From an uncultured Eubacteriales bacterium (GTDB taxonomy: Bacteria; Bacillota; Clostridia; Peptostreptococcales; Anaerovoracaceae): 46,711 bases of DNA. Location of the stretch: assembly GCA_902763505.1 (NCBI GenBank), contig CACWSO010000002.1, positions 1 through 46,711 of the forward strand, read 5' to 3'. The position numbers and the translations under genes were made by a program. The notes under the pieces were generated by a model. It ran no database searches. It worked only from the letters and a program-made list of their open reading frames with translations, and was not told the DNA's origin. Below, one piece after another: positions 1 through 46,711 of the stretch (the stretch's first letter is position 1; each line of letters opens with the position of its first letter).

Positions 1-60
1 CCTGCAGCCGCGCTACAATACAAAAGCCCCATTCAGTTCAAACATGAACGGGGCTTTTGA
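1..60 (+). CDS. IS3-family transposase OrfB, C-terminal 19 codons (partial)
   Basis: Reading frame 1 from the first base encodes the end of a transposase and stops at the TGA at 58-60. The residues LQYKSPIQF align with LQYKTPVQY in the intact OrfB at 10408-11211, and both proteins end shortly afterwards in GF or GFL. The catalytic residues would lie outside the window, so only the family can be stated. The last codons also encode a hairpin, AAAAGCCCC at 22-30 pairing with GGGGCTTTT at 50-58, that overlaps the stop codon. Confidence 0.8.
   Translation, partial: PAAALQYKSPIQFKHERGF
22..58. terminator. Hairpin with T-tract inside the transposase 3' end
   Basis: AAAAGCCCC (22-30) pairs with GGGGCTTTT (50-58), and TTCA (32-35) pairs with TGAA (45-48) around one A-C mismatch. 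The stem carries T runs on both strands, so it could act as a bidirectional intrinsic terminator. It lies within the final codons of the transposase frame. The intact copy has an analogous hairpin of different sequence at 10415-10447. Confidence 0.6.
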
Positions 61-101
61 TGTTTCTTTTTGCTGTCTACTTTTAGTTGACAGGTTCAGT
101 G

Positions 102-124
102 AATTATCACACATCTCTCTTTTT
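102..124. other. Probable 3' arm of a terminator interrupted by the IS copy
   Basis: Directly outside the IS end at 98 the sequence reads GTGA-ATTA-TCAC and then ACATCTCTCTTTTT. This resembles the loop and descending arm of an intrinsic terminator whose ascending arm is missing. The minus-strand thioesterase gene stops at 128-130, where its terminator is expected. By analogy with the split terminator at 10339-10353 and 11745-11760, the missing arm (about AAAAGAGAGATGTGTGA) should lie beyond the other end of the IS, outside this window. Confidence 0.45.
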
Positions 125-127
125 ATA

Positions 128-556
128 TTACTTTTTTCTTGTATCCGATACCAGAGACTGGATTTTATCATAGAGCTCCGGATGGCTCCTCTTGATGCTG
201 GTCGGTTTATAGTCTTCTCTGGTCGTTGTATAGTGAATCGTTTCTGCTTTCAGGCAGAGCTCGCCGGTGTTCTCGTTATACACTTCGTACCGGAAAAGCA
301 TTCTCAGTCCAGTGAACTTATACATTTCCATGTGAACCGAGAAGACATCCCCGTAGCGGAGAAAACCGAGGAAGGATTCTTCGGCAGTCGTGCATGGAAT
401 GATGACACCCTGTCGTTCAAACTCCGGATACGGAAGACCCATATCCTCCATCCAGATGTATCTGGCTTCCTCCAGATACCGCAGATAGTTGGAATGATGG
501 ACGACGCCCATCCTGTCTGTTTCATAATAATTTACCGACCGTTTGAAACTCCACAT
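128..556 (-). CDS. Acyl-CoA thioesterase, YbgC/4-hydroxybenzoyl-CoA thioesterase-like hotdog protein
   Basis: This 142-residue protein has the single hotdog fold size of the YbgC/FadM thioesterase family, which hydrolyses acyl-CoA to free acid and CoA in the cytoplasm. The signature near the N-terminus is YYETDRMGVVHHSNYLRY, with the catalytic-region Asp and the following HHSNY segment. The start is placed at ATG 556 because AGGTGG lies 5 nt upstream; a GTG at 565 in the same frame, within that motif, is an alternative with AGGA upstream. It follows the acyl-CoA ligase stop by about 30 nt on the same strand, so the two are probably co-transcribed. The ligase makes acyl-CoA and this enzyme would cleave it, so the natural substrate is unclear. 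Confidence 0.85.
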   Translation of the reverse strand: MWSFKRSVNYYETDRMGVVHHSNYLRYLEEARYIWMEDMGLPYPEFERQGVIIPCTTAEESFLGFLRYGDVFSVHMEMYKFTGLRMLFRYEVYNENTGELCLKAETIHYTTTREDYKPTSIKRSHPELYDKIQSLVSDTRKK

Positions 557-588
557 ACAATCCACCTGTCTTCCTGTTTGCGTTCTCT

Positions 589-2253
589 TTATTTTCTCTT
601 CAGCAGGCCGGCTTCCATATCCTTGGCAGCCTGCTGCTTCATTACGTAATGCATTTTCTTGCCCGTTGAGGTCATAGGGAGGCTGTCCACAAGCTTATAC
701 CATCTTGGACGCTTGTAGGCAGAGAGCATCGGTGTTTCCAGACAGAAGTCAAAGAGATCTCTGATCGTGAGGGAGTCATCCGCAGGAACGACATACGCCA
801 CAAGTGCCTGTCCGCGGGCAGCATCCGGAATAGATGTCACCATGCAGTCGGCAACTCTGTCGAATTCGTTGATTGCTTCTTCAACTTGAGTAGGGTAGAT
901 ATTTTCGCCGGCGCTGACGATCATATCGTCTTTACGTCCGGTGATGGTAACATAGAGGTGCTCATCCCAAAAGCCCAGGTCGTTGGTGTACATCCATCCT
1001 TTGTAGAATTTCTTCTCCTGCTCCTCCGGATTCTTATAGTAGCTGTAAGTTGTCTTCCCCGGACAGTATAGGATGACTTCACCGACGGTCTGATTGTCTG
1101 TAGGAACCAGCTCATCCGGTTCGGCCTTGCGGTCTTCGTACACCTTAACAACACGAACTTCGTCATCCGTGCAGCTGCCGCCGACAGCCCCGGCGTAATC
1201 CGGAAGGTCGTACGGTCTGAGGAAGGAGTTCCAGAAGGTCTCTGTCGTGCCGTATCCGTTGAAGATGTTCGGAGTGAGGACCTTCAGGAAACGTTCACAG
1301 GCGGCCTTTTCAAGAGGAGCGCCCATGGTGACCAGCCCCTTCAGTGAAGAGATGTCCTGCGGATCTCTTTCCTGCGTTCTGGCCAGCATCTCAAGGGCTG
1401 ATGGGGAACCGGTCAGGAAGGTAATCTTATACTTTTCAACGTAGTTCAGCGTGACGCGCGGTGAATAAGCGCGAAGCAGAATCAGGCACGCGCCGATGTA
1501 GAACGTCGGGCAGGTACCGCCGGAGTGGCTGCCGCCCCTGTGGAACAACGGCGTCATGTTCATGCAGACATCTTTGCAGCTGAGCGGATAGTGCATGATT
1601 GCGTCGTGTGCAGAAAGCACTTCATTGATATCGTTCAATGGAACATTCTTCGGCAGAGCGGATGTTCCGCTGGTGCACATGCGGATGACTTCATCATAGA
1701 TGTGATGCGGGAAGTCTAATGCAGGCGCTTCTTTGCTGTGATTCTTGACATAGTTTCTGTATGGGATATGTCCAAGAGGAAGATCGAAACCATCCAGATT
1801 GTCGCACATGATCCATCTCAGTGGTTTATAAGCAGACAACTTCTCAGCTTCAGCAATAACATCCTTGATTTCCGCGCAGTACAAAACGACCTTTGGTTCG
1901 TTGTGCTCGATCAGTCTCGCAAGTTCTCCTGGTGAAAGCTTATAATTCGCCAAGGTGATAATTGCACCGACCTTTCTTGGCGCAATGTATGTGAAGCAGA
2001 ACTCAGGGCAGTTGTTGAGGATGGACATTACGACATCGTTTTTGCCGACATGATCATCCTTTAATGCGTGTGCGAACTGGTTGCATTCTGCGTCAAGCTC
2101 TTTGTATGTCCAGGTGGTGTCCGTGCTCGGGTCGATGAGCGCCGGTTTGTTTCCGTATCTTCTGACGTTCCTCAGGAAACCGTTTAGCCAAGTATATTCA
2201 TGTTCAAAGGTCTCAATGAACATGCGGTCATCATATGTTCTGTTAGAAGACAT
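589..2253 (-). CDS. AMP-forming acyl-CoA synthetase/ligase (ANL superfamily)
   Basis: The protein (554 aa) belongs to the adenylate-forming ANL family, which activates a carboxylic acid to acyl-AMP and transfers it to CoA. Visible motifs are the P-loop TSGTSALPK (about 194-202, a variant of the usual TSGTTGxPK), NGYGTTE (about 333), YTNDLGFW (about 422), the hinge GRKDDMIVSAGENIYP (about 438) and the C-terminal STGKK lysine (about 535). The start ATG at 2253 has AAAGGAGG nine bases upstream. A promoter (2286-2315) lies between it and the divergent CARF gene. The thioesterase follows on the same strand. The carboxylate substrate cannot be read from the sequence; medium- or long-chain fatty acid is a family-level guess. 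Confidence 0.9.
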   Translation of the reverse strand: MSSNRTYDDRMFIETFEHEYTWLNGFLRNVRRYGNKPALIDPSTDTTWTYKELDAECNQFAHALKDDHVGKNDVVMSILNNCPEFCFTYIAPRKVGAIITLANYKLSPGELARLIEHNEPKVVLYCAEIKDVIAEAEKLSAYKPLRWIMCDNLDGFDLPLGHIPYRNYVKNHSKEAPALDFPHHIYDEVIRMCTSGTSALPKNVPLNDINEVLSAHDAIMHYPLSCKDVCMNMTPLFHRGGSHSGGTCPTFYIGACLILLRAYSPRVTLNYVEKYKITFLTGSPSALEMLARTQERDPQDISSLKGLVTMGAPLEKAACERFLKVLTPNIFNGYGTTETFWNSFLRPYDLPDYAGAVGGSCTDDEVRVVKVYEDRKAEPDELVPTDNQTVGEVILYCPGKTTYSYYKNPEEQEKKFYKGWMYTNDLGFWDEHLYVTITGRKDDMIVSAGENIYPTQVEEAINEFDRVADCMVTSIPDAARGQALVAYVVPADDSLTIRDLFDFCLETPMLSAYKRPRWYKLVDSLPMTSTGKKMHYVMKQQAAKDMEAGLLKRK

Positions 2254-2285
2254 AGCTATGTACCTCCTTTATTCTTTACTTTTTT

Positions 2286-2315
2286 ATTATATAATAGTAT
2301 TGGATTTATCCGCAA
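2286..2315 (-). promoter_or_regulatory. Sigma-A-type promoter for the acyl-CoA ligase gene
   Basis: On the minus strand, TTGCGG (2315-2310) is followed after 18 nt by TATAAT (2291-2286). Transcription would begin around 2279 and give a 25-nt leader containing the AAAGGAGG ribosome-binding site. Confidence 0.6.
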
Positions 2316-2332
2316 TAGCAGGTTCTATAACC

Positions 2333-2361
2333 TTGGGTTTCAGAAGAGGGTATGGTAAAAT
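2333..2361 (+). promoter_or_regulatory. Promoter predicting a leaderless mRNA for the CARF nuclease
   Basis: TTGGGT (2333-2338), a 17-nt spacer ending in TGG, and TAAAAT (2356-2361) form an extended -10 promoter. Only six bases separate the -10 box from the ATG at 2368, so the expected transcription start coincides with the A of the start codon. No Shine-Dalgarno sequence is present at usable distance. Confidence 0.6.
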
Positions 2362-2367
2362 TCTACT

Positions 2368-3522
2368 ATGAAAACACTGATCGAATTATATGACGAAAAA
2401 CCAATTGAAAACGTTCTGGCAACAGAGATGTTCCGGCCGAAAGAACTGATCATGCTGTGTCCGCCGGAAACCGTATCGGACAAAGTGCTGCGGGAATCGC
2501 TGGGCAAGTATTTCGAATACAGAGGATGCCCGGTTAGGATCACCGTTGTTCCGGTGAGCCTGCTCGATGCAGCCAAAGTCGAAAAGCAGCTGAGCAACAT
2601 TTTGGACACCCATGAGGACTGCGCCATCGACATATCAGGAGGCACAGACGCATCACTCTTTGCGGCAGGGGCAGCCTGCGGTGACACGCCTGTGTTTACA
2701 TACAGCCGCAAACGAAACTCATTCTTCGAGATTCAGAATGCTCCATTTGCCAGAAACCTCGCCTGCAATGTGACGCTGGATACGAAATCCTGCTTCCTCA
2801 TGGCGGGAGGCACACTCCTTCCGGGGAGGGAAGACAATGCGTTGCTGAAGGATAAGCTTCCTCAGATCGACGCGCTATTTACGATCTTCCGCAAATACCG
2901 CAAGATCTGGAGAAGACAAATCGCATACATACAGATGATTTCTTCATCAGAACCGGGAGTGCTGCATGCCGAAGGACCGAAAACAGTCAGGGTTGATCAC
3001 GGCACGGCAACCGCTGAGGAAGGAATGCTGCGTGAACTGTACAATGCAGGGCTGATCAGGAATCTCAACATCGAACACGATGCCATCAGTTTCGACTTCC
3101 CGGATGAAACGATTCGCTTTTGGCTTCGTGATATCGGGTCTGTTCTGGAACTGCAGGTTTACCGCGCATGTCTTGAAGCGGGCTGCTTCGACGATGTGGT
3201 GCTCAGCGCTGTTGTCAACTGGGAGGGCGGCATGACCCAGAGGAATGCGGTCACCAACGAAATCGACGTCATGGCCATCCAGGGGATAACGCCTTTGTTC
3301 ATCAGCTGCAAAACCAGTGAAATCAGAACAGAAGCGCTCAACGAACTCGCTGTGCTCAGAGACAGATTCGGCGGCAGAGGCTCCAGAGCGATGATTGTAA
3401 CATCAGCTCCGGCAAGCAGAAACAGAGCTCTCATGAGAATGAGAGCTGCTGAGTTGAACATTGAAGTAGTTGAACTTGGTGATCTTGAGAAAGGTCGGCT
3501 GATCGAGAGACTCAGGCCTTAG
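2368..3522 (+). CDS. Stand-alone CARF-domain nuclease (Card1/Can2, DUF1887 family)
   Basis: This 384-aa protein has the architecture of Card1/Can2 nucleases: an N-terminal CARF Rossmann-like domain that in characterised members binds cyclic tetra-adenylate, and a C-terminal PD-(D/E)xK nuclease. The CARF signature IDISGGTDAS is at 87-96. The nuclease residues appear as E261 (GSVLEL), D300 in NEIDV and K315 in FISCKT. Characterised relatives degrade single-stranded DNA or RNA during type III CRISPR immunity, but no cas gene or CRISPR array is visible here; solo DUF1887 proteins are known. The start matches the first beta strand of the domain and seems to lie at the mRNA 5' end. Its last 4 nt overlap the end of the convergent metallo-beta-lactamase gene. 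Confidence 0.87.
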   Translation: MKTLIELYDEKPIENVLATEMFRPKELIMLCPPETVSDKVLRESLGKYFEYRGCPVRITVVPVSLLDAAKVEKQLSNILDTHEDCAIDISGGTDASLFAAGAACGDTPVFTYSRKRNSFFEIQNAPFARNLACNVTLDTKSCFLMAGGTLLPGREDNALLKDKLPQIDALFTIFRKYRKIWRRQIAYIQMISSSEPGVLHAEGPKTVRVDHGTATAEEGMLRELYNAGLIRNLNIEHDAISFDFPDETIRFWLRDIGSVLELQVYRACLEAGCFDDVVLSAVVNWEGGMTQRNAVTNEIDVMAIQGITPLFISCKTSEIRTEALNELAVLRDRFGGRGSRAMIVTSAPASRNRALMRMRAAELNIEVVELGDLEKGRLIERLRP

Positions 3523-4742
3523 ACCTCATAATCATGACAATCATAGATGACCTCACATTCGTCTTCATAACGGGCGAACCAAGAGGCCAGTTCGGTATGG
3601 ACCGGAATGATGACCGATGGTCTGACATCGCGAATCAGCCGGTCTATTGTATTGCTGTCAGCATGACCGCTTGTATGAAGCGTTGGAACGACGGCGCCCA
3701 ATGATTCCATAAATGCGATGAAGGCTGCCGCTGCCGGTTTGAGCATATGCGTTTCGCGGCGCGCGAAGAAGAGAACGCTGTCCTTAAAGGAAGAGCGCTG
3801 TGCGACTTTCCGGAAATTGATCAGACTCTGCGGCGTCAGACAAAGAAGGAAGTCCGGTGAACTGAAGGCCTTTTTGTCAGAAACGGCAGGATAAGGACCG
3901 CTCTCGCTGCCACGCATACTGGTGGCGACGATTTCACCTAAATCTGCGAAAGAAGGGGATGGCTTGAGCACATAGGCATCAAAATCCAATCCAGCCGCTT
4001 CGGCAACCGTACTGGTAAGGTCGTCCATGATGAATCTTCTGCCAACGCGTTTTGACGCGTTGTATGCAGTGATGATTCGTTCCACGTTCTGCGCAGAGAG
4101 ATATACCACCGCAGGACCTTTGTGTGCCTGCAGCGTATTAACTGCAAAATCTTCGAGTTCCTGCTCGCTCGGTTCATGAAAATCGAGGCCGCGGGAAAGA
4201 GTGGTTCCTTCTGTGATGAGCACATCCACTTCAGGAAGTGTTTCAAGAAGCGCATCGAAATTGCTGCGGCCTGTCGAACGGAAATCCGCAGAATAAAGAA
4301 CCGTTTTCCCGCCGGACGAGACGAGAAACATGAATGAACCGTATGCAGAATGATCACAAGGAATCGGCGTTACTGTGATATCGCCGACGGTAACGGGCTT
4401 TTCTGCATCAAGAAATTCAGGGCGGAAACCAAGCTTGCCGCCTTGGTGTTTGTTTAAGGCATGCGCGACGCGATAAGCAGTGCGTCCCATATAAACAGGA
4501 ATCTCAGGCAGTACATACTTCAGGAGTCCCATATGGTCTGAGTGATAGTGAGACACGAAAATCGCATCGTAGATAGGATAGCCTTTGAACAGACCGGGGA
4601 CATCAGGCACTGAGGTGTGCAGCTTGTTTTCGCCGAGGTTCATGCCTACATCAAGAATGATGCGTGTGCTTTCTGTATATAGTTCGATGATGGAGCCGCC
4701 GATTTGGTTCTGGCCCCTAATGATGTTAATTTTCAATGCCAT
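3519..4742 (-). CDS. RNase J-like metallo-beta-lactamase-fold hydrolase
   Basis: This 407-aa protein carries the metal-binding HxHxDH motif as HYHSDH (65-70), a second His in PCDHSA (H131), an Asp in YSADFRSTG (D153) and C-terminal SGHAD and IIPVHTE motifs typical of beta-CASP nucleases. Such proteins are usually RNA exo/endonucleases acting in the cytoplasm; it is shorter than RNase J (about 555 aa) and lacks an obvious extra C-terminal domain. AGGA lies about nine bases before ATG 4742. The gene overlaps the peptidase gene upstream by 17 nt, so they form an operon, and it meets the CARF nuclease tail to tail with a 4-nt overlap. Assignment to a precise RNase group is uncertain. Confidence 0.8.
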   Translation of the reverse strand: MALKINIIRGQNQIGGSIIELYTESTRIILDVGMNLGENKLHTSVPDVPGLFKGYPIYDAIFVSHYHSDHMGLLKYVLPEIPVYMGRTAYRVAHALNKHQGGKLGFRPEFLDAEKPVTVGDITVTPIPCDHSAYGSFMFLVSSGGKTVLYSADFRSTGRSNFDALLETLPEVDVLITEGTTLSRGLDFHEPSEQELEDFAVNTLQAHKGPAVVYLSAQNVERIITAYNASKRVGRRFIMDDLTSTVAEAAGLDFDAYVLKPSPSFADLGEIVATSMRGSESGPYPAVSDKKAFSSPDFLLCLTPQSLINFRKVAQRSSFKDSVLFFARRETHMLKPAAAAFIAFMESLGAVVPTLHTSGHADSNTIDRLIRDVRPSVIIPVHTELASWFARYEDECEVIYDCHDYEV

Positions 4743-6480
4743 AATTAAAATCCTTTTCTATGCTGATCGCCTTGAGAGCCGGTCCGCAGATTTTCTTGAC
4801 AGCACCTTTCTCTGTAAACTTGATCAGTCCGCATTTTTCTACGATATCGAGGTATGTCTGATTATAGGTTCCGTATTCTATAAACTTCTCCCACATCTTC
4901 ACACCTTTATCAAAGTTTTTCGTGCTTTGGTTCCAGATCTGCAGCGCAGCAAGCGCACTGACCGTGTAACTGATGTAGTACATCGGCGCTTCGAAGTTGT
5001 GGCTGATATAGACCCATGAATATCCGGGATCTCCTTCTGTCCACTTGTTATACTTAGAGTAAGTCTTTGAATACAGAGCGTTGATCTCATCCAGAGTCAT
5101 ATCCGGATTTGCATAAATAGCGCGCTGGAATTCGTCTTCGACGCATCCGTCGATGACATTTTCAAGCAGCTCGCCGACGGCATCCCGTTTGGCTGCATCT
5201 GCCTGGACTTTGTATATTTCGTCGTAGAAATGGGTCATCAATCCTTGCAGTCCATTGGAAGCGATTTCCGCCAAATCAATGTTGTCACTGTCCGTCAGAA
5301 TGTTCGTCTGAGTTTCATTATTGTATTCTGTGAAATGTCCAAACTCATGAGACAGAACGATGAAATCCCGCTGTCCATCGAGCGTCATGGAAATGAACGG
5401 CTTACCCGCTTTGCGGATGTATGTTGTGAAAGCTCCGTCCTGGCGGTCAGCTTCATCACCGATCGAGAAGAGGTTCTCATCGATCATCTGCTGGCATGAA
5501 GTGGAAGCCAAATCGTCGACCTCCGCAGTGTACTTCTGCAGATTCTGCAGGAGTTTTTTCGTCGACATATCAGATGAGACCTGTTCATCATAGGAGTTGT
5601 AATAACTGATGAAGTAAGGTTCGGCAATCTTCTTTACGTCCTTATAAAGCTGCTTGATTTCATCTTCCGAGTAATCCCTGCAGTACTCCAGTTCATCAGC
5701 ATAAGTAGCATAGCTGTCATAACCATTTAGGTTGGCGATTTCAGTTCTGATCTGAACCAGCTCCAGGAAGATTGGCCCGGCAGCGTCGTTGGCGATCTTC
5801 TGCAGTCCATCGAAAATCTCAACATAACCTTCATAATCTGTCATGGACAGCTCCACGCCCTCATCGCTGTTTATCCGTTCGAAAGTCCAGTCCTCACCTT
5901 TATAGTTGTAGGTAGCTTTTTCTGCTTCTTCGATGACGTCATAGTATTCGTCAACAAGTTTTTTCTCCTCTTTGGTGAGCTTCTTCTCTCGTTTGCTCAT
6001 CGGTTCATATTCTGCAAAGGCATCAAAGGCATCCTTGCCGACGTGTTTCTTGAATTGCTCCGCACACGGGCCTTCCGTCACCTTACGGCAGACGCCGCAG
6101 AGTTTGTCACAGCACTTCTCGAGCTTGTCATAGGAATACAGCTGCTCTTTGGAATAGTAATCATTGGTCACATCAGTGGAGTACATGACGTATATGACTG
6201 AGTAGAGGGTGTCCAGTTCCTCACACTCCGCATAGAGCTTATCGTATGTCTCAATGACGGCTTTTGCGTCATCGCCTGCAGCCAGTTCTTCCAGCTCGTC
6301 GCACATTGCATTGAAATCAGCAGGATTGTAGTGATAGTATTCTACGCCTGCAACGTTCTTCGTAATGTCTGCGCCGATTGGCTCTTCCTCCCCGCAGCCC
6401 GTGAGCGTAAATGCAAAGGCAATCATGATGCTGAGAAGAATCGCAGTTATTTTTTTCAGATGTAGTTCTTTCGCTGTCAT
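4726..6480 (-). CDS. M3-family oligoendopeptidase-like lipoprotein
   Basis: The product (584 aa from ATG 6480) begins with a lipoprotein signal ending in the lipobox LTGC, so it should be anchored to the outer face of the membrane. The zinc motif is SHEFGHFTEY, the HExxH form found in M3/oligopeptidase F-like metallopeptidases, with further acidic residues 25-40 residues downstream. It probably trims extracellular peptides. GGAG lies 6 nt before ATG 6480 and only 3 nt before ATG 6483, and overlaps an upstream ATG at 6492, so 6480 is preferred. It is followed by, and overlaps by 17 nt, the RNase J-like gene. A peptide-feeding role fits the neighbouring amino-acid-type binding protein, although that gene is divergent. 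Confidence 0.8.
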   Translation of the reverse strand: MTAKELHLKKITAILLSIMIAFAFTLTGCGEEEPIGADITKNVAGVEYYHYNPADFNAMCDELEELAAGDDAKAVIETYDKLYAECEELDTLYSVIYVMYSTDVTNDYYSKEQLYSYDKLEKCCDKLCGVCRKVTEGPCAEQFKKHVGKDAFDAFAEYEPMSKREKKLTKEEKKLVDEYYDVIEEAEKATYNYKGEDWTFERINSDEGVELSMTDYEGYVEIFDGLQKIANDAAGPIFLELVQIRTEIANLNGYDSYATYADELEYCRDYSEDEIKQLYKDVKKIAEPYFISYYNSYDEQVSSDMSTKKLLQNLQKYTAEVDDLASTSCQQMIDENLFSIGDEADRQDGAFTTYIRKAGKPFISMTLDGQRDFIVLSHEFGHFTEYNNETQTNILTDSDNIDLAEIASNGLQGLMTHFYDEIYKVQADAAKRDAVGELLENVIDGCVEDEFQRAIYANPDMTLDEINALYSKTYSKYNKWTEGDPGYSWVYISHNFEAPMYYISYTVSALAALQIWNQSTKNFDKGVKMWEKFIEYGTYNQTYLDIVEKCGLIKFTEKGAVKKICGPALKAISIEKDFNYGIEN

Positions 6481-6523
6481 CATCGTCTCCATCGTGTTGT
6501 GTTATTATTGTTCAGACAAAAGG

Positions 6524-6529
6524 ATTATA
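6524..6529 (-). promoter_or_regulatory. Extended -10 box for the lipoprotein peptidase operon
   Basis: The minus strand reads TGATATAAT, a full TATAAT (6529-6524) with an extended TG. I see no good -35 at 16-18 nt. The predicted start is near 6517, giving a leader of about 35 nt. It is back to back with the promoter of the divergent binding-protein gene. Confidence 0.5.
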
Positions 6530-6538
6530 TCACAGTTC

Positions 6539-6567
6539 TTTACCTTTCTGCCTGTTATATGTATAAT
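6539..6567 (+). promoter_or_regulatory. Promoter of the binding protein-nfu-pepV-3D operon
   Basis: TTTACC (6539-6544), 17 nt, then TATAAT (6562-6567). The predicted start near 6574 gives a leader of about 23 nt before GTG 6597, which includes the GAGGTG ribosome-binding site. Confidence 0.55.
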
Positions 6568-6596
6568 AACTATGTATGCGCAACGAGGTGAAACAG

Positions 6597-7814
6597 GTGA
6601 AGAGATTTCAAGCAACAATTTTAATAGCAGTATTTACCGCATGTATGATGGCCCTGTGCGGATGTACGACATGGGACAACTTCAAGGCGGCGTTTATAGA
6701 TGACCAGGACCCGGATACGACGATACAGATCGGGGTTCTCGAACCGGTCACAGGAGCGGATTCGAAGGCTGCGGAAGATGAGATCAGAGGCATTCAGCTT
6801 GCAAACAAAGTGCATCCTAACGTAAACGGCAAGCTGATTTCCCTTGTGTTCTCAGATGATAAGTCAGATATCGATGCTGCGGAGACTGCAGCGAAGACAT
6901 TGGTGGAGAAAAAGCCGATGGTCATATTGGGGAGCTACGGAAACGTGCTCTCACTTGCTGCGTCATCGTACATCAAAGAAGCCAAGATACCTGCTATCGC
7001 AATCACCAATACAAATCCTTTGGTAACAGCGAACAATGAGTATTATTACAGGGTCTGCTACGTTGCATCTAACCAGGGAGATCTGTTGGCGAGATATATA
7101 CTGGAGTCAGAGAATGAAAATGTCGCTGGGGTGCTTTTGCCTAGGGACGATGATGTTGCTCTTGCGGAAGCCACAGCATTCACTGACAGGATGAAAGCGG
7201 AAACAGAAAACGACGACTCCATTGCATATTATGAAGAGTACACAACGGGGCAGAAGGACTTCACAGAGGTTCTGACAAAACTTGCAGAAACCAAGGTGGA
7301 CAAGGTTATCCTGCCTGGTGACTACACAGATGCGGCGAACATCATCAATCAGGCTGCTGAGATGAATCTGAATGTCATGTTCCTCGGCGATTCGGATTGG
7401 GGCATGGAAGAATTCCACAAGATGCTCAGCAACAAGGTCAAGTCGACTAATGCAGCATTCGTGCAGTTCTTCTCGGCAGATAACAGTGGAATCGGTGAGG
7501 AAGCTGTCACGAAAGAAAGGGAAAGTTTCCTGAAAGCGTATGCTGAAGAATATGGAAGAGACAGCGAACCATCTGAAGCGATGGCTCTTGGATACGACGC
7601 TTATTTCGTCGCGGTTGACGCGATAGACAAGGCGGCAGATGATGCGACAAGCGAAGATATTAATAAAATACTGGCGGACCCACAGTACAGCTTTGAAGGT
7701 GCGACAGGACTGATCAACTTCAACAAGAACGGAGATCCAATCAAGACCGCATATATTAATGTATGGCAAACTGATAAGACAGCCACGATTTATACAGTCG
7801 AGGCTCTCAAATAA
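6597..7814 (+). CDS. ABC-transporter substrate-binding lipoprotein, Leu/Ile/Val-binding (type 1 periplasmic) family
   Basis: The protein (405 aa) has an N-terminal hydrophobic signal ending in LCGC, consistent with lipid attachment, followed by a two-lobed type 1 periplasmic-binding fold. IQIGVLEPVTGADS and EDEIRGIQLA mark the first strand and helix of LivJ/LivK-like proteins, and ALGYDAYFVAVDAI marks the C-terminal part. It should capture a branched-chain or other amino acid or amide outside the cell. The start is GTG 6597 with GAGGTG 6 nt upstream; an ATG at 6576 in frame would sit almost at the transcription start and add seven residues. No permease or ATPase of this ABC system is in the window, so it may pair with components elsewhere or act as a sensor. 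Confidence 0.85.
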   Translation: MKRFQATILIAVFTACMMALCGCTTWDNFKAAFIDDQDPDTTIQIGVLEPVTGADSKAAEDEIRGIQLANKVHPNVNGKLISLVFSDDKSDIDAAETAAKTLVEKKPMVILGSYGNVLSLAASSYIKEAKIPAIAITNTNPLVTANNEYYYRVCYVASNQGDLLARYILESENENVAGVLLPRDDDVALAEATAFTDRMKAETENDDSIAYYEEYTTGQKDFTEVLTKLAETKVDKVILPGDYTDAANIINQAAEMNLNVMFLGDSDWGMEEFHKMLSNKVKSTNAAFVQFFSADNSGIGEEAVTKERESFLKAYAEEYGRDSEPSEAMALGYDAYFVAVDAIDKAADDATSEDINKILADPQYSFEGATGLINFNKNGDPIKTAYINVWQTDKTATIYTVEALK

Positions 7815-7850
7815 AGAAGAACTCTAATATATAAAGAAAGGGAAATAATA

Positions 7851-8075
7851 ATGGAAGAAAAAATCAACAACGCATTAGACCAGATCAGACCATTTCTCCA
7901 GAGAGATGGCGGAGATATTGAATTCGTAGAGTACACGGAAGACAATATCGTGAAAGTTAGACTGAAGGGACACTGCGCAGGATGTCCGGGTGCACAGATG
8001 ACGATCAAGGGAGTCGTTGAAAGAATCCTGAAGGAAAGCTATCCGGAAATCGCAGGTGTCGAAGCTGTTATGTAA
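7851..8075 (+). CDS. NifU-like C-terminal domain Fe-S scaffold
   Basis: This 74-aa protein is a complete stand-alone Nfu domain. It contains LQRDGGDIEFVEY at the start of the fold and the cluster-binding CAGCPGA, whose two cysteines coordinate an iron-sulfur cluster between two monomers. Its role is delivery of Fe-S clusters to client proteins in the cytoplasm. AAAGGGA lies just upstream of ATG 7851. It sits between the binding-protein gene and the M20 peptidase on the same strand, 36 nt and 24 nt away, so it is probably part of that operon although its function is unrelated to transport. Confidence 0.9.
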   Translation: MEEKINNALDQIRPFLQRDGGDIEFVEYTEDNIVKVRLKGHCAGCPGAQMTIKGVVERILKESYPEIAGVEAVM

Positions 8076-8099
8076 CATACTGCAAAGGCAACAGCAGAC

Positions 8100-9554
8100 A
8101 TGGATTTTCTTGAGACAGTAAATAACAGAATAGAAGAGAACAGGACAGAGATGCTTTCATCTCTGTCCAAGCTTATATCCATCCCAAGCATTGCGATTAC
8201 TCCGGACACCGCAGAGAGTGCATCAGAAGGGGCGGCGATGCCATTTGGGGAAGACGTCGACCGGGCGTATCGGTTTATGTTCTCGCTCGGCGAAGACGAA
8301 GGCTTCACGACGTTTGATGCCGACGGTTACGGCGGTCACATCGACTACGACGGAACAGAGGATGGCGTCGTGGGAATTCTGGGCCATCTGGACGTCGTGC
8401 CGGAAGGGGCAGACTGGGATTTCGAACCCTATGGCGGTGAAATCGAAGACGGATATCTGCAGGGTCGCGGAACAATGGATGACAAAGGCCCGGTCATCGC
8501 GTCTTTTTATGCCATGAAGGCGTTGAAGGAGTGCGGGTTTGAACCGGCGAAGACAGTAAGACTGATACTCGGTCTCGATGAAGAGACGAACTGGGATGGA
8601 ATGAAATACTATCTGGAGTGCACACCGGATCTTCCGGATATAGGGTTTACTCCGGATGCAGACTTCCCGGTCATCAGAGCCGAGAAAGGCATCCTGACAT
8701 TCGACATCATTTCTAAATTCCCGAAGTCCAGAGGGAAAGGCCTTGAGCTCACTTCCATCACTGGCGGAACAGCACGCAATGCCGTGCCTGACTTTGCAAA
8801 GGCAGTCGTATACGACACCGCGGGAGGCGGTTACAGCTTCATTAAAGAGACGGTGGCGGGCTGCGCGGAAAAGAACGGATGGGACATAAGCTGCAGAGGC
8901 GCGGGAAGAAGTCTCGAGATTAGCGTGTCCGGAAAATCCGCCCACGCAGCGAAGCCAGAGCAGGGAGTGAACGCCATTTCCATTCTGATGGATTTTCTGG
9001 GACGGCTCACGTTCCTCAATGATGGGACTGCGGATTTCGTTGATTTCTACAATGATAGAATCGGCTATGATCTCCATGGGGAAAGAATCGGCTGTCCTTT
9101 GGAGGATGAAGATTCCGGAAAGCTCACATTTAATGTCTCTATGGTAGACGTTGACAAGAATACGGCGAAACTCACGATTAATGTCAGATATCCGGTCAGC
9201 TGCACAGGTGAGCAGGTTTATTCCGGCATCATGGAAGTGCTCGATGAATATGGATATGGCATCGTCAAAGGAATGGAAAAGCGGCCGATCAGCATCGATG
9301 CGGAATCTGAGCTCGTAACGACGCTGATGGAAGTGTATCAGAAGCATACAGGTGACACAGAGAACAAACCTCTCGTCATAGGCGGCGGCACGTACGCCCG
9401 TGCGATGGATAACATCGTTGCCTTTGGTGCGAGATTTCCAGGTGAGCCGGGGCTGGGTCACATGAAGAACGAGAAAATCTCAATAGATAACATGGTTCGC
9501 CTGGCAAAGATTTATGCAGAGGCTGTTTATGAACTGGCTAAGAAAGAAGATTGA
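8100..9554 (+). CDS. M20-family dipeptidase (PepV/Sapep-like)
   Basis: The 484-aa enzyme shows the M20 metallopeptidase residues in order: GHLDVVPEG with the first metal His and the following Asp, GRGTMDDKGP with the bridging Asp, LDEETNWDG with the catalytic and ligand Glu pair, a further Asp in TPDADFP, and GLGHMKNE with the last His ligand. Length and motif spacing fit PepV-type dipeptidases with a lid domain. It would hydrolyse dipeptides in the cytoplasm, which fits co-transcription with an amino-acid-type binding protein. Only a weak AAAGG precedes ATG 8100, so expression may depend on coupling. Its 3' end overlaps the start of the 3D-domain gene. Confidence 0.88.
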   Translation: MDFLETVNNRIEENRTEMLSSLSKLISIPSIAITPDTAESASEGAAMPFGEDVDRAYRFMFSLGEDEGFTTFDADGYGGHIDYDGTEDGVVGILGHLDVVPEGADWDFEPYGGEIEDGYLQGRGTMDDKGPVIASFYAMKALKECGFEPAKTVRLILGLDEETNWDGMKYYLECTPDLPDIGFTPDADFPVIRAEKGILTFDIISKFPKSRGKGLELTSITGGTARNAVPDFAKAVVYDTAGGGYSFIKETVAGCAEKNGWDISCRGAGRSLEISVSGKSAHAAKPEQGVNAISILMDFLGRLTFLNDGTADFVDFYNDRIGYDLHGERIGCPLEDEDSGKLTFNVSMVDVDKNTAKLTINVRYPVSCTGEQVYSGIMEVLDEYGYGIVKGMEKRPISIDAESELVTTLMEVYQKHTGDTENKPLVIGGGTYARAMDNIVAFGARFPGEPGLGHMKNEKISIDNMVRLAKIYAEAVYELAKKED

Positions 9555-10332
9555 CGAAAACAGAATGTTTTTCAAAGTTCTGGCCGCAGCCATCGGGTGC
9601 AACCTGATACTCATAGGACTTTTGGCTGCAGTCTCTGTTAGCGTGAAAGATATTACTGTCACAGTAAACGGCAAGACAGCTCAGTACAAGACCATTCGAA
9701 ATTCTGTAAGCGACATGCTCAGAGGCTGGGATGTCACGTTGAACGAGGAAGACGTCGTCAAACCCGGCATGAATGCAGCCCTGAAGGATGGAACAAATGT
9801 AAAAATAGACCTCTTTGAAGTCCGGAAGGAAACCGTATCGGAAGCCGTCGACTTCAAAACCAAGACGGAGTATACTTCGGATCTAATGGAAGGTGAAACG
9901 AAGGTCACGACGGAAGGTGTCAAAGGCGAGGATAAAGTGACTTACGAAATCACATATCTCGGAGGAATCGTACAAAGCCGTAAAGAAATCGCCAGGGAAA
10001 CAGTGAGCAAACCTGTAACGGAAGTCATTGCTGAGGGAACAGCCGTATCCTATGACGGTGTGAAATACAGCAGAATGATTACAGTTGTAGCAACAGGCTA
10101 TACGCACACAGGAAACAGAACGGCAACAGGTACGCGTCCTCACCGGGGGACCATGGCGGTTGACCGCAGCGTCATTGCAATGGGTTCTTACGGGTATGTA
10201 CCGGGTTACGGAGCGGTGCATGCTGAAGATACCGGCGGCGCCATCAAAGGCAACCGCATCGACTTGTTCTTTGAGACGAGAGGGCAGGCTGTTTCGTGGG
10301 GGCGCAGAACGGTCGATCTGTATATCAAATAA
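9529..10332 (+). CDS. Cell-wall-associated G5/3D-domain protein (YabE-like)
   Basis: The protein (267 aa) has one N-terminal transmembrane segment (about residues 15-37), a DUF348-like module beginning at ITVTVNGK, a G5 domain (about 110-165), and a C-terminal 3D domain with its three aspartates in AVDRS, AEDTGG and NRIDLFF. This is the arrangement of YabE/resuscitation-factor-like wall proteins, whose 3D fold resembles lytic transglycosylases of the MltA type; peptidoglycan cleavage is inferred. I chose ATG 9529 because AGAGG lies six bases before it; an in-frame ATG at 9514 has no good site. The start lies inside the end of the M20 gene. The operon terminator downstream is split by an IS insertion. 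Confidence 0.85.
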   Translation: MNWLRKKIDENRMFFKVLAAAIGCNLILIGLLAAVSVSVKDITVTVNGKTAQYKTIRNSVSDMLRGWDVTLNEEDVVKPGMNAALKDGTNVKIDLFEVRKETVSEAVDFKTKTEYTSDLMEGETKVTTEGVKGEDKVTYEITYLGGIVQSRKEIARETVSKPVTEVIAEGTAVSYDGVKYSRMITVVATGYTHTGNRTATGTRPHRGTMAVDRSVIAMGSYGYVPGYGAVHAEDTGGAIKGNRIDLFFETRGQAVSWGRRTVDLYIK

Positions 10333-10338
10333 AGACAT

Positions 10339-10353
10339 AAAAAGAGCGGTCAC
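10339..10353. terminator. Left arm of a bidirectional terminator split by an IS
   Basis: AAAAAGAGCGGTCAC here is perfectly complementary to GTGACCGCTCTTTTT at 11745-11759. Rejoined without the insertion sequence they form a 15-bp stem with loop GATT and T-tracts on both strands, which would terminate both the 3D-protein operon and the convergent alaX-like gene. The arms are now about 1.4 kb apart. Confidence 0.85.
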
Positions 10354-10360
10354 GATTGTG
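10351..10360. repeat. Left copy of 10-bp target duplication
   Basis: CACGATTGTG here is repeated exactly at 11738-11747 on the other side of the IS. It spans the former terminator apex: three stem bases, the GATT loop and three stem bases. If the element is instead taken to begin TGTGAA, the duplication would read CGATTG (10353-10358 and 11740-11745). Confidence 0.75.
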
Positions 10361-10397
10361 TGAACTTGTCAACTAAAAGTAGACAGTTCAAAAAGAG
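10361..10397 (+). repeat. IS3 terminal inverted repeat (transposase 3' side)
   Basis: The repeat begins TGAACTTGTC and ends TTCAAAAAGAG. It contains an internal palindrome, TGAACT pairing with AGTTCA and GTC pairing with GAC, around the conserved AAAAGTA core. Confidence 0.85.
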
Positions 10398-10407
10398 CAA
10401 ATCTCAA

Positions 10408-11211
10408 TCACAAGAACCCCAGATCAGTTCTATACTGAACTGGGGTTTTGTATTGTAGTGAGTATGCAGGTCTGTAATTGTTATAGTAATATACAAAGCT
10501 GTCTATCATTTCCTCGGGCGTATCAAACTGTCTGTGCCATCCTTCAGCATACATCTCTGCTTTTATCCACCCGTTTATCGCTTCGATCACACAATTGTCC
10601 GTAGGAGTACCAACGCGCGACATCGAGCGAATTATGTTATAATCTTTATGAGCATTGCAGAATGCTGCAGAGGAATAGACTGATCCTTGGTCGGTGTGCA
10701 AAGTGACTGGGTCTTTCTGTTCCTTTGTCATTTCTATGAGGTCTTCCAGGCAGTCATAATATGGCCTGTTATCTCCGGCTCGCTTTCCAATGTGGCTTGA
10801 AATGATTTCGTTATTGAATGTGTCCAGCAGATACGTCCACTCAAACTGTTTACCCTTATGTCTCATCACCGTCATATCCGAAGCCACAAGCTCAAGCGGC
10901 TGCCCGGCGTTCCATTTACATGCTACAAGATTAGGGAAAATCTTGCTTTCTTCCTTTGGCTTTTTCCATCTGTAGTGCTTAACATGTGCCTTTATTCCTG
11001 CATACTTGCAGCACTTATGTGCCAGATTGTCTGAGAAGATCAATCCCGTCTCCCTTCTGACTACTGCTGCGAGTCTGTGGTAACCGTACGAGCGGTGTCG
11101 TTCATGGACCTCAAACAATAGAGCTGTAAGATCGTCACGATACCTCTCATACTGGTTCTTGGTTCCTTGTCTTCGCTTCCATTTGTAGTATCCGGATCTG
11201 TTGACATCCAT
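10408..11211 (-). CDS. IS3-family transposase OrfB, DDE catalytic domain
   Basis: This frame encodes the rve-type integrase core. The DDE residues are visible as SDMTV, HTDQGS and, after about 35 residues, the Glu in CVIEAINGWIK. The first ATG in frame is at 11211 (267 aa), but the frame stays open upstream to the A7 tract at 11334-11328. It encodes there a typical OrfB lead-in (SEYEIIDKL, SVSELCRLM), so the product is most likely made as an OrfAB fusion of about 407 aa by -1 frameshifting. The fusion transposase would cut and join the IS ends. The last codons form a hairpin that may terminate incoming transcription. Confidence 0.92.
   Translation of the reverse strand: MDVNRSGYYKWKRRQGTKNQYERYRDDLTALLFEVHERHRSYGYHRLAAVVRRETGLIFSDNLAHKCCKYAGIKAHVKHYRWKKPKEESKIFPNLVACKWNAGQPLELVASDMTVMRHKGKQFEWTYLLDTFNNEIISSHIGKRAGDNRPYYDCLEDLIEMTKEQKDPVTLHTDQGSVYSSAAFCNAHKDYNIIRSMSRVGTPTDNCVIEAINGWIKAEMYAEGWHRQFDTPEEMIDSFVYYYNNYRPAYSLQYKTPVQYRTDLGFL
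10415..10449 (+). terminator. Hairpin at the transposase 3' end, T-tract on the plus strand
   Basis: AACCCCAG (10415-10422) pairs with CTGGGGTT (10440-10447), and TCAG (10424-10427) pairs with CTGA (10435-10438) around an A-A mismatch, followed by TTTTG. It could stop plus-strand transcripts that enter the IS from the 3D-protein operon, partly replacing the terminator the IS broke. On the minus strand the U-tract is poor. Confidence 0.55.
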
Positions 11212-11258
11212 GAGCCTGCAAAGCTCCGATACCGAGTATTCATCCTTCAGTTTGTCGA

Positions 11259-11630
11259 TTATTTCGTATTCAGATCTCTTAAAGTAACGAATTCCTTGCT
11301 TGCACCAACTCCTTTCACTACGTATCCTTTTTTTAACCGTTCGATCTCGATTTTCTGCTTCTCAACGATGAGTTTCAATCGCTGCTCTTCGGTGAGAGAT
11401 TTGCTTGTGGACAATGCCGCAAATGGATTGCCGGGCTTTTTCCTGTTTTCGAGTGCATCAGGTCCTCCCTCCAAATATTTTTGAATCCAGGAATGCACTT
11501 GTCCTCTGCTGATGTTTTCCTCTCTTGCAATCGTCTGTTGGCCAATTTTGTCATCCAGATTGCGAAGAACGACTCTGAGCTTTTCCTCTTTACTCCAGTT
11601 TCTGTTTTTTCCGCCTTTAGGTCTACCCAT
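11259..11630 (-). CDS. IS3-family transposase OrfA, helix-turn-helix protein
   Basis: The 123-aa protein starts MGRPKGGKNRNWSKEEK and has a helix-turn-helix (about residues 12-60, WSKEEKLRVVLR to GQVHSWIQKY) followed by a leucine-zipper-like helix (LTEEQRLKLIVEKQKIEIE). OrfA proteins of this family bind the IS ends and modulate transposition. Near its end, TTA AAA AAA GGA provides an A7 slippery tract (11334-11328). A -1 slip there leads into the open OrfB frame, giving the OrfAB transposase; the zero frame continues about 24 codons to its own stop at 11259. Confidence 0.9.
   Translation of the reverse strand: MGRPKGGKNRNWSKEEKLRVVLRNLDDKIGQQTIAREENISRGQVHSWIQKYLEGGPDALENRKKPGNPFAALSTSKSLTEEQRLKLIVEKQKIEIERLKKGYVVKGVGASKEFVTLRDLNTK
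11328..11334 (-). promoter_or_regulatory. A7 slippery site for programmed -1 frameshift
   Basis: Seven adenines on the minus strand are read A-AAA-AAA in the OrfA frame and followed by GG. OrfB lies in the -1 frame and is open from this point, with no stop between the tract and ATG 11211. This is the classical arrangement for OrfAB production in IS3 elements. Confidence 0.75.
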
Positions 11631-11700
11631 ATTTCCACCTCCGTTTTCATTTTACCAAAGAAAAAGCAGACACTCTTTCGAATGTCTGCTTGTGAGACGT

Positions 11701-11737
11701 CTCTTTTTGAAGTGTCTACTTTTGTTTTACCACTTCA
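11701..11737 (-). repeat. IS3 terminal inverted repeat (transposase 5' side)
   Basis: Read from the outside, it starts TGAAGTGGTAAAAC and ends ACACTTCAAAAAGAG. It matches the other end at 31 of 37 positions. The internal palindrome is TGAAGT with ACTTCA, where the other end has TGAACT with AGTTCA, so the paired bases change together. Confidence 0.85.
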
Positions 11738-11747
11738 CACGATTGTG
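11738..11747. repeat. Right copy of 10-bp target duplication
   Basis: CACGATTGTG, identical to 10351-10360. It includes the former terminator loop GATT. Confidence 0.75.
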
Positions 11748-11760
11748 ACCGCTCTTTTTT
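11745..11760. terminator. Right arm of the bidirectional terminator split by an IS
   Basis: GTGACCGCTCTTTTTT is the partner of the arm at 10339-10353. Its T-run overlaps the stop codon of the alaX-like gene (11759-11761), so this hairpin originally lay immediately behind that gene. Confidence 0.85.
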
Positions 11761-13012
11761 ATTGCAGATGTTTCTGCAGCAGATCGGCGAAGAGTGCCGC
11801 ATTCTCATCGTTTGTGAAGATGGCCCTCGCAGAGACATCGTTTCCGCCGCCTTTGCCCTGATAGAAGTTGGCGTATTCTTTGACCAGACTTCCGCATTTG
11901 ATTTCACCGTCGCTTACGAGAATGTAGGACGTTGCCGGTTTCGAATACAGCAGGATCAGTTTGCCTTTGCATCTCGGTTTGCCCATGTAGGACTTCGCCA
12001 TGTTGAATGCGTCATCCATGGAGAAGTGTTCCAGTGTATGGACGACAACATTTCCTTCCGCACTGTCAAGGGTTTCGTCCAGTGCAGCGCTTTCGATGTC
12101 GGTAAAAGCGTGCTTGAGCTGGATCAGCTCACCCTTTAGGTCGGCAGCTCTCTGCTCGAGGCCGCGGATCTTATCCGGGAAATCCTCCACGGAGGAAGAG
12201 TATTTGTTGGAGAGATCCGTAAGGATATTGTGTTTCATTTCGTAGTCTTCGAGGGCGCGGGCACCGGCTTCGAAATAGATGCGGAACATCTCCTTGTACT
12301 TTTCTACTTTGAATAATTTGATGATGCCCACCTGGCCTGCGGTTGATGGATGCGTACCGCAGCAAGCCACACAGTCAGCGGCATGTTCCGGGGAACCGAC
12401 GCACACGATGGAGATGTCTTCGTCAAAAGCAAGTTTCTTTCTGAGAGGCATTTTCTCGGCGTCTTCTCTGTTGTCGAAGCGGAAGACATATACAGGGGTG
12501 TTTGACCAGATTACTTCGTTCGCCAAGCGTTCGCAATGCTGCGCGATATCCCAATCGATCACAGAAGGTCTGCTTCTTTCCGGATTTGTCGGTTCGTCCT
12601 CCAGACTGATATCGATGGTCATGTAATCCTCACCCATGTGAAAACCGCGGTTCACGCCGCCACATTCCTGATAAAAGATTCCCGAAAGTATGTGTTCGCC
12701 GCAATGCCGCTGCATGTTATCAAAACGGCGCGGCCAGTCCAAAGTGCAGTGTACGGTGCAGCCTTCGCTGAGCCCCTCATAGGAAGAAAGCCTATGGATC
12801 ACGTCATCCCCGTCTTCCTGCACATCTATGACCTGCAATTCCAGTGCGTCTTTGCCGGCTGTCAGTACGCTTCCGAGGTCGCAGCTTTGTCCGCCGCCCT
12901 CCGGGAAGAAGGCAGTCTGGTCAAAAAAGATGCCGTTTTCGGTGATTTTGGTTACCGTTGCATCCCATTCTTTCGTATATACATCATGCTGGTATAATTT
13001 TGTTGTGCTCAT
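11759..13012 (-). CDS. Alanyl-tRNA editing protein, AlaX-like with DHHA1 domain
   Basis: The protein (417 aa) resembles the editing and C-terminal parts of alanyl-tRNA synthetase without the aminoacylation core. The zinc/catalytic ligands appear as HCGEHILS and later CCGTHPS, and the C-terminal DHHA1 region ends in YQGKGGGNDVSAR. It should deacylate mischarged Ser- or Gly-tRNA(Ala) in trans. The start at ATG 13012 has GAGGA about 10 nt upstream and gives MSTTKLYQHDVY, which matches the usual AlaX N-terminus. In-frame ATGs at 13048 and 13045 lie right at the predicted transcription start and could give a leaderless, N-terminally extended form. Its terminator is split by the IS element. Confidence 0.88.
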   Translation of the reverse strand: MSTTKLYQHDVYTKEWDATVTKITENGIFFDQTAFFPEGGGQSCDLGSVLTAGKDALELQVIDVQEDGDDVIHRLSSYEGLSEGCTVHCTLDWPRRFDNMQRHCGEHILSGIFYQECGGVNRGFHMGEDYMTIDISLEDEPTNPERSRPSVIDWDIAQHCERLANEVIWSNTPVYVFRFDNREDAEKMPLRKKLAFDEDISIVCVGSPEHAADCVACCGTHPSTAGQVGIIKLFKVEKYKEMFRIYFEAGARALEDYEMKHNILTDLSNKYSSSVEDFPDKIRGLEQRAADLKGELIQLKHAFTDIESAALDETLDSAEGNVVVHTLEHFSMDDAFNMAKSYMGKPRCKGKLILLYSKPATSYILVSDGEIKCGSLVKEYANFYQGKGGGNDVSARAIFTNDENAALFADLLQKHLQ

Positions 13013-13052
13013 TGTTTCTAGTTCCTCTATAGACCGCAATAACATCATGGAG

Positions 13053-13081
13053 AGTGTACTGCCTTCCCGCAAAAAAGTCAA
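13053..13081 (-). promoter_or_regulatory. Promoter of the alaX-like gene
   Basis: TTGACT (13081-13076), 17 nt, then TACACT (13058-13053) on the minus strand. The predicted start near 13046 yields either a leader of about 35 nt with GAGGA for ATG 13012, or a leaderless message beginning at the ATGATG at 13048-13043. Confidence 0.65.
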
Positions 13082-13334
13082 ACAATATGCATAAACGCAT
13101 GAAAAACACGGCAACATTATTGAATTGTCGTGCAAATTAGTAGTATAATTAACAATCATAGTGATTTATTTGCGGTTGCATTAGGGTTTTCAGATTTTTA
13201 CAGTAAAGATTTTACAAAAAGCCGAAAAACCGCAGAAAATCCACGTTTTCAGGGGTTTTGCCTTGAAGATGAAATAATTCTATCAATTCCTGTGGAAAAC
13301 CTTGTATCTCATTTTAAACTTGACAGCTGAAACC

Positions 13335-13348
13335 GTTGAAATTTCAAC
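13335..13348. repeat. 14-bp perfect palindrome
   Basis: GTTGAAATTTCAAC reads identically on both strands. It lies 16 nt before the first perfect DnaA box and about 175 nt before the AraC-type gene, so it could be a protein-binding site of either system. Confidence 0.5.
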
Positions 13349-13362
13349 AATAGTAAAAAAAT

Positions 13363-13423
13363 GGTTATCCACAGCCATCATTGGATTAAATTGTATACGA
13401 TTTCGAAATAACTGTGGATAACC
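13363..13423. promoter_or_regulatory. Inverted pair of perfect DnaA boxes
   Basis: GGTTATCCACAG (13363-13374) and CTGTGGATAACC (13412-13423) form a perfect 12-bp inverted repeat, each half holding the DnaA consensus TTATCCACA. The 37-nt spacer is AT-rich. Confidence 0.6.
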
Positions 13424-13522
13424 GCTGAAATGCCCTTAATTACAAGGTTTTGCGATTGTTGAACCAATTATTTACAGTCAATGGTTTTGGTTTACATAAC
13501 TCAACCAATTTAGGAGTCAAAA

Positions 13523-15067
13523 ATGCTGAAAGAAAAAATCATGTATAGGGATGAGCTGCCGATCAATGTGATCACAGCAAACATCGAAGAATACCCGATT
13601 CATTTCCATGATGACATGGAAGTAGTGTACGTGCTTGATGGATCAGTTACTTTAAGGAACGGATATTACACATACAATTTGAAGCAGGGTGATGTATTTA
13701 TCCTGAACGACAGGGAGATGCACAGCTTTGAAAACACCGGGGAAGACAATATGGTCATGATGCTGCAGCTGGATCTTTCCTATTTCTCCAGATACTATGA
13801 TAATCTGAAGAACAACTTCTTTGTGACGGACATGGAGGATGACAGCGATGAGAGTCTGGACATTCTCAAGGACATCCTGGCGAGAATCATGATGGAAGTT
13901 CTCCAGAAGGGCTACGGTTATGAACATAAGGTCATCGAGAGTACGCACAACCTGATTGCATGTCTCATGTCCAACTTCAGATACTTTGTGATGGAAGACG
14001 GCAAGTTTAAGAATGAAGCCAAGAACAAAGGCAATAAGATTCTTGCCGGGAGACTGAACAGAATCACGGATTACATGTATGACAACTACAACAGGAAGCT
14101 AACGCTCAGCGAAATCGCCGAACGAGAGCACCTGAGCATCTATTATCTGTCGCACATCATCAAGGAAGCGGCAGGACTCAGTTTCCAGGATCTGCTGAGC
14201 TACATCAGAGTAGAGGAGTCGGAGAAACTGCTTCTGGGAACGAACAAAAAGATTGGAACGATTGCTGAGGAAACAGGTTTCTCGGCGGTCAGATATTATA
14301 TCAAGCACTTTGAGCACTGGTTTGGTATGCACCCGCTTGAATACAGGAAGGCTTATATCGGCAAGATCATCAGCAGGGAAATAGAAGCCAAGTACACGAG
14401 GTGTTCCCCGAACCAGATCGAAAATGCAATTCGCCGTCAGGTCAAAGGAGTCTACGCTGACTATCTTGATAAGCTCAAAGTCAGACCGACGATCGTGGAT
14501 GTCGACATCTATGATGATTACGCAGAAATCAAGAAAGGCGAACCGGAGCTTGAAGAAATCATGAGCCGTGACATCAATAAGATTCTTGCAGAGCCTTATA
14601 AGCTGCTGCGGGGACTTGGCGAAAACCTCATCGCCTCCGGAAACAATTACATGGTGACGACCAGAGAAAAGTTTCCGGGGCCACTCACAAGCTTGAGCAT
14701 ACTGGTCTACAATTTTGACGATAACGTATGTAAGTCACTGAAGAGGATTGGGACGAACCAGGATCTGCTCAGAGTGATCAGAAATTATGATGGGGAAGCA
14801 GAGTTTCTTGTGCGCTGCACCGGACTTTCCGGTCAGTTCAGAGTTCTCAGGTACAGAATGGACAGAGAAAATCTGACTGGGAAGATCGAGACGCAGACGA
14901 GACAGGACGAGGAACTGACGGACAGAGAGAAACTCCTCGGCGACCTTTCTGAAAAACCATCCATCTCAAGTGCCACATATTTCAGTTCTGATGCTCTCAG
15001 CCTGAGAAGCGTTTTCAAGGGAATCGGTTCAGAACTCATTTTTATCGACCTCAAGGACAGCAAATAA
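13523..15067 (+). CDS. AraC-family regulator with cupin domain and vestigial GH39 C-terminal part
   Basis: The 514-aa protein has an N-terminal cupin/sensor (HFHDDMEVVYVLDG at about 27-40), a double helix-turn-helix AraC domain (about 178-278; LTLSEIAEREHLSIYYLS and GTIAEETGFSAVRYYIKHF), and about 235 further residues. The last part resembles the end of the GH39 beta-xylosidase-like module found in some AraC regulators: LSILVYNFDD at about 391-400, FRVLRYRMDREN at about 439-450, and the closing ELIFIDL. The catalytic barrel between HTH and tail is mostly absent. AGGAG lies 6 nt before ATG 13523. It is 140 nt upstream of, and may regulate, the saccharopine-dehydrogenase-like gene; the ligand is unknown. 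Confidence 0.82.
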   Translation: MLKEKIMYRDELPINVITANIEEYPIHFHDDMEVVYVLDGSVTLRNGYYTYNLKQGDVFILNDREMHSFENTGEDNMVMMLQLDLSYFSRYYDNLKNNFFVTDMEDDSDESLDILKDILARIMMEVLQKGYGYEHKVIESTHNLIACLMSNFRYFVMEDGKFKNEAKNKGNKILAGRLNRITDYMYDNYNRKLTLSEIAEREHLSIYYLSHIIKEAAGLSFQDLLSYIRVEESEKLLLGTNKKIGTIAEETGFSAVRYYIKHFEHWFGMHPLEYRKAYIGKIISREIEAKYTRCSPNQIENAIRRQVKGVYADYLDKLKVRPTIVDVDIYDDYAEIKKGEPELEEIMSRDINKILAEPYKLLRGLGENLIASGNNYMVTTREKFPGPLTSLSILVYNFDDNVCKSLKRIGTNQDLLRVIRNYDGEAEFLVRCTGLSGQFRVLRYRMDRENLTGKIETQTRQDEELTDREKLLGDLSEKPSISSATYFSSDALSLRSVFKGIGSELIFIDLKDSK

Positions 15068-15092
15068 GTACTTTTTTAAAGCAAATGGCTCA

Positions 15093-15121
15093 TTGAACAA
15101 TATTAGGAAAAGTCTTACTAT
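15093..15121 (+). promoter_or_regulatory. Promoter of the saccharopine-dehydrogenase-like gene
   Basis: TTGAAC (15093-15098), 17 nt, TACTAT (15116-15121). The predicted leader is about 80 nt and ends in GGAGGT seven bases before ATG 15208. Confidence 0.5.
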
Positions 15122-15207
15122 TATGATTAGGAAAGGTTGTCCTGCAATCTGGGCAATCTGCAGATAAACGGCAACAAAATAATAATTATATTATGGAGGT
15201 AAGAACT

Positions 15208-16494
15208 ATGAAATTACTTATCATCGGAGCAGGCGGAGTAGGAACTTCAGCAGCTAAGATTATTGAAAGAGCCGGAGCAGAAGGCGACTGGGCAGAGAAG
15301 GTAGTAGTAGCTGACTACGACCTGGCCAGAGCTGAGAAGGTTGCAAATGAGATCTGCGGCGGCGGCAAGTTCGTTCCTGCACAGATCAACGCTATGGATC
15401 CTGAAAGCATCAAGGCTGTTGTTGCAGAGCATGGATGTGACTTCGCAATGAACGCTTGCGACCCAAGAATGAACCAGACTATTTTTGATACATGCCTGGA
15501 GCTGAAGATTGGATATCTTGACTGCGCCATGACACTTGGAACAGAGCATCCAGAAAAGCCGTATGAACTGCCATACATCAAACTGGGTGATTATCAGTTT
15601 GCTAAGCAGAAAGAATGGGAAGCTTCCGGTAAGATCGCAATATGCGGATCCGGCGTAGAGCCAGGTATGGCTGACGTATTCGCGAAGTATGCTGCTGTAC
15701 ACCTCTTCGACAAGATCGACAGAGTAGACGTACGTGACGGCGACAACTACGGAAACACTGATTCAGACTTCGGATTCTCCGTATGGACAACCATCGAAGA
15801 ATGTCTGCAGCCGCCTGTAATCTGGGAAAAGAATGAAGAAAATCCAGATGGACACTGGTTCTGCACAGAGCCATTCTCAGAGCCTGAGATCTTCAACTTC
15901 CCTGGCGGAATCGGCGACGTGGAAGTTGTAAACGTAGAGCATGAAGAAGTACTGCTCGTTCCAAGAGAAATCGACTGCAACAGAGTTACATTCAAGTATG
16001 GTGTTCCAAGAGAATTCAGAGCGAAGCTGCTGACTCTCCACGGATGGGGACTCGACAATAAGAGAGATAAGGTCAAGGTTGGCGACAGCGAGATCACTCC
16101 GAGAGACTTTGTCTGCAAGGTTATTCCTTCACCGGTAGGAGCTACTGACGAAATGACAGGTAAGGGCTGCGCTGGTACTTGGGTAACAGGATGGAAAGAC
16201 GGCAAGTACAGATCAGTATACCTCTATCAGGTAGCTGACAACCAGGAATGCATCAAGAAGTACACGACTAACTCAGTAGTTGCTCAGACTGCAGTAAGTC
16301 CTGTCATCATGATGGAACTGATTGCTAAGGGCATCTGGAATGAAGCAGGCGCTTGGGGTCCGGAACACTTCGATCCAGATCCATTCGTAGAAAGACTTGC
16401 GAAGTATGAATTCCCTGCAGGAATCAAGGAAATGGATTCAGAATATGCTGATGAGCTTTCAGAAAAGGCATTCCTCGCAGCAGTAAGCAAATAA
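15208..16494 (+). CDS. Saccharopine dehydrogenase family oxidoreductase
   Basis: This 428-aa protein starts MKLLIIGAGGVGTSAAK, a dinucleotide-binding GxGGxG Rossmann motif, and keeps the family pattern CGSGVEPGMADVFAKYA in the middle. Relatives include saccharopine dehydrogenase and carboxynorspermidine dehydrogenase; the actual substrate cannot be decided here. ATG 15208 is preferred to an upstream ATG at 15193 because that one overlaps the GGAGGT ribosome-binding site. Codon use (for example AGA for arginine and GTA, GCA, AAG) looks like that of the ribosomal genes, suggesting abundant protein. It has its own promoter and a perfect terminator, so it is probably monocistronic, possibly controlled by the AraC-type protein upstream. 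Confidence 0.83.
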   Translation: MKLLIIGAGGVGTSAAKIIERAGAEGDWAEKVVVADYDLARAEKVANEICGGGKFVPAQINAMDPESIKAVVAEHGCDFAMNACDPRMNQTIFDTCLELKIGYLDCAMTLGTEHPEKPYELPYIKLGDYQFAKQKEWEASGKIAICGSGVEPGMADVFAKYAAVHLFDKIDRVDVRDGDNYGNTDSDFGFSVWTTIEECLQPPVIWEKNEENPDGHWFCTEPFSEPEIFNFPGGIGDVEVVNVEHEEVLLVPREIDCNRVTFKYGVPREFRAKLLTLHGWGLDNKRDKVKVGDSEITPRDFVCKVIPSPVGATDEMTGKGCAGTWVTGWKDGKYRSVYLYQVADNQECIKKYTTNSVVAQTAVSPVIMMELIAKGIWNEAGAWGPEHFDPDPFVERLAKYEFPAGIKEMDSEYADELSEKAFLAAVSK

Positions 16495-16515
16495 AATAAT
16501 GCAAAAGCATCACAG

Positions 16516-16543
16516 GAGACCCGCAATTGCGGGTCTCTTTTTT
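16516..16543 (+). terminator. Intrinsic terminator after the saccharopine-dehydrogenase-like gene
   Basis: GAGACCCGC (16516-16524), loop AATT, GCGGGTCTC (16529-16537) and six T residues. The 9-bp stem is perfect. The -35 box of the next gene starts only 11 nt after the T-tract. Confidence 0.92.
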
Positions 16544-16553
16544 ATTCACTTCG

Positions 16554-16583
16554 TTGACAATATTTATTCAAAAGCCGTACAAT
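16554..16583 (+). promoter_or_regulatory. Consensus promoter predicting a leaderless mRNA for the glycosyltransferase
   Basis: TTGACA (16554-16559), 18 nt, TACAAT (16578-16583). Six bases later comes ATG 16590, so the expected transcription start falls on the start codon. No Shine-Dalgarno sequence precedes the ATG. Confidence 0.7.
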
Positions 16584-16589
16584 AAGCCC

Positions 16590-17588
16590 ATGGAATGTAA
16601 ACGGATAGACATCATCGTTCCTTGCTACAATGAGGAACAGAATATAGAAGCTTTTTATGAGGCTGTTCAGACTGCTGCCGCACACATTGAGGAGAGCAGT
16701 GAGTTCGAATGCAGCTATGATTTCAGCTACATTTTTATAGATGACGGCAGTACGGACGGGACGCTGGAGCAAATCAAATTGATTGCGGATAGAGGCGCAG
16801 AAGAACTGACTGCCGTGAAATACATTTCTTTCAGCAGAAACTTCGGCAAAGAAGCTGCCATGTATGCAGGCCTGAAGGCATCCGCCAAAGGGTCGAAAGG
16901 CGGCAAGCCGAGTGATCTGGCAGTGGTCATGGACGCAGATTTGCAGCATCCTCCTGAACTAGTTGGAAAAATGATCAGGAAGATGGAGGAAACAGGATGC
17001 GACAGCGTGGCGGCCAGGAGAGTCAGCAGGAAGGGCGAGCCAAAGATCCGCAGCATTTTTGCAAGATTGTTCTACAAAATCATGAACAAGTACTGCGACA
17101 TTGAAATCGTTGACGGCGCTGTTGATTTCAGGCTGATGAGCCATGCGATGGTCAAGGCAGTTGCTGAGATGCCGGAAACACAGAGATTCAGCAAAGGCAT
17201 TTTCGCCTGGGTCGGATTCAATACGGAATGGATTGAGTTCGAAAACGTCAAGCGACTTTCCGGTGAGACAAAGTGGACCGTGTGGGGACTGACGAAATAT
17301 GCCGTGGACGGGTTTATTGATTTTGCAGATTCACCACTGAAGTTCGCAGGAGCTTTCGGCGGAGTCGTCGCCGCAGGTTCAGCGATCTATCTGATCGTGG
17401 AGATCATTAAGACGATCGTCATGGGGAAGGACACACCGGGTTACGCATCTACAATCTGCCTGATTCTGTTCTTTGGCGGGATCATCATCGCCATCCTTGG
17501 ACTCATTGGAGAGTACATCGGCAGAATGTATCTTGAAACAAAAGGCAGACCAATCTACGTTGAGAAGGAATCAAATATTGAAGAATAA
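16590..17588 (+). CDS. Family 2 glycosyltransferase, CsbB/GtrB-like polyprenyl-phosphate sugar transferase
   Basis: The 332-aa enzyme has a GT2 catalytic domain (IIVPCYNEEQN, DDGSTDGT and MDADLQHPPE with the metal-binding DxD) and two C-terminal membrane helices (about residues 245-310, AGAFGGVVAAG and TICLILFFGGIIIAILGL). This is the layout of GtrB, DPMS-like and B. subtilis CsbB proteins, which load a sugar onto undecaprenyl phosphate at the inner membrane face. The YfhO gene follows with an 11-nt overlap, the same pairing as csbB-yfhO in Bacillus, where the pair glycosylates teichoic acid. A longer frame from 16527 exists but would begin upstream of the -35 and is rejected; MECKRIDIIVPCY is the natural N-terminus. 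The flippase expected for the pathway is not in the window. Confidence 0.87.
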   Translation: MECKRIDIIVPCYNEEQNIEAFYEAVQTAAAHIEESSEFECSYDFSYIFIDDGSTDGTLEQIKLIADRGAEELTAVKYISFSRNFGKEAAMYAGLKASAKGSKGGKPSDLAVVMDADLQHPPELVGKMIRKMEETGCDSVAARRVSRKGEPKIRSIFARLFYKIMNKYCDIEIVDGAVDFRLMSHAMVKAVAEMPETQRFSKGIFAWVGFNTEWIEFENVKRLSGETKWTVWGLTKYAVDGFIDFADSPLKFAGAFGGVVAAGSAIYLIVEIIKTIVMGKDTPGYASTICLILFFGGIIIAILGLIGEYIGRMYLETKGRPIYVEKESNIEE

Positions 17589-20253
17589 GATCCTAAAATT
17601 CCTGAAACTGAACAGATACGTCTTCGGTTCGTTTTTTATGCCGGTAATCATACTGGTGTTTGTTTTCGCGTGCACAGGAATCTACCCGTTCGGAGAACAG
17701 CAGCTTGCGATTATTGACATGTATCACCAGTATGTTCCGTTCCTCAGCGAACTGCAGTGCAGACTTCAGGAAGGCGGGAGCCTGTTCTATTCATGGAACA
17801 GCGGCGGCGGATGCAACTTCTGGTGCCTTTTGTCTTATTATGGGGCCAGCCCTTTGAACCTTCTGCTCGTATTGTTCCCGAAGACACTGATCATGGAAGG
17901 CGTAAGCGTCATCCTGCTGATCAAGATCGGACTGTCGGGGAGCTTCATGTACATCTATCTGAAGAATGTCTATTATCCCGATGAAATGCTGGTGGACAGA
18001 CAGGCCGGCGCCAAGACCATGCTGTTCGCGTGCACGTATGCGCTGAGCTCTTATTCCATCGGTTATTACTGGTGCATCATGTGGCTCGATGCAGTGATGC
18101 TGCTGCCGCTCTGTATGCTGGGCATGAACCGGCTGATCAAAGACGGAAAGATCGCACTCTATACAGTCACATTGGCCCTGATGGTCTTCTGCAATTACTA
18201 CATTGCCATCATGGTCTGCATCTTTATTCTCGTTTACTATCCGGTCTGCTATTTCATCATAGTCAGAGACAGAGGAGCGAAAGCATGCCTGATTACCACG
18301 CTTAAGGCGATTGGTGCTTCCATTCTCGGCATCGCAATGTCGGCTGTCATGCTTCTGCCTACTTACATCAGCATGCAGAACGCATACTATTTCTCATCTG
18401 AGATGCCGGAAGAGTGGAAACTGTATTATGATGTGCTGGATGTGATCAACCAGCTGCTGCCGGCCTCACATTTGACCTATCTTGAGGGTCTTCCAAATCT
18501 GTGCTGCGGTTTCCTGGTTCTGATCATGCTCGTCTGCTATTTCATATCGAGAGAGATCCCGTTTAGAGAGAAGGTGCTGCACGGCGCGTTTCTGGTGTTC
18601 ATGTTCCTGAGTCTCAACATCAACAAGTTGGATTTCATCTGGCATGGAATGCATTTCCCGAATCAGCTGACGCACAGGTTCACATTTGTGATTTGTTTCC
18701 TTCTGGTGGCGATGGCGTACAGGGGGTTCAACAGACTGGATGGCATGAAGGTGAAAAGTATCGTGGCAATCATCGCAGTCGTTGCAGGTTATTATCTTAT
18801 CGCCCAGAAAATCATGACCGATGTTGTTGACGATATGGATACCTTTGTGTATTACGGCCTTGCGTTGACAGCTGCCTATGGAATCCTGCTTGTCCTTTAT
18901 AAGAAGCAAAAGCTGGTCAGACGGCGTTTCATTCTTGTGCTTGCTCTTGTTGTGGCCGCAGAAGTGGGCGTGACAGCAGCGATTGATTTCAACACGATGG
19001 GCAATTCCTCAAGGGAAACATATAACGAAAACAAAGCCAGTATCATACGGCTTGCTGATTATGCAGAGAAAGAAGGCGGCGCCACAGCGGACGGCGGCAA
19101 TGGGCGCTTTGCCAGAATGGAAATCGATGACCCACTCATTCACAACTGTCCGGCCAAATATCACTACAGAGGTATGGGACAGTTCGCATCAACACTGAAC
19201 TGCAATACGACCACGCTGATGGAGCACATCGGGCTGGAAGGACATCCGGGAAGCAACCGGTTCAATTACAATGAAACCAGTCCGGTGACGAACTGCCTGG
19301 TCAATATTGACTACCTGATCGCAAAGAACAGGAAGCTCAAAGACCCTGATTTCACATATATAAAGAGCGATGGAAATTCCAGACTTTACGAAAGCAATTA
19401 CCCGATGTCCATCGGATATATGCTGCCGGAATCCATTCGGACATGGAGCCCATATGACTCGAATCCATTCATCAATCTGAATGACTACGCGAGAGCAGCG
19501 ACGTCCGGTGAGGTGGAAAAGGTGTTTGATAACATGGGGCAAGGCACCGTGTCAGGCGAAAATGTGACTGCGTCATATGTCAGCGATTCAGAAATCGAAA
19601 GCACTTTGCACGATGCTTCTGCTAAGGCGTCAACTACCATTGAATACGAAGCTACGACAAGCGAAAAGTACTATGTGTATGTTGCGGCAGATTATGCAGA
19701 TGAGATTTTTATTGAATGCGAAGACAGCCCTGAGGACATCTCAGTGCAAGCAGACTGCGGCTCTATTCTGAACATCGGCCCAATGGAGGAAGGACAGACA
19801 TTCAAAATCAAAGTCTACTTCGAAGAAGGCAACGTGGGAAGAATCACCTGCTATGTCTGCACCTTAGATGAAGAGGCATGGGAAAGAACCTACAGCATGA
19901 TATCATCCAGCCTTATGACGGTTACGGATGCCGGTGATTCGTTCCTCAAGGGAACGATTGACGCCGGTGATGGGGGGATACTCGTCACATCTGTTCCTTA
20001 TGAAGAAGGATGGTCTATGAAGATAGACGGCAGGAAGACAGACATCACGGAACTCACAGGGGATGTGTGGATCAGCACGCAGCTGGATCCGGGCATCCAC
20101 GAAATAGAGCTCAGTTTCAGACCGGCAGGGTTCATCAAAGGACTGATTCTGACGATTGAGTCGATTATCATACTTCTTGTCGCCACGCTTCTGCCAGCTG
20201 TGCTGCGACGCCGTCGATCCCAGACAGCGGAATCTGATTGTAATACAGAATGA
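17578..20253 (+). CDS. YfhO-family multispanning membrane protein
   Basis: This large protein (891 aa) has an N-terminal membrane part of about a dozen hydrophobic segments, a long extracytoplasmic region (about residues 490-850) and one C-terminal helix (GLILTIESIIILLVATLL). The early DMYHQYVPFLSEL motif is typical of YfhO/GT-C-like glycosyltransferases. In Bacillus, YfhO transfers sugar from a polyprenyl carrier to lipoteichoic acid, and the gene again follows a CsbB-like gene. The start is TTG 17578, with AAGGA eight bases upstream, inside the 3' end of the glycosyltransferase gene, implying coupling. In-frame sequence extends upstream to 17473 but lies entirely within the preceding gene. 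The last 86 nt overlap the convergent MocR gene. Confidence 0.87.
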   Translation: MKNKILKFLKLNRYVFGSFFMPVIILVFVFACTGIYPFGEQQLAIIDMYHQYVPFLSELQCRLQEGGSLFYSWNSGGGCNFWCLLSYYGASPLNLLLVLFPKTLIMEGVSVILLIKIGLSGSFMYIYLKNVYYPDEMLVDRQAGAKTMLFACTYALSSYSIGYYWCIMWLDAVMLLPLCMLGMNRLIKDGKIALYTVTLALMVFCNYYIAIMVCIFILVYYPVCYFIIVRDRGAKACLITTLKAIGASILGIAMSAVMLLPTYISMQNAYYFSSEMPEEWKLYYDVLDVINQLLPASHLTYLEGLPNLCCGFLVLIMLVCYFISREIPFREKVLHGAFLVFMFLSLNINKLDFIWHGMHFPNQLTHRFTFVICFLLVAMAYRGFNRLDGMKVKSIVAIIAVVAGYYLIAQKIMTDVVDDMDTFVYYGLALTAAYGILLVLYKKQKLVRRRFILVLALVVAAEVGVTAAIDFNTMGNSSRETYNENKASIIRLADYAEKEGGATADGGNGRFARMEIDDPLIHNCPAKYHYRGMGQFASTLNCNTTTLMEHIGLEGHPGSNRFNYNETSPVTNCLVNIDYLIAKNRKLKDPDFTYIKSDGNSRLYESNYPMSIGYMLPESIRTWSPYDSNPFINLNDYARAATSGEVEKVFDNMGQGTVSGENVTASYVSDSEIESTLHDASAKASTTIEYEATTSEKYYVYVAADYADEIFIECEDSPEDISVQADCGSILNIGPMEEGQTFKIKVYFEEGNVGRITCYVCTLDEEAWERTYSMISSSLMTVTDAGDSFLKGTIDAGDGGILVTSVPYEEGWSMKIDGRKTDITELTGDVWISTQLDPGIHEIELSFRPAGFIKGLILTIESIIILLVATLLPAVLRRRRSQTAESDCNTE

Positions 20254-21553
20254 TCCTGTGACCAATAGTTGCAGCAGGGATGCCGAGTTTCTCGGCATCT
20301 TTTTTTAATTGCGTCGGCGTTTTGGATGTTTTGATGTCGAGAATGATGCTGATACCCGAGGAAGAACTGATGACGCGTACGAAATCGGATGCCTTTGCAT
20401 CGAACGCTTCGGTAATTCTTGTGAGCTTCTGGGAGTATAGTTTACGCAGTTTCTTGATGTGGGTCTGGTACATACCGCTCTCCATGAACATGGCCAGGGT
20501 CAGCTGTTCCAGCTTGGAACAAGTCGGAGAATAGTCGCCGGCGATCGAGGAGAAGACTTCAGCCATCCCGGCAGGGAGAACGATATAACTGATCTTCAGT
20601 GCTGCGAAGAGGGTACTGGAGAAGGAACCCAGATAGATGACGCGTCCGCCTGCGTCGAGGCTCTTCAGGGCAGGGATAGGTTTGCCGAAGTACCTCAGTT
20701 CACTGTCGTAGTCATCTTCGATAATGTAACTGTTGTTTTCCTCTGCCCAGGCGAGGAGTTCATATCTGCGGCCGACCGGCATGACACTTCCCGTGAAAGC
20801 ATGATTCGACGGGCTGACATAAGCGGCCGCCCGGATGTTTGCCGGCAGTTTTTCGATGACGAGGCCGTTGCTTTTTACGGCCACGTTGGTGATGGCGAAG
20901 CCTCTGTCCCGGAATGCGTTTCTGACGGGCATATAACCGGGATCTTCCAGAGCGACATGCTCGACGCCCTGCTTACGGAGCAGCGTCGCCAGCTGGTTCG
21001 TGATTTGCTGAGTGCCTGCGCCGATGATGATCTGATCCGGCTTGCAGCTGACGCCTCTGGACATATAAAGATATCTGGCGATTTCCGCGCGCAGCGCTTC
21101 TTCACCCTGCGGGTTGCCTTCAAAGAGGAGGGCAGGAGAGTAATCGTTCAGGATTTTGTTCATGCATTTCTTCCATTTGTTGAAGTCAAAGCATTCCGGA
21201 TCGTACTGCATGGCCGGCATCTCTAAATCCACAGCTTCATCGATAACAGACACTTCGTGCATGTTTTTGCTTTCCTGAACAGGTACAGTTTGAGGAGAGC
21301 CTGCCAGGACTTTGCTGACGAAGTAGCCCGACTGGGGCTTGGAATAGATATACCCCTCCACAAGCAGCTGGTTATAACTCTGCTCAACTGTTGTGATGCT
21401 CAGGGACGTAGATTTCGCAAGGCTCCTAAGGGAAGGAAGCTTTTCACCCTCGGTGATCTCCCCTGCCAGAATAGCGTTCTTAATATAGCTGTAGAGCTGC
21501 AGATAATAGGGCTTTTCGCGTGTCTCATCGAATATCGGAATCAGAGCTTTCAT
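20168..21553 (-). CDS. MocR/PdxR-type GntR regulator with aminotransferase-like domain, PLP lysine missing
   Basis: This 461-aa protein joins a GntR winged helix (about residues 15-78, LPSLRSLAKSTSLSITTVEQ) to a class I aminotransferase-like domain (about 110-458). PdxR/GabR-type members bind PLP through a lysine in a motif like FSKSL; here the aligned motif is SFSSTLFAALK, with Ser313 instead of Lys, and the usual Arg a few residues on is Lys. The Asp-Tyr site (IEDDYDSE) is kept. GGAG is 7 nt before ATG 21553. It is divergent from an ECF transporter operon, a common place for PdxR regulators of vitamin B6 genes, so it probably controls that operon. Its 3' end overlaps yfhO by 86 nt. Confidence 0.87.
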   Translation of the reverse strand: MKALIPIFDETREKPYYLQLYSYIKNAILAGEITEGEKLPSLRSLAKSTSLSITTVEQSYNQLLVEGYIYSKPQSGYFVSKVLAGSPQTVPVQESKNMHEVSVIDEAVDLEMPAMQYDPECFDFNKWKKCMNKILNDYSPALLFEGNPQGEEALRAEIARYLYMSRGVSCKPDQIIIGAGTQQITNQLATLLRKQGVEHVALEDPGYMPVRNAFRDRGFAITNVAVKSNGLVIEKLPANIRAAAYVSPSNHAFTGSVMPVGRRYELLAWAEENNSYIIEDDYDSELRYFGKPIPALKSLDAGGRVIYLGSFSSTLFAALKISYIVLPAGMAEVFSSIAGDYSPTCSKLEQLTLAMFMESGMYQTHIKKLRKLYSQKLTRITEAFDAKASDFVRVISSSSGISIILDIKTSKTPTQLKKDAEKLGIPAATIGHRIILYYNQIPLSGIDGVAAQLAEAWRQEV

Positions 21554-21665
21554 GGCGTTTCTCCAAACTGTTATTATAAAAATAATTATTTTTGTCTATT
21601 TAATTATGTACAATATTGGCTTATTATAGTGTAAACCAAACAGTAGTGATTGAAAAGAAAAAGTT
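21554..21665. promoter_or_regulatory. Divergent control region between the MocR-type and ECF genes
   Basis: On the minus strand TATAAT occurs at 21629-21624 and could serve the MocR gene. On the plus strand the same bases read TTATTATAGTG and may serve the ECF operon, but I find no good -35 for either. CAATATTG (21611-21618) is a small palindrome. This is where a MocR-type regulator would be expected to bind. Confidence 0.4.
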
Positions 21666-22199
21666 ATGATGGAAACAAAATTAAAAAAGACATCCATAAC
21701 GGTGCTGACCGCTATGATGATGTGCATAATCATTGTGGCCATATTCGTGCTGCGTATACCGATTCCATTCACACAGGGATACGTTAATTTGAGTGACGGA
21801 ATTATTTTCATCGCGATTTTTATCCTCGATAAAAAGCACAGCGTCGCGGCGGCATCTCTCGGATGCATGATGGGGGACATCCTGAGCGGATTTGCGTTCT
21901 GGGCGCCTTGGACCTTTGTCATCAAAGGCGTGATGGCGCTCATTACCGTCGTTATTATGGATGCTTTTGCGAAGAAACAGCTCACGGCAAAAGGCAAACT
22001 TTTATCCCGCATCTTCGCCATGACATGCGGTGGTCTTTTCATGGTGTTCGGCTACTTCATTGCGGAGAGAGTCCTCTATGGCACATGGGCAGTTGCAGCA
22101 CTTGGCATTCCTTGGAACATTGGTCAGTTCGCGGTTGGAATCGCAGTAGCTATCGCAATCACTTCGGCACTTAAGAAAGTAGGCATCGGCAGATATTGA
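21666..22199 (+). CDS. ECF transporter S component (substrate-binding membrane protein)
   Basis: The 177-aa protein has about six membrane helices. The sequence TQGYVNLSDGIIFIAIFIL followed by GCMMGDILSGFAFWAPWTF resembles ECF S components of the HmpT/PdxU type (ECF_ribofla_trS-like family), which bind a vitamin or precursor and dock on the shared A-A'-T module. The neighbouring MocR-type regulator and downstream PLP enzyme favour a vitamin B6 compound, but this is context inference; hydroxymethylpyrimidine is the main alternative. Translation starts at ATG 21666 or 21669, and neither has a strong ribosome-binding site. The ecfA1 gene follows 12 nt later. Confidence 0.82.
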   Translation: MMETKLKKTSITVLTAMMMCIIIVAIFVLRIPIPFTQGYVNLSDGIIFIAIFILDKKHSVAAASLGCMMGDILSGFAFWAPWTFVIKGVMALITVVIMDAFAKKQLTAKGKLLSRIFAMTCGGLFMVFGYFIAERVLYGTWAVAALGIPWNIGQFAVGIAVAIAITSALKKVGIGRY

Positions 22200-22211
22200 T
22201 CTCAGATTAAA

Positions 22212-23081
22212 ATGGATTTTATCAAAGTAGAAGATCTGATATTTGAATATACTAAGACGGATGAAGGAGGAGCCCCTGTCTCGTTCAGAGCAATAGATGG
22301 CATCTCCTTTACTGTTCAGAAGGGCAGTTTCACAGCGATTATCGGGCAGAACGGCTCCGGCAAGTCCACTCTGGCGAAGAACCTGAATGGGCTGCTTTTG
22401 CCTACGGCAGGCAAAGTCTATATAGACGGGCTGGACACGTCCGTTCCTGAGAACATGTGGGACGTCCGCCAACGAGTCGCAATGGTATTCCAGAATCCGG
22501 ACAACCAGATCGTCTCCGCAATCGTAGAGGATGACGTTGCATTCGGACCGGAGAATCTCGGGATCGATCCCCTTGAAATCAGGAGGCGGGTAGACAGCGC
22601 GCTTGATGGAGTGGAGATGGGCGATTACAAGGACAAAGCGCCCCATCTTCTTTCCGGCGGACAAAAGCAGCGCATTGCGATTGCCGGCGCCATTGCGATG
22701 GAACCGGAATGCATCGTGTTCGATGAACCGACGGCGATGCTCGACCCGCGCGGCCGCAGGGAGGTTCTTTCCATTGCGAGAGAGCTCAACCGCAAAGGCA
22801 TGACAGTCGTGTTCATCACCCACTTCATGGAAGAGGCTGCCTGCGCAGATCAAGTCATCGTACTGGACAACGGAACGATCAAACTGGAGGGAACACCGCA
22901 CGAGGTCTTCAGACGAAAGGAAGAACTCAAGGCGCTAAGTCTTGGCGTTCCGGCAGCGGTACAGCTGTCGTCTGATCTGAGAGACCGCGGCGTTGATCTG
23001 CCGGAAGATATCCTGACAGATGAGGAGCTCATCGAAGCCTTGCTCAAGGTAAAAGGAGAGGCGGAGGTGAAGTCCTTATGA
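22212..23081 (+). CDS. ecfA1: ECF transporter ATPase A1
   Basis: The 289-aa ABC ATPase shows Walker A GQNGSGKST, signature LLSGGQKQRIAIAGA, Walker B CIVFDEPTAMLD and the switch His in VFITHFMEEA. Position and sequence fit the first of the two non-identical ATPases that energise ECF vitamin uptake on the cytoplasmic side. The ribosome-binding site is weak, suggesting coupling to the S component upstream. Its TGA overlaps the ATG of ecfA2 as ATGA. In many Firmicutes ecfA1 lies right behind rplQ; here it does not. Confidence 0.93.
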   Translation: MDFIKVEDLIFEYTKTDEGGAPVSFRAIDGISFTVQKGSFTAIIGQNGSGKSTLAKNLNGLLLPTAGKVYIDGLDTSVPENMWDVRQRVAMVFQNPDNQIVSAIVEDDVAFGPENLGIDPLEIRRRVDSALDGVEMGDYKDKAPHLLSGGQKQRIAIAGAIAMEPECIVFDEPTAMLDPRGRREVLSIARELNRKGMTVVFITHFMEEAACADQVIVLDNGTIKLEGTPHEVFRRKEELKALSLGVPAAVQLSSDLRDRGVDLPEDILTDEELIEALLKVKGEAEVKSL

Positions 23082-23926
23082 TAGAAGTAAAGAATCTGAC
23101 ACATATATATAATGAAGGGCTGCCTCATGAGTCTGTAGCGCTGGATGACGTGAGCTTCAGAATAGAAGACAGAAGCTTTGTTGGCGTCATCGGCCATACA
23201 GGATCAGGTAAGTCCACACTTCTGCAACACCTGAACGGGCTGCTCAAGCCTGAGTCAGGAACCATTGTCATCGACGGTGTCGATATCACGGACAGCCACA
23301 CGAAGATGCTGGACATCAGGAGAAGAGTGGGGCTTGTTTTCCAATACCCTGAATACCAGCTCTTTGAAGAAACAGTCGCAAAGGATGTGGCTTTCGGCCC
23401 GACGAACCTCGGTCTGGAGCAGGAAGAGATCGACGCCAGGGTCCGCGAATCCATCGGTCTTGTCGGCCTTGACTATGATTGTCTTAAGGATAAATCACCA
23501 TTTGAACTGTCGGGCGGACAGAAGAGAAGGGTTGCCATCGCCGGCGTTCTTGCCATGAAACCGGACATCCTCGTGCTCGACGAACCGACAGCCGGGCTGA
23601 ACCCGAAAGCGCATTTTGATATTCTCGATATGGTGTCGGACATTCACGAACGGGAGAACAACATCACCATATTTGTTTCACACAACATGAATGATATCGC
23701 CAGGATGTCTGACCAGGTGCTGGTCATAGACAAAGGCAGACTGGCCATGGATGGAACGCCGTCGGAGGTCTTCAGAAGAGAAGAAGAACTCAAGGCGATG
23801 GGACTGGCGCTGCCTGACGCGACAGAGATCGTGTCGCGGCTCAGGAAGAGAGGTATGGAACTTCCTGCTGACTGTCTCACCATCGGCCAAGCCGCGGATG
23901 CTATTGCGGCGGCGCTGGGAAAATAG
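23078..23926 (+). CDS. ecfA2: ECF transporter ATPase A2
   Basis: The 282-aa ATPase has Walker A GHTGSGKST, the Q-loop LVFQYPEYQLFEETV typical of the EcfA2 group, signature ELSGGQKRRVAIAGV, Walker B ILVLDEPTAGLNP and switch FVSHNMND. It should form a heterodimer with EcfA1 and couple ATP hydrolysis to EcfT movement. GGAGG lies about 10 nt before the ATG, which overlaps the ecfA1 stop as ATGA, so the two ATPases are likely made in equal amounts. Confidence 0.93.
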   Translation: MIEVKNLTHIYNEGLPHESVALDDVSFRIEDRSFVGVIGHTGSGKSTLLQHLNGLLKPESGTIVIDGVDITDSHTKMLDIRRRVGLVFQYPEYQLFEETVAKDVAFGPTNLGLEQEEIDARVRESIGLVGLDYDCLKDKSPFELSGGQKRRVAIAGVLAMKPDILVLDEPTAGLNPKAHFDILDMVSDIHERENNITIFVSHNMNDIARMSDQVLVIDKGRLAMDGTPSEVFRREEELKAMGLALPDATEIVSRLRKRGMELPADCLTIGQAADAIAAALGK

Positions 23927-23950
23927 AGTTAAGGTAGACCGTTAAATAAG

Positions 23951-24751
23951 ATGATAAGAGATATCACACTGGGACAATTTTATCCGGGAAACTCTGTGAT
24001 CCACAGACTGGATCCGCGAGTTAAGATTTTAGCAACGCTGCTGTATATCGTAGCGCTCTTTGTCGTGAAGGATTTCACCGGATTCATCGCTGCCTTTGTA
24101 CTTCTGGAAGCGGTGATCGTTTTGTCGAAGGTTCCGCGGAAGTACATCTGGCGCGGACTCAGGCCGGTGCTGATCATCATATTCTTCACCATAGCTGTCA
24201 ATATGTTCATGATAAAAGGGGACATCATCTGGCAGCTGGGATTTCTCCATGTCACTAGGCAGGGACTGAGAACAGCTGAATTCATGGCTGTCAGACTCAT
24301 ACTGCTCATCATCGGTTCAACCATGCTGACATTGACCACGAGACCGATTGGCCTTACCGATGGAATTGAAGCGCTGCTTTCCCCATTCAAGAAGATAGGA
24401 CTTCCGGCTCATGAGCTGGCGATGATGATGACCATAGCTCTCAGATTCATCCCGACGTTGTTGGAGGAAACAGATAAGATCATCAAAGCGCAGCAGGCCA
24501 GAGGGGCCGATTTCGAAAGTGGGAATATCCTCAGAAGAGCGAAAGCCCTTATTCCGATTCTCGTACCGCTGTTTATCAGCGCGTTCCGAATCGCCCAGGA
24601 CCTTGCCATGGCGATGGAAGCCCGCTGCTACGGCGGTGTTGTAAAACGTACGAGAATGAATGCCATGAAGTTTGCGGGACGTGATCTGATCGCATCGATC
24701 ATATTCTGCGTATTTCTGGCAGTAGTTGTGCTACAGAGAGTGTTATTATGA
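23951..24751 (+). CDS. ecfT: ECF transporter transmembrane subunit T
   Basis: The 266-aa integral membrane protein has the two cytoplasmic coupling motifs of EcfT: QARGADF at about residue 179 and EARCYGG at about residue 227, each with the A-R-G/C core that docks into the ATPase grooves. The N-terminal GQFYPGNSVIHRLDPRVKI is also characteristic. It links the S component to the A1/A2 pair. The gene starts 24 nt after ecfA2, and its TGA overlaps the trmB ATG as ATGA. Confidence 0.93.
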   Translation: MIRDITLGQFYPGNSVIHRLDPRVKILATLLYIVALFVVKDFTGFIAAFVLLEAVIVLSKVPRKYIWRGLRPVLIIIFFTIAVNMFMIKGDIIWQLGFLHVTRQGLRTAEFMAVRLILLIIGSTMLTLTTRPIGLTDGIEALLSPFKKIGLPAHELAMMMTIALRFIPTLLEETDKIIKAQQARGADFESGNILRRAKALIPILVPLFISAFRIAQDLAMAMEARCYGGVVKRTRMNAMKFAGRDLIASIIFCVFLAVVVLQRVLL

Positions 24752-25464
24752 GACAGCGTAAGGCGAAAGACCTGGACAAGAGACTTGCAAGATGCAAGGG
24801 GCATATGGTATACAGAGGCGACAGAACCATGCAGAAATACTGCGATTGTTCTGAGAATCTCTATGTGGAGATAGGCTGCGGCAAAGGACAGTTTATCATT
24901 AAGAAAGCGGCGGCAGATCCCGGCAGCAGATATCTTGCCATCGAAGGGCAGGAGACCGTTGTTCTTCGCGCGGCGGAGAAAGCAATGTGTGTCACCGGGG
25001 AAACCAGCTGGCCGGAAAACGTGCCGGGTGAAGAACGGATGGAAGGACTGTCAGCAACTTTGAACAATCTCAAATTTGTGAACTGCTTCGTGGATCACAT
25101 GGCGGATTTGTTTGAAGAAAGCCAGCTCTCCGGAGTATATCTCAACTTTAGCGATCCATGGCCGAAGGCGCGCCACGCCAAACGCAGGCTGACCTATCGT
25201 GACAGACTCAGAGAGTATGCATGGGCTGTGAAAAACGGAGGGTTTATCGAAATCAAAACCGACAACGAAGGTCTCTTCGAATTCACTCTGGAAGAAATCG
25301 CAGAGTGTGCGGACATTCTGCGCACGGAGGAGATGACACGAGATCTTCATGCAGCAGACTGTCACTATGAATCTAAGAATATAACGACCGAATACGAGGA
25401 CAAGTTCAGCGCATCCGGGAAGAATATCAATTACGTGAGAGTGATCATCGACAAGGAGAAGTAA
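24748..25464 (+). CDS. trmB: tRNA (guanine-N7)-methyltransferase
   Basis: This 238-aa SAM-dependent enzyme makes m7G46 in the tRNA variable loop. The SAM site is VEIGCGKGQFI (about residues 41-51), and the family signature NFSDPWPKARHAKRRLT with the catalytic Asp is clear. The C-terminal IEIKTDNEGLFEF is also typical. An insertion-like stretch (about 78-100, containing TSWPENVPGEER) precedes LNNLKFVN and makes it slightly longer than B. subtilis TrmB. It is translationally coupled to ecfT by ATGA and separated from the aminotransferase by one base, so it belongs to the ECF operon despite an unrelated function. Confidence 0.93.
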   Translation: MRQRKAKDLDKRLARCKGHMVYRGDRTMQKYCDCSENLYVEIGCGKGQFIIKKAAADPGSRYLAIEGQETVVLRAAEKAMCVTGETSWPENVPGEERMEGLSATLNNLKFVNCFVDHMADLFEESQLSGVYLNFSDPWPKARHAKRRLTYRDRLREYAWAVKNGGFIEIKTDNEGLFEFTLEEIAECADILRTEEMTRDLHAADCHYESKNITTEYEDKFSASGKNINYVRVIIDKEK

Positions 25465-25465
25465 A

Positions 25466-26710
25466 ATGGCAGAGTACATTTTAGCAAGAAAAAACAACAG
25501 AAACATTCCGCGGGAAGACAAAATCTTCGGAATTTCCAGCAGAGCCAAGGCGGCCATCGCTGAAAAAGGAAAAGACAACGTTATCAGCGGCACCATAGGC
25601 GCGCTGCTGGATGATGAGGGAAAGCTCGTCGTTCTGGAGTCTGTCGACGAGGTGTTCAGAAGTCTTAAGCCGGTGGACTACGCGGAGTACGCGCCGATCG
25701 GCGGAACACAGCCTTTCCGGGAGGCAGTGAAGAAGGCTGCTTTTGGATCAAATGTTCCGGAAGGATATATTGAAGCGGTTGCGACACCTGGCGGAACAGG
25801 GTCGATCAGAAATGTCATCTCCAACTATTCAGAACCTGGCGACAAGATCCTGACAAGTGACTGGCATTGGGCGCCGTACGGAACGATCTCAGGAGAGATC
25901 GGCAGACGCATCGCGACATTTGAACTGTTCACCGAGAATGGAACATTCAATGCAGATTCATTCCGTTCTGCTTCAGCGGCTCTTCTGGCGGAGCAGAACA
26001 GCCTCGTGATCATTCTGAATACGCCGGCGCACAATCCGACAGGATATTCTCTAACAGATGATGACTGGGACAAAGTCATCGACATACTGACAGAGGAAGC
26101 CAAGTGCGGCAAAGCCATCGCCCTTCTTGTCGATTCCGCTTACATCGATTTCGCGGGAGATGAGGAGAAGTACAGAAGTTTCATGCCGGGTCTGGCCAGA
26201 CTTCCTGAGAATGTGATCAGCATCGTGGCTTACAGCCTGAGCAAAACCTTCACCCTTTACGGCGCGCGCTGCGGAGCGATGATCTGCGTTGCAAAGACAC
26301 CGGAAATCGCGGAAGAGTTCAGACGGGTTTCCGAGTATTCGTCCAGAGGAACCTGGTCGAACAGCGCGAAGATCGCCCAGGTGATTCTCTCCAGAATCTA
26401 TAGCGATTCGGAACTACTGGATAAAGTCAACAAAGAGAGAAAGATCTATAGAGATATGCTGGCGGCCAGAGGCAAAGCGTTCAGCGAGGCGGCAGTAGAG
26501 TGCGGCCTCAAAATCGTGCCGTACGATGCAGGCTTCTTCGTCAGCGTTCCTTGCGACGACCCGGACGGCATCAGCCGCAAGCTGGAGGAGCGGGATGTAT
26601 TCCTGGTGCCTCTTGCCAAGGGGATCCGCGTATCCGTAGCATCCCTGCCGGAAGAGATCTGCAGGAAACTGCCTTCTATCATCAAAGAGGTCATGGACAG
26701 CGAGAATTAG
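25466..26710 (+). CDS. Class I/II PLP-dependent aminotransferase (aromatic-type)
   Basis: The 414-aa enzyme has the fold-type I motifs: PGGTGSIRN near the phosphate loop, NTPAHNPTGYS, VDSAYIDF with the Asp-x-Tyr pair, SLSKTFTLYGARCG with the PLP lysine, and the carboxylate-binding Arg in KGIRVSVASLP. It resembles aspartate/aromatic aminotransferases, but the preferred amino acid cannot be decided. It starts one base after the trmB stop, with AAGGAGAAG upstream. As a PLP enzyme it would be a consumer of the vitamin that the ECF transporter in the same operon may import. No terminator follows; the next promoter begins 5 nt after the stop. Confidence 0.88.
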   Translation: MAEYILARKNNRNIPREDKIFGISSRAKAAIAEKGKDNVISGTIGALLDDEGKLVVLESVDEVFRSLKPVDYAEYAPIGGTQPFREAVKKAAFGSNVPEGYIEAVATPGGTGSIRNVISNYSEPGDKILTSDWHWAPYGTISGEIGRRIATFELFTENGTFNADSFRSASAALLAEQNSLVIILNTPAHNPTGYSLTDDDWDKVIDILTEEAKCGKAIALLVDSAYIDFAGDEEKYRSFMPGLARLPENVISIVAYSLSKTFTLYGARCGAMICVAKTPEIAEEFRRVSEYSSRGTWSNSAKIAQVILSRIYSDSELLDKVNKERKIYRDMLAARGKAFSEAAVECGLKIVPYDAGFFVSVPCDDPDGISRKLEERDVFLVPLAKGIRVSVASLPEEICRKLPSIIKEVMDSEN

Positions 26711-26714
26711 GCAG

Positions 26715-26743
26715 TTGACAGATGCTGCATTAAATGGTAATAT
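26715..26743 (+). promoter_or_regulatory. Strong promoter of the PC4/YdbC-like gene
   Basis: TTGACA (26715-26720), exactly 17 nt ending TGG, TAATAT (26738-26743). It starts 5 nt after the aminotransferase stop. The leader of about 59 nt ends with GGAAAGGAG before ATG 26809. Confidence 0.75.
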
Positions 26744-26808
26744 ATTCCTGCTACAAAACGCAACATTTATTATTTGAATAAGGGGCGAAAGGAAAGGAGA
26801 GTATTATC

Positions 26809-27186
26809 ATGGCAGTATATGATGATGACAGAGACGTAACGTTTGAGATCATTGAGGAGATTGGGATTATCAGCACACAGGATACTGGCTGGACGAAGGA
26901 AATCAACCTCGTGAGATGGAATGGCGGTATGGCGAAGTATGACATTCGCGATTGGGATCCGTATCATGAGAAGATGTCCAGAGGTATCACACTGAAAGAA
27001 GAGGAGATGAGACGAATCCTCGATCTGATGCGCAGACGCCGTATGAATGCGAGAAACCGCAGATCGTCTGCGCAGACAGAGCCTGTCGTTACAACAGAAG
27101 AAGTTTCCAGTGCACTTGAGGAGTCCGACAGCAGTGATTTCACTAAGCCTGAAAGTGCATCTAAGGCGCAGCAGGCACCGGCCTAG
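26809..27186 (+). CDS. PC4/YdbC-like ssDNA-binding protein with acidic tail
   Basis: Residues 8-70 match bacterial YdbC proteins of the PC4 (transcriptional coactivator p15) family: EIGIISTQDTGWTKEINLV, WNGGMAKYDIRDWDP and MSRGITLKEEEM are hallmark blocks. These small dimers bind single-stranded nucleic acid without sequence preference. After a basic stretch (MRRRRMNARNRR, about 74-85) comes a tail of some 40 residues rich in Ser, Glu and Asp, absent from the compact YdbC of about 75 aa. The arrangement of folded core, basic patch and acidic tail resembles that of SSB-like proteins, so the tail may bind partners. The gene has its own strong promoter and terminator. Confidence 0.83.
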   Translation: MAVYDDDRDVTFEIIEEIGIISTQDTGWTKEINLVRWNGGMAKYDIRDWDPYHEKMSRGITLKEEEMRRILDLMRRRRMNARNRRSSAQTEPVVTTEEVSSALEESDSSDFTKPESASKAQQAPA

Positions 27187-27230
27187 CACAGGCGAATGAT
27201 AACAGCTGAATACAGCAAAAGTCTTTCATA

Positions 27231-27264
27231 GGGGCTGTCGCATGGATGCGACAAGCTCCTTTTT
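27231..27264 (+). terminator. Terminator of the YdbC-like gene, overlapping the next promoter
   Basis: GGGGCTGTCGCAT (27231-27243) pairs with ATGCGACAAGCTCC (27246-27259) with one bulged A, followed by five T residues. The 3' arm also supplies the -35 box (GCGACA, 27248-27253) of the following gene. Confidence 0.88.
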
Positions 27265-27276
27265 ATATGGTATACT
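27248..27276 (+). promoter_or_regulatory. Promoter within the terminator, predicting a leaderless mRNA
   Basis: GCGACA (27248-27253), 17 nt ending TGG, TATACT (27271-27276). ATG 27283 begins six bases after the -10 box, so transcription should start at or next to the A of the start codon. There is no Shine-Dalgarno sequence. Confidence 0.6.
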
Positions 27277-27282
27277 ACATCC

Positions 27283-29022
27283 ATGAATATCAATATGAAA
27301 TACGATTCCGTGAAAGACGGAGAACAACTGAATATCGAAGAAGGAATGACCATTGAAGACCTGATCAGGGAGAAAGGTCCTTTTAAGTACGACATCCTGC
27401 TGGCCAGTTTGAATGGAAGAGATACAGAGCTTACAGAGGAGTTGAAGGAAGGAGATTCTGTAGAGCTTTTGGATATGAGGACACAGGGTGCGAATCTGAC
27501 GTATCAGCGCAGTCTGAATTTCATTTATATCATTGCAGTCAAGGAGATATTTGCGCAGCTTGGTGTCGAAAACGCGGATGCGGAGATTGACAATTCCCTG
27601 AATAAAGGTTTTTTTACCCGCGTTCGTCCGCAGAGAGGACTTCCTAAATCGGCACAGGATGAGATACAGGAACTGTTGACTGAGGAAGTCGTTGAGAAAA
27701 TCGAACTGCGCATGAAGGAGCTTGTCCGCATGGATCTCCCGATCCGCAGAAGCAGAGTATCCATGGAAGAAGGTCTGCGCATCTGGCAGGAAGCAGGATA
27801 CCATGAGAAGGCTCGCCTGCTGGATCAGATCACAGATCCGGAATACAAGCCTGCATACTATACGATCGATGTTCCAGAGGAAAATGGAGTCAAATCCTAT
27901 GTGAACTACTTCTTCGGACCGATGGTGCCGTCGACAGGCTATATCAAGCGATTCGAGCTGAGAAAGTATCACAAAGGAATCCTGTTGCGCTATCCGTATT
28001 ACAGCAGTCCTGACAGGATTCCGGAATACGTCGATGACAACAAGATATACGGCGCCTTCAGCGAAGAACACAGATGGCTGCATCTTCTGGGAACCAGATA
28101 TCTGGCTGACTTAAATGATTTGATCAAAAAAGGCGGATCCAAGGACACCATTCTGCTTTCGGAAGCGCTTCACGAGAAGAAGATCGCTGAGATCGCCGAT
28201 GAGGTCAAAAGCAAGAGACGCAGGATCGTCCTGATCGCGGGTCCGTCATCATCCGGCAAGACGACGTTCGCCAAGAGGCTCTGCATACAGCTCAGAGTGA
28301 ATGGTCTCAGACCGATTTACATGGGAACAGATGACTATTTCATCAACAGGGAGGACATGAAGGTCGATGAAAACGGCGAGAAAGATTACGAAAGTCTGAA
28401 TGCTGTCGATATCGATCTCTTCTGCAGCAATATGAATGATCTCCTCGCCGGCAAAGAAGTAGACCTTCCGGTCTTTGACTTCCTCAAAGGGGAGAAGATC
28501 TTCGGCACGAGGCTCACGAAGATCGATGAGGATCAGCTGATCGTCATCGAGGGAATCCACGCTTTGAACAAGAAACTCACCGAGCAGATTCCGGATGAGA
28601 CAAAATACAAAATCTACATCAGCCCTCTGGCGCAGATCAATGTAGATATTCACAATAGAGTTCCGACGACAGACGCCAGACTGCTCAGAAGACTTGTGCG
28701 CGATTACAAGTACAGAGGCCATTCAGCCGCACAGACCATAGAGACGTGGCCAAAAGTAAGAGGCGGTGAAGATAAGAACATCTTCCCTTACAACGGGGAA
28801 GCAGATGTGCTCTTCAATTCAACGCTGGCTTATGAGACAAGTCTTTTGAAAAAGTATGCGTTGCCTTTGCTCGAGGAGATCACACCAGATCAGCCTGAAT
28901 ACGGAGAAGCCCGCAGGTTGCTGGGGTTCTTCAGGCTGTTTGAGACCATAGAAGATGAGACGGATGTTCCAAACAACTCGATACTCAGAGAGTTCATAGG
29001 AGGGAGTGTGTTTGTAGAATGA
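27283..29022 (+). CDS. Uridine kinase-like nucleoside kinase with N-terminal TGS/ThrRS-like region
   Basis: The 579-aa protein begins with a small ubiquitin-like TGS segment (about 1-65), then a region resembling the editing part of threonyl-tRNA synthetase (about 70-250), then a P-loop kinase of the uridine kinase/phosphoribulokinase type. The kinase shows Walker A GPSSSGKTTFAKRL (about residue 321), GTDDYF and VIEGIHALN. This multi-domain nucleoside kinase is common in Clostridia; the physiological substrate, probably a nucleoside, is inferred from the kinase domain. Its stop overlaps the start of the PfkB kinase (ATGA), so the two are coupled. The message appears leaderless. Confidence 0.85.
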   Translation: MNINMKYDSVKDGEQLNIEEGMTIEDLIREKGPFKYDILLASLNGRDTELTEELKEGDSVELLDMRTQGANLTYQRSLNFIYIIAVKEIFAQLGVENADAEIDNSLNKGFFTRVRPQRGLPKSAQDEIQELLTEEVVEKIELRMKELVRMDLPIRRSRVSMEEGLRIWQEAGYHEKARLLDQITDPEYKPAYYTIDVPEENGVKSYVNYFFGPMVPSTGYIKRFELRKYHKGILLRYPYYSSPDRIPEYVDDNKIYGAFSEEHRWLHLLGTRYLADLNDLIKKGGSKDTILLSEALHEKKIAEIADEVKSKRRRIVLIAGPSSSGKTTFAKRLCIQLRVNGLRPIYMGTDDYFINREDMKVDENGEKDYESLNAVDIDLFCSNMNDLLAGKEVDLPVFDFLKGEKIFGTRLTKIDEDQLIVIEGIHALNKKLTEQIPDETKYKIYISPLAQINVDIHNRVPTTDARLLRRLVRDYKYRGHSAAQTIETWPKVRGGEDKNIFPYNGEADVLFNSTLAYETSLLKKYALPLLEEITPDQPEYGEARRLLGFFRLFETIEDETDVPNNSILREFIGGSVFVE

Positions 29023-30098
29023 TTGCTGTAGTAGGTGCAGTATTGGTGGAAGTCGATGTGAGACTGATGCCGCCGAAGCGTGACGTGGAACTGCAGAAGA
29101 AGCAGGATGAAGAAGCGCTGCGTCAGGCAGGAATCGATCCGGCGGGCAATGACAGGAGCGCCGGCGGACAGAAATTGGAAGGTTTCAGTCAGTATTACGA
29201 ACGCACCATGCGCCAGCAGGCGAGTGAAAATTACTGGAACGAGGTCGGAGCGGGCGGAAACCAATTCGGCGGCTACGACCCTGTTGTTGCAGAGAAAGAT
29301 ACAGAAATCCGCGTTTCGAACAGCGGATGCGCGTACAATGTCGCCAGGTATCTGGCGTCTGACCACAAAAAAGAGGTAGCGTTCCTGTCGGTGGTCGGTG
29401 ACGATGCCTTTGGACTGGCGGCGAGATGTGAACTGGAGAACGCCGGCGTGGATACCGCAGGAATCAAAGTGACAGCCTGCAGCACGCCTGTGTCTGTGGA
29501 AATCCACAATATTATAGGAGAGCTGCAGTTCCAGAGAGAGAACAGCACCGCAATGGAGATGCTGACGCCGCAGATGATCGATGAATGCGCGGCGATCCTG
29601 GAAGAAGCGGATGCGATCGTGGTGGATGGAACCGTTCCGGCGGAAACGCTGAACTACATCTCTGATCGATACTCCGACAAAAGCAGGATATTCTTTGATC
29701 CGGGTTCGATCGCAGGCGGAAGCAGGTTTGCGGAATCCAAGCTGAAGGCATACTGCGTCCTGCCGGGAAGAATGGAGGCAGAAGCAATGAGCGGGCAGCA
29801 GGTTCTCGGAATGGACCAGCTCATGGCCGCCGGCGATGCCTTTGAGGAGCGCGGCGTGGAGAGAGTGATCATCACCCTGAAGGGCGGCGGACTCTATTAT
29901 AAGGAAGGAACACAATCCGGCCTGATCAAACCGGAGCGGAAGCTGACCTTCGCGGAGACGAAGGGTGCAGGTGATGTGCTGACTGCGGCAGTCGTCGCAG
30001 CAAGCAAAGGAGAAGAAAAACTGGAAGTGGCTGCTGGCGCTGGAATGGAAGCGGCAGCGGAGTTTCTAAAGGATGTAATAGATGAGAGGCCGTATTAA
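29019..30098 (+). CDS. PfkB-family (ribokinase-like) sugar/nucleoside kinase with an insertion
   Basis: The 359-aa protein has the PfkB core: SNSGCAYNVARYLA near the substrate site, FLSVVGDDAFG, and the anion-hole/catalytic motif TKGAGDVLTAA near the C-terminus with the base Asp. Some PfkB members next to nucleoside kinases are pseudouridine kinases, which would fit this pairing, but specificity is not proven. Between the first strand (MIAVVGAVLVEVDV) and the SNSGCA motif there is an extra hydrophilic stretch of about 55 residues (about 18-75). AGGAGGGAG lies upstream at a rather long spacing, and the ATG overlaps the preceding stop codon. Confidence 0.84.
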   Translation: MIAVVGAVLVEVDVRLMPPKRDVELQKKQDEEALRQAGIDPAGNDRSAGGQKLEGFSQYYERTMRQQASENYWNEVGAGGNQFGGYDPVVAEKDTEIRVSNSGCAYNVARYLASDHKKEVAFLSVVGDDAFGLAARCELENAGVDTAGIKVTACSTPVSVEIHNIIGELQFQRENSTAMEMLTPQMIDECAAILEEADAIVVDGTVPAETLNYISDRYSDKSRIFFDPGSIAGGSRFAESKLKAYCVLPGRMEAEAMSGQQVLGMDQLMAAGDAFEERGVERVIITLKGGGLYYKEGTQSGLIKPERKLTFAETKGAGDVLTAAVVAASKGEEKLEVAAGAGMEAAAEFLKDVIDERPY

Positions 30099-30126
30099 GC
30101 CGGCACAATATACAGGAGGATAACCA

Positions 30127-30771
30127 ATGAAAACAGATAATATCAGCAAAGGCAATAAAGTCAAAATCGAGACGGTCATCAAAGCCCTCGAGAAGAGAGG
30201 CATGAAGGGCTACTATGCGGAAGACGGCGAGGAAGCCCTGAAGATGATTCTTGAAATGATTCCGGAAGGGTCCTCTGTTGGCAGGGGAGGCAGTGAGACG
30301 CTGAACCAGATGGGTGTGTTCGAAGAACTTAACAAGGGCAACTATACGACGTATGAACCATTCAAAGAACCGGATCCGGAAAAAGGTAAGGCAATCAGAC
30401 GTGCCATTTTCTCAGCGGACTTCATGTTGACCAGCGCCAACGCCATCACCTTGGACGGTGAAATCGTCAACATCGACGGTACCGGCAACAGAGTTGCACC
30501 GATTATCTGGGGACCGGATAAGGTCATTTTCGTCATAGGCGCCAAGAAGATCGCCAGAGATGTGCATGCAGCCATCGCCAGAATCAAGTGTGATGCCTGT
30601 CCGCCGAACTGCATCAGGCTCGGCAAGAACACGCCGTGCGCCATCACCGGCAAGTGCGGCAACTGTCTGTCTCCGGGCAATACCGTCTGCTGCCACACTG
30701 TTATCACAAGGTATTCCAGCATTGTTGACCGTATGCATGTGATTCTGGTCAATGAGGATTTGGGATTCTAA
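30127..30771 (+). CDS. LUD-domain protein (lactate-utilisation LutC-like family)
   Basis: The 214-aa protein is a single LUD (DUF162) domain, recognisable by SSVGRGGSETLNQMG, SADFMLTSANAIT, DGEIVNIDGTGNRVAP and PDKVIFVIGAKKI. Such proteins occur with lactate oxidation systems (LutABC) or alone. The C-terminal half has a cysteine-rich stretch (about residues 158-192, CDACPPNC, CAITGKCGNC, CC), which could bind metal or a cluster, an inference. AGGAGG is 7 nt before ATG 30127. It lies 28 nt behind the PfkB gene on the same strand and ends at a terminator, so it is probably last in that operon. No LutA/B partner is seen. Confidence 0.86.
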   Translation: MKTDNISKGNKVKIETVIKALEKRGMKGYYAEDGEEALKMILEMIPEGSSVGRGGSETLNQMGVFEELNKGNYTTYEPFKEPDPEKGKAIRRAIFSADFMLTSANAITLDGEIVNIDGTGNRVAPIIWGPDKVIFVIGAKKIARDVHAAIARIKCDACPPNCIRLGKNTPCAITGKCGNCLSPGNTVCCHTVITRYSSIVDRMHVILVNEDLGF

Positions 30772-30813
30772 ATCGACTTTCTGATTCATCAGGAAAACAC
30801 AATACAAAACCGT

Positions 30814-30875
30814 AAACCTTCAAATCAGTACTATTATTACTATTATATAGTCGGAATCTGAAGGTTTTTCTTTTT
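30814..30875 (+). terminator. Terminator of the kinase-LUD operon
   Basis: AAACCTTCA (30814-30822) pairs with TGAAGGTTT (30859-30867) and runs into TTTTTCTTTTT. The loop is long, about 36 nt and AT-rich. Confidence 0.7.
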
Positions 30876-30917
30876 GAAAAACTGCAGATATAGTGTGTAT
30901 TTCGCTTTATTTCCAAA

Positions 30918-30990
30918 GGAAGGGGTACATCTAGTGGTAGGAGTGGGCACACTGTATAGAGTGTGCGCGCTTTAACTCCTGCAGCCCTTG
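30918..30990. other. Unassigned structured element upstream of the S10 promoter
   Basis: Three nested pairings are visible: AAGGG (30920-30924) with CCCTT (30985-30989), AGGAGT (30939-30944) with ACTCCT (30975-30980), and GCACACT (30947-30953) with AGTGTGC (30960-30966) around the loop GTATAG. Total size is about 70 nt. TCTAGTGGTAGGA looks like a tRNA D-arm, but no T-loop or CCA-proximal pattern fits, so this is not called a tRNA. It lies between the LUD terminator and the S10 promoter, outside both transcripts as predicted. A small RNA or a relic are possible. Confidence 0.4.
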
Positions 30991-31044
30991 ATATGACTGG
31001 TTTTAGCCTGTTTGAAAAACATAAAAAATAATCGAAAAAAGTGC

Positions 31045-31073
31045 TTGATTTTATCAGGGGCTTTTGTTATGAT
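31045..31073 (+). promoter_or_regulatory. Promoter of the S10 ribosomal operon
   Basis: TTGATT (31045-31050), 17 nt, TATGAT (31068-31073) preceded by TGT. The predicted start is around 31080. It is the only clear promoter I see for the ribosomal block, though internal ones cannot be excluded. Confidence 0.7.
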
Positions 31074-31079
31074 GTTAGA

Positions 31080-31307
31080 GCTTGTGTAAGGCGAAGAAGT
31101 GGGAAGTTACCGCGCTATCGGAGAATTTCCACCGAGAATTGTCCCCACATTGATCGGGGGCGAAGGGATTCGCTGAATTTTTCATGTGCGTCGGTACATG
31201 GAAACACACAAGGGCGTGTACGGAGTCAAAGACATACGGCGTCTGCGAGCGAACCCCTTGTACAAGCATAGCGAAAACTGTACTAAAGCAAGTTATAGGA
31301 GGAAAAA
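31080..31307 (+). ncRNA. Long structured 5' leader of the S10 operon
   Basis: The leader is about 228 nt and has several local stems: CCCC/GGGG around 31143-31159, GCGAA/TTCGC (31160-31173) followed by TGAATTTTT, CATGT/ACATG (31183-31200), and ACAAGGG/CCCTTGT (31208-31214 with 31255-31261). S10 operons in several bacteria are controlled by L4 binding to such a leader. This leader could do the same, but I do not recognise a defined L4 site. The ribosome-binding site AGGAGG ends the leader. Confidence 0.5.
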
Positions 31308-31619
31308 ATGAGCGAGTTACAGAAAATCAGAATCAAGCTTAAGGCTTACGACCACAAACTTCTGGATGCTTCAGCAGCTAAGATCGTTGAAACAGCACAG
31401 AAGACAGGAGCTGAAGTATCAGGTCCGATTCCGCTTCCAACGGAAAAAGAAGTTATCACTATTCTGAGAGCTGTTCACAAGTATAAGGACTCAAGAGAAC
31501 AGTTCGAGCAGAGAACACACAAGAGGCTGATCGACATCACAAGCGCAACTGCCAAGACTACGGATGCCCTCACTAAGCTGGACATGCCTGCAGGCGTTGA
31601 CATCGAGATCAAGCTGTAA
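31308..31619 (+). CDS. rpsJ: 30S ribosomal protein S10
   Basis: The 103-aa protein ([20 protein letters not shown]) has normal S10 length and the conserved loop region [10 protein letters not shown] and [10 protein letters not shown]. It binds the 30S head and doubles as NusE in transcription antitermination. First gene of the operon, with AGGAGG before the ATG. A 117-nt gap with a small AAGGG/CCCTT hairpin separates it from rplC. Confidence 0.98.
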
Positions 31620-31736
31620 GAAGCGCAAGGGAACTCACCCTTAAGAATGGACGGCGCATGACATGGATCGCACGAGTTGCATAGCGAACCAGAAGGTGTA
31701 CCGGCCCGCTGTTAAGAAAGAGAGGAATAACAAACA

Positions 31737-32372
31737 ATGAAAACACTTTTAGGAAGAAAGCTGGGAATGACTCAGATCTTCACTGAAGCAGGCGCAGTAG
31801 TTCCTGTAACAGTAGTAGAGGCAGGCCCAATGACAGTAACCCAGGTCAAGACCGTTGAAACAGACGGATACGACGGAATCCAGGTTGGCTTCGAAGAAGC
31901 TAAGCCACAGAGAGTGAACAAGCCGATGACAGGCCACTTCGCTAAGAACGAACTCAAGCCGATGAAGCATCTGATCGAGTTCAGACCAGATGAAGGCGAT
32001 ACATACGAAGTCGGACAGCAGATCACAGTTGCTGATTTCGAAGCAGGCAAGAAGCTTGACGTTACAGGAACCTCAAAAGGTAAGGGAACTCAGGGTAACA
32101 TCAAGAGACATGGACACCACAGAGGCCCGATGAGCCACGGTTCAAAGCACAAGAGACTCGCAGGCGCGCTGGCTGCAGGTACTTACCCATCAAGAGTATT
32201 CAAGGGTAATGCAGGTCCGGGAAGAATGGGCCGCGAGACAGTAACAGTTCAGAACGTAGAGCTGGTAAAAGTTATTGAAGATAGGAACCTGATGCTGATC
32301 AAGGGTGCAATTCCGGGCAACAAAGGCGGAATCGTCCGCATCCAGTACGCAGTAAAGGGTCAGGACAAATAG
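31737..32372 (+). CDS. rplC: 50S ribosomal protein L3
   Basis: The 211-aa protein starts MKTLLGRKLGMTQIF and contains GHHRGPMSHGSKHKR and GRMGRETVTVQN, the conserved loop that reaches towards the peptidyl-transferase centre. It is an early assembly protein of the large subunit. The gap before it (31620-31736) is unusually long for this operon and may hold a small regulatory structure; no promoter was recognised there. Confidence 0.98.
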   Translation: MKTLLGRKLGMTQIFTEAGAVVPVTVVEAGPMTVTQVKTVETDGYDGIQVGFEEAKPQRVNKPMTGHFAKNELKPMKHLIEFRPDEGDTYEVGQQITVADFEAGKKLDVTGTSKGKGTQGNIKRHGHHRGPMSHGSKHKRLAGALAAGTYPSRVFKGNAGPGRMGRETVTVQNVELVKVIEDRNLMLIKGAIPGNKGGIVRIQYAVKGQDK

Positions 32373-32398
32373 AATGACTTCAGAAAGGAGGAAGTAAG

Positions 32399-33022
32399 AT
32401 GTCAACAGTGACAATGCTGAACATGGCTGGCCAGGAAGCCGGGACCATCGAACTGAACGATGCAGTCTTCGGAATCGAGCCAAACCAGAACGCGGTTCTC
32501 GCAGTAGTAAAGAACATTTTGGCCAACAAGAGACAGGGCACACAGTCTGCTAAGACCAGAGCTGAAGTCAGAGGAGGCGGCAGAAAGCCTTTCAGACAGA
32601 AAGGAACCGGTCGTCATAGACAGGGTTCATCAACAGACCCTTCACAGGTAGGAGGCGGCGTAGTATTCGCACCAAAGCCTAGAAGCTACAGATATACAGT
32701 AAACAAGAAGCTCAGAAAGCTGGCAATGCTGTCAATGCTCTCATCAAAGGCTCAGGAAAACGAACTGATCGTAGTAGACAAGATCGAGTTCGCAGAACCA
32801 AAGACCAAGGAAATGGTCAAGATGCTTGAGAACATCAAGGCTGAGAAGAAAGCCCTGATCGTAACAGCAGATAAGGACGAGAACATCATCAAGTCCGCAG
32901 CTAATATCCCTGGAATCAGAACTGCTCTCGTAGGAACAATGAATGTGTATGAGATCATCAACCACAACAGCCTGATCCTCACGAAAGACGCAGTAGAGAA
33001 GATTGAGGAGGTGTACGCATAA
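32399..33022 (+). CDS. rplD: 50S ribosomal protein L4
   Basis: The 207-aa protein shows the extended-loop sequence [20 protein letters not shown] that lines the peptide exit tunnel. In other bacteria L4 represses its own operon by binding the S10 leader, which gives a possible role for the long leader here. AAAGGAGG precedes ATG 32399. Its TAA shares one base with the rplW ATG (TAATG). Confidence 0.98.
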
Positions 33023-33312
33023 TGAAGACTCCTTACGATGTAATAATTAAACCTGTCATCTCCGAGAAATCAATGGACGATGCGCAGAACAAAAAGTACA
33101 CATTCAAGGTTGCCGTAGATGCGAACAAGACAGAAGTCAAGAACGCAGTAGAAGAGATCTTCGATGTGGAAGTTAAAAAAGTAAACATTATGAACGTTGT
33201 AGGCAAGAAAAAGAGAATGGGAAGATACGTAGGAAAGACGGCCGCTACAAAGAAAGCGATCGTAACACTTACTCCGGCAAGTAAGGAAATCGAATTCTTC
33301 CAGAGTCTGTAA
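33022..33312 (+). CDS. rplW: 50S ribosomal protein L23
   Basis: The 96-aa protein ([26 protein letters not shown] after a short variation, KKRMGRYVG) sits at the exit of the peptide tunnel, where trigger factor and SRP dock. It is translationally coupled to rplD through the TAATG overlap, with GAGGAGG upstream inside rplD. Confidence 0.97.
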
Positions 33313-33330
33313 TACAGGAGGTAAGAATCA

Positions 33331-34164
33331 ATGGGAATCAGAAAATATAATCCGACCACTCCTGGTTTAAGAGGAATGACAGTTTCCACATTTGAGGAAA
33401 TCACGACAGACAAACCTGAGAAGTCCCTGACAGTCACTCTTAAGAAGCACTCAGGAAGAAACTCAAGAGGCAAGATCACTGTCAGACACAGAGGCGGCGG
33501 ATACAGACCTAAGTACAGAATTATCGACTTCAAGAGAGATAAGGATGGTGTTCCTGGCAAGGTAGCCACAATCGAATACGATCCGAACAGAAGTGCAAAC
33601 ATCGCACTGATCAACTATGCAGATGGCGAGAAGAGATACATCGTTGCTCCTAACAAGCTGGCAGTCGGCGACGTAATCGTATCCGGACCGGATGCAGACA
33701 TCAAAATCGGAAACGCACTTCCGGTTGCAAACATCCCGGTTGGTACGATTATCCACAACATCGAACTTAAGCCTGGCAAGGGCGCACAGCTCGTAAGATC
33801 AGCTGGAAACGGCGCACAGCTCATGGCTAAGGAAGGCAAGTTCGCATCACTGAGACTTCCTTCAGGCGAAGTAAGGAAAGTAAGACAGGAATGCAGAGCT
33901 ACCATCGGTGAAGTTGGCAACATCGACCACCAGAACATCCAGATCGGTAAGGCCGGCAGAAAGCGCCACATGGGAATCAGACCTACAGTAAGAGGTTCCG
34001 TAATGAACCCTAACGATCACCCACACGGCGGCGGCGAAGGAAAGGCCGGAATCGGACGTGTAAGCCCTGTAACACCTTGGGGCAAGCCTGCACTCGGATA
34101 CAAGACGAGAAAGAAGGGCAAGGCGTCAGATAAGTACATCGTTAAGAGAAGAAACGAAAAATAA
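33331..34164 (+). CDS. rplB: 50S ribosomal protein L2
   Basis: The 277-aa protein has the complete L2 signature, including [19 protein letters not shown] and, near the C-terminus, [17 protein letters not shown]-like sequence as [19 protein letters not shown] with the conserved His important for peptidyl transfer. The start is GGGAATCAG-coded MGIRKYNP, slightly different from the usual MAIK/MGIK. It follows rplW by 18 nt. Confidence 0.98.
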
Positions 34165-34184
34165 AAGGAAGGAGCAGAAGATAA

Positions 34185-34457
34185 ATGGGAAGATCACTGA
34201 AAAAGGGCCCTTTCGTAGAAAAGAAGCTGCTTAAGGCAATCGAAGAAATGAACGCAGCGAACGAAAAGAAGGTCGTTAAAACATGGTCAAGACCATCAAC
34301 AATATTCCCACAGATGGTTGGACATACAATCGCAGTGCATGACGGAAGAAAGCATGTACCTGTATACATCACAGAAGATATGGTTGGCCACAGATTAGGA
34401 GAATTCGCTCCTACCAGAACATACAGAGGCCACGCAGCAGACAAGAAGTCAAAGTAA
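34185..34457 (+). CDS. rpsS: 30S ribosomal protein S19
   Basis: The 90-aa protein starts [17 protein letters not shown] and contains [20 protein letters not shown], matching the head protein that contacts S13 and the A-site region. Length is normal. AAGGAAGGAG precedes the ATG; rplV follows after 15 nt. Confidence 0.98.
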
Positions 34458-34472
34458 GAAAGGAGATAACAA

Positions 34473-34811
34473 ATGGAAGCAAAAGCAATTGCAAAGTATG
34501 TCAGAATGTCTCCTTCAAAGATCAAGCCTGTTGTTGATTTAGTAAGAGGCAAAGACTTAAACGAAGCGCTGACGATTCTGAAGTTCACTCCTGGCAAGGG
34601 AGCTGAAATCGTAGAAAAGGTCGTTCAGTCCGCAGCTGCAAACGCAGACGTTAAGGAAATGAACGCAGACAACCTCTATGTAGCAGAGATTTACGCTCAT
34701 CAGGGTCCGACAATGAAGAGATGGAAGGCCGGTGCACAGGGCAGAGCATCAATCATCCTGAAGAGATCAAGTCACGTTGGCTGCACTCTGAGAGAAAAGG
34801 AGGTTAACTAA
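34473..34811 (+). CDS. rplV: 50S ribosomal protein L22
   Basis: The 112-aa protein ([20 protein letters not shown]) has the extended hairpin [21 protein letters not shown]-like region at its C-terminal half, which lines the exit tunnel and is a site of macrolide resistance mutations in other species. TAATG overlap couples it to rpsC. Confidence 0.98.
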
Positions 34812-35683
34812 TGGGTCAGAAAGTAAGTCCACACGGATTAAGAGTTGGCGTTATTAAAGACTGGGATTCAAAGTGGTTCGCAGACAAGTCAAAGTTTGCT
34901 GACTTCCTGGTTGAAGATAATAAAGTAAGAGAATACGTTAAGAAAAAATTATATGCTGCCGGCGTTTCAAAGGTTGTAATCGAAAGAGCAGCAGATAATA
35001 AGATCAAAGTCATCGTTATGACAGCTAAGCCTGGTATGGTAATCGGAAGATCCGGAACAGGAATCGACGATCTGAAGGCTGAACTGGAAAGAATGACAAA
35101 GAAGAACGTTGTACTGGACATCAGAGAGATCAGAAGAGCAGAACTGGATGCACAGCTCACAGCTGAGTCAATCGCACAGGCTCTGGAGAGAAGAGTCTCC
35201 TTCAGAAGAGCTATGAAGCAGGCCATTGGCAGAACAATGAAGGCCGGCGCAAAGGGCATCAAGGTTCTCACATCCGGAAGACTGGGCGGCGCTGAAATCG
35301 CCAGATCAGAGAAGTACAGCGAAGGAAATGTTCCTCTTCACACACTGAGAGCTGACATCGATTATGGTTTCGCAGAAGCTGATACCACTTACGGCAAGCT
35401 GGGTATCAAGGTATGGATCAACCACGGTGAAAGACTCGACAAGGATCTGAAGTCATCTGTTCCTGAAGAAAAGAAGGAAAGAGGCCGCGGCAAGAGAAGA
35501 GAAGGCGACAGAAGAGGCAGAAGAGACGGCGACAGAAGACCTAGAAGAGACAACAGAAGAGACGAGAGAGCTGAAATTCCAAAGGCTGCAAACCAGAGAA
35601 TCAGAAAGCCAAAGGAAGCTCCGGCTCCACAAGTTGAAGAAGCTCAGGCTCCTGCAGAAGAAACTGCAGCAGCAGAAGAATAG
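34811..35683 (+). CDS. rpsC: 30S ribosomal protein S3 with long charged C-terminal extension
   Basis: The first roughly 222 residues are a standard S3, with [22 protein letters not shown] at the start, the KH domain motif [13 protein letters not shown] and [20 protein letters not shown]3 forms the mRNA entry tunnel with S4 and S5. The protein then carries about 68 extra residues: a block rich in Arg, Asp and Gly (repeated RRDGDRR/RREGDRR-like units) followed by a Pro, Ala and Glu-rich end. Usual bacterial S3 is 210-235 aa. Reading frame and codon use stay continuous, so this is a true extension. Confidence 0.97.
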
Positions 35684-35706
35684 ACGTCAGGAAGGAGGAA
35701 CGCGAC

Positions 35707-36135
35707 ATGTTAATGCCTAAGCGCGTTAAACACAGAAGAGTCCACAGAGGCAGAATGAAGGGCAAAGCCACAAAGGGCAACACAGTCACTTACGGCGATT
35801 ATGGTCTTCAGGCCACAGAGTGTGGATGGATCACTTCAAATCAGATCGAGGCAGCCAGAATTGCCATGACAAGATCTGTTAAAAGAGGCGGTAAGGTTTA
35901 CATCAAAATCTTCCCTCATAAATCAGTAACGAAGAAACCTGCAGAAGTACGTATGGGTTCCGGTAAAGGTGCTCCTGAGTACTGGGTAGCAGTAGTTAAA
36001 CCGGGCAGAGTAATGTTCGAAATCGAAGGAGTAACAGAAGAACAGGCAAGAGAAGCTATGAGACTCGCATCACATAAGCTGCCTGTTAAGTGCAAGTTTG
36101 CCATCGCAGACAAGGTAAAGGGTGGTGAAGCGTAA
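35707..36135 (+). CDS. rplP: 50S ribosomal protein L16
   Basis: The 142-aa protein begins [19 protein letters not shown], as expected for L16, and includes [21 protein letters not shown] and [18 protein letters not shown]. It contacts the A-site tRNA elbow. A second ATG is two codons in (MPKR), but the family start MLMPKR is kept; GGAGG is 8 nt upstream. TAATG couples it to rpmC. Confidence 0.98.
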
Positions 36136-36338
36136 TGGAATTAAAGAAAATCAGAGAAATGTCAGAAGCGGAACTGAACGCTGAACTGAACAAAATGAAA
36201 AAAGACCTCTTTAATCTCAGATTCCAGCATGTAACTGGACAGCTCGAAAACCCTATCCTGCTGAGAGATACAAAGAGAGACATTGCAAGAGTTAAAACAA
36301 TCATGAGAGAAAAAGAACTTCAGAAGGTTCAGGGCTAA
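36135..36338 (+). CDS. rpmC: 50S ribosomal protein L29
   Basis: The 67-aa two-helix protein ([35 protein letters not shown]) binds next to L23 at the tunnel exit. Its start codon shares a base with the rplP stop. rpsQ follows 18 nt later with AAAGGAGG. Confidence 0.97.
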
Positions 36339-36356
36339 AGGAAAGGAGGATGAATT

Positions 36357-36617
36357 ATGGCAGTTGAGAGAAACAGAAGAAAGACACTCGTCGGCATCGT
36401 AACAAGCGACAAAATGGATAAGACAGTAGTCGTTACAGTCGAAGACTTCGTAAGACATTCCCTTTATGGTAAGGCAGTAAAGAGAACCAAGAAGATCAAG
36501 GCTCACGATGAAAATAACGAATGTGAAATCGGAGATAAAGTTAGAATTATGGAGACAAGACCTCTGTCAAAGGACAAGAGATGGAGACTTGTCAACATCG
36601 TAGAGAAGGTTAAGTAA
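36357..36617 (+). CDS. rpsQ: 30S ribosomal protein S17
   Basis: The 86-aa OB-fold protein contains [19 protein letters not shown] and [16 protein letters not shown], the standard blocks of S17, a primary 16S rRNA-binding protein. It ends the S10-type section of the merged operon; rplN follows after 15 nt with no promoter visible. Confidence 0.98.
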
Positions 36618-36632
36618 AGGAGGCACCTCGTA

Positions 36633-37001
36633 ATGATTCAGACTGAAACAAGATTAAGGGTTGCTGATAACTCCGGAGCTAAAGAACTTCTGTGCATCCG
36701 TATCCTGGGCGGAACAAGCCGTCAGTATGCAAATATCGGCGACATCATCGTCTGCGCAGTTAAGGATGCTACACCGGGCGGTGTTGTAAAGAAGGGCGAC
36801 GTTGTCAGAGCCGTTGTGGTTAGAACGAAGACCGGTGCCAGAAGAGCGGACGGCAGCTATGTAAAGTTTGACCAGAACGCAGCAGTTATTATAAAGGATG
36901 ATATGCAGCCAGCAGGAACACGTATCTTCGGACCTGTAGCAAGAGAGCTCAGAGAAAAAGGCTTCATGAAGATCGTATCCCTTGCACCGGAAGTATTATA
37001 G
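36633..37001 (+). CDS. rplN: 50S ribosomal protein L14
   Basis: The 122-aa protein starts [20 protein letters not shown] and ends [18 protein letters not shown], both diagnostic. It lies at the subunit interface and is the target of the RsfS silencing factor in other bacteria. First gene of the spc section. AAAGGAGG precedes it. Confidence 0.98.
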
Positions 37002-37011
37002 GAGGTATCAA

Positions 37012-37317
37012 ATGAAAATCAAAAAAGATGATACAGTAATCGTACTTGCCGGAAAAGATAAGGGAAAGACTGGCAAAGTATTGAAGGCAATGCCTAAAGA
37101 AAACAAAGTCATCGTAGAAGGCGTCAACATCCAGACAAAGCATCAGAAGCAGACTCAGAAAGCAGCTGCTGAGATCAAGCATCAGGAAGGCCCGATCGAT
37201 GCATCGAACGTAATGTTCTATGATACAAAGGCAAAGAAGCCGTCAAGAGTCGGATACAAGTTCGAAGACGGCAAGAAGATCAGAGTTGCTAAGGCAACCG
37301 GAGCAGAAATTGACTAA
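37012..37317 (+). CDS. rplX: 50S ribosomal protein L24
   Basis: The 101-aa KOW-domain protein begins [23 protein letters not shown] 37012 is used because GGAGG lies just upstream; an open frame extends to 36982 inside rplN but adds a non-conserved lead. L24 initiates assembly of the large subunit at the 5' domain of 23S rRNA. The TAA is followed after 17 nt by rplE. Confidence 0.97.
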
Positions 37318-37334
37318 GAAAGGAGGAGACGGTT

Positions 37335-37877
37335 TTGACAGCAAGATTGAGAGAAAAGTATAAAAGCGAAGTGTTCCCAAAACTGAAGGAACAGTTTGGA
37401 TACGAAAACGTTATGCAGGTTCCGAAGCTTGAGAAAGTCACACTGAACATGGGACTGGGCGAAGCAAAGGAAAATGCTAAGATACTGGAAAGCGCAGTTG
37501 AAGAAATCGCACTGATCACTGGCCAGAGACCGGTCGTTACGAAGGCAAGAAAGTCCATCGCTAACTTCAAGGTAAGACAGGGCATGCCGGTAGGCGCCAA
37601 GGTCACACTCAGAGGCGACAACATGTACGAATTTATCGACAAGCTCATCAACATCGCTCTTCCTAGAGTAAGAGACTTTAAAGGCGTAAGCAAGAACTCA
37701 TTCGACGGTAGAGGAAACTACTCAATGGGTATCAAGGAACAGCTGATTTTCCCTGAAATCAATTATGACAAGGTTGATACAATCAAGGGTATGAACATCG
37801 TATTCACTACTACGGCTAAGACAGACGAAGAAGCGCAGGCTCTTCTGGCTGATCTCGGAATGCCGTTTGAGAAGTAA
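37335..37877 (+). CDS. rplE: 50S ribosomal protein L5 (TTG start)
   Basis: The 180-aa protein contains [20 protein letters not shown] and [20 protein letters not shown], and binds 5S rRNA and the P-site tRNA. Its start is TTG 37335, preceded by AGGAGGAG at good distance. The N-terminus read from TTG ([12 protein letters not shown]) fits the family. A non-AUG start in such a highly expressed operon is a mild oddity that may tune its level. Confidence 0.97.
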
Positions 37878-37892
37878 TATAGGAGGGAAATA

Positions 37893-38078
37893 ATGGCTAA
37901 AACATCTCTTAAAGTTAAGCAGCAGAGAAAACCTAAGTATTCGACGCGTGCATATACAAGATGCAGAATCTGCGGAAGACCTCATTCAGTACTGAAGAAG
38001 TACGGCATCTGCAGAATCTGTTTCAGAGAGCTGGCTTACAAGGGTGAGATCCCTGGCGTTAAGAAAGCAAGCTGGTAA
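37893..38078 (+). CDS. rpsN: 30S ribosomal protein S14, zinc-binding type
   Basis: The 61-aa short form carries both zinc knuckle pairs, CRICGRPH and CRICFREL, so it is the zinc-dependent (C+) paralogue common in Firmicutes. It binds the 30S head. AGGAGG lies just upstream. No zinc-free paralogue occurs in the window. Confidence 0.98.
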
Positions 38079-38107
38079 AAAGAAAGTTAGAACTACTATC
38101 CGTTAAG

Positions 38108-38126
38108 TTGCCGGACGGGCCGGCAA
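38108..38126 (+). other. Hairpin between rpsN and rpsH
   Basis: TTGCCGG (38108-38114) pairs perfectly with CCGGCAA (38120-38126) around ACGGG. No T-tract follows. It lies in a 76-nt gap before rpsH, longer than most gaps in the operon. A site for S8 feedback or an RNA-processing site is possible but unproven. Confidence 0.55.
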
Positions 38127-38154
38127 AACTGGCGGAGGAAGGAGAATTTACGAA

Positions 38155-38553
38155 ATGACAATGACAGATCCGATTGCGGATATGCTGACCAGAATCAGGA
38201 ACGCGAACACCGCAGGACATCCGACAGTTGAAATTCCTGCTTCAAAGATGAAGAAGTCCATCGCAGGAATTCTGAAGGAAGAAGGTTACATCGAAGATTT
38301 CGAGGTCATCGATGACAACAAGCAGGGCATCATCAAAGTTACAATGAAGTATGGTGCTGACAAAGAAAGAGTTATCAGCGGAATCAAGAAGATTTCAAAG
38401 CCTGGACTCAAGACTTATGCAAAGGCAAATGAAATTCCAAGAGTTCTCGGCGGACTGGGAATCGCTATCATCTCAACATCAAAGGGTGTTATCAGCGATA
38501 AGGAAGCCAGAAAGCTCGGAATCGGCGGCGAAGTAATTTGTTACGTTTGGTAG
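38155..38553 (+). CDS. rpsH: 30S ribosomal protein S8
   Basis: The 132-aa protein shows [16 protein letters not shown] and ends with [20 protein letters not shown]8 binds helix 21 of 16S rRNA and in other bacteria represses the spc operon. ATG 38155 has GGAAGGAG upstream; a second ATG two codons on would also fit the protein start. Confidence 0.98.
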
Positions 38554-38565
38554 GAGGTATATACA

Positions 38566-39108
38566 ATGTCAAGAATTGGATTTAAGACAATCAACATTCC
38601 TGCCGGCGTAGAAGTAAAAGTTGATGGAAACACAGTTTCCGTTAAAGGTCCTAAGGGACAGCTGCAGGAAAAGATCAGCGATCTGCTGGAAGTTGAGATC
38701 AAGGACGGCGTTCTTGAAGTCAAGAGACATTCAGACAACGCTGAGGACAGATCACAGCACGGTCTTGCCAGAACACTCATTAACAACATGGTGATCGGCG
38801 TAACCGATGGCTTCCAGAAGAAGCTCCAGCTTGTAGGCGTTGGCTACAAGGCTGAAAAGAAGGGCAAGACTCTCGTAATGAATCTGGGATACTCACATCC
38901 GGTCGAGCTTCCTGATCCGGAAGGTATCGAGACAGAGTGTCCGGATGCAAATACAGTAATCGTTAAAGGAATTGATAAAGCACTGGTTGGAAACTATTCT
39001 GCGAATATTAGAGCTTGGAGAAAACCTGAACCATACAAAGGCAAGGGCATCAAGTATGAAAACGAACACATCCGCAGAAAAGAAGGTAAGACCGGCGTTG
39101 CAGGTTAA
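38566..39108 (+). CDS. rplF: 50S ribosomal protein L6
   Basis: The 180-aa protein starts MSRIGFKTINIPAGVEVKVD and ends with EPYKGKGIKYENEHIRRKEG, both conserved. It lies near the sarcin-ricin loop and supports elongation factor binding. GGAGG precedes it 13 nt after rpsH. Confidence 0.98.
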   Translation: MSRIGFKTINIPAGVEVKVDGNTVSVKGPKGQLQEKISDLLEVEIKDGVLEVKRHSDNAEDRSQHGLARTLINNMVIGVTDGFQKKLQLVGVGYKAEKKGKTLVMNLGYSHPVELPDPEGIETECPDANTVIVKGIDKALVGNYSANIRAWRKPEPYKGKGIKYENEHIRRKEGKTGVAG

Positions 39109-39126
39109 GGAAAGGAGTAAAGCAAA

Positions 39127-39492
39127 ATGGCAAGAGAAAGCAGAAATGACAAGCGTCTCGTCAGACACGCACGCATCAGAAAAAATCTCAGCGGAACTCC
39201 TGAAATGCCTAGACTCTGCGTATTCAGAAGCAACAAGAACATATCCGCTCAGATTATCGATGATGTTAACGGCGTAACGCTGGTAAGCGCATCAACAATC
39301 GACAAAGAGCTTAAGGACGGCATCAAGTACGGCGGCAACAAAGAGGCTGCTAAGGCTGTTGGCGAAGCTATTGCTAAGAGAGCACTCGAGAAGGGCATTG
39401 AAACAGTATGCTTTGACAGAGGCGGATTCCTCTATCACGGAAGAGTTAAGGAACTGGCCGATGGTGCTCGCAGCGCAGGACTGAAATTTTAA
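39127..39492 (+). CDS. rplR: 50S ribosomal protein L18
   Basis: The 121-aa protein contains [20 protein letters not shown] and, near the end, [21 protein letters not shown]. It binds 5S rRNA together with L5. GGAAAGGAG precedes the ATG. Confidence 0.98.
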
Positions 39493-39506
39493 CGGGAGGT
39501 AACAAG

Positions 39507-40010
39507 ATGAGACGAGCTTTAGACACTTCAAATCTGGAGTTAAACGAAACAATAGTCAGCATCAGAAGAGTTGCTAAGACCGTTAAGGGCGGAAGAAACA
39601 TGAGATTCTCCGTAACAGTGGTTGTCGGCGATGGCGAAGGCCACGTAGGCGTTGGCCTGGGCAAGGCACTGGAAATTCCTGAAGCAGTAAGAAAAGCAAC
39701 AGAAGATGCCAAGAAAAATGTAATCAAGGTTCCTACTGTAGGAACAACAATTCCTCACAGACAGCTGGGCGTATTCGGAGCAGGAAGAGTTCTGCTCATG
39801 CCGGCTGCCCCTGGTACAGGCGTAATCGCAGGTTCATCAGTACGTACTGTTCTGGAAGCTGCAGGTGTCAAGGACATCAGAGCCAAGTCAATCGGTTCCA
39901 ACAACACCGGTAACATGGCATACGCTACAATGGAAGGCCTCAAGGCCCTCACTACTGTAGAAGAAGTAGCCAGAAAAAGAGGAAAGACTAAGGAAGAAAT
40001 CTTAGGATAA
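39507..40010 (+). CDS. rpsE: 30S ribosomal protein S5
   Basis: The 167-aa protein has the RNA-binding segment [20 protein letters not shown] and the C-terminal [16 protein letters not shown]. It contributes to decoding accuracy and the mRNA helicase site. The N-terminus is short, beginning [21 protein letters not shown] is upstream. Confidence 0.98.
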
Positions 40011-40023
40011 GGAGGAAGTAATA

Positions 40024-40206
40024 ATGGCAAAAATGATCAAAGTCACATTGACAAAGAGTGTTATTGGCGCTTCCCCTAAGCAGAGAAAAGTAGTAGAAGC
40101 GTTAGGACTTAAGAAGATGCATCAGTCAGTTGAACTGGTTGACACTCCTGCAGCAAGAGGAGCAATCAACAAGGTTCCGCATCTCTTAACTGTAGAAGAG
40201 TTATAA
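40024..40206 (+). CDS. rpmD: 50S ribosomal protein L30
   Basis: The 60-aa protein ([36 protein letters not shown]) is a typical short bacterial L30. It follows rpsE by 13 nt with AAGGAGG. Confidence 0.97.
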
Positions 40207-40221
40207 GGAGGTGCCACACAG

Positions 40222-40662
40222 ATGAAACTGCATGAATTAAGGGCCCCAGAAGGATCAACAAGAGCTCCTAAGAGAAAGGGCCGCGGAACAGGAACCGGAA
40301 ACGGAACAACTGCCGGCAGAGGTATGAATGGACAGAAGTCCAGATCAGGCGGCGGTGTAAGACTTGGTTTCGAAGGTGGACAGATGCCTCTTTACAGAAG
40401 AATTCCTAAGAGAGGATTCAAGAACATCTGGGGAACTGAGTACACAGTACTGAACGTAAGCGCACTCAATAGATTCGAAGACGGCGCAACAGTAACACCG
40501 GAGACTCTCATGGAAGCAGGACTTGCAAAGCAGGTTAAGGACGGAATCAAGATCCTCGGAAACGGCAATCTGGAAAAGAACCTTACCGTACAGGCTCACA
40601 AGTTCAGCAAGACTGCTGTTGAAAAAATCGAAGCCGCCGGAGGAAAGGCAGAGGTGATCTAA
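40222..40662 (+). CDS. rplO: 50S ribosomal protein L15
   Basis: The 146-aa protein has the glycine- and basic-rich N-terminal extension ([40 protein letters not shown]) that threads into 23S rRNA. Its TAA overlaps the secY ATG as TAATG, coupling ribosome synthesis to the translocon. Confidence 0.98.
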
Positions 40663-41945
40663 TGGAGATGCTTAGAACAGTTGCAAAGGCCTGGAACATT
40701 CCTGACATACGCAAGAAGATCATATTCACGCTTTGCATGCTTTTGATCTTCAGAATCGGTGCGCAGATACCGGTTCCCGGTATGGATAGAGAAGTGTTGG
40801 CACAGACCTTTGACAGTGATACAGGACTATTTGCTCTGTTCAATCTGTTCTCAGGAGGTGCGTTCAGTAACTTCACAATATTTGCACTGAGTATCACACC
40901 TTACATCACAGCATCCATCATACTCCAGCTCCTGACAATCGCCATTCCGGCACTGGAAAGGCTGTCAAGAGAAGGAACAGAAGGAAGAAAGAAAATAGCA
41001 CAGTACACAAGATACCTGACAGTTGCACTGGCAGTGGTACAGGCAATCGGTGTTACGATTGGTCTGTTCAGACAGGCGCTCATCAGTACCGATGCATTCT
41101 CTGTCATCGTAATTGTACTCGTACTTACAGCAGGTACAGCGTTCCTGATGTGGCTGGGAGAGCAGATCAACGAAAACGGTATCGGAAACGGTATCTCGCT
41201 GATCATCTTCGCAGGCATCATCGCAAGACTTCCGTCCGCTTGCCAGGAAATCTGGGGCAAGCTCACAGAAGGAACGATGAGCATCATTACGCTGATCGTG
41301 TTCCTGCTCTTCTGCGCAGCAGTAATCGTAGGAATCATTATGGTTCAGCAGGGCCAGAGAAGAATCCCGGTACAGTATGCGAAGAGAGTAGTCGGAAGGA
41401 AGATGTACGGCGGACAGGCCACACATATTCCACTCAAGGTAAACCAGGCAGGCGTTATTCCAGTAATCTTCGCCATGGCTTTCCTGCAGTTCCCGCTCAC
41501 GATCACATACTTCATGAACGCAAAGGGCGATGCAGCCATGTGGGTAGAAAAATGGCTGGCACCGACGGGTTCACCTGGTGTATGGGTATATGCAGCATTT
41601 AACGCAGTGCTGATTATATTCTTCACTTACTTCTATACTTCAGTAACGTTCAACCCAATGGAGGTTGCTCAGAATCTGAAGGCAAATGGCGGATTCATTC
41701 CGGGTATCAGACCTGGTAAGACCACGGTTGAATACCTGAACAGAGTAATGACAAGAATCACATTCGTCGGTGCAATATTCCTGGCGCTGGTAGCAATCCT
41801 GCCGACCATCGTCAGCCAGCTGGGAGGCCTGTCCTTCCACTTCGGAGGAACATCACTCCTGATCGCAGTTGGTGTTGCACTCGATACCATGAAACAGCTT
41901 GAGAACCAGATGGTAATGAGGAACTACAGCGGTTTCCTCAAATAG
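40662..41945 (+). CDS. secY: Protein translocase subunit SecY
   Basis: The 427-aa protein has the ten membrane segments of the SecYEG channel. Diagnostic parts are IPVPGMDREVLAQ in the first loop, GISLIIFAGIIARLP, and the cytoplasmic RPGKTTVEYLNRVMTRITFVG. It forms the pore for Sec-dependent export and membrane insertion. Start overlaps the rplO stop; GGCAGAGGTG lies upstream. Confidence 0.98.
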   Translation: MEMLRTVAKAWNIPDIRKKIIFTLCMLLIFRIGAQIPVPGMDREVLAQTFDSDTGLFALFNLFSGGAFSNFTIFALSITPYITASIILQLLTIAIPALERLSREGTEGRKKIAQYTRYLTVALAVVQAIGVTIGLFRQALISTDAFSVIVIVLVLTAGTAFLMWLGEQINENGIGNGISLIIFAGIIARLPSACQEIWGKLTEGTMSIITLIVFLLFCAAVIVGIIMVQQGQRRIPVQYAKRVVGRKMYGGQATHIPLKVNQAGVIPVIFAMAFLQFPLTITYFMNAKGDAAMWVEKWLAPTGSPGVWVYAAFNAVLIIFFTYFYTSVTFNPMEVAQNLKANGGFIPGIRPGKTTVEYLNRVMTRITFVGAIFLALVAILPTIVSQLGGLSFHFGGTSLLIAVGVALDTMKQLENQMVMRNYSGFLK

Positions 41946-41955
41946 GAGGTATAAG

Positions 41956-42600
41956 ATGAATTTAATATTATTAGGCCCTCCGGGAGCAGGCAAAGGCACC
42001 CAGGCCGCTAAGATCATTGAGAAGTATAATATTCCTCATATCTCAACAGGCGACATTTTCAGAGAAAACATCAAGAACGGAACAGAGCTTGGCAAGAAGG
42101 CTCAGGAATACATGAACAAGGGTCAGCTCGTTCCGGATGAACTGGTAGTAGAAATCGCTACAGACAGACTGAACAAGGATGACTGTAAGGAAGGTTTCCT
42201 TCTCGACGGATTCCCAAGAACAGTATTCCAGGCTGAGGAACTGGACAAGTTCCTCGCAGCGAAGGGTTCCAAGATCGATCACGTACTCGATATCGACGTG
42301 AACAGAGAGGAACTGATGATCAGACTGACTGGCAGAAGAGTCTGCTCAAAGTGCGGAGCGTCATTCCACGTTGTAAACATCCCGCCTAAGCAGGAAGGCA
42401 TCTGCGACGTTTGCGGAGCAGAGCTGATTCAGAGAAAGGATGACAACGAAGAAACCGCTGCCAACAGAATAGAAGTATATAACAATGAAACAAAGCCGCT
42501 CATAGATTACTATGAGAAGGCCGGCAATATCTCACATATTGACGGCACTACAGGCCTTGAAAACGTATTCAACGCAATCGTCGGCATTTTAGGGGAATAG
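41956..42600 (+). CDS. adk: Adenylate kinase, zinc-lid type
   Basis: The 214-aa enzyme interconverts ATP + AMP and 2 ADP. It has the P-loop GPPGAGKGTQ, the AMP site STGDIFRENI, DGFPRT, and a lid with two CxxC pairs (CSKCG and CDVCG) that bind zinc, the form usual in Gram-positives. GGAGGT precedes ATG 41956. The map gene starts 2 nt after its stop. Confidence 0.98.
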   Translation: MNLILLGPPGAGKGTQAAKIIEKYNIPHISTGDIFRENIKNGTELGKKAQEYMNKGQLVPDELVVEIATDRLNKDDCKEGFLLDGFPRTVFQAEELDKFLAAKGSKIDHVLDIDVNREELMIRLTGRRVCSKCGASFHVVNIPPKQEGICDVCGAELIQRKDDNEETAANRIEVYNNETKPLIDYYEKAGNISHIDGTTGLENVFNAIVGILGE

Positions 42601-42602
42601 GC

Positions 42603-43355
42603 ATGATTATTATCAAATCAGACTCAGAAATAGATCTGATGAGAGAATCGGGTAAGGTGACAGGATACATTCTTAAGGAACTGGAGAATGTCATCAAACC
42701 CGGCCTTTCAACGGCCGATGTAAACCACTTCGTTGAGAAGACCATCAGAGACGCCGGAATGATCCCGACCTTTCTGGGATACGGCGGATTCCCGGCAAGC
42801 GCATGCGTCTCAGTAAACGAAGAAGTCGTCCATGGGATTCCTGATAAAAAAAAGATTCTGAGAGAAGGGGACATTGTAAGTGTTGATGTAGGTTCCACCT
42901 ACAAAGGATATGTAAGCGACGCTGCCAGAACCTACGCAGTAGGGGAAATCAGCGAAGAAGCGAGACATCTGATCGATGCCACAAGGAACAGTTTTTTTGC
43001 AGGGCTTGAGTTCTGCAAGGTCGGCTGCAGACTGTCCGACATATCACATGCGATCCAGGCATCTGCCGAAGGCGAAGGCTTCAGCGTAATCAGAGATTAT
43101 GTGGGCCACGGCGTTGGACAGCAGATGCATGAAGATCCCCAGATTCCGAACTTTGGTAAGGCGGGGAGAGGACCGAGACTGGCCAAGGGTATGGTGTTTG
43201 CCATTGAGCCAATGATATGTGAGGGCACCTACGATGTCAGAACATTATCCAATGACTGGACCGTTGTTACGCTCGATGGGAAACTGTCAGCGCATTATGA
43301 AAACACTGTAGTCATAACAGATGGTGAGCCGGAGCTGCTCACTCTGGGTGAATAA
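42603..43355 (+). CDS. map: Methionine aminopeptidase type I
   Basis: The 250-aa enzyme removes N-terminal methionine from new proteins. Its metal ligands appear in SVDVGSTYKGYVSDAARTY (two Asp), GHGVGQQMHE (His), FAIEPM (Glu) and AHYENTVV (Glu). The length fits the short type Ia class without a zinc-finger or SH3-type extension. Confidence 0.97.
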   Translation: MIIIKSDSEIDLMRESGKVTGYILKELENVIKPGLSTADVNHFVEKTIRDAGMIPTFLGYGGFPASACVSVNEEVVHGIPDKKKILREGDIVSVDVGSTYKGYVSDAARTYAVGEISEEARHLIDATRNSFFAGLEFCKVGCRLSDISHAIQASAEGEGFSVIRDYVGHGVGQQMHEDPQIPNFGKAGRGPRLAKGMVFAIEPMICEGTYDVRTLSNDWTVVTLDGKLSAHYENTVVITDGEPELLTLGE

Positions 43356-43370
43356 CCAGGAGGAAAGAAT

Positions 43371-43592
43371 ATGGCGAAAAAAGATGTCATAGAAGCAGAA
43401 GGCGTAGTTGTAGAAGCACAGCCGAACGCAATGTTCATCGTTGAACTTGAAACAGGCCACAAAGTACTGGCTCACGTTTCAGGCAAAATCAGAACAAACT
43501 ACATCAGAATCATCCCCGGAGACAAGGTCAAGGTTGAACTTTCACCGTATGACCTGACCAGGGGCAGAATCACATGGAGAGGCAAGGCATAA
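43371..43592 (+). CDS. infA: Translation initiation factor IF-1
   Basis: The 73-aa OB-fold protein ([40 protein letters not shown]) blocks the A site during initiation. It has normal length and follows map by 15 nt with CCAGGAGG. The ribosomal gene rpmJ follows, as in other Firmicutes. Confidence 0.98.
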
Positions 43593-43598
43593 ACTTAG

Positions 43599-43742
<144 letters not shown>

Positions 43743-43766
43743 TCAATTATCACTAATTATTTAGAA

Positions 43767-43823
43767 CATCCCGTTTATATTACGCCCGCTCAGGTAAGAG
43801 AGGCGGCAGCGTGACGGAAGATG
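43767..43823 (+). ncRNA. Structured region upstream of rpsM (alpha-operon leader candidate)
   Basis: CATCCCGT (43767-43774) can pair with ACGGaaGATG (43814-43823), with an inner GCC/GGC and CTC/GAG stem. The gap rpmJ-rpsM is about 97 nt. In E. coli the equivalent position carries the S4 autoregulatory pseudoknot; S4 is encoded two genes downstream here. Function is inference from position. Confidence 0.45.
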
Positions 43824-43839
43824 GGAACAGGAGGAAAAT

Positions 43840-44211
43840 ATGGCTCGTATAGCCGGTGTAGACTTACCAAACGAAAAAAGAATCGAAGCTGGCCTTACCT
43901 ACATCTATGGTATTGGCTGGGCTACCTCCAGAGCAATCCTGGAGAAGACCGGAATTGATCCTTCAACCAGAGTAAAAGATCTGACTGAAGAAGAAGCTGG
44001 TAAAATCAGAAAGGTTATCGAATCCGATTACATGGTAGAAGGTGATCTGAGAAGAGACACTTCCATGAACATCAAGCGCCTGATGGAAATCGGCTGCTAC
44101 AGAGGAATCAGACACAGAAGAGGTCTGCCTGTAAGAGGACAGAAGACCAAGACAAACGCCAGAACTCGTAAGGGTCCTAAGAAGACCGTTGGCAGAAAAA
44201 AGAAGGGATAA
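43840..44211 (+). CDS. rpsM: 30S ribosomal protein S13
   Basis: The 123-aa protein starts [20 protein letters not shown] and ends in the basic tail [17 protein letters not shown]. It bridges the 30S head to the 50S subunit. AGGAGG is upstream of the ATG, after the structured gap. Confidence 0.98.
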
Positions 44212-44225
44212 GGAGGTAGATTGAT

Positions 44226-44624
44226 ATGGCTAAAGCTGCTAAGAAAGCTGTTAGAAAAAAGAGAAAAGAACGTAAGAACGTTGAAAAAGGTCAGGCACAT
44301 ATCCAGGCTACCTTTAACAATACATTAGTTACACTGACCGACATGGCAGGTAACGCACTTTCATGGTCAAGCGCAGGTTCACTGGGCTTCAGAGGATCAA
44401 GAAAGTCAACGCCGTTTGCTGCTCAGTCAGCTGCAGAAGAAGCTGCTAAGGGCGCAATGGAACACGGCCTGAAAACAGTTGAAGTTTACGTAAAGGGTCC
44501 GGGATCCGGAAGAGAAGCTGCTATCAGAGCACTTCAGACAGCTGGTCTCGAAATCACCATGATCAAGGATATCACACCGATTCCTCACAATGGATGCAGA
44601 CCACCTAAGCGTAGAAGAGTCTGA
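44226..44624 (+). CDS. rpsK: 30S ribosomal protein S11
   Basis: The 132-aa protein has [34 protein letters not shown] and the closing PPKRRRV. It lines the mRNA exit region of the platform. AAGGAGG precedes it, 14 nt after rpsM. Confidence 0.98.
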
Positions 44625-44644
44625 TAGAAGGGAGGAAAATAGAA

Positions 44645-45232
44645 ATGTCAGTAAACAGAGATCCGATCCTGAAGAGATGCAGATCCCTTCAGATAGACCC
44701 TAGCCACATGGGAATCTTCAAAGAATCAAAGAGGACTCCTGCAAGAAGCAACAGAAAAATGAGCGAGTACGGACTGCAGCTTCGTGAGAAGCAGAGAGCG
44801 AAGTTCATCTACGGCGTTCAGGAAAAGCAGTTCAGAAACACATTTGACAAGGCTGCCAAGAAGAAGGGCATCACAGGTGAAAACCTGCTCATCATGCTCG
44901 AAGAGCGTCTTGACAATGTAGTATACAGAATGGGACTGGCTATGACCAGAAGAGAAGCTCGTCAGCTGGTTGTCCATGCACATTTCACAGTAAACGGTAA
45001 GAAGGTAAACATCCCTTCCTATCAGGTAAAGCCGGGAGATGTCATCAAGGTTAAGGCTAAAAGCGCAAGCTCCCCGAAATTCCAGGAGATCAAAGACATG
45101 ACAGTAGGCGTTCCTGAGTGGCTGTCAGTAGACAGAGAAAAGCTCGAGGGAACAGTTCTTGCTGACCCTACTAGAGATCAGATTGACACACCTGTAGAAG
45201 AGCATCTGATCGTCGAATTGTACTCCAAGTAA
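44645..45232 (+). CDS. rpsD: 30S ribosomal protein S4
   Basis: The 195-aa protein contains the S4 RNA-binding domain ([39 protein letters not shown]). It is of the shorter clostridial kind that begins [20 protein letters not shown] and lacks the usual N-terminal zinc cysteines. S4 nucleates 30S assembly and may regulate this gene group through the leader before rpsM. Confidence 0.97.
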
Positions 45233-45264
45233 TAATAATACAAATGAAAAAAGGAGGGTTTTGC

Positions 45265-46212
45265 GTGATAGAAATAGAAAAACCAACAATCGAATGTATA
45301 TATTCAAACGATGACCCGAACTATGGCAAGTTCGTTGTAGAACCACTCGAAAGAGGTTACGGCACAACTCTCGGAAACAGCCTGAGAAGAATCCTTCTCA
45401 GCTCCCTCCCGGGCGTAGCTGTTACATCAGTTAAGATCGACGGAATTCTCCATGAGTTTTCAACGATCCCAGGTGTAAAGGAAGATGTTACAGAAATCAT
45501 CCTGAATCTCAAAAAGCTCGCTATCAAGATGACAGGCGAAAACGAGAAAAGGGTTATCATCAACGAAGTTGGACCTAAGGAAGTTACGGCAGCAGACATT
45601 CGCGGCGATGCGGATATCGAGATTTTCAACCCGGAACTTCATATAGCAACACTCGACGAGAATACAACACTGGTTATGGAGATCAACCTCGCAAGAGGCA
45701 GAGGCTATGTGCCTGCAGAGAACAACAAGGATGAAAGCACTCCTATATCTGTTATTCCTACAGACTCCATATACACTCCAGTCAGAAAGTGCAACTTCAC
45801 TGTAGAGAACACAAGAGTTGGACAGGTAACTGACTATGACAAGCTGATTCTGGAAATCTGGACAGATGGTTCCGTCACTCCTAGAGAAGGCGTTTCCATC
45901 GGTGCGAAGATCATGCAGGAGCACCTGAACCTGTTCGTAGGTCTTGATGATTCCGCAGAAGGCATGGAAATCATGGTCGAGAAGGAAGAAAACCAGAAAG
46001 AAAAGGCCCTCGAGATGACCATCGAGGAACTGGAACTTTCAGTAAGATCCTTCAACTGCCTGAAGAGAGCAGCCATCAATACAGTTGAAGAGCTCACTCA
46101 GAAGAGTGAAGAAGACATGATGAAGGTTAGAAACCTTGGTAAGAAGTCACTGGACGAAGTAAAGAACAAGCTTGAAGAGCTGGGTCTTAGTCTGAGACAG
46201 AGTGACGAATAA
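45265..46212 (+). CDS. rpoA: RNA polymerase subunit alpha
   Basis: The 315-aa protein has the N-terminal dimerisation and assembly domain ([20 protein letters not shown]) and the C-terminal domain that contacts promoters and activators ([34 protein letters not shown]). The start is GTG 45265, since AAGGAGGG lies 6 nt before it; an ATG at 45244 lies ahead of that site and is not conserved. It is followed after 19 nt by rplQ. Confidence 0.98.
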
Positions 46213-46231
46213 TTAACAGGAGGACGCAGAA

Positions 46232-46573
46232 ATGCCAGGATATAGAAAATTAGGCAGAGAGTCAGCTCACAGAAAGGCAATGCTGAGAAATCTGGTTACA
46301 GACCTGCTGAGAGAAGGAAGAATCCAGACAACTGAGCATAGAGCGAAAGAAGCCAGAAGACAGGCTGAGAAGATGATCACGCTGGGCAAGCGCGGTGACC
46401 TTCACGCAAGAAGACAGGCTATGGCTTACATCTATGACGAATCTGTAGTAACAAAGTTATTTGAGGAAATCGCTCCTAAGTACGCTGACCGTCAGGGCGG
46501 CTACACCAGGATCCTCAAGCTTGGCCCTCGTCAGGGTGACAACGCTGAGGTAGTATTCCTCGAGCTCGTATAG
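46232..46573 (+). CDS. rplQ: 50S ribosomal protein L17
   Basis: The 113-aa protein ([40 protein letters not shown], ending in VVFLELV) is the usual short bacterial L17, near the tunnel exit. It ends the operon, followed by a strong terminator. In Bacillus and many Clostridia, ecfA1-ecfA2-ecfT-truA follow here; in this genome they do not follow directly. Confidence 0.98.
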
Positions 46574-46616
46574 TCGGGCGGAAAGACCCGCATCCGCGGG
46601 CAAAAGCAACAAAACC

Positions 46617-46646
46617 GGAGCTGCGGCACAGGCCGCGGCTCCTTTT
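46617..46646 (+). terminator. Terminator of the ribosomal operon
   Basis: GGAGCTGCGGC (46617-46627), loop ACAG, GCCGCGGCTCC (46632-46642) and TTTT. The stem is 11 bp with one T-G wobble. Nothing recognisable lies in the remaining 65 nt of the window. Confidence 0.9.
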
Positions 46647-46711
46647 GTATTGCAGGGGAGAATGCCACTTGCTTTATGTGTGGAAATGCCCCAAGTCCTG
46701 CCAAAAAAACA

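Follow-up and report, generated by a model that had tools for sequence, protein, structure and literature searches.

A clade of IS3-family insertion sequences probably takes intrinsic terminators as its targets, the transposase selecting them by their symmetric structure. In most cases the insertion point coincides with the symmetry axis of a stem-loop that is bordered by A/T tracts, with the two cuts placed about equidistant on both sides of it, and the sequence between the cuts, 4-16 bp in length, is duplicated. The targeting rule is a property of a clade and not of one element. No common target sequence is visible among the sites. The element and its relatives, found in many gut and other bacteria, sit in the middle of hairpins, which suggests that the landing site is chosen for its mirror symmetry rather than for a set sequence. 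The element described first was found in a stretch of 46,711 nucleotides from an uncultured Eubacteriales bacterium, which is referred to here as the window.

In the window, the insertion sequence occupies positions 10361..11737. It is 1377 bp long, begins with TGAA and ends with TTCA, in agreement with the TG...CA termini of the IS3 family, and carries its transposase genes on the minus strand. Its terminal repeats are TGAACTTGTCAACTAAAAGTAGACA on the OrfB side (10361..10385, plus strand) and TGAAGTGGTAAAACAAAAGTAGACA on the OrfA side (11713..11737, minus strand). The element is bordered by a 10-bp target duplication, CACGATTGTG, which consists of three stem, four loop and three stem bases. 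The left copy (10351..10360, plus strand) was assigned from the sequence and the pairing of the ends, and the right copy (11738..11747, plus strand) from the sequence and the single copy present in the empty site of a sibling species. Beyond these copies lie the two arms of a broken terminator, both read on the plus strand and both recognizable from the sequence and from the intact orthologue in that sibling. The left arm, AAAAAGAGCGGT (10339..10350), is an A-tract followed by GAGCGGT, and the right arm, ACCGCTCTTTTTT (11748..11760), is ACCGCTC followed by a T-tract. When positions 10361-11737 and one CACGATTGTG are removed, the window reads AAAAAGAGCGGTCAC-GATT-GTGACCGCTCTTTTTT, which by its sequence looks like a bidirectional terminator. 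Two genes converge on this site, namely, a 3D/G5-domain protein gene on the left (9514..10332, plus strand) and, on the right, a gene for an alanyl-tRNA-synthetase-related protein (11759..13024, minus strand), which we take to be AlaX-like. The start of the latter was chosen by us, the mechanical open reading frame extending to 13159. The coordinates given in an initial annotation for the element, the duplication and the hairpin arms all hold in the sequence.

The same annotation had allowed for another reading, in which the element has TGTGAA ends and a 6-bp duplication. The two 10-bp repeats would then have arisen by chance from the palindrome. Both readings fit the window sequence taken alone, and the empty site of the sibling is compatible with both. 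It is the comparison of ends that separates them. In a BLAST search against 61 genomes, the matches reaching an element end, which are copies at other sites, mostly begin at 10360/10361 and stop at 11737/11738. On alignment of the flanks, it was observed that the bases 5' of TGAA vary among the copies and that the common sequence starts only from TGAA inward. The duplication in the window is, therefore, 10 bp long, and the 6-bp reading is ruled out, with a practically negligible chance of being right.

OrfA (11259..11630, minus strand) is a helix-turn-helix protein of 123 amino acids with matches to Pfam HTH_28, HTH_29, HTH_23 and HTH_Tnp_1. OrfB (10408..11211, minus strand), with 267 amino acids from its first ATG, contains the rve/DDE integrase core (Pfam rve, rve_2 and rve_3), and its frame is open upstream to at least 11346. 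A run of seven A followed by GG on the transposase strand (11328..11334, minus strand) is, from its sequence and the open OrfB frame, a candidate -1 frameshift site that may join OrfA to OrfB. In the IS3 family, the two overlapping frames are typically linked by -1 slippage on an A-rich heptamer. The residues D112, D174 and E210 of OrfB, presumably the catalytic triad, are invariant in four relatives. OrfB scores 178.6 bits with the IS3 model NF033516, for which the cut-off is 160, and is thus an IS3-family transposase; no IS30 model appeared among the Pfam and NCBIfam matches at E 0.001, hence an IS30-type transposase was not found. The best matches in plasmids and phages were 37.6% (a Tenericutes plasmid) and 41.3% identical, respectively, and stood among many distant IS3 matches. 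The target duplication in the IS3 family is usually 3-5 bp long, though this is not strictly defining; neither the 10 bp of the window nor the range seen in the clade matches this usual length.

The sibling species G013 provides the site in its empty form (locus L138). It lies between the same two genes, whose proteins are 94% and 92% identical, and contains an uninterrupted GCGGTCAC-GATT-GTGACCGC hairpin with a single CACGATTGTG. The intact hairpin, GGCGGTCACGATTGTGACCGCTTG, is flanked by A6 and T5. Beside this empty site, G013 carries the final 28 codons of the right-hand gene twice. One genome per species was compared, and the locus in other siblings has unrelated hairpins or none evident. 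For two more insertion loci of the window's genome, both of the type with 15-bp duplications, the orthologous position in siblings is occupied by an uninterrupted hairpin, so that an empty hairpin was found at all three loci examined. One of these two further hairpins has, by eye, changes on both arms with the pairing kept. The intact hairpin that the initial annotation had proposed to look for in siblings is thus present in G013, and siblings have intact hairpins at the two further loci. In another sibling, G014, a different type of insertion sequence sits at the place corresponding to one of the further loci (L252). The same genome has, by eye, a terminator-like half-site downstream of its AlaX-like gene that is cut by what resembles an element end of yet another type (L141). 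Both are apparently parallel insertions.

Within the genus, a degenerate pattern of the two element ends was run over 49 genomes and gave 79 ends in 13 of them. An A-run of at least four bases at the expected 6-24 nt was present at 70 of the 79 ends against 109 of 1560 control placements, a count that includes at least three ends (L074, L100 and L101) which are probably outside the clade. The ends were paired within each genome by an exact shared duplication of at least 6 bp. This gave 23 pairs, of which 22 were kept, the dropped pair (L064/L066) being two ends of the same type; this like-ended pair enters no site count, nor do L073/L075 and L125/L132, which by eye share about 15 bp with a mismatch. 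Many of the genus sites are two contig ends joined through their duplication, and most of the data come from metagenome assemblies. The stem score was 10 or more in 20 of the 22 joined sites. The stem and loop sequences differ among these sites (by eye) and are thus not copies of one repeated palindrome.

The duplications in the 22 genus pairs are 6-16 bp long, 6 bp being the minimum in the search, and their length depends on the subfamily. The window's own subfamily has duplications of 6-10 bp (eight sites), and a second subfamily has 15-16 bp (five sites, of which the window's genome contains four). The G014 type has 8-11 bp, the G021 type 11 bp and the G067/G068 type 6 bp, with three sites each.

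The wider clade was sampled by an OrfB-alignment search of contigs from 84,980 species, from which the best 80 of at least 474 relatives were kept. Among the matches listed, the relatives belong to Clostridia (Mogibacterium, Lachnospira and Oscillospiraceae), Erysipelotrichia, Bacilli and Tenericutes, and the named carriers include Erysipelothrix aquatica VA92-K48 (Erysipelotrichaceae) and the complete chromosome of Tenericutes MO-XQ. From the best 80 loci, 35 were left out: they lacked two ends, had weak repeats or an odd length or, in the case of L166 and L174, repeated genus copies. The remaining 45 sites and the 22 genus sites make a set of 67, of which 54 have a duplication of at least 4 bp. 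A site was counted as hairpin-centred when its RNA fold contained a hairpin of 5 bp or more whose loop centre lay no further than 2 nt from the centre of the duplication. By this test, 48 of the 54 sites were hairpin-centred; of 535 control windows cut from the same flanks, 54 passed, or about 10% (Fisher p about 4e-35). The loop centre was within 0.5 nt of the duplication centre in 43 of the 54. With a simpler stem score computed on the DNA, 48 of the 67 sites were positive, against 4 of 381 controls. Chance is, therefore, excluded at the family level. The six sites that fail the test are L118/L112, L129/L123, L130/L124, L179, L205 and L216; at the first four of these, the hairpin is weak, absent or off-centre.

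As the initial calling of the ends had scored the duplication itself, it was repeated blind, from the end motif alone. Both ends were obtained in 46 of the best 80 loci, and the duplication was at least 4 bp in 34 of the 46. Of these, 31 were hairpin-centred, and 32 either hairpin-centred or with symmetric tracts. The other 12 had a duplication below 4 bp or none, six being hairpin-centred and six not. Elsewhere, copies of this element and of its relatives thus lie in hairpins with long, centred duplications, and not at the random sites with 3-4 bp that would have spoken against the initial annotation. Its proposal of a hairpin-guided insertion at the window site is supported both by the G013 empty site and by the centred duplications across the clade.

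As controls, ten groups of other IS3-family copies, from the same order and lying on long contigs, went through the same analysis. They comprised 36 copies, 31 of them with ends; the duplication was 3-4 bp in 18 of the 31 and under 3 bp in 13. Only 1 of the 18 controls with a 3-4 bp duplication was hairpin-centred. Over all 31, seven were called hairpin-centred, six of these having a duplication of 0 or 2 bp and ends that are less sure. In an OrfB tree, the 33 clade rows separate from the 19 rows of other IS3 elements with full support. As the clade rows were picked by similarity, the tree shows only this separation; 21 control loci gave no row in it, and L306, L318 and L330 are its only overlap with the duplication controls.

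The position of the cut was followed at the 108 duplication edges of the 54 sites. An A-run of at least three bases lies within 16 nt 5' of the cut at 104 of the 108, and the gap from the A-run to the cut is 4-7 nt in 84 of these 104, uncorrelated with the duplication length (r = -0.16). Symmetric tracts with gaps of 3-8 are present at 38 of the 54 sites and in 27 of 2100 random placements. No sequence motif is obvious at the cut among the 108 edges, though T is seldom the first duplicated base (7 of 108). In a regression over 32 clean sites, the duplication equals 0.66 loop + 1.27 (±0.22) stem - 3.7 (R2 0.66). A ruler that counts fixed stem bases beside the loop predicts a stem slope of 0, while one that measures from the hairpin base predicts 2, and the slope of 1.27 falls in between. 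From this stem term, the cut is apparently measured mainly from the base. The loop ruler is also the less constant of the two (sd 2.0 against 1.3) and is disfavoured, though its exclusion is not clean. Thus, the cut seems to be set mainly from the hairpin base, at the A/T tract, and not from the loop. The whole loop is indeed duplicated at the window site, as the initial annotation had claimed. As a rule, this does not stand, since what is duplicated follows from the stem length when the cut is measured mainly from the base.

A mechanism can be proposed that would give such insertions. What the transposase would recognise in its target is an inverted repeat, most likely in the form of an extruded cruciform or of the two hairpins of one. 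Each of the element's 3' ends would attack the 5' arm of one hairpin at about 4-7 nt inside the A/T tract, which would be around half a helical turn from the hairpin base. The two cuts would be symmetric because the arms mirror each other, and gap repair would then duplicate the apex along with a part of the stem.

Other readings of the same pattern have to be weighed against this one. Random insertion, with selection retaining only the elements in intergenic terminators, has some appeal, as such terminators are safe places and the inward hairpins of the element, described below, would soften its effect. However, selection would not bring the loop centre within 0.5 nt of the duplication centre in so many sites, nor would it stretch the duplications from 3-4 bp to 4-16 bp, and the other IS3 elements of the same order lack such a pattern. 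In its plain form, this explanation is refuted by the centring, the duplication lengths and the control elements, and it is given very little probability. Another proposal is that the target is the RNA of the terminator or the DNA opened by transcription, for instance, a hairpin of the non-template strand at a paused polymerase, and not a duplex cruciform. Most targets being terminator-like, and the stem at L186 needing G-T pairs, both agree with it. Against it, no orientation bias relative to the tracts was found among 48 sites (23 and 20, with 5 ties), and both strands are cut symmetrically. We regard it as improbable.

The main rival is the recognition of two inverted A-tracts in plain duplex DNA, with each strand cut about 6 nt 3' of its A-tract. 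The hairpin would then merely accompany these tracts, since it is at terminators that inverted A/T tracts are found. The gap between the A-run and the cut, being mostly 4-7 nt and independent of the duplication length, is what it would predict, and L118/L112, L129/L123, L130/L124 and L179 have a poor hairpin yet near-symmetric tracts. The sites at which the hairpin axis and the tract midpoint differ by at least 1.5 nt are divided; the midpoint is nearer to the duplication centre in 3 of the 11, but the axis is nearer in 8. Moreover, L208 and L218 are hairpin-centred even though, on one side, the nearest 16 nt contain no tract. The present data thus weaken the A-tract reading, which we consider unlikely, while leaving it a larger share of probability than the transcription-based one. 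Selection by the symmetric structure of the terminator is, therefore, the preferred reading.

Besides breaking a terminator, the element brings hairpins of its own. In the window, an inward-facing, terminator-like hairpin at the OrfB end (10414..10448, plus strand) overlaps the last OrfB codons and faces transcripts from the left gene, its pairing being kept in 18 relatives. Another at the OrfA end (11664..11691, minus strand) faces transcripts from the right gene. An inward hairpin with a T-run was found in the clade elements at 21 of the 29 OrfA ends and at 26 of the 29 OrfB ends, while internal stretches had one in 12 of 290 cases; the three OrfB ends without a match do, on inspection by eye, have a hairpin and TTTT, but the stem is imperfect. 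Eight other IS3 elements have such hairpins at 3 of 8 OrfA ends and 1 of 8 OrfB ends. Covariation was assessed on 18 of the 27 OrfB-end stretches, near-duplicates having been left out along with L178, L194, L197, L199 and L223, which differ in length or pairing, so that the choice leans towards structure. In these 18 chosen stretches, 96.4% of the cells pair, 30 cells have a double change against 10.4 in shuffles, and the covariation score is 0.416 against 0.210. Two of the five measures were not above the shuffles in the same 18: pairs with double changes numbered 5 against 4.0, and there were 11 further pair types against 11.3. A general scan of 9500-13100 gave 6 terminator-like sites, compared with 3.8 (sd 2.3) in shuffles.

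These hairpins, which are the basis for the proposal, suggest that the element may replace the terminator that it breaks. The host terminator would be broken after the insertion, and the inward hairpins near both ends would stop both convergent transcripts. This would make the insertion tolerable and would also shield the transposase from outside transcription. In its fullest form, the hypothesis holds that intrinsic terminators are the specialised target of the whole IS3 clade, across Clostridia, Erysipelotrichia, Bacilli and Tenericutes, that the clade reads an extruded cruciform and cuts the arms at a near-fixed distance from the base, giving symmetric duplications of variable length, and that it swaps the host terminator for its own two inward ones and is thereby nearly neutral. 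This full version is put forward tentatively, as a scenario that may well be right but is somewhat short of probable.

Such a rule predicts the landing places of these elements in a genome, and it explains why contigs break at terminators in several draft genomes among those examined. Since terminators are abundant, have no fixed sequence and lie outside coding regions, the same rule could also guide gene delivery. For DDE transposases, the stagger between the cuts in the two target strands is usually fixed. The stagger of the clade varies from 4 to 16 bp and is yet centred on a structure. The clade is therefore a tractable model for studying how an enzyme of the retroviral-integrase fold lets structure guide its choice of target.

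A published exception to the fixed stagger is IS1630 of Mycoplasma fermentans, a member of the IS30 family described by Calcutt et al. It offers the precedent for duplicated inverted repeats of variable length, with duplications of 16, 23, 25 and 26 bp reported for four copies (PMC3317919). Its transposase is of the IS30 family, unlike the IS3-type enzyme here, and the likeness is drawn for the variable length of the duplicated inverted repeats. Stem-loops are also the reported targets of IS1272 and TnSha1 (IS1182 family) in staphylococci, several of them confirmed terminators, with no primary sequence specificity (PMC4923244, PMC5678879). IS1272 is described as removing or replacing the stem-loop without duplication, whereas the present clade keeps both halves of the hairpin and duplicates the apex; at the window site, the duplication is present and the empty site is accounted for, hence no stem-loop was deleted. 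Among the alternatives outlined in PMC5678879, attack at 5' positions leads to duplication of either the loop or the entire stem-loop, and the clade falls between the two.

In the IS3 family itself, IS1397, ISKpn1 and ISPsy8 are reported to insert in palindromic REP/BIME units, ISPsy8 doing so at the symmetry axis of a predicted hairpin with a 3-bp duplication (PMC1525189). As described there, these elements are tied to the REP sequences of their hosts, while the targets of the present clade vary from site to site and its duplications are 4-16 bp. The initial annotation had called IS1397 related to the window element, which was loose wording for membership of the same family. IS1447 is a group of the IS3 family enriched in Firmicutes, with ends starting with TA, 3-4 bp duplications and +1 slippage (PMC6211511). 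Its TA ends differ from the TGAA...TTCA of the window element, though both are of the IS3 family, and the parts of PMC6211511 drawn on here describe no terminator targeting. An ISSau8-like element of Staphylococcus aureus subsp. anaerobius is mostly intergenic and has its own terminators near both ends (PMC8171923), and terminator targeting is not stated in the corresponding parts of that paper. In the open-access literature consulted, including passages of PMC3196728, PMC2828477 and PMC9333248, no report was found of an IS3 clade that targets terminators generally with centred duplications of 4-16 bp. Each part of the behaviour has its precedent, in IS1630, in IS1272 and in IS1397/ISPsy8; their combination in one IS3 clade appears, in our judgement, to be new.

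At the very start of the window (1-98; L005/L119) lies a partial element of the clade, of the 15-16 bp type, a second subfamily in the genus with duplications of that length. The contig end falls inside this element, and its opposite junction is L131.

Related insertion sites were also met with in different species. When the flanks of L072 (genome G013) and L078 (G064) were compared by eye, they were found to be similar, with the IS ends lying opposite. Apparently, one terminator received independent insertions, in opposite orientation, in these two sibling species. The insertion junctions L096 (G067) and L111 (G016) are identical but for one base in the 45 shown; as this junction is common to two species, the insertion was either inherited or exchanged.

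The two flanks of a complete clade copy (L060/L061; G014:C36:8963-10340) come from distinct terminators, and for one of these the pairing partner is on a separate contig (L062). Such mixed flanks reflect either inter-copy recombination or an assembly join. In G013 (C120:29648-29731 and 29828-31087), the AlaX-like gene, counterpart of the right neighbour of the window's element, is directly followed downstream by a repeat of its final 28 codons, 96% identical to the window's protein.

The L192 insertion is situated within a long perfect palindrome of 22 bp per arm, and the L181 element, in another genome, is flanked by half of a similar palindrome. This palindrome may constitute a repeat family of its own.

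Outside the clade, two control IS3-type elements, with ends TGATATGTACCCC and TGTACTGCACCCC (L312-L314 in G114; L321-L324 in G152), show duplications of mostly 3-4 bp. By eye, several copies are enclosed by large-loop palindromes with terminal T-runs, some of which resemble one another in sequence. These elements perhaps represent a second palindrome-targeting group.
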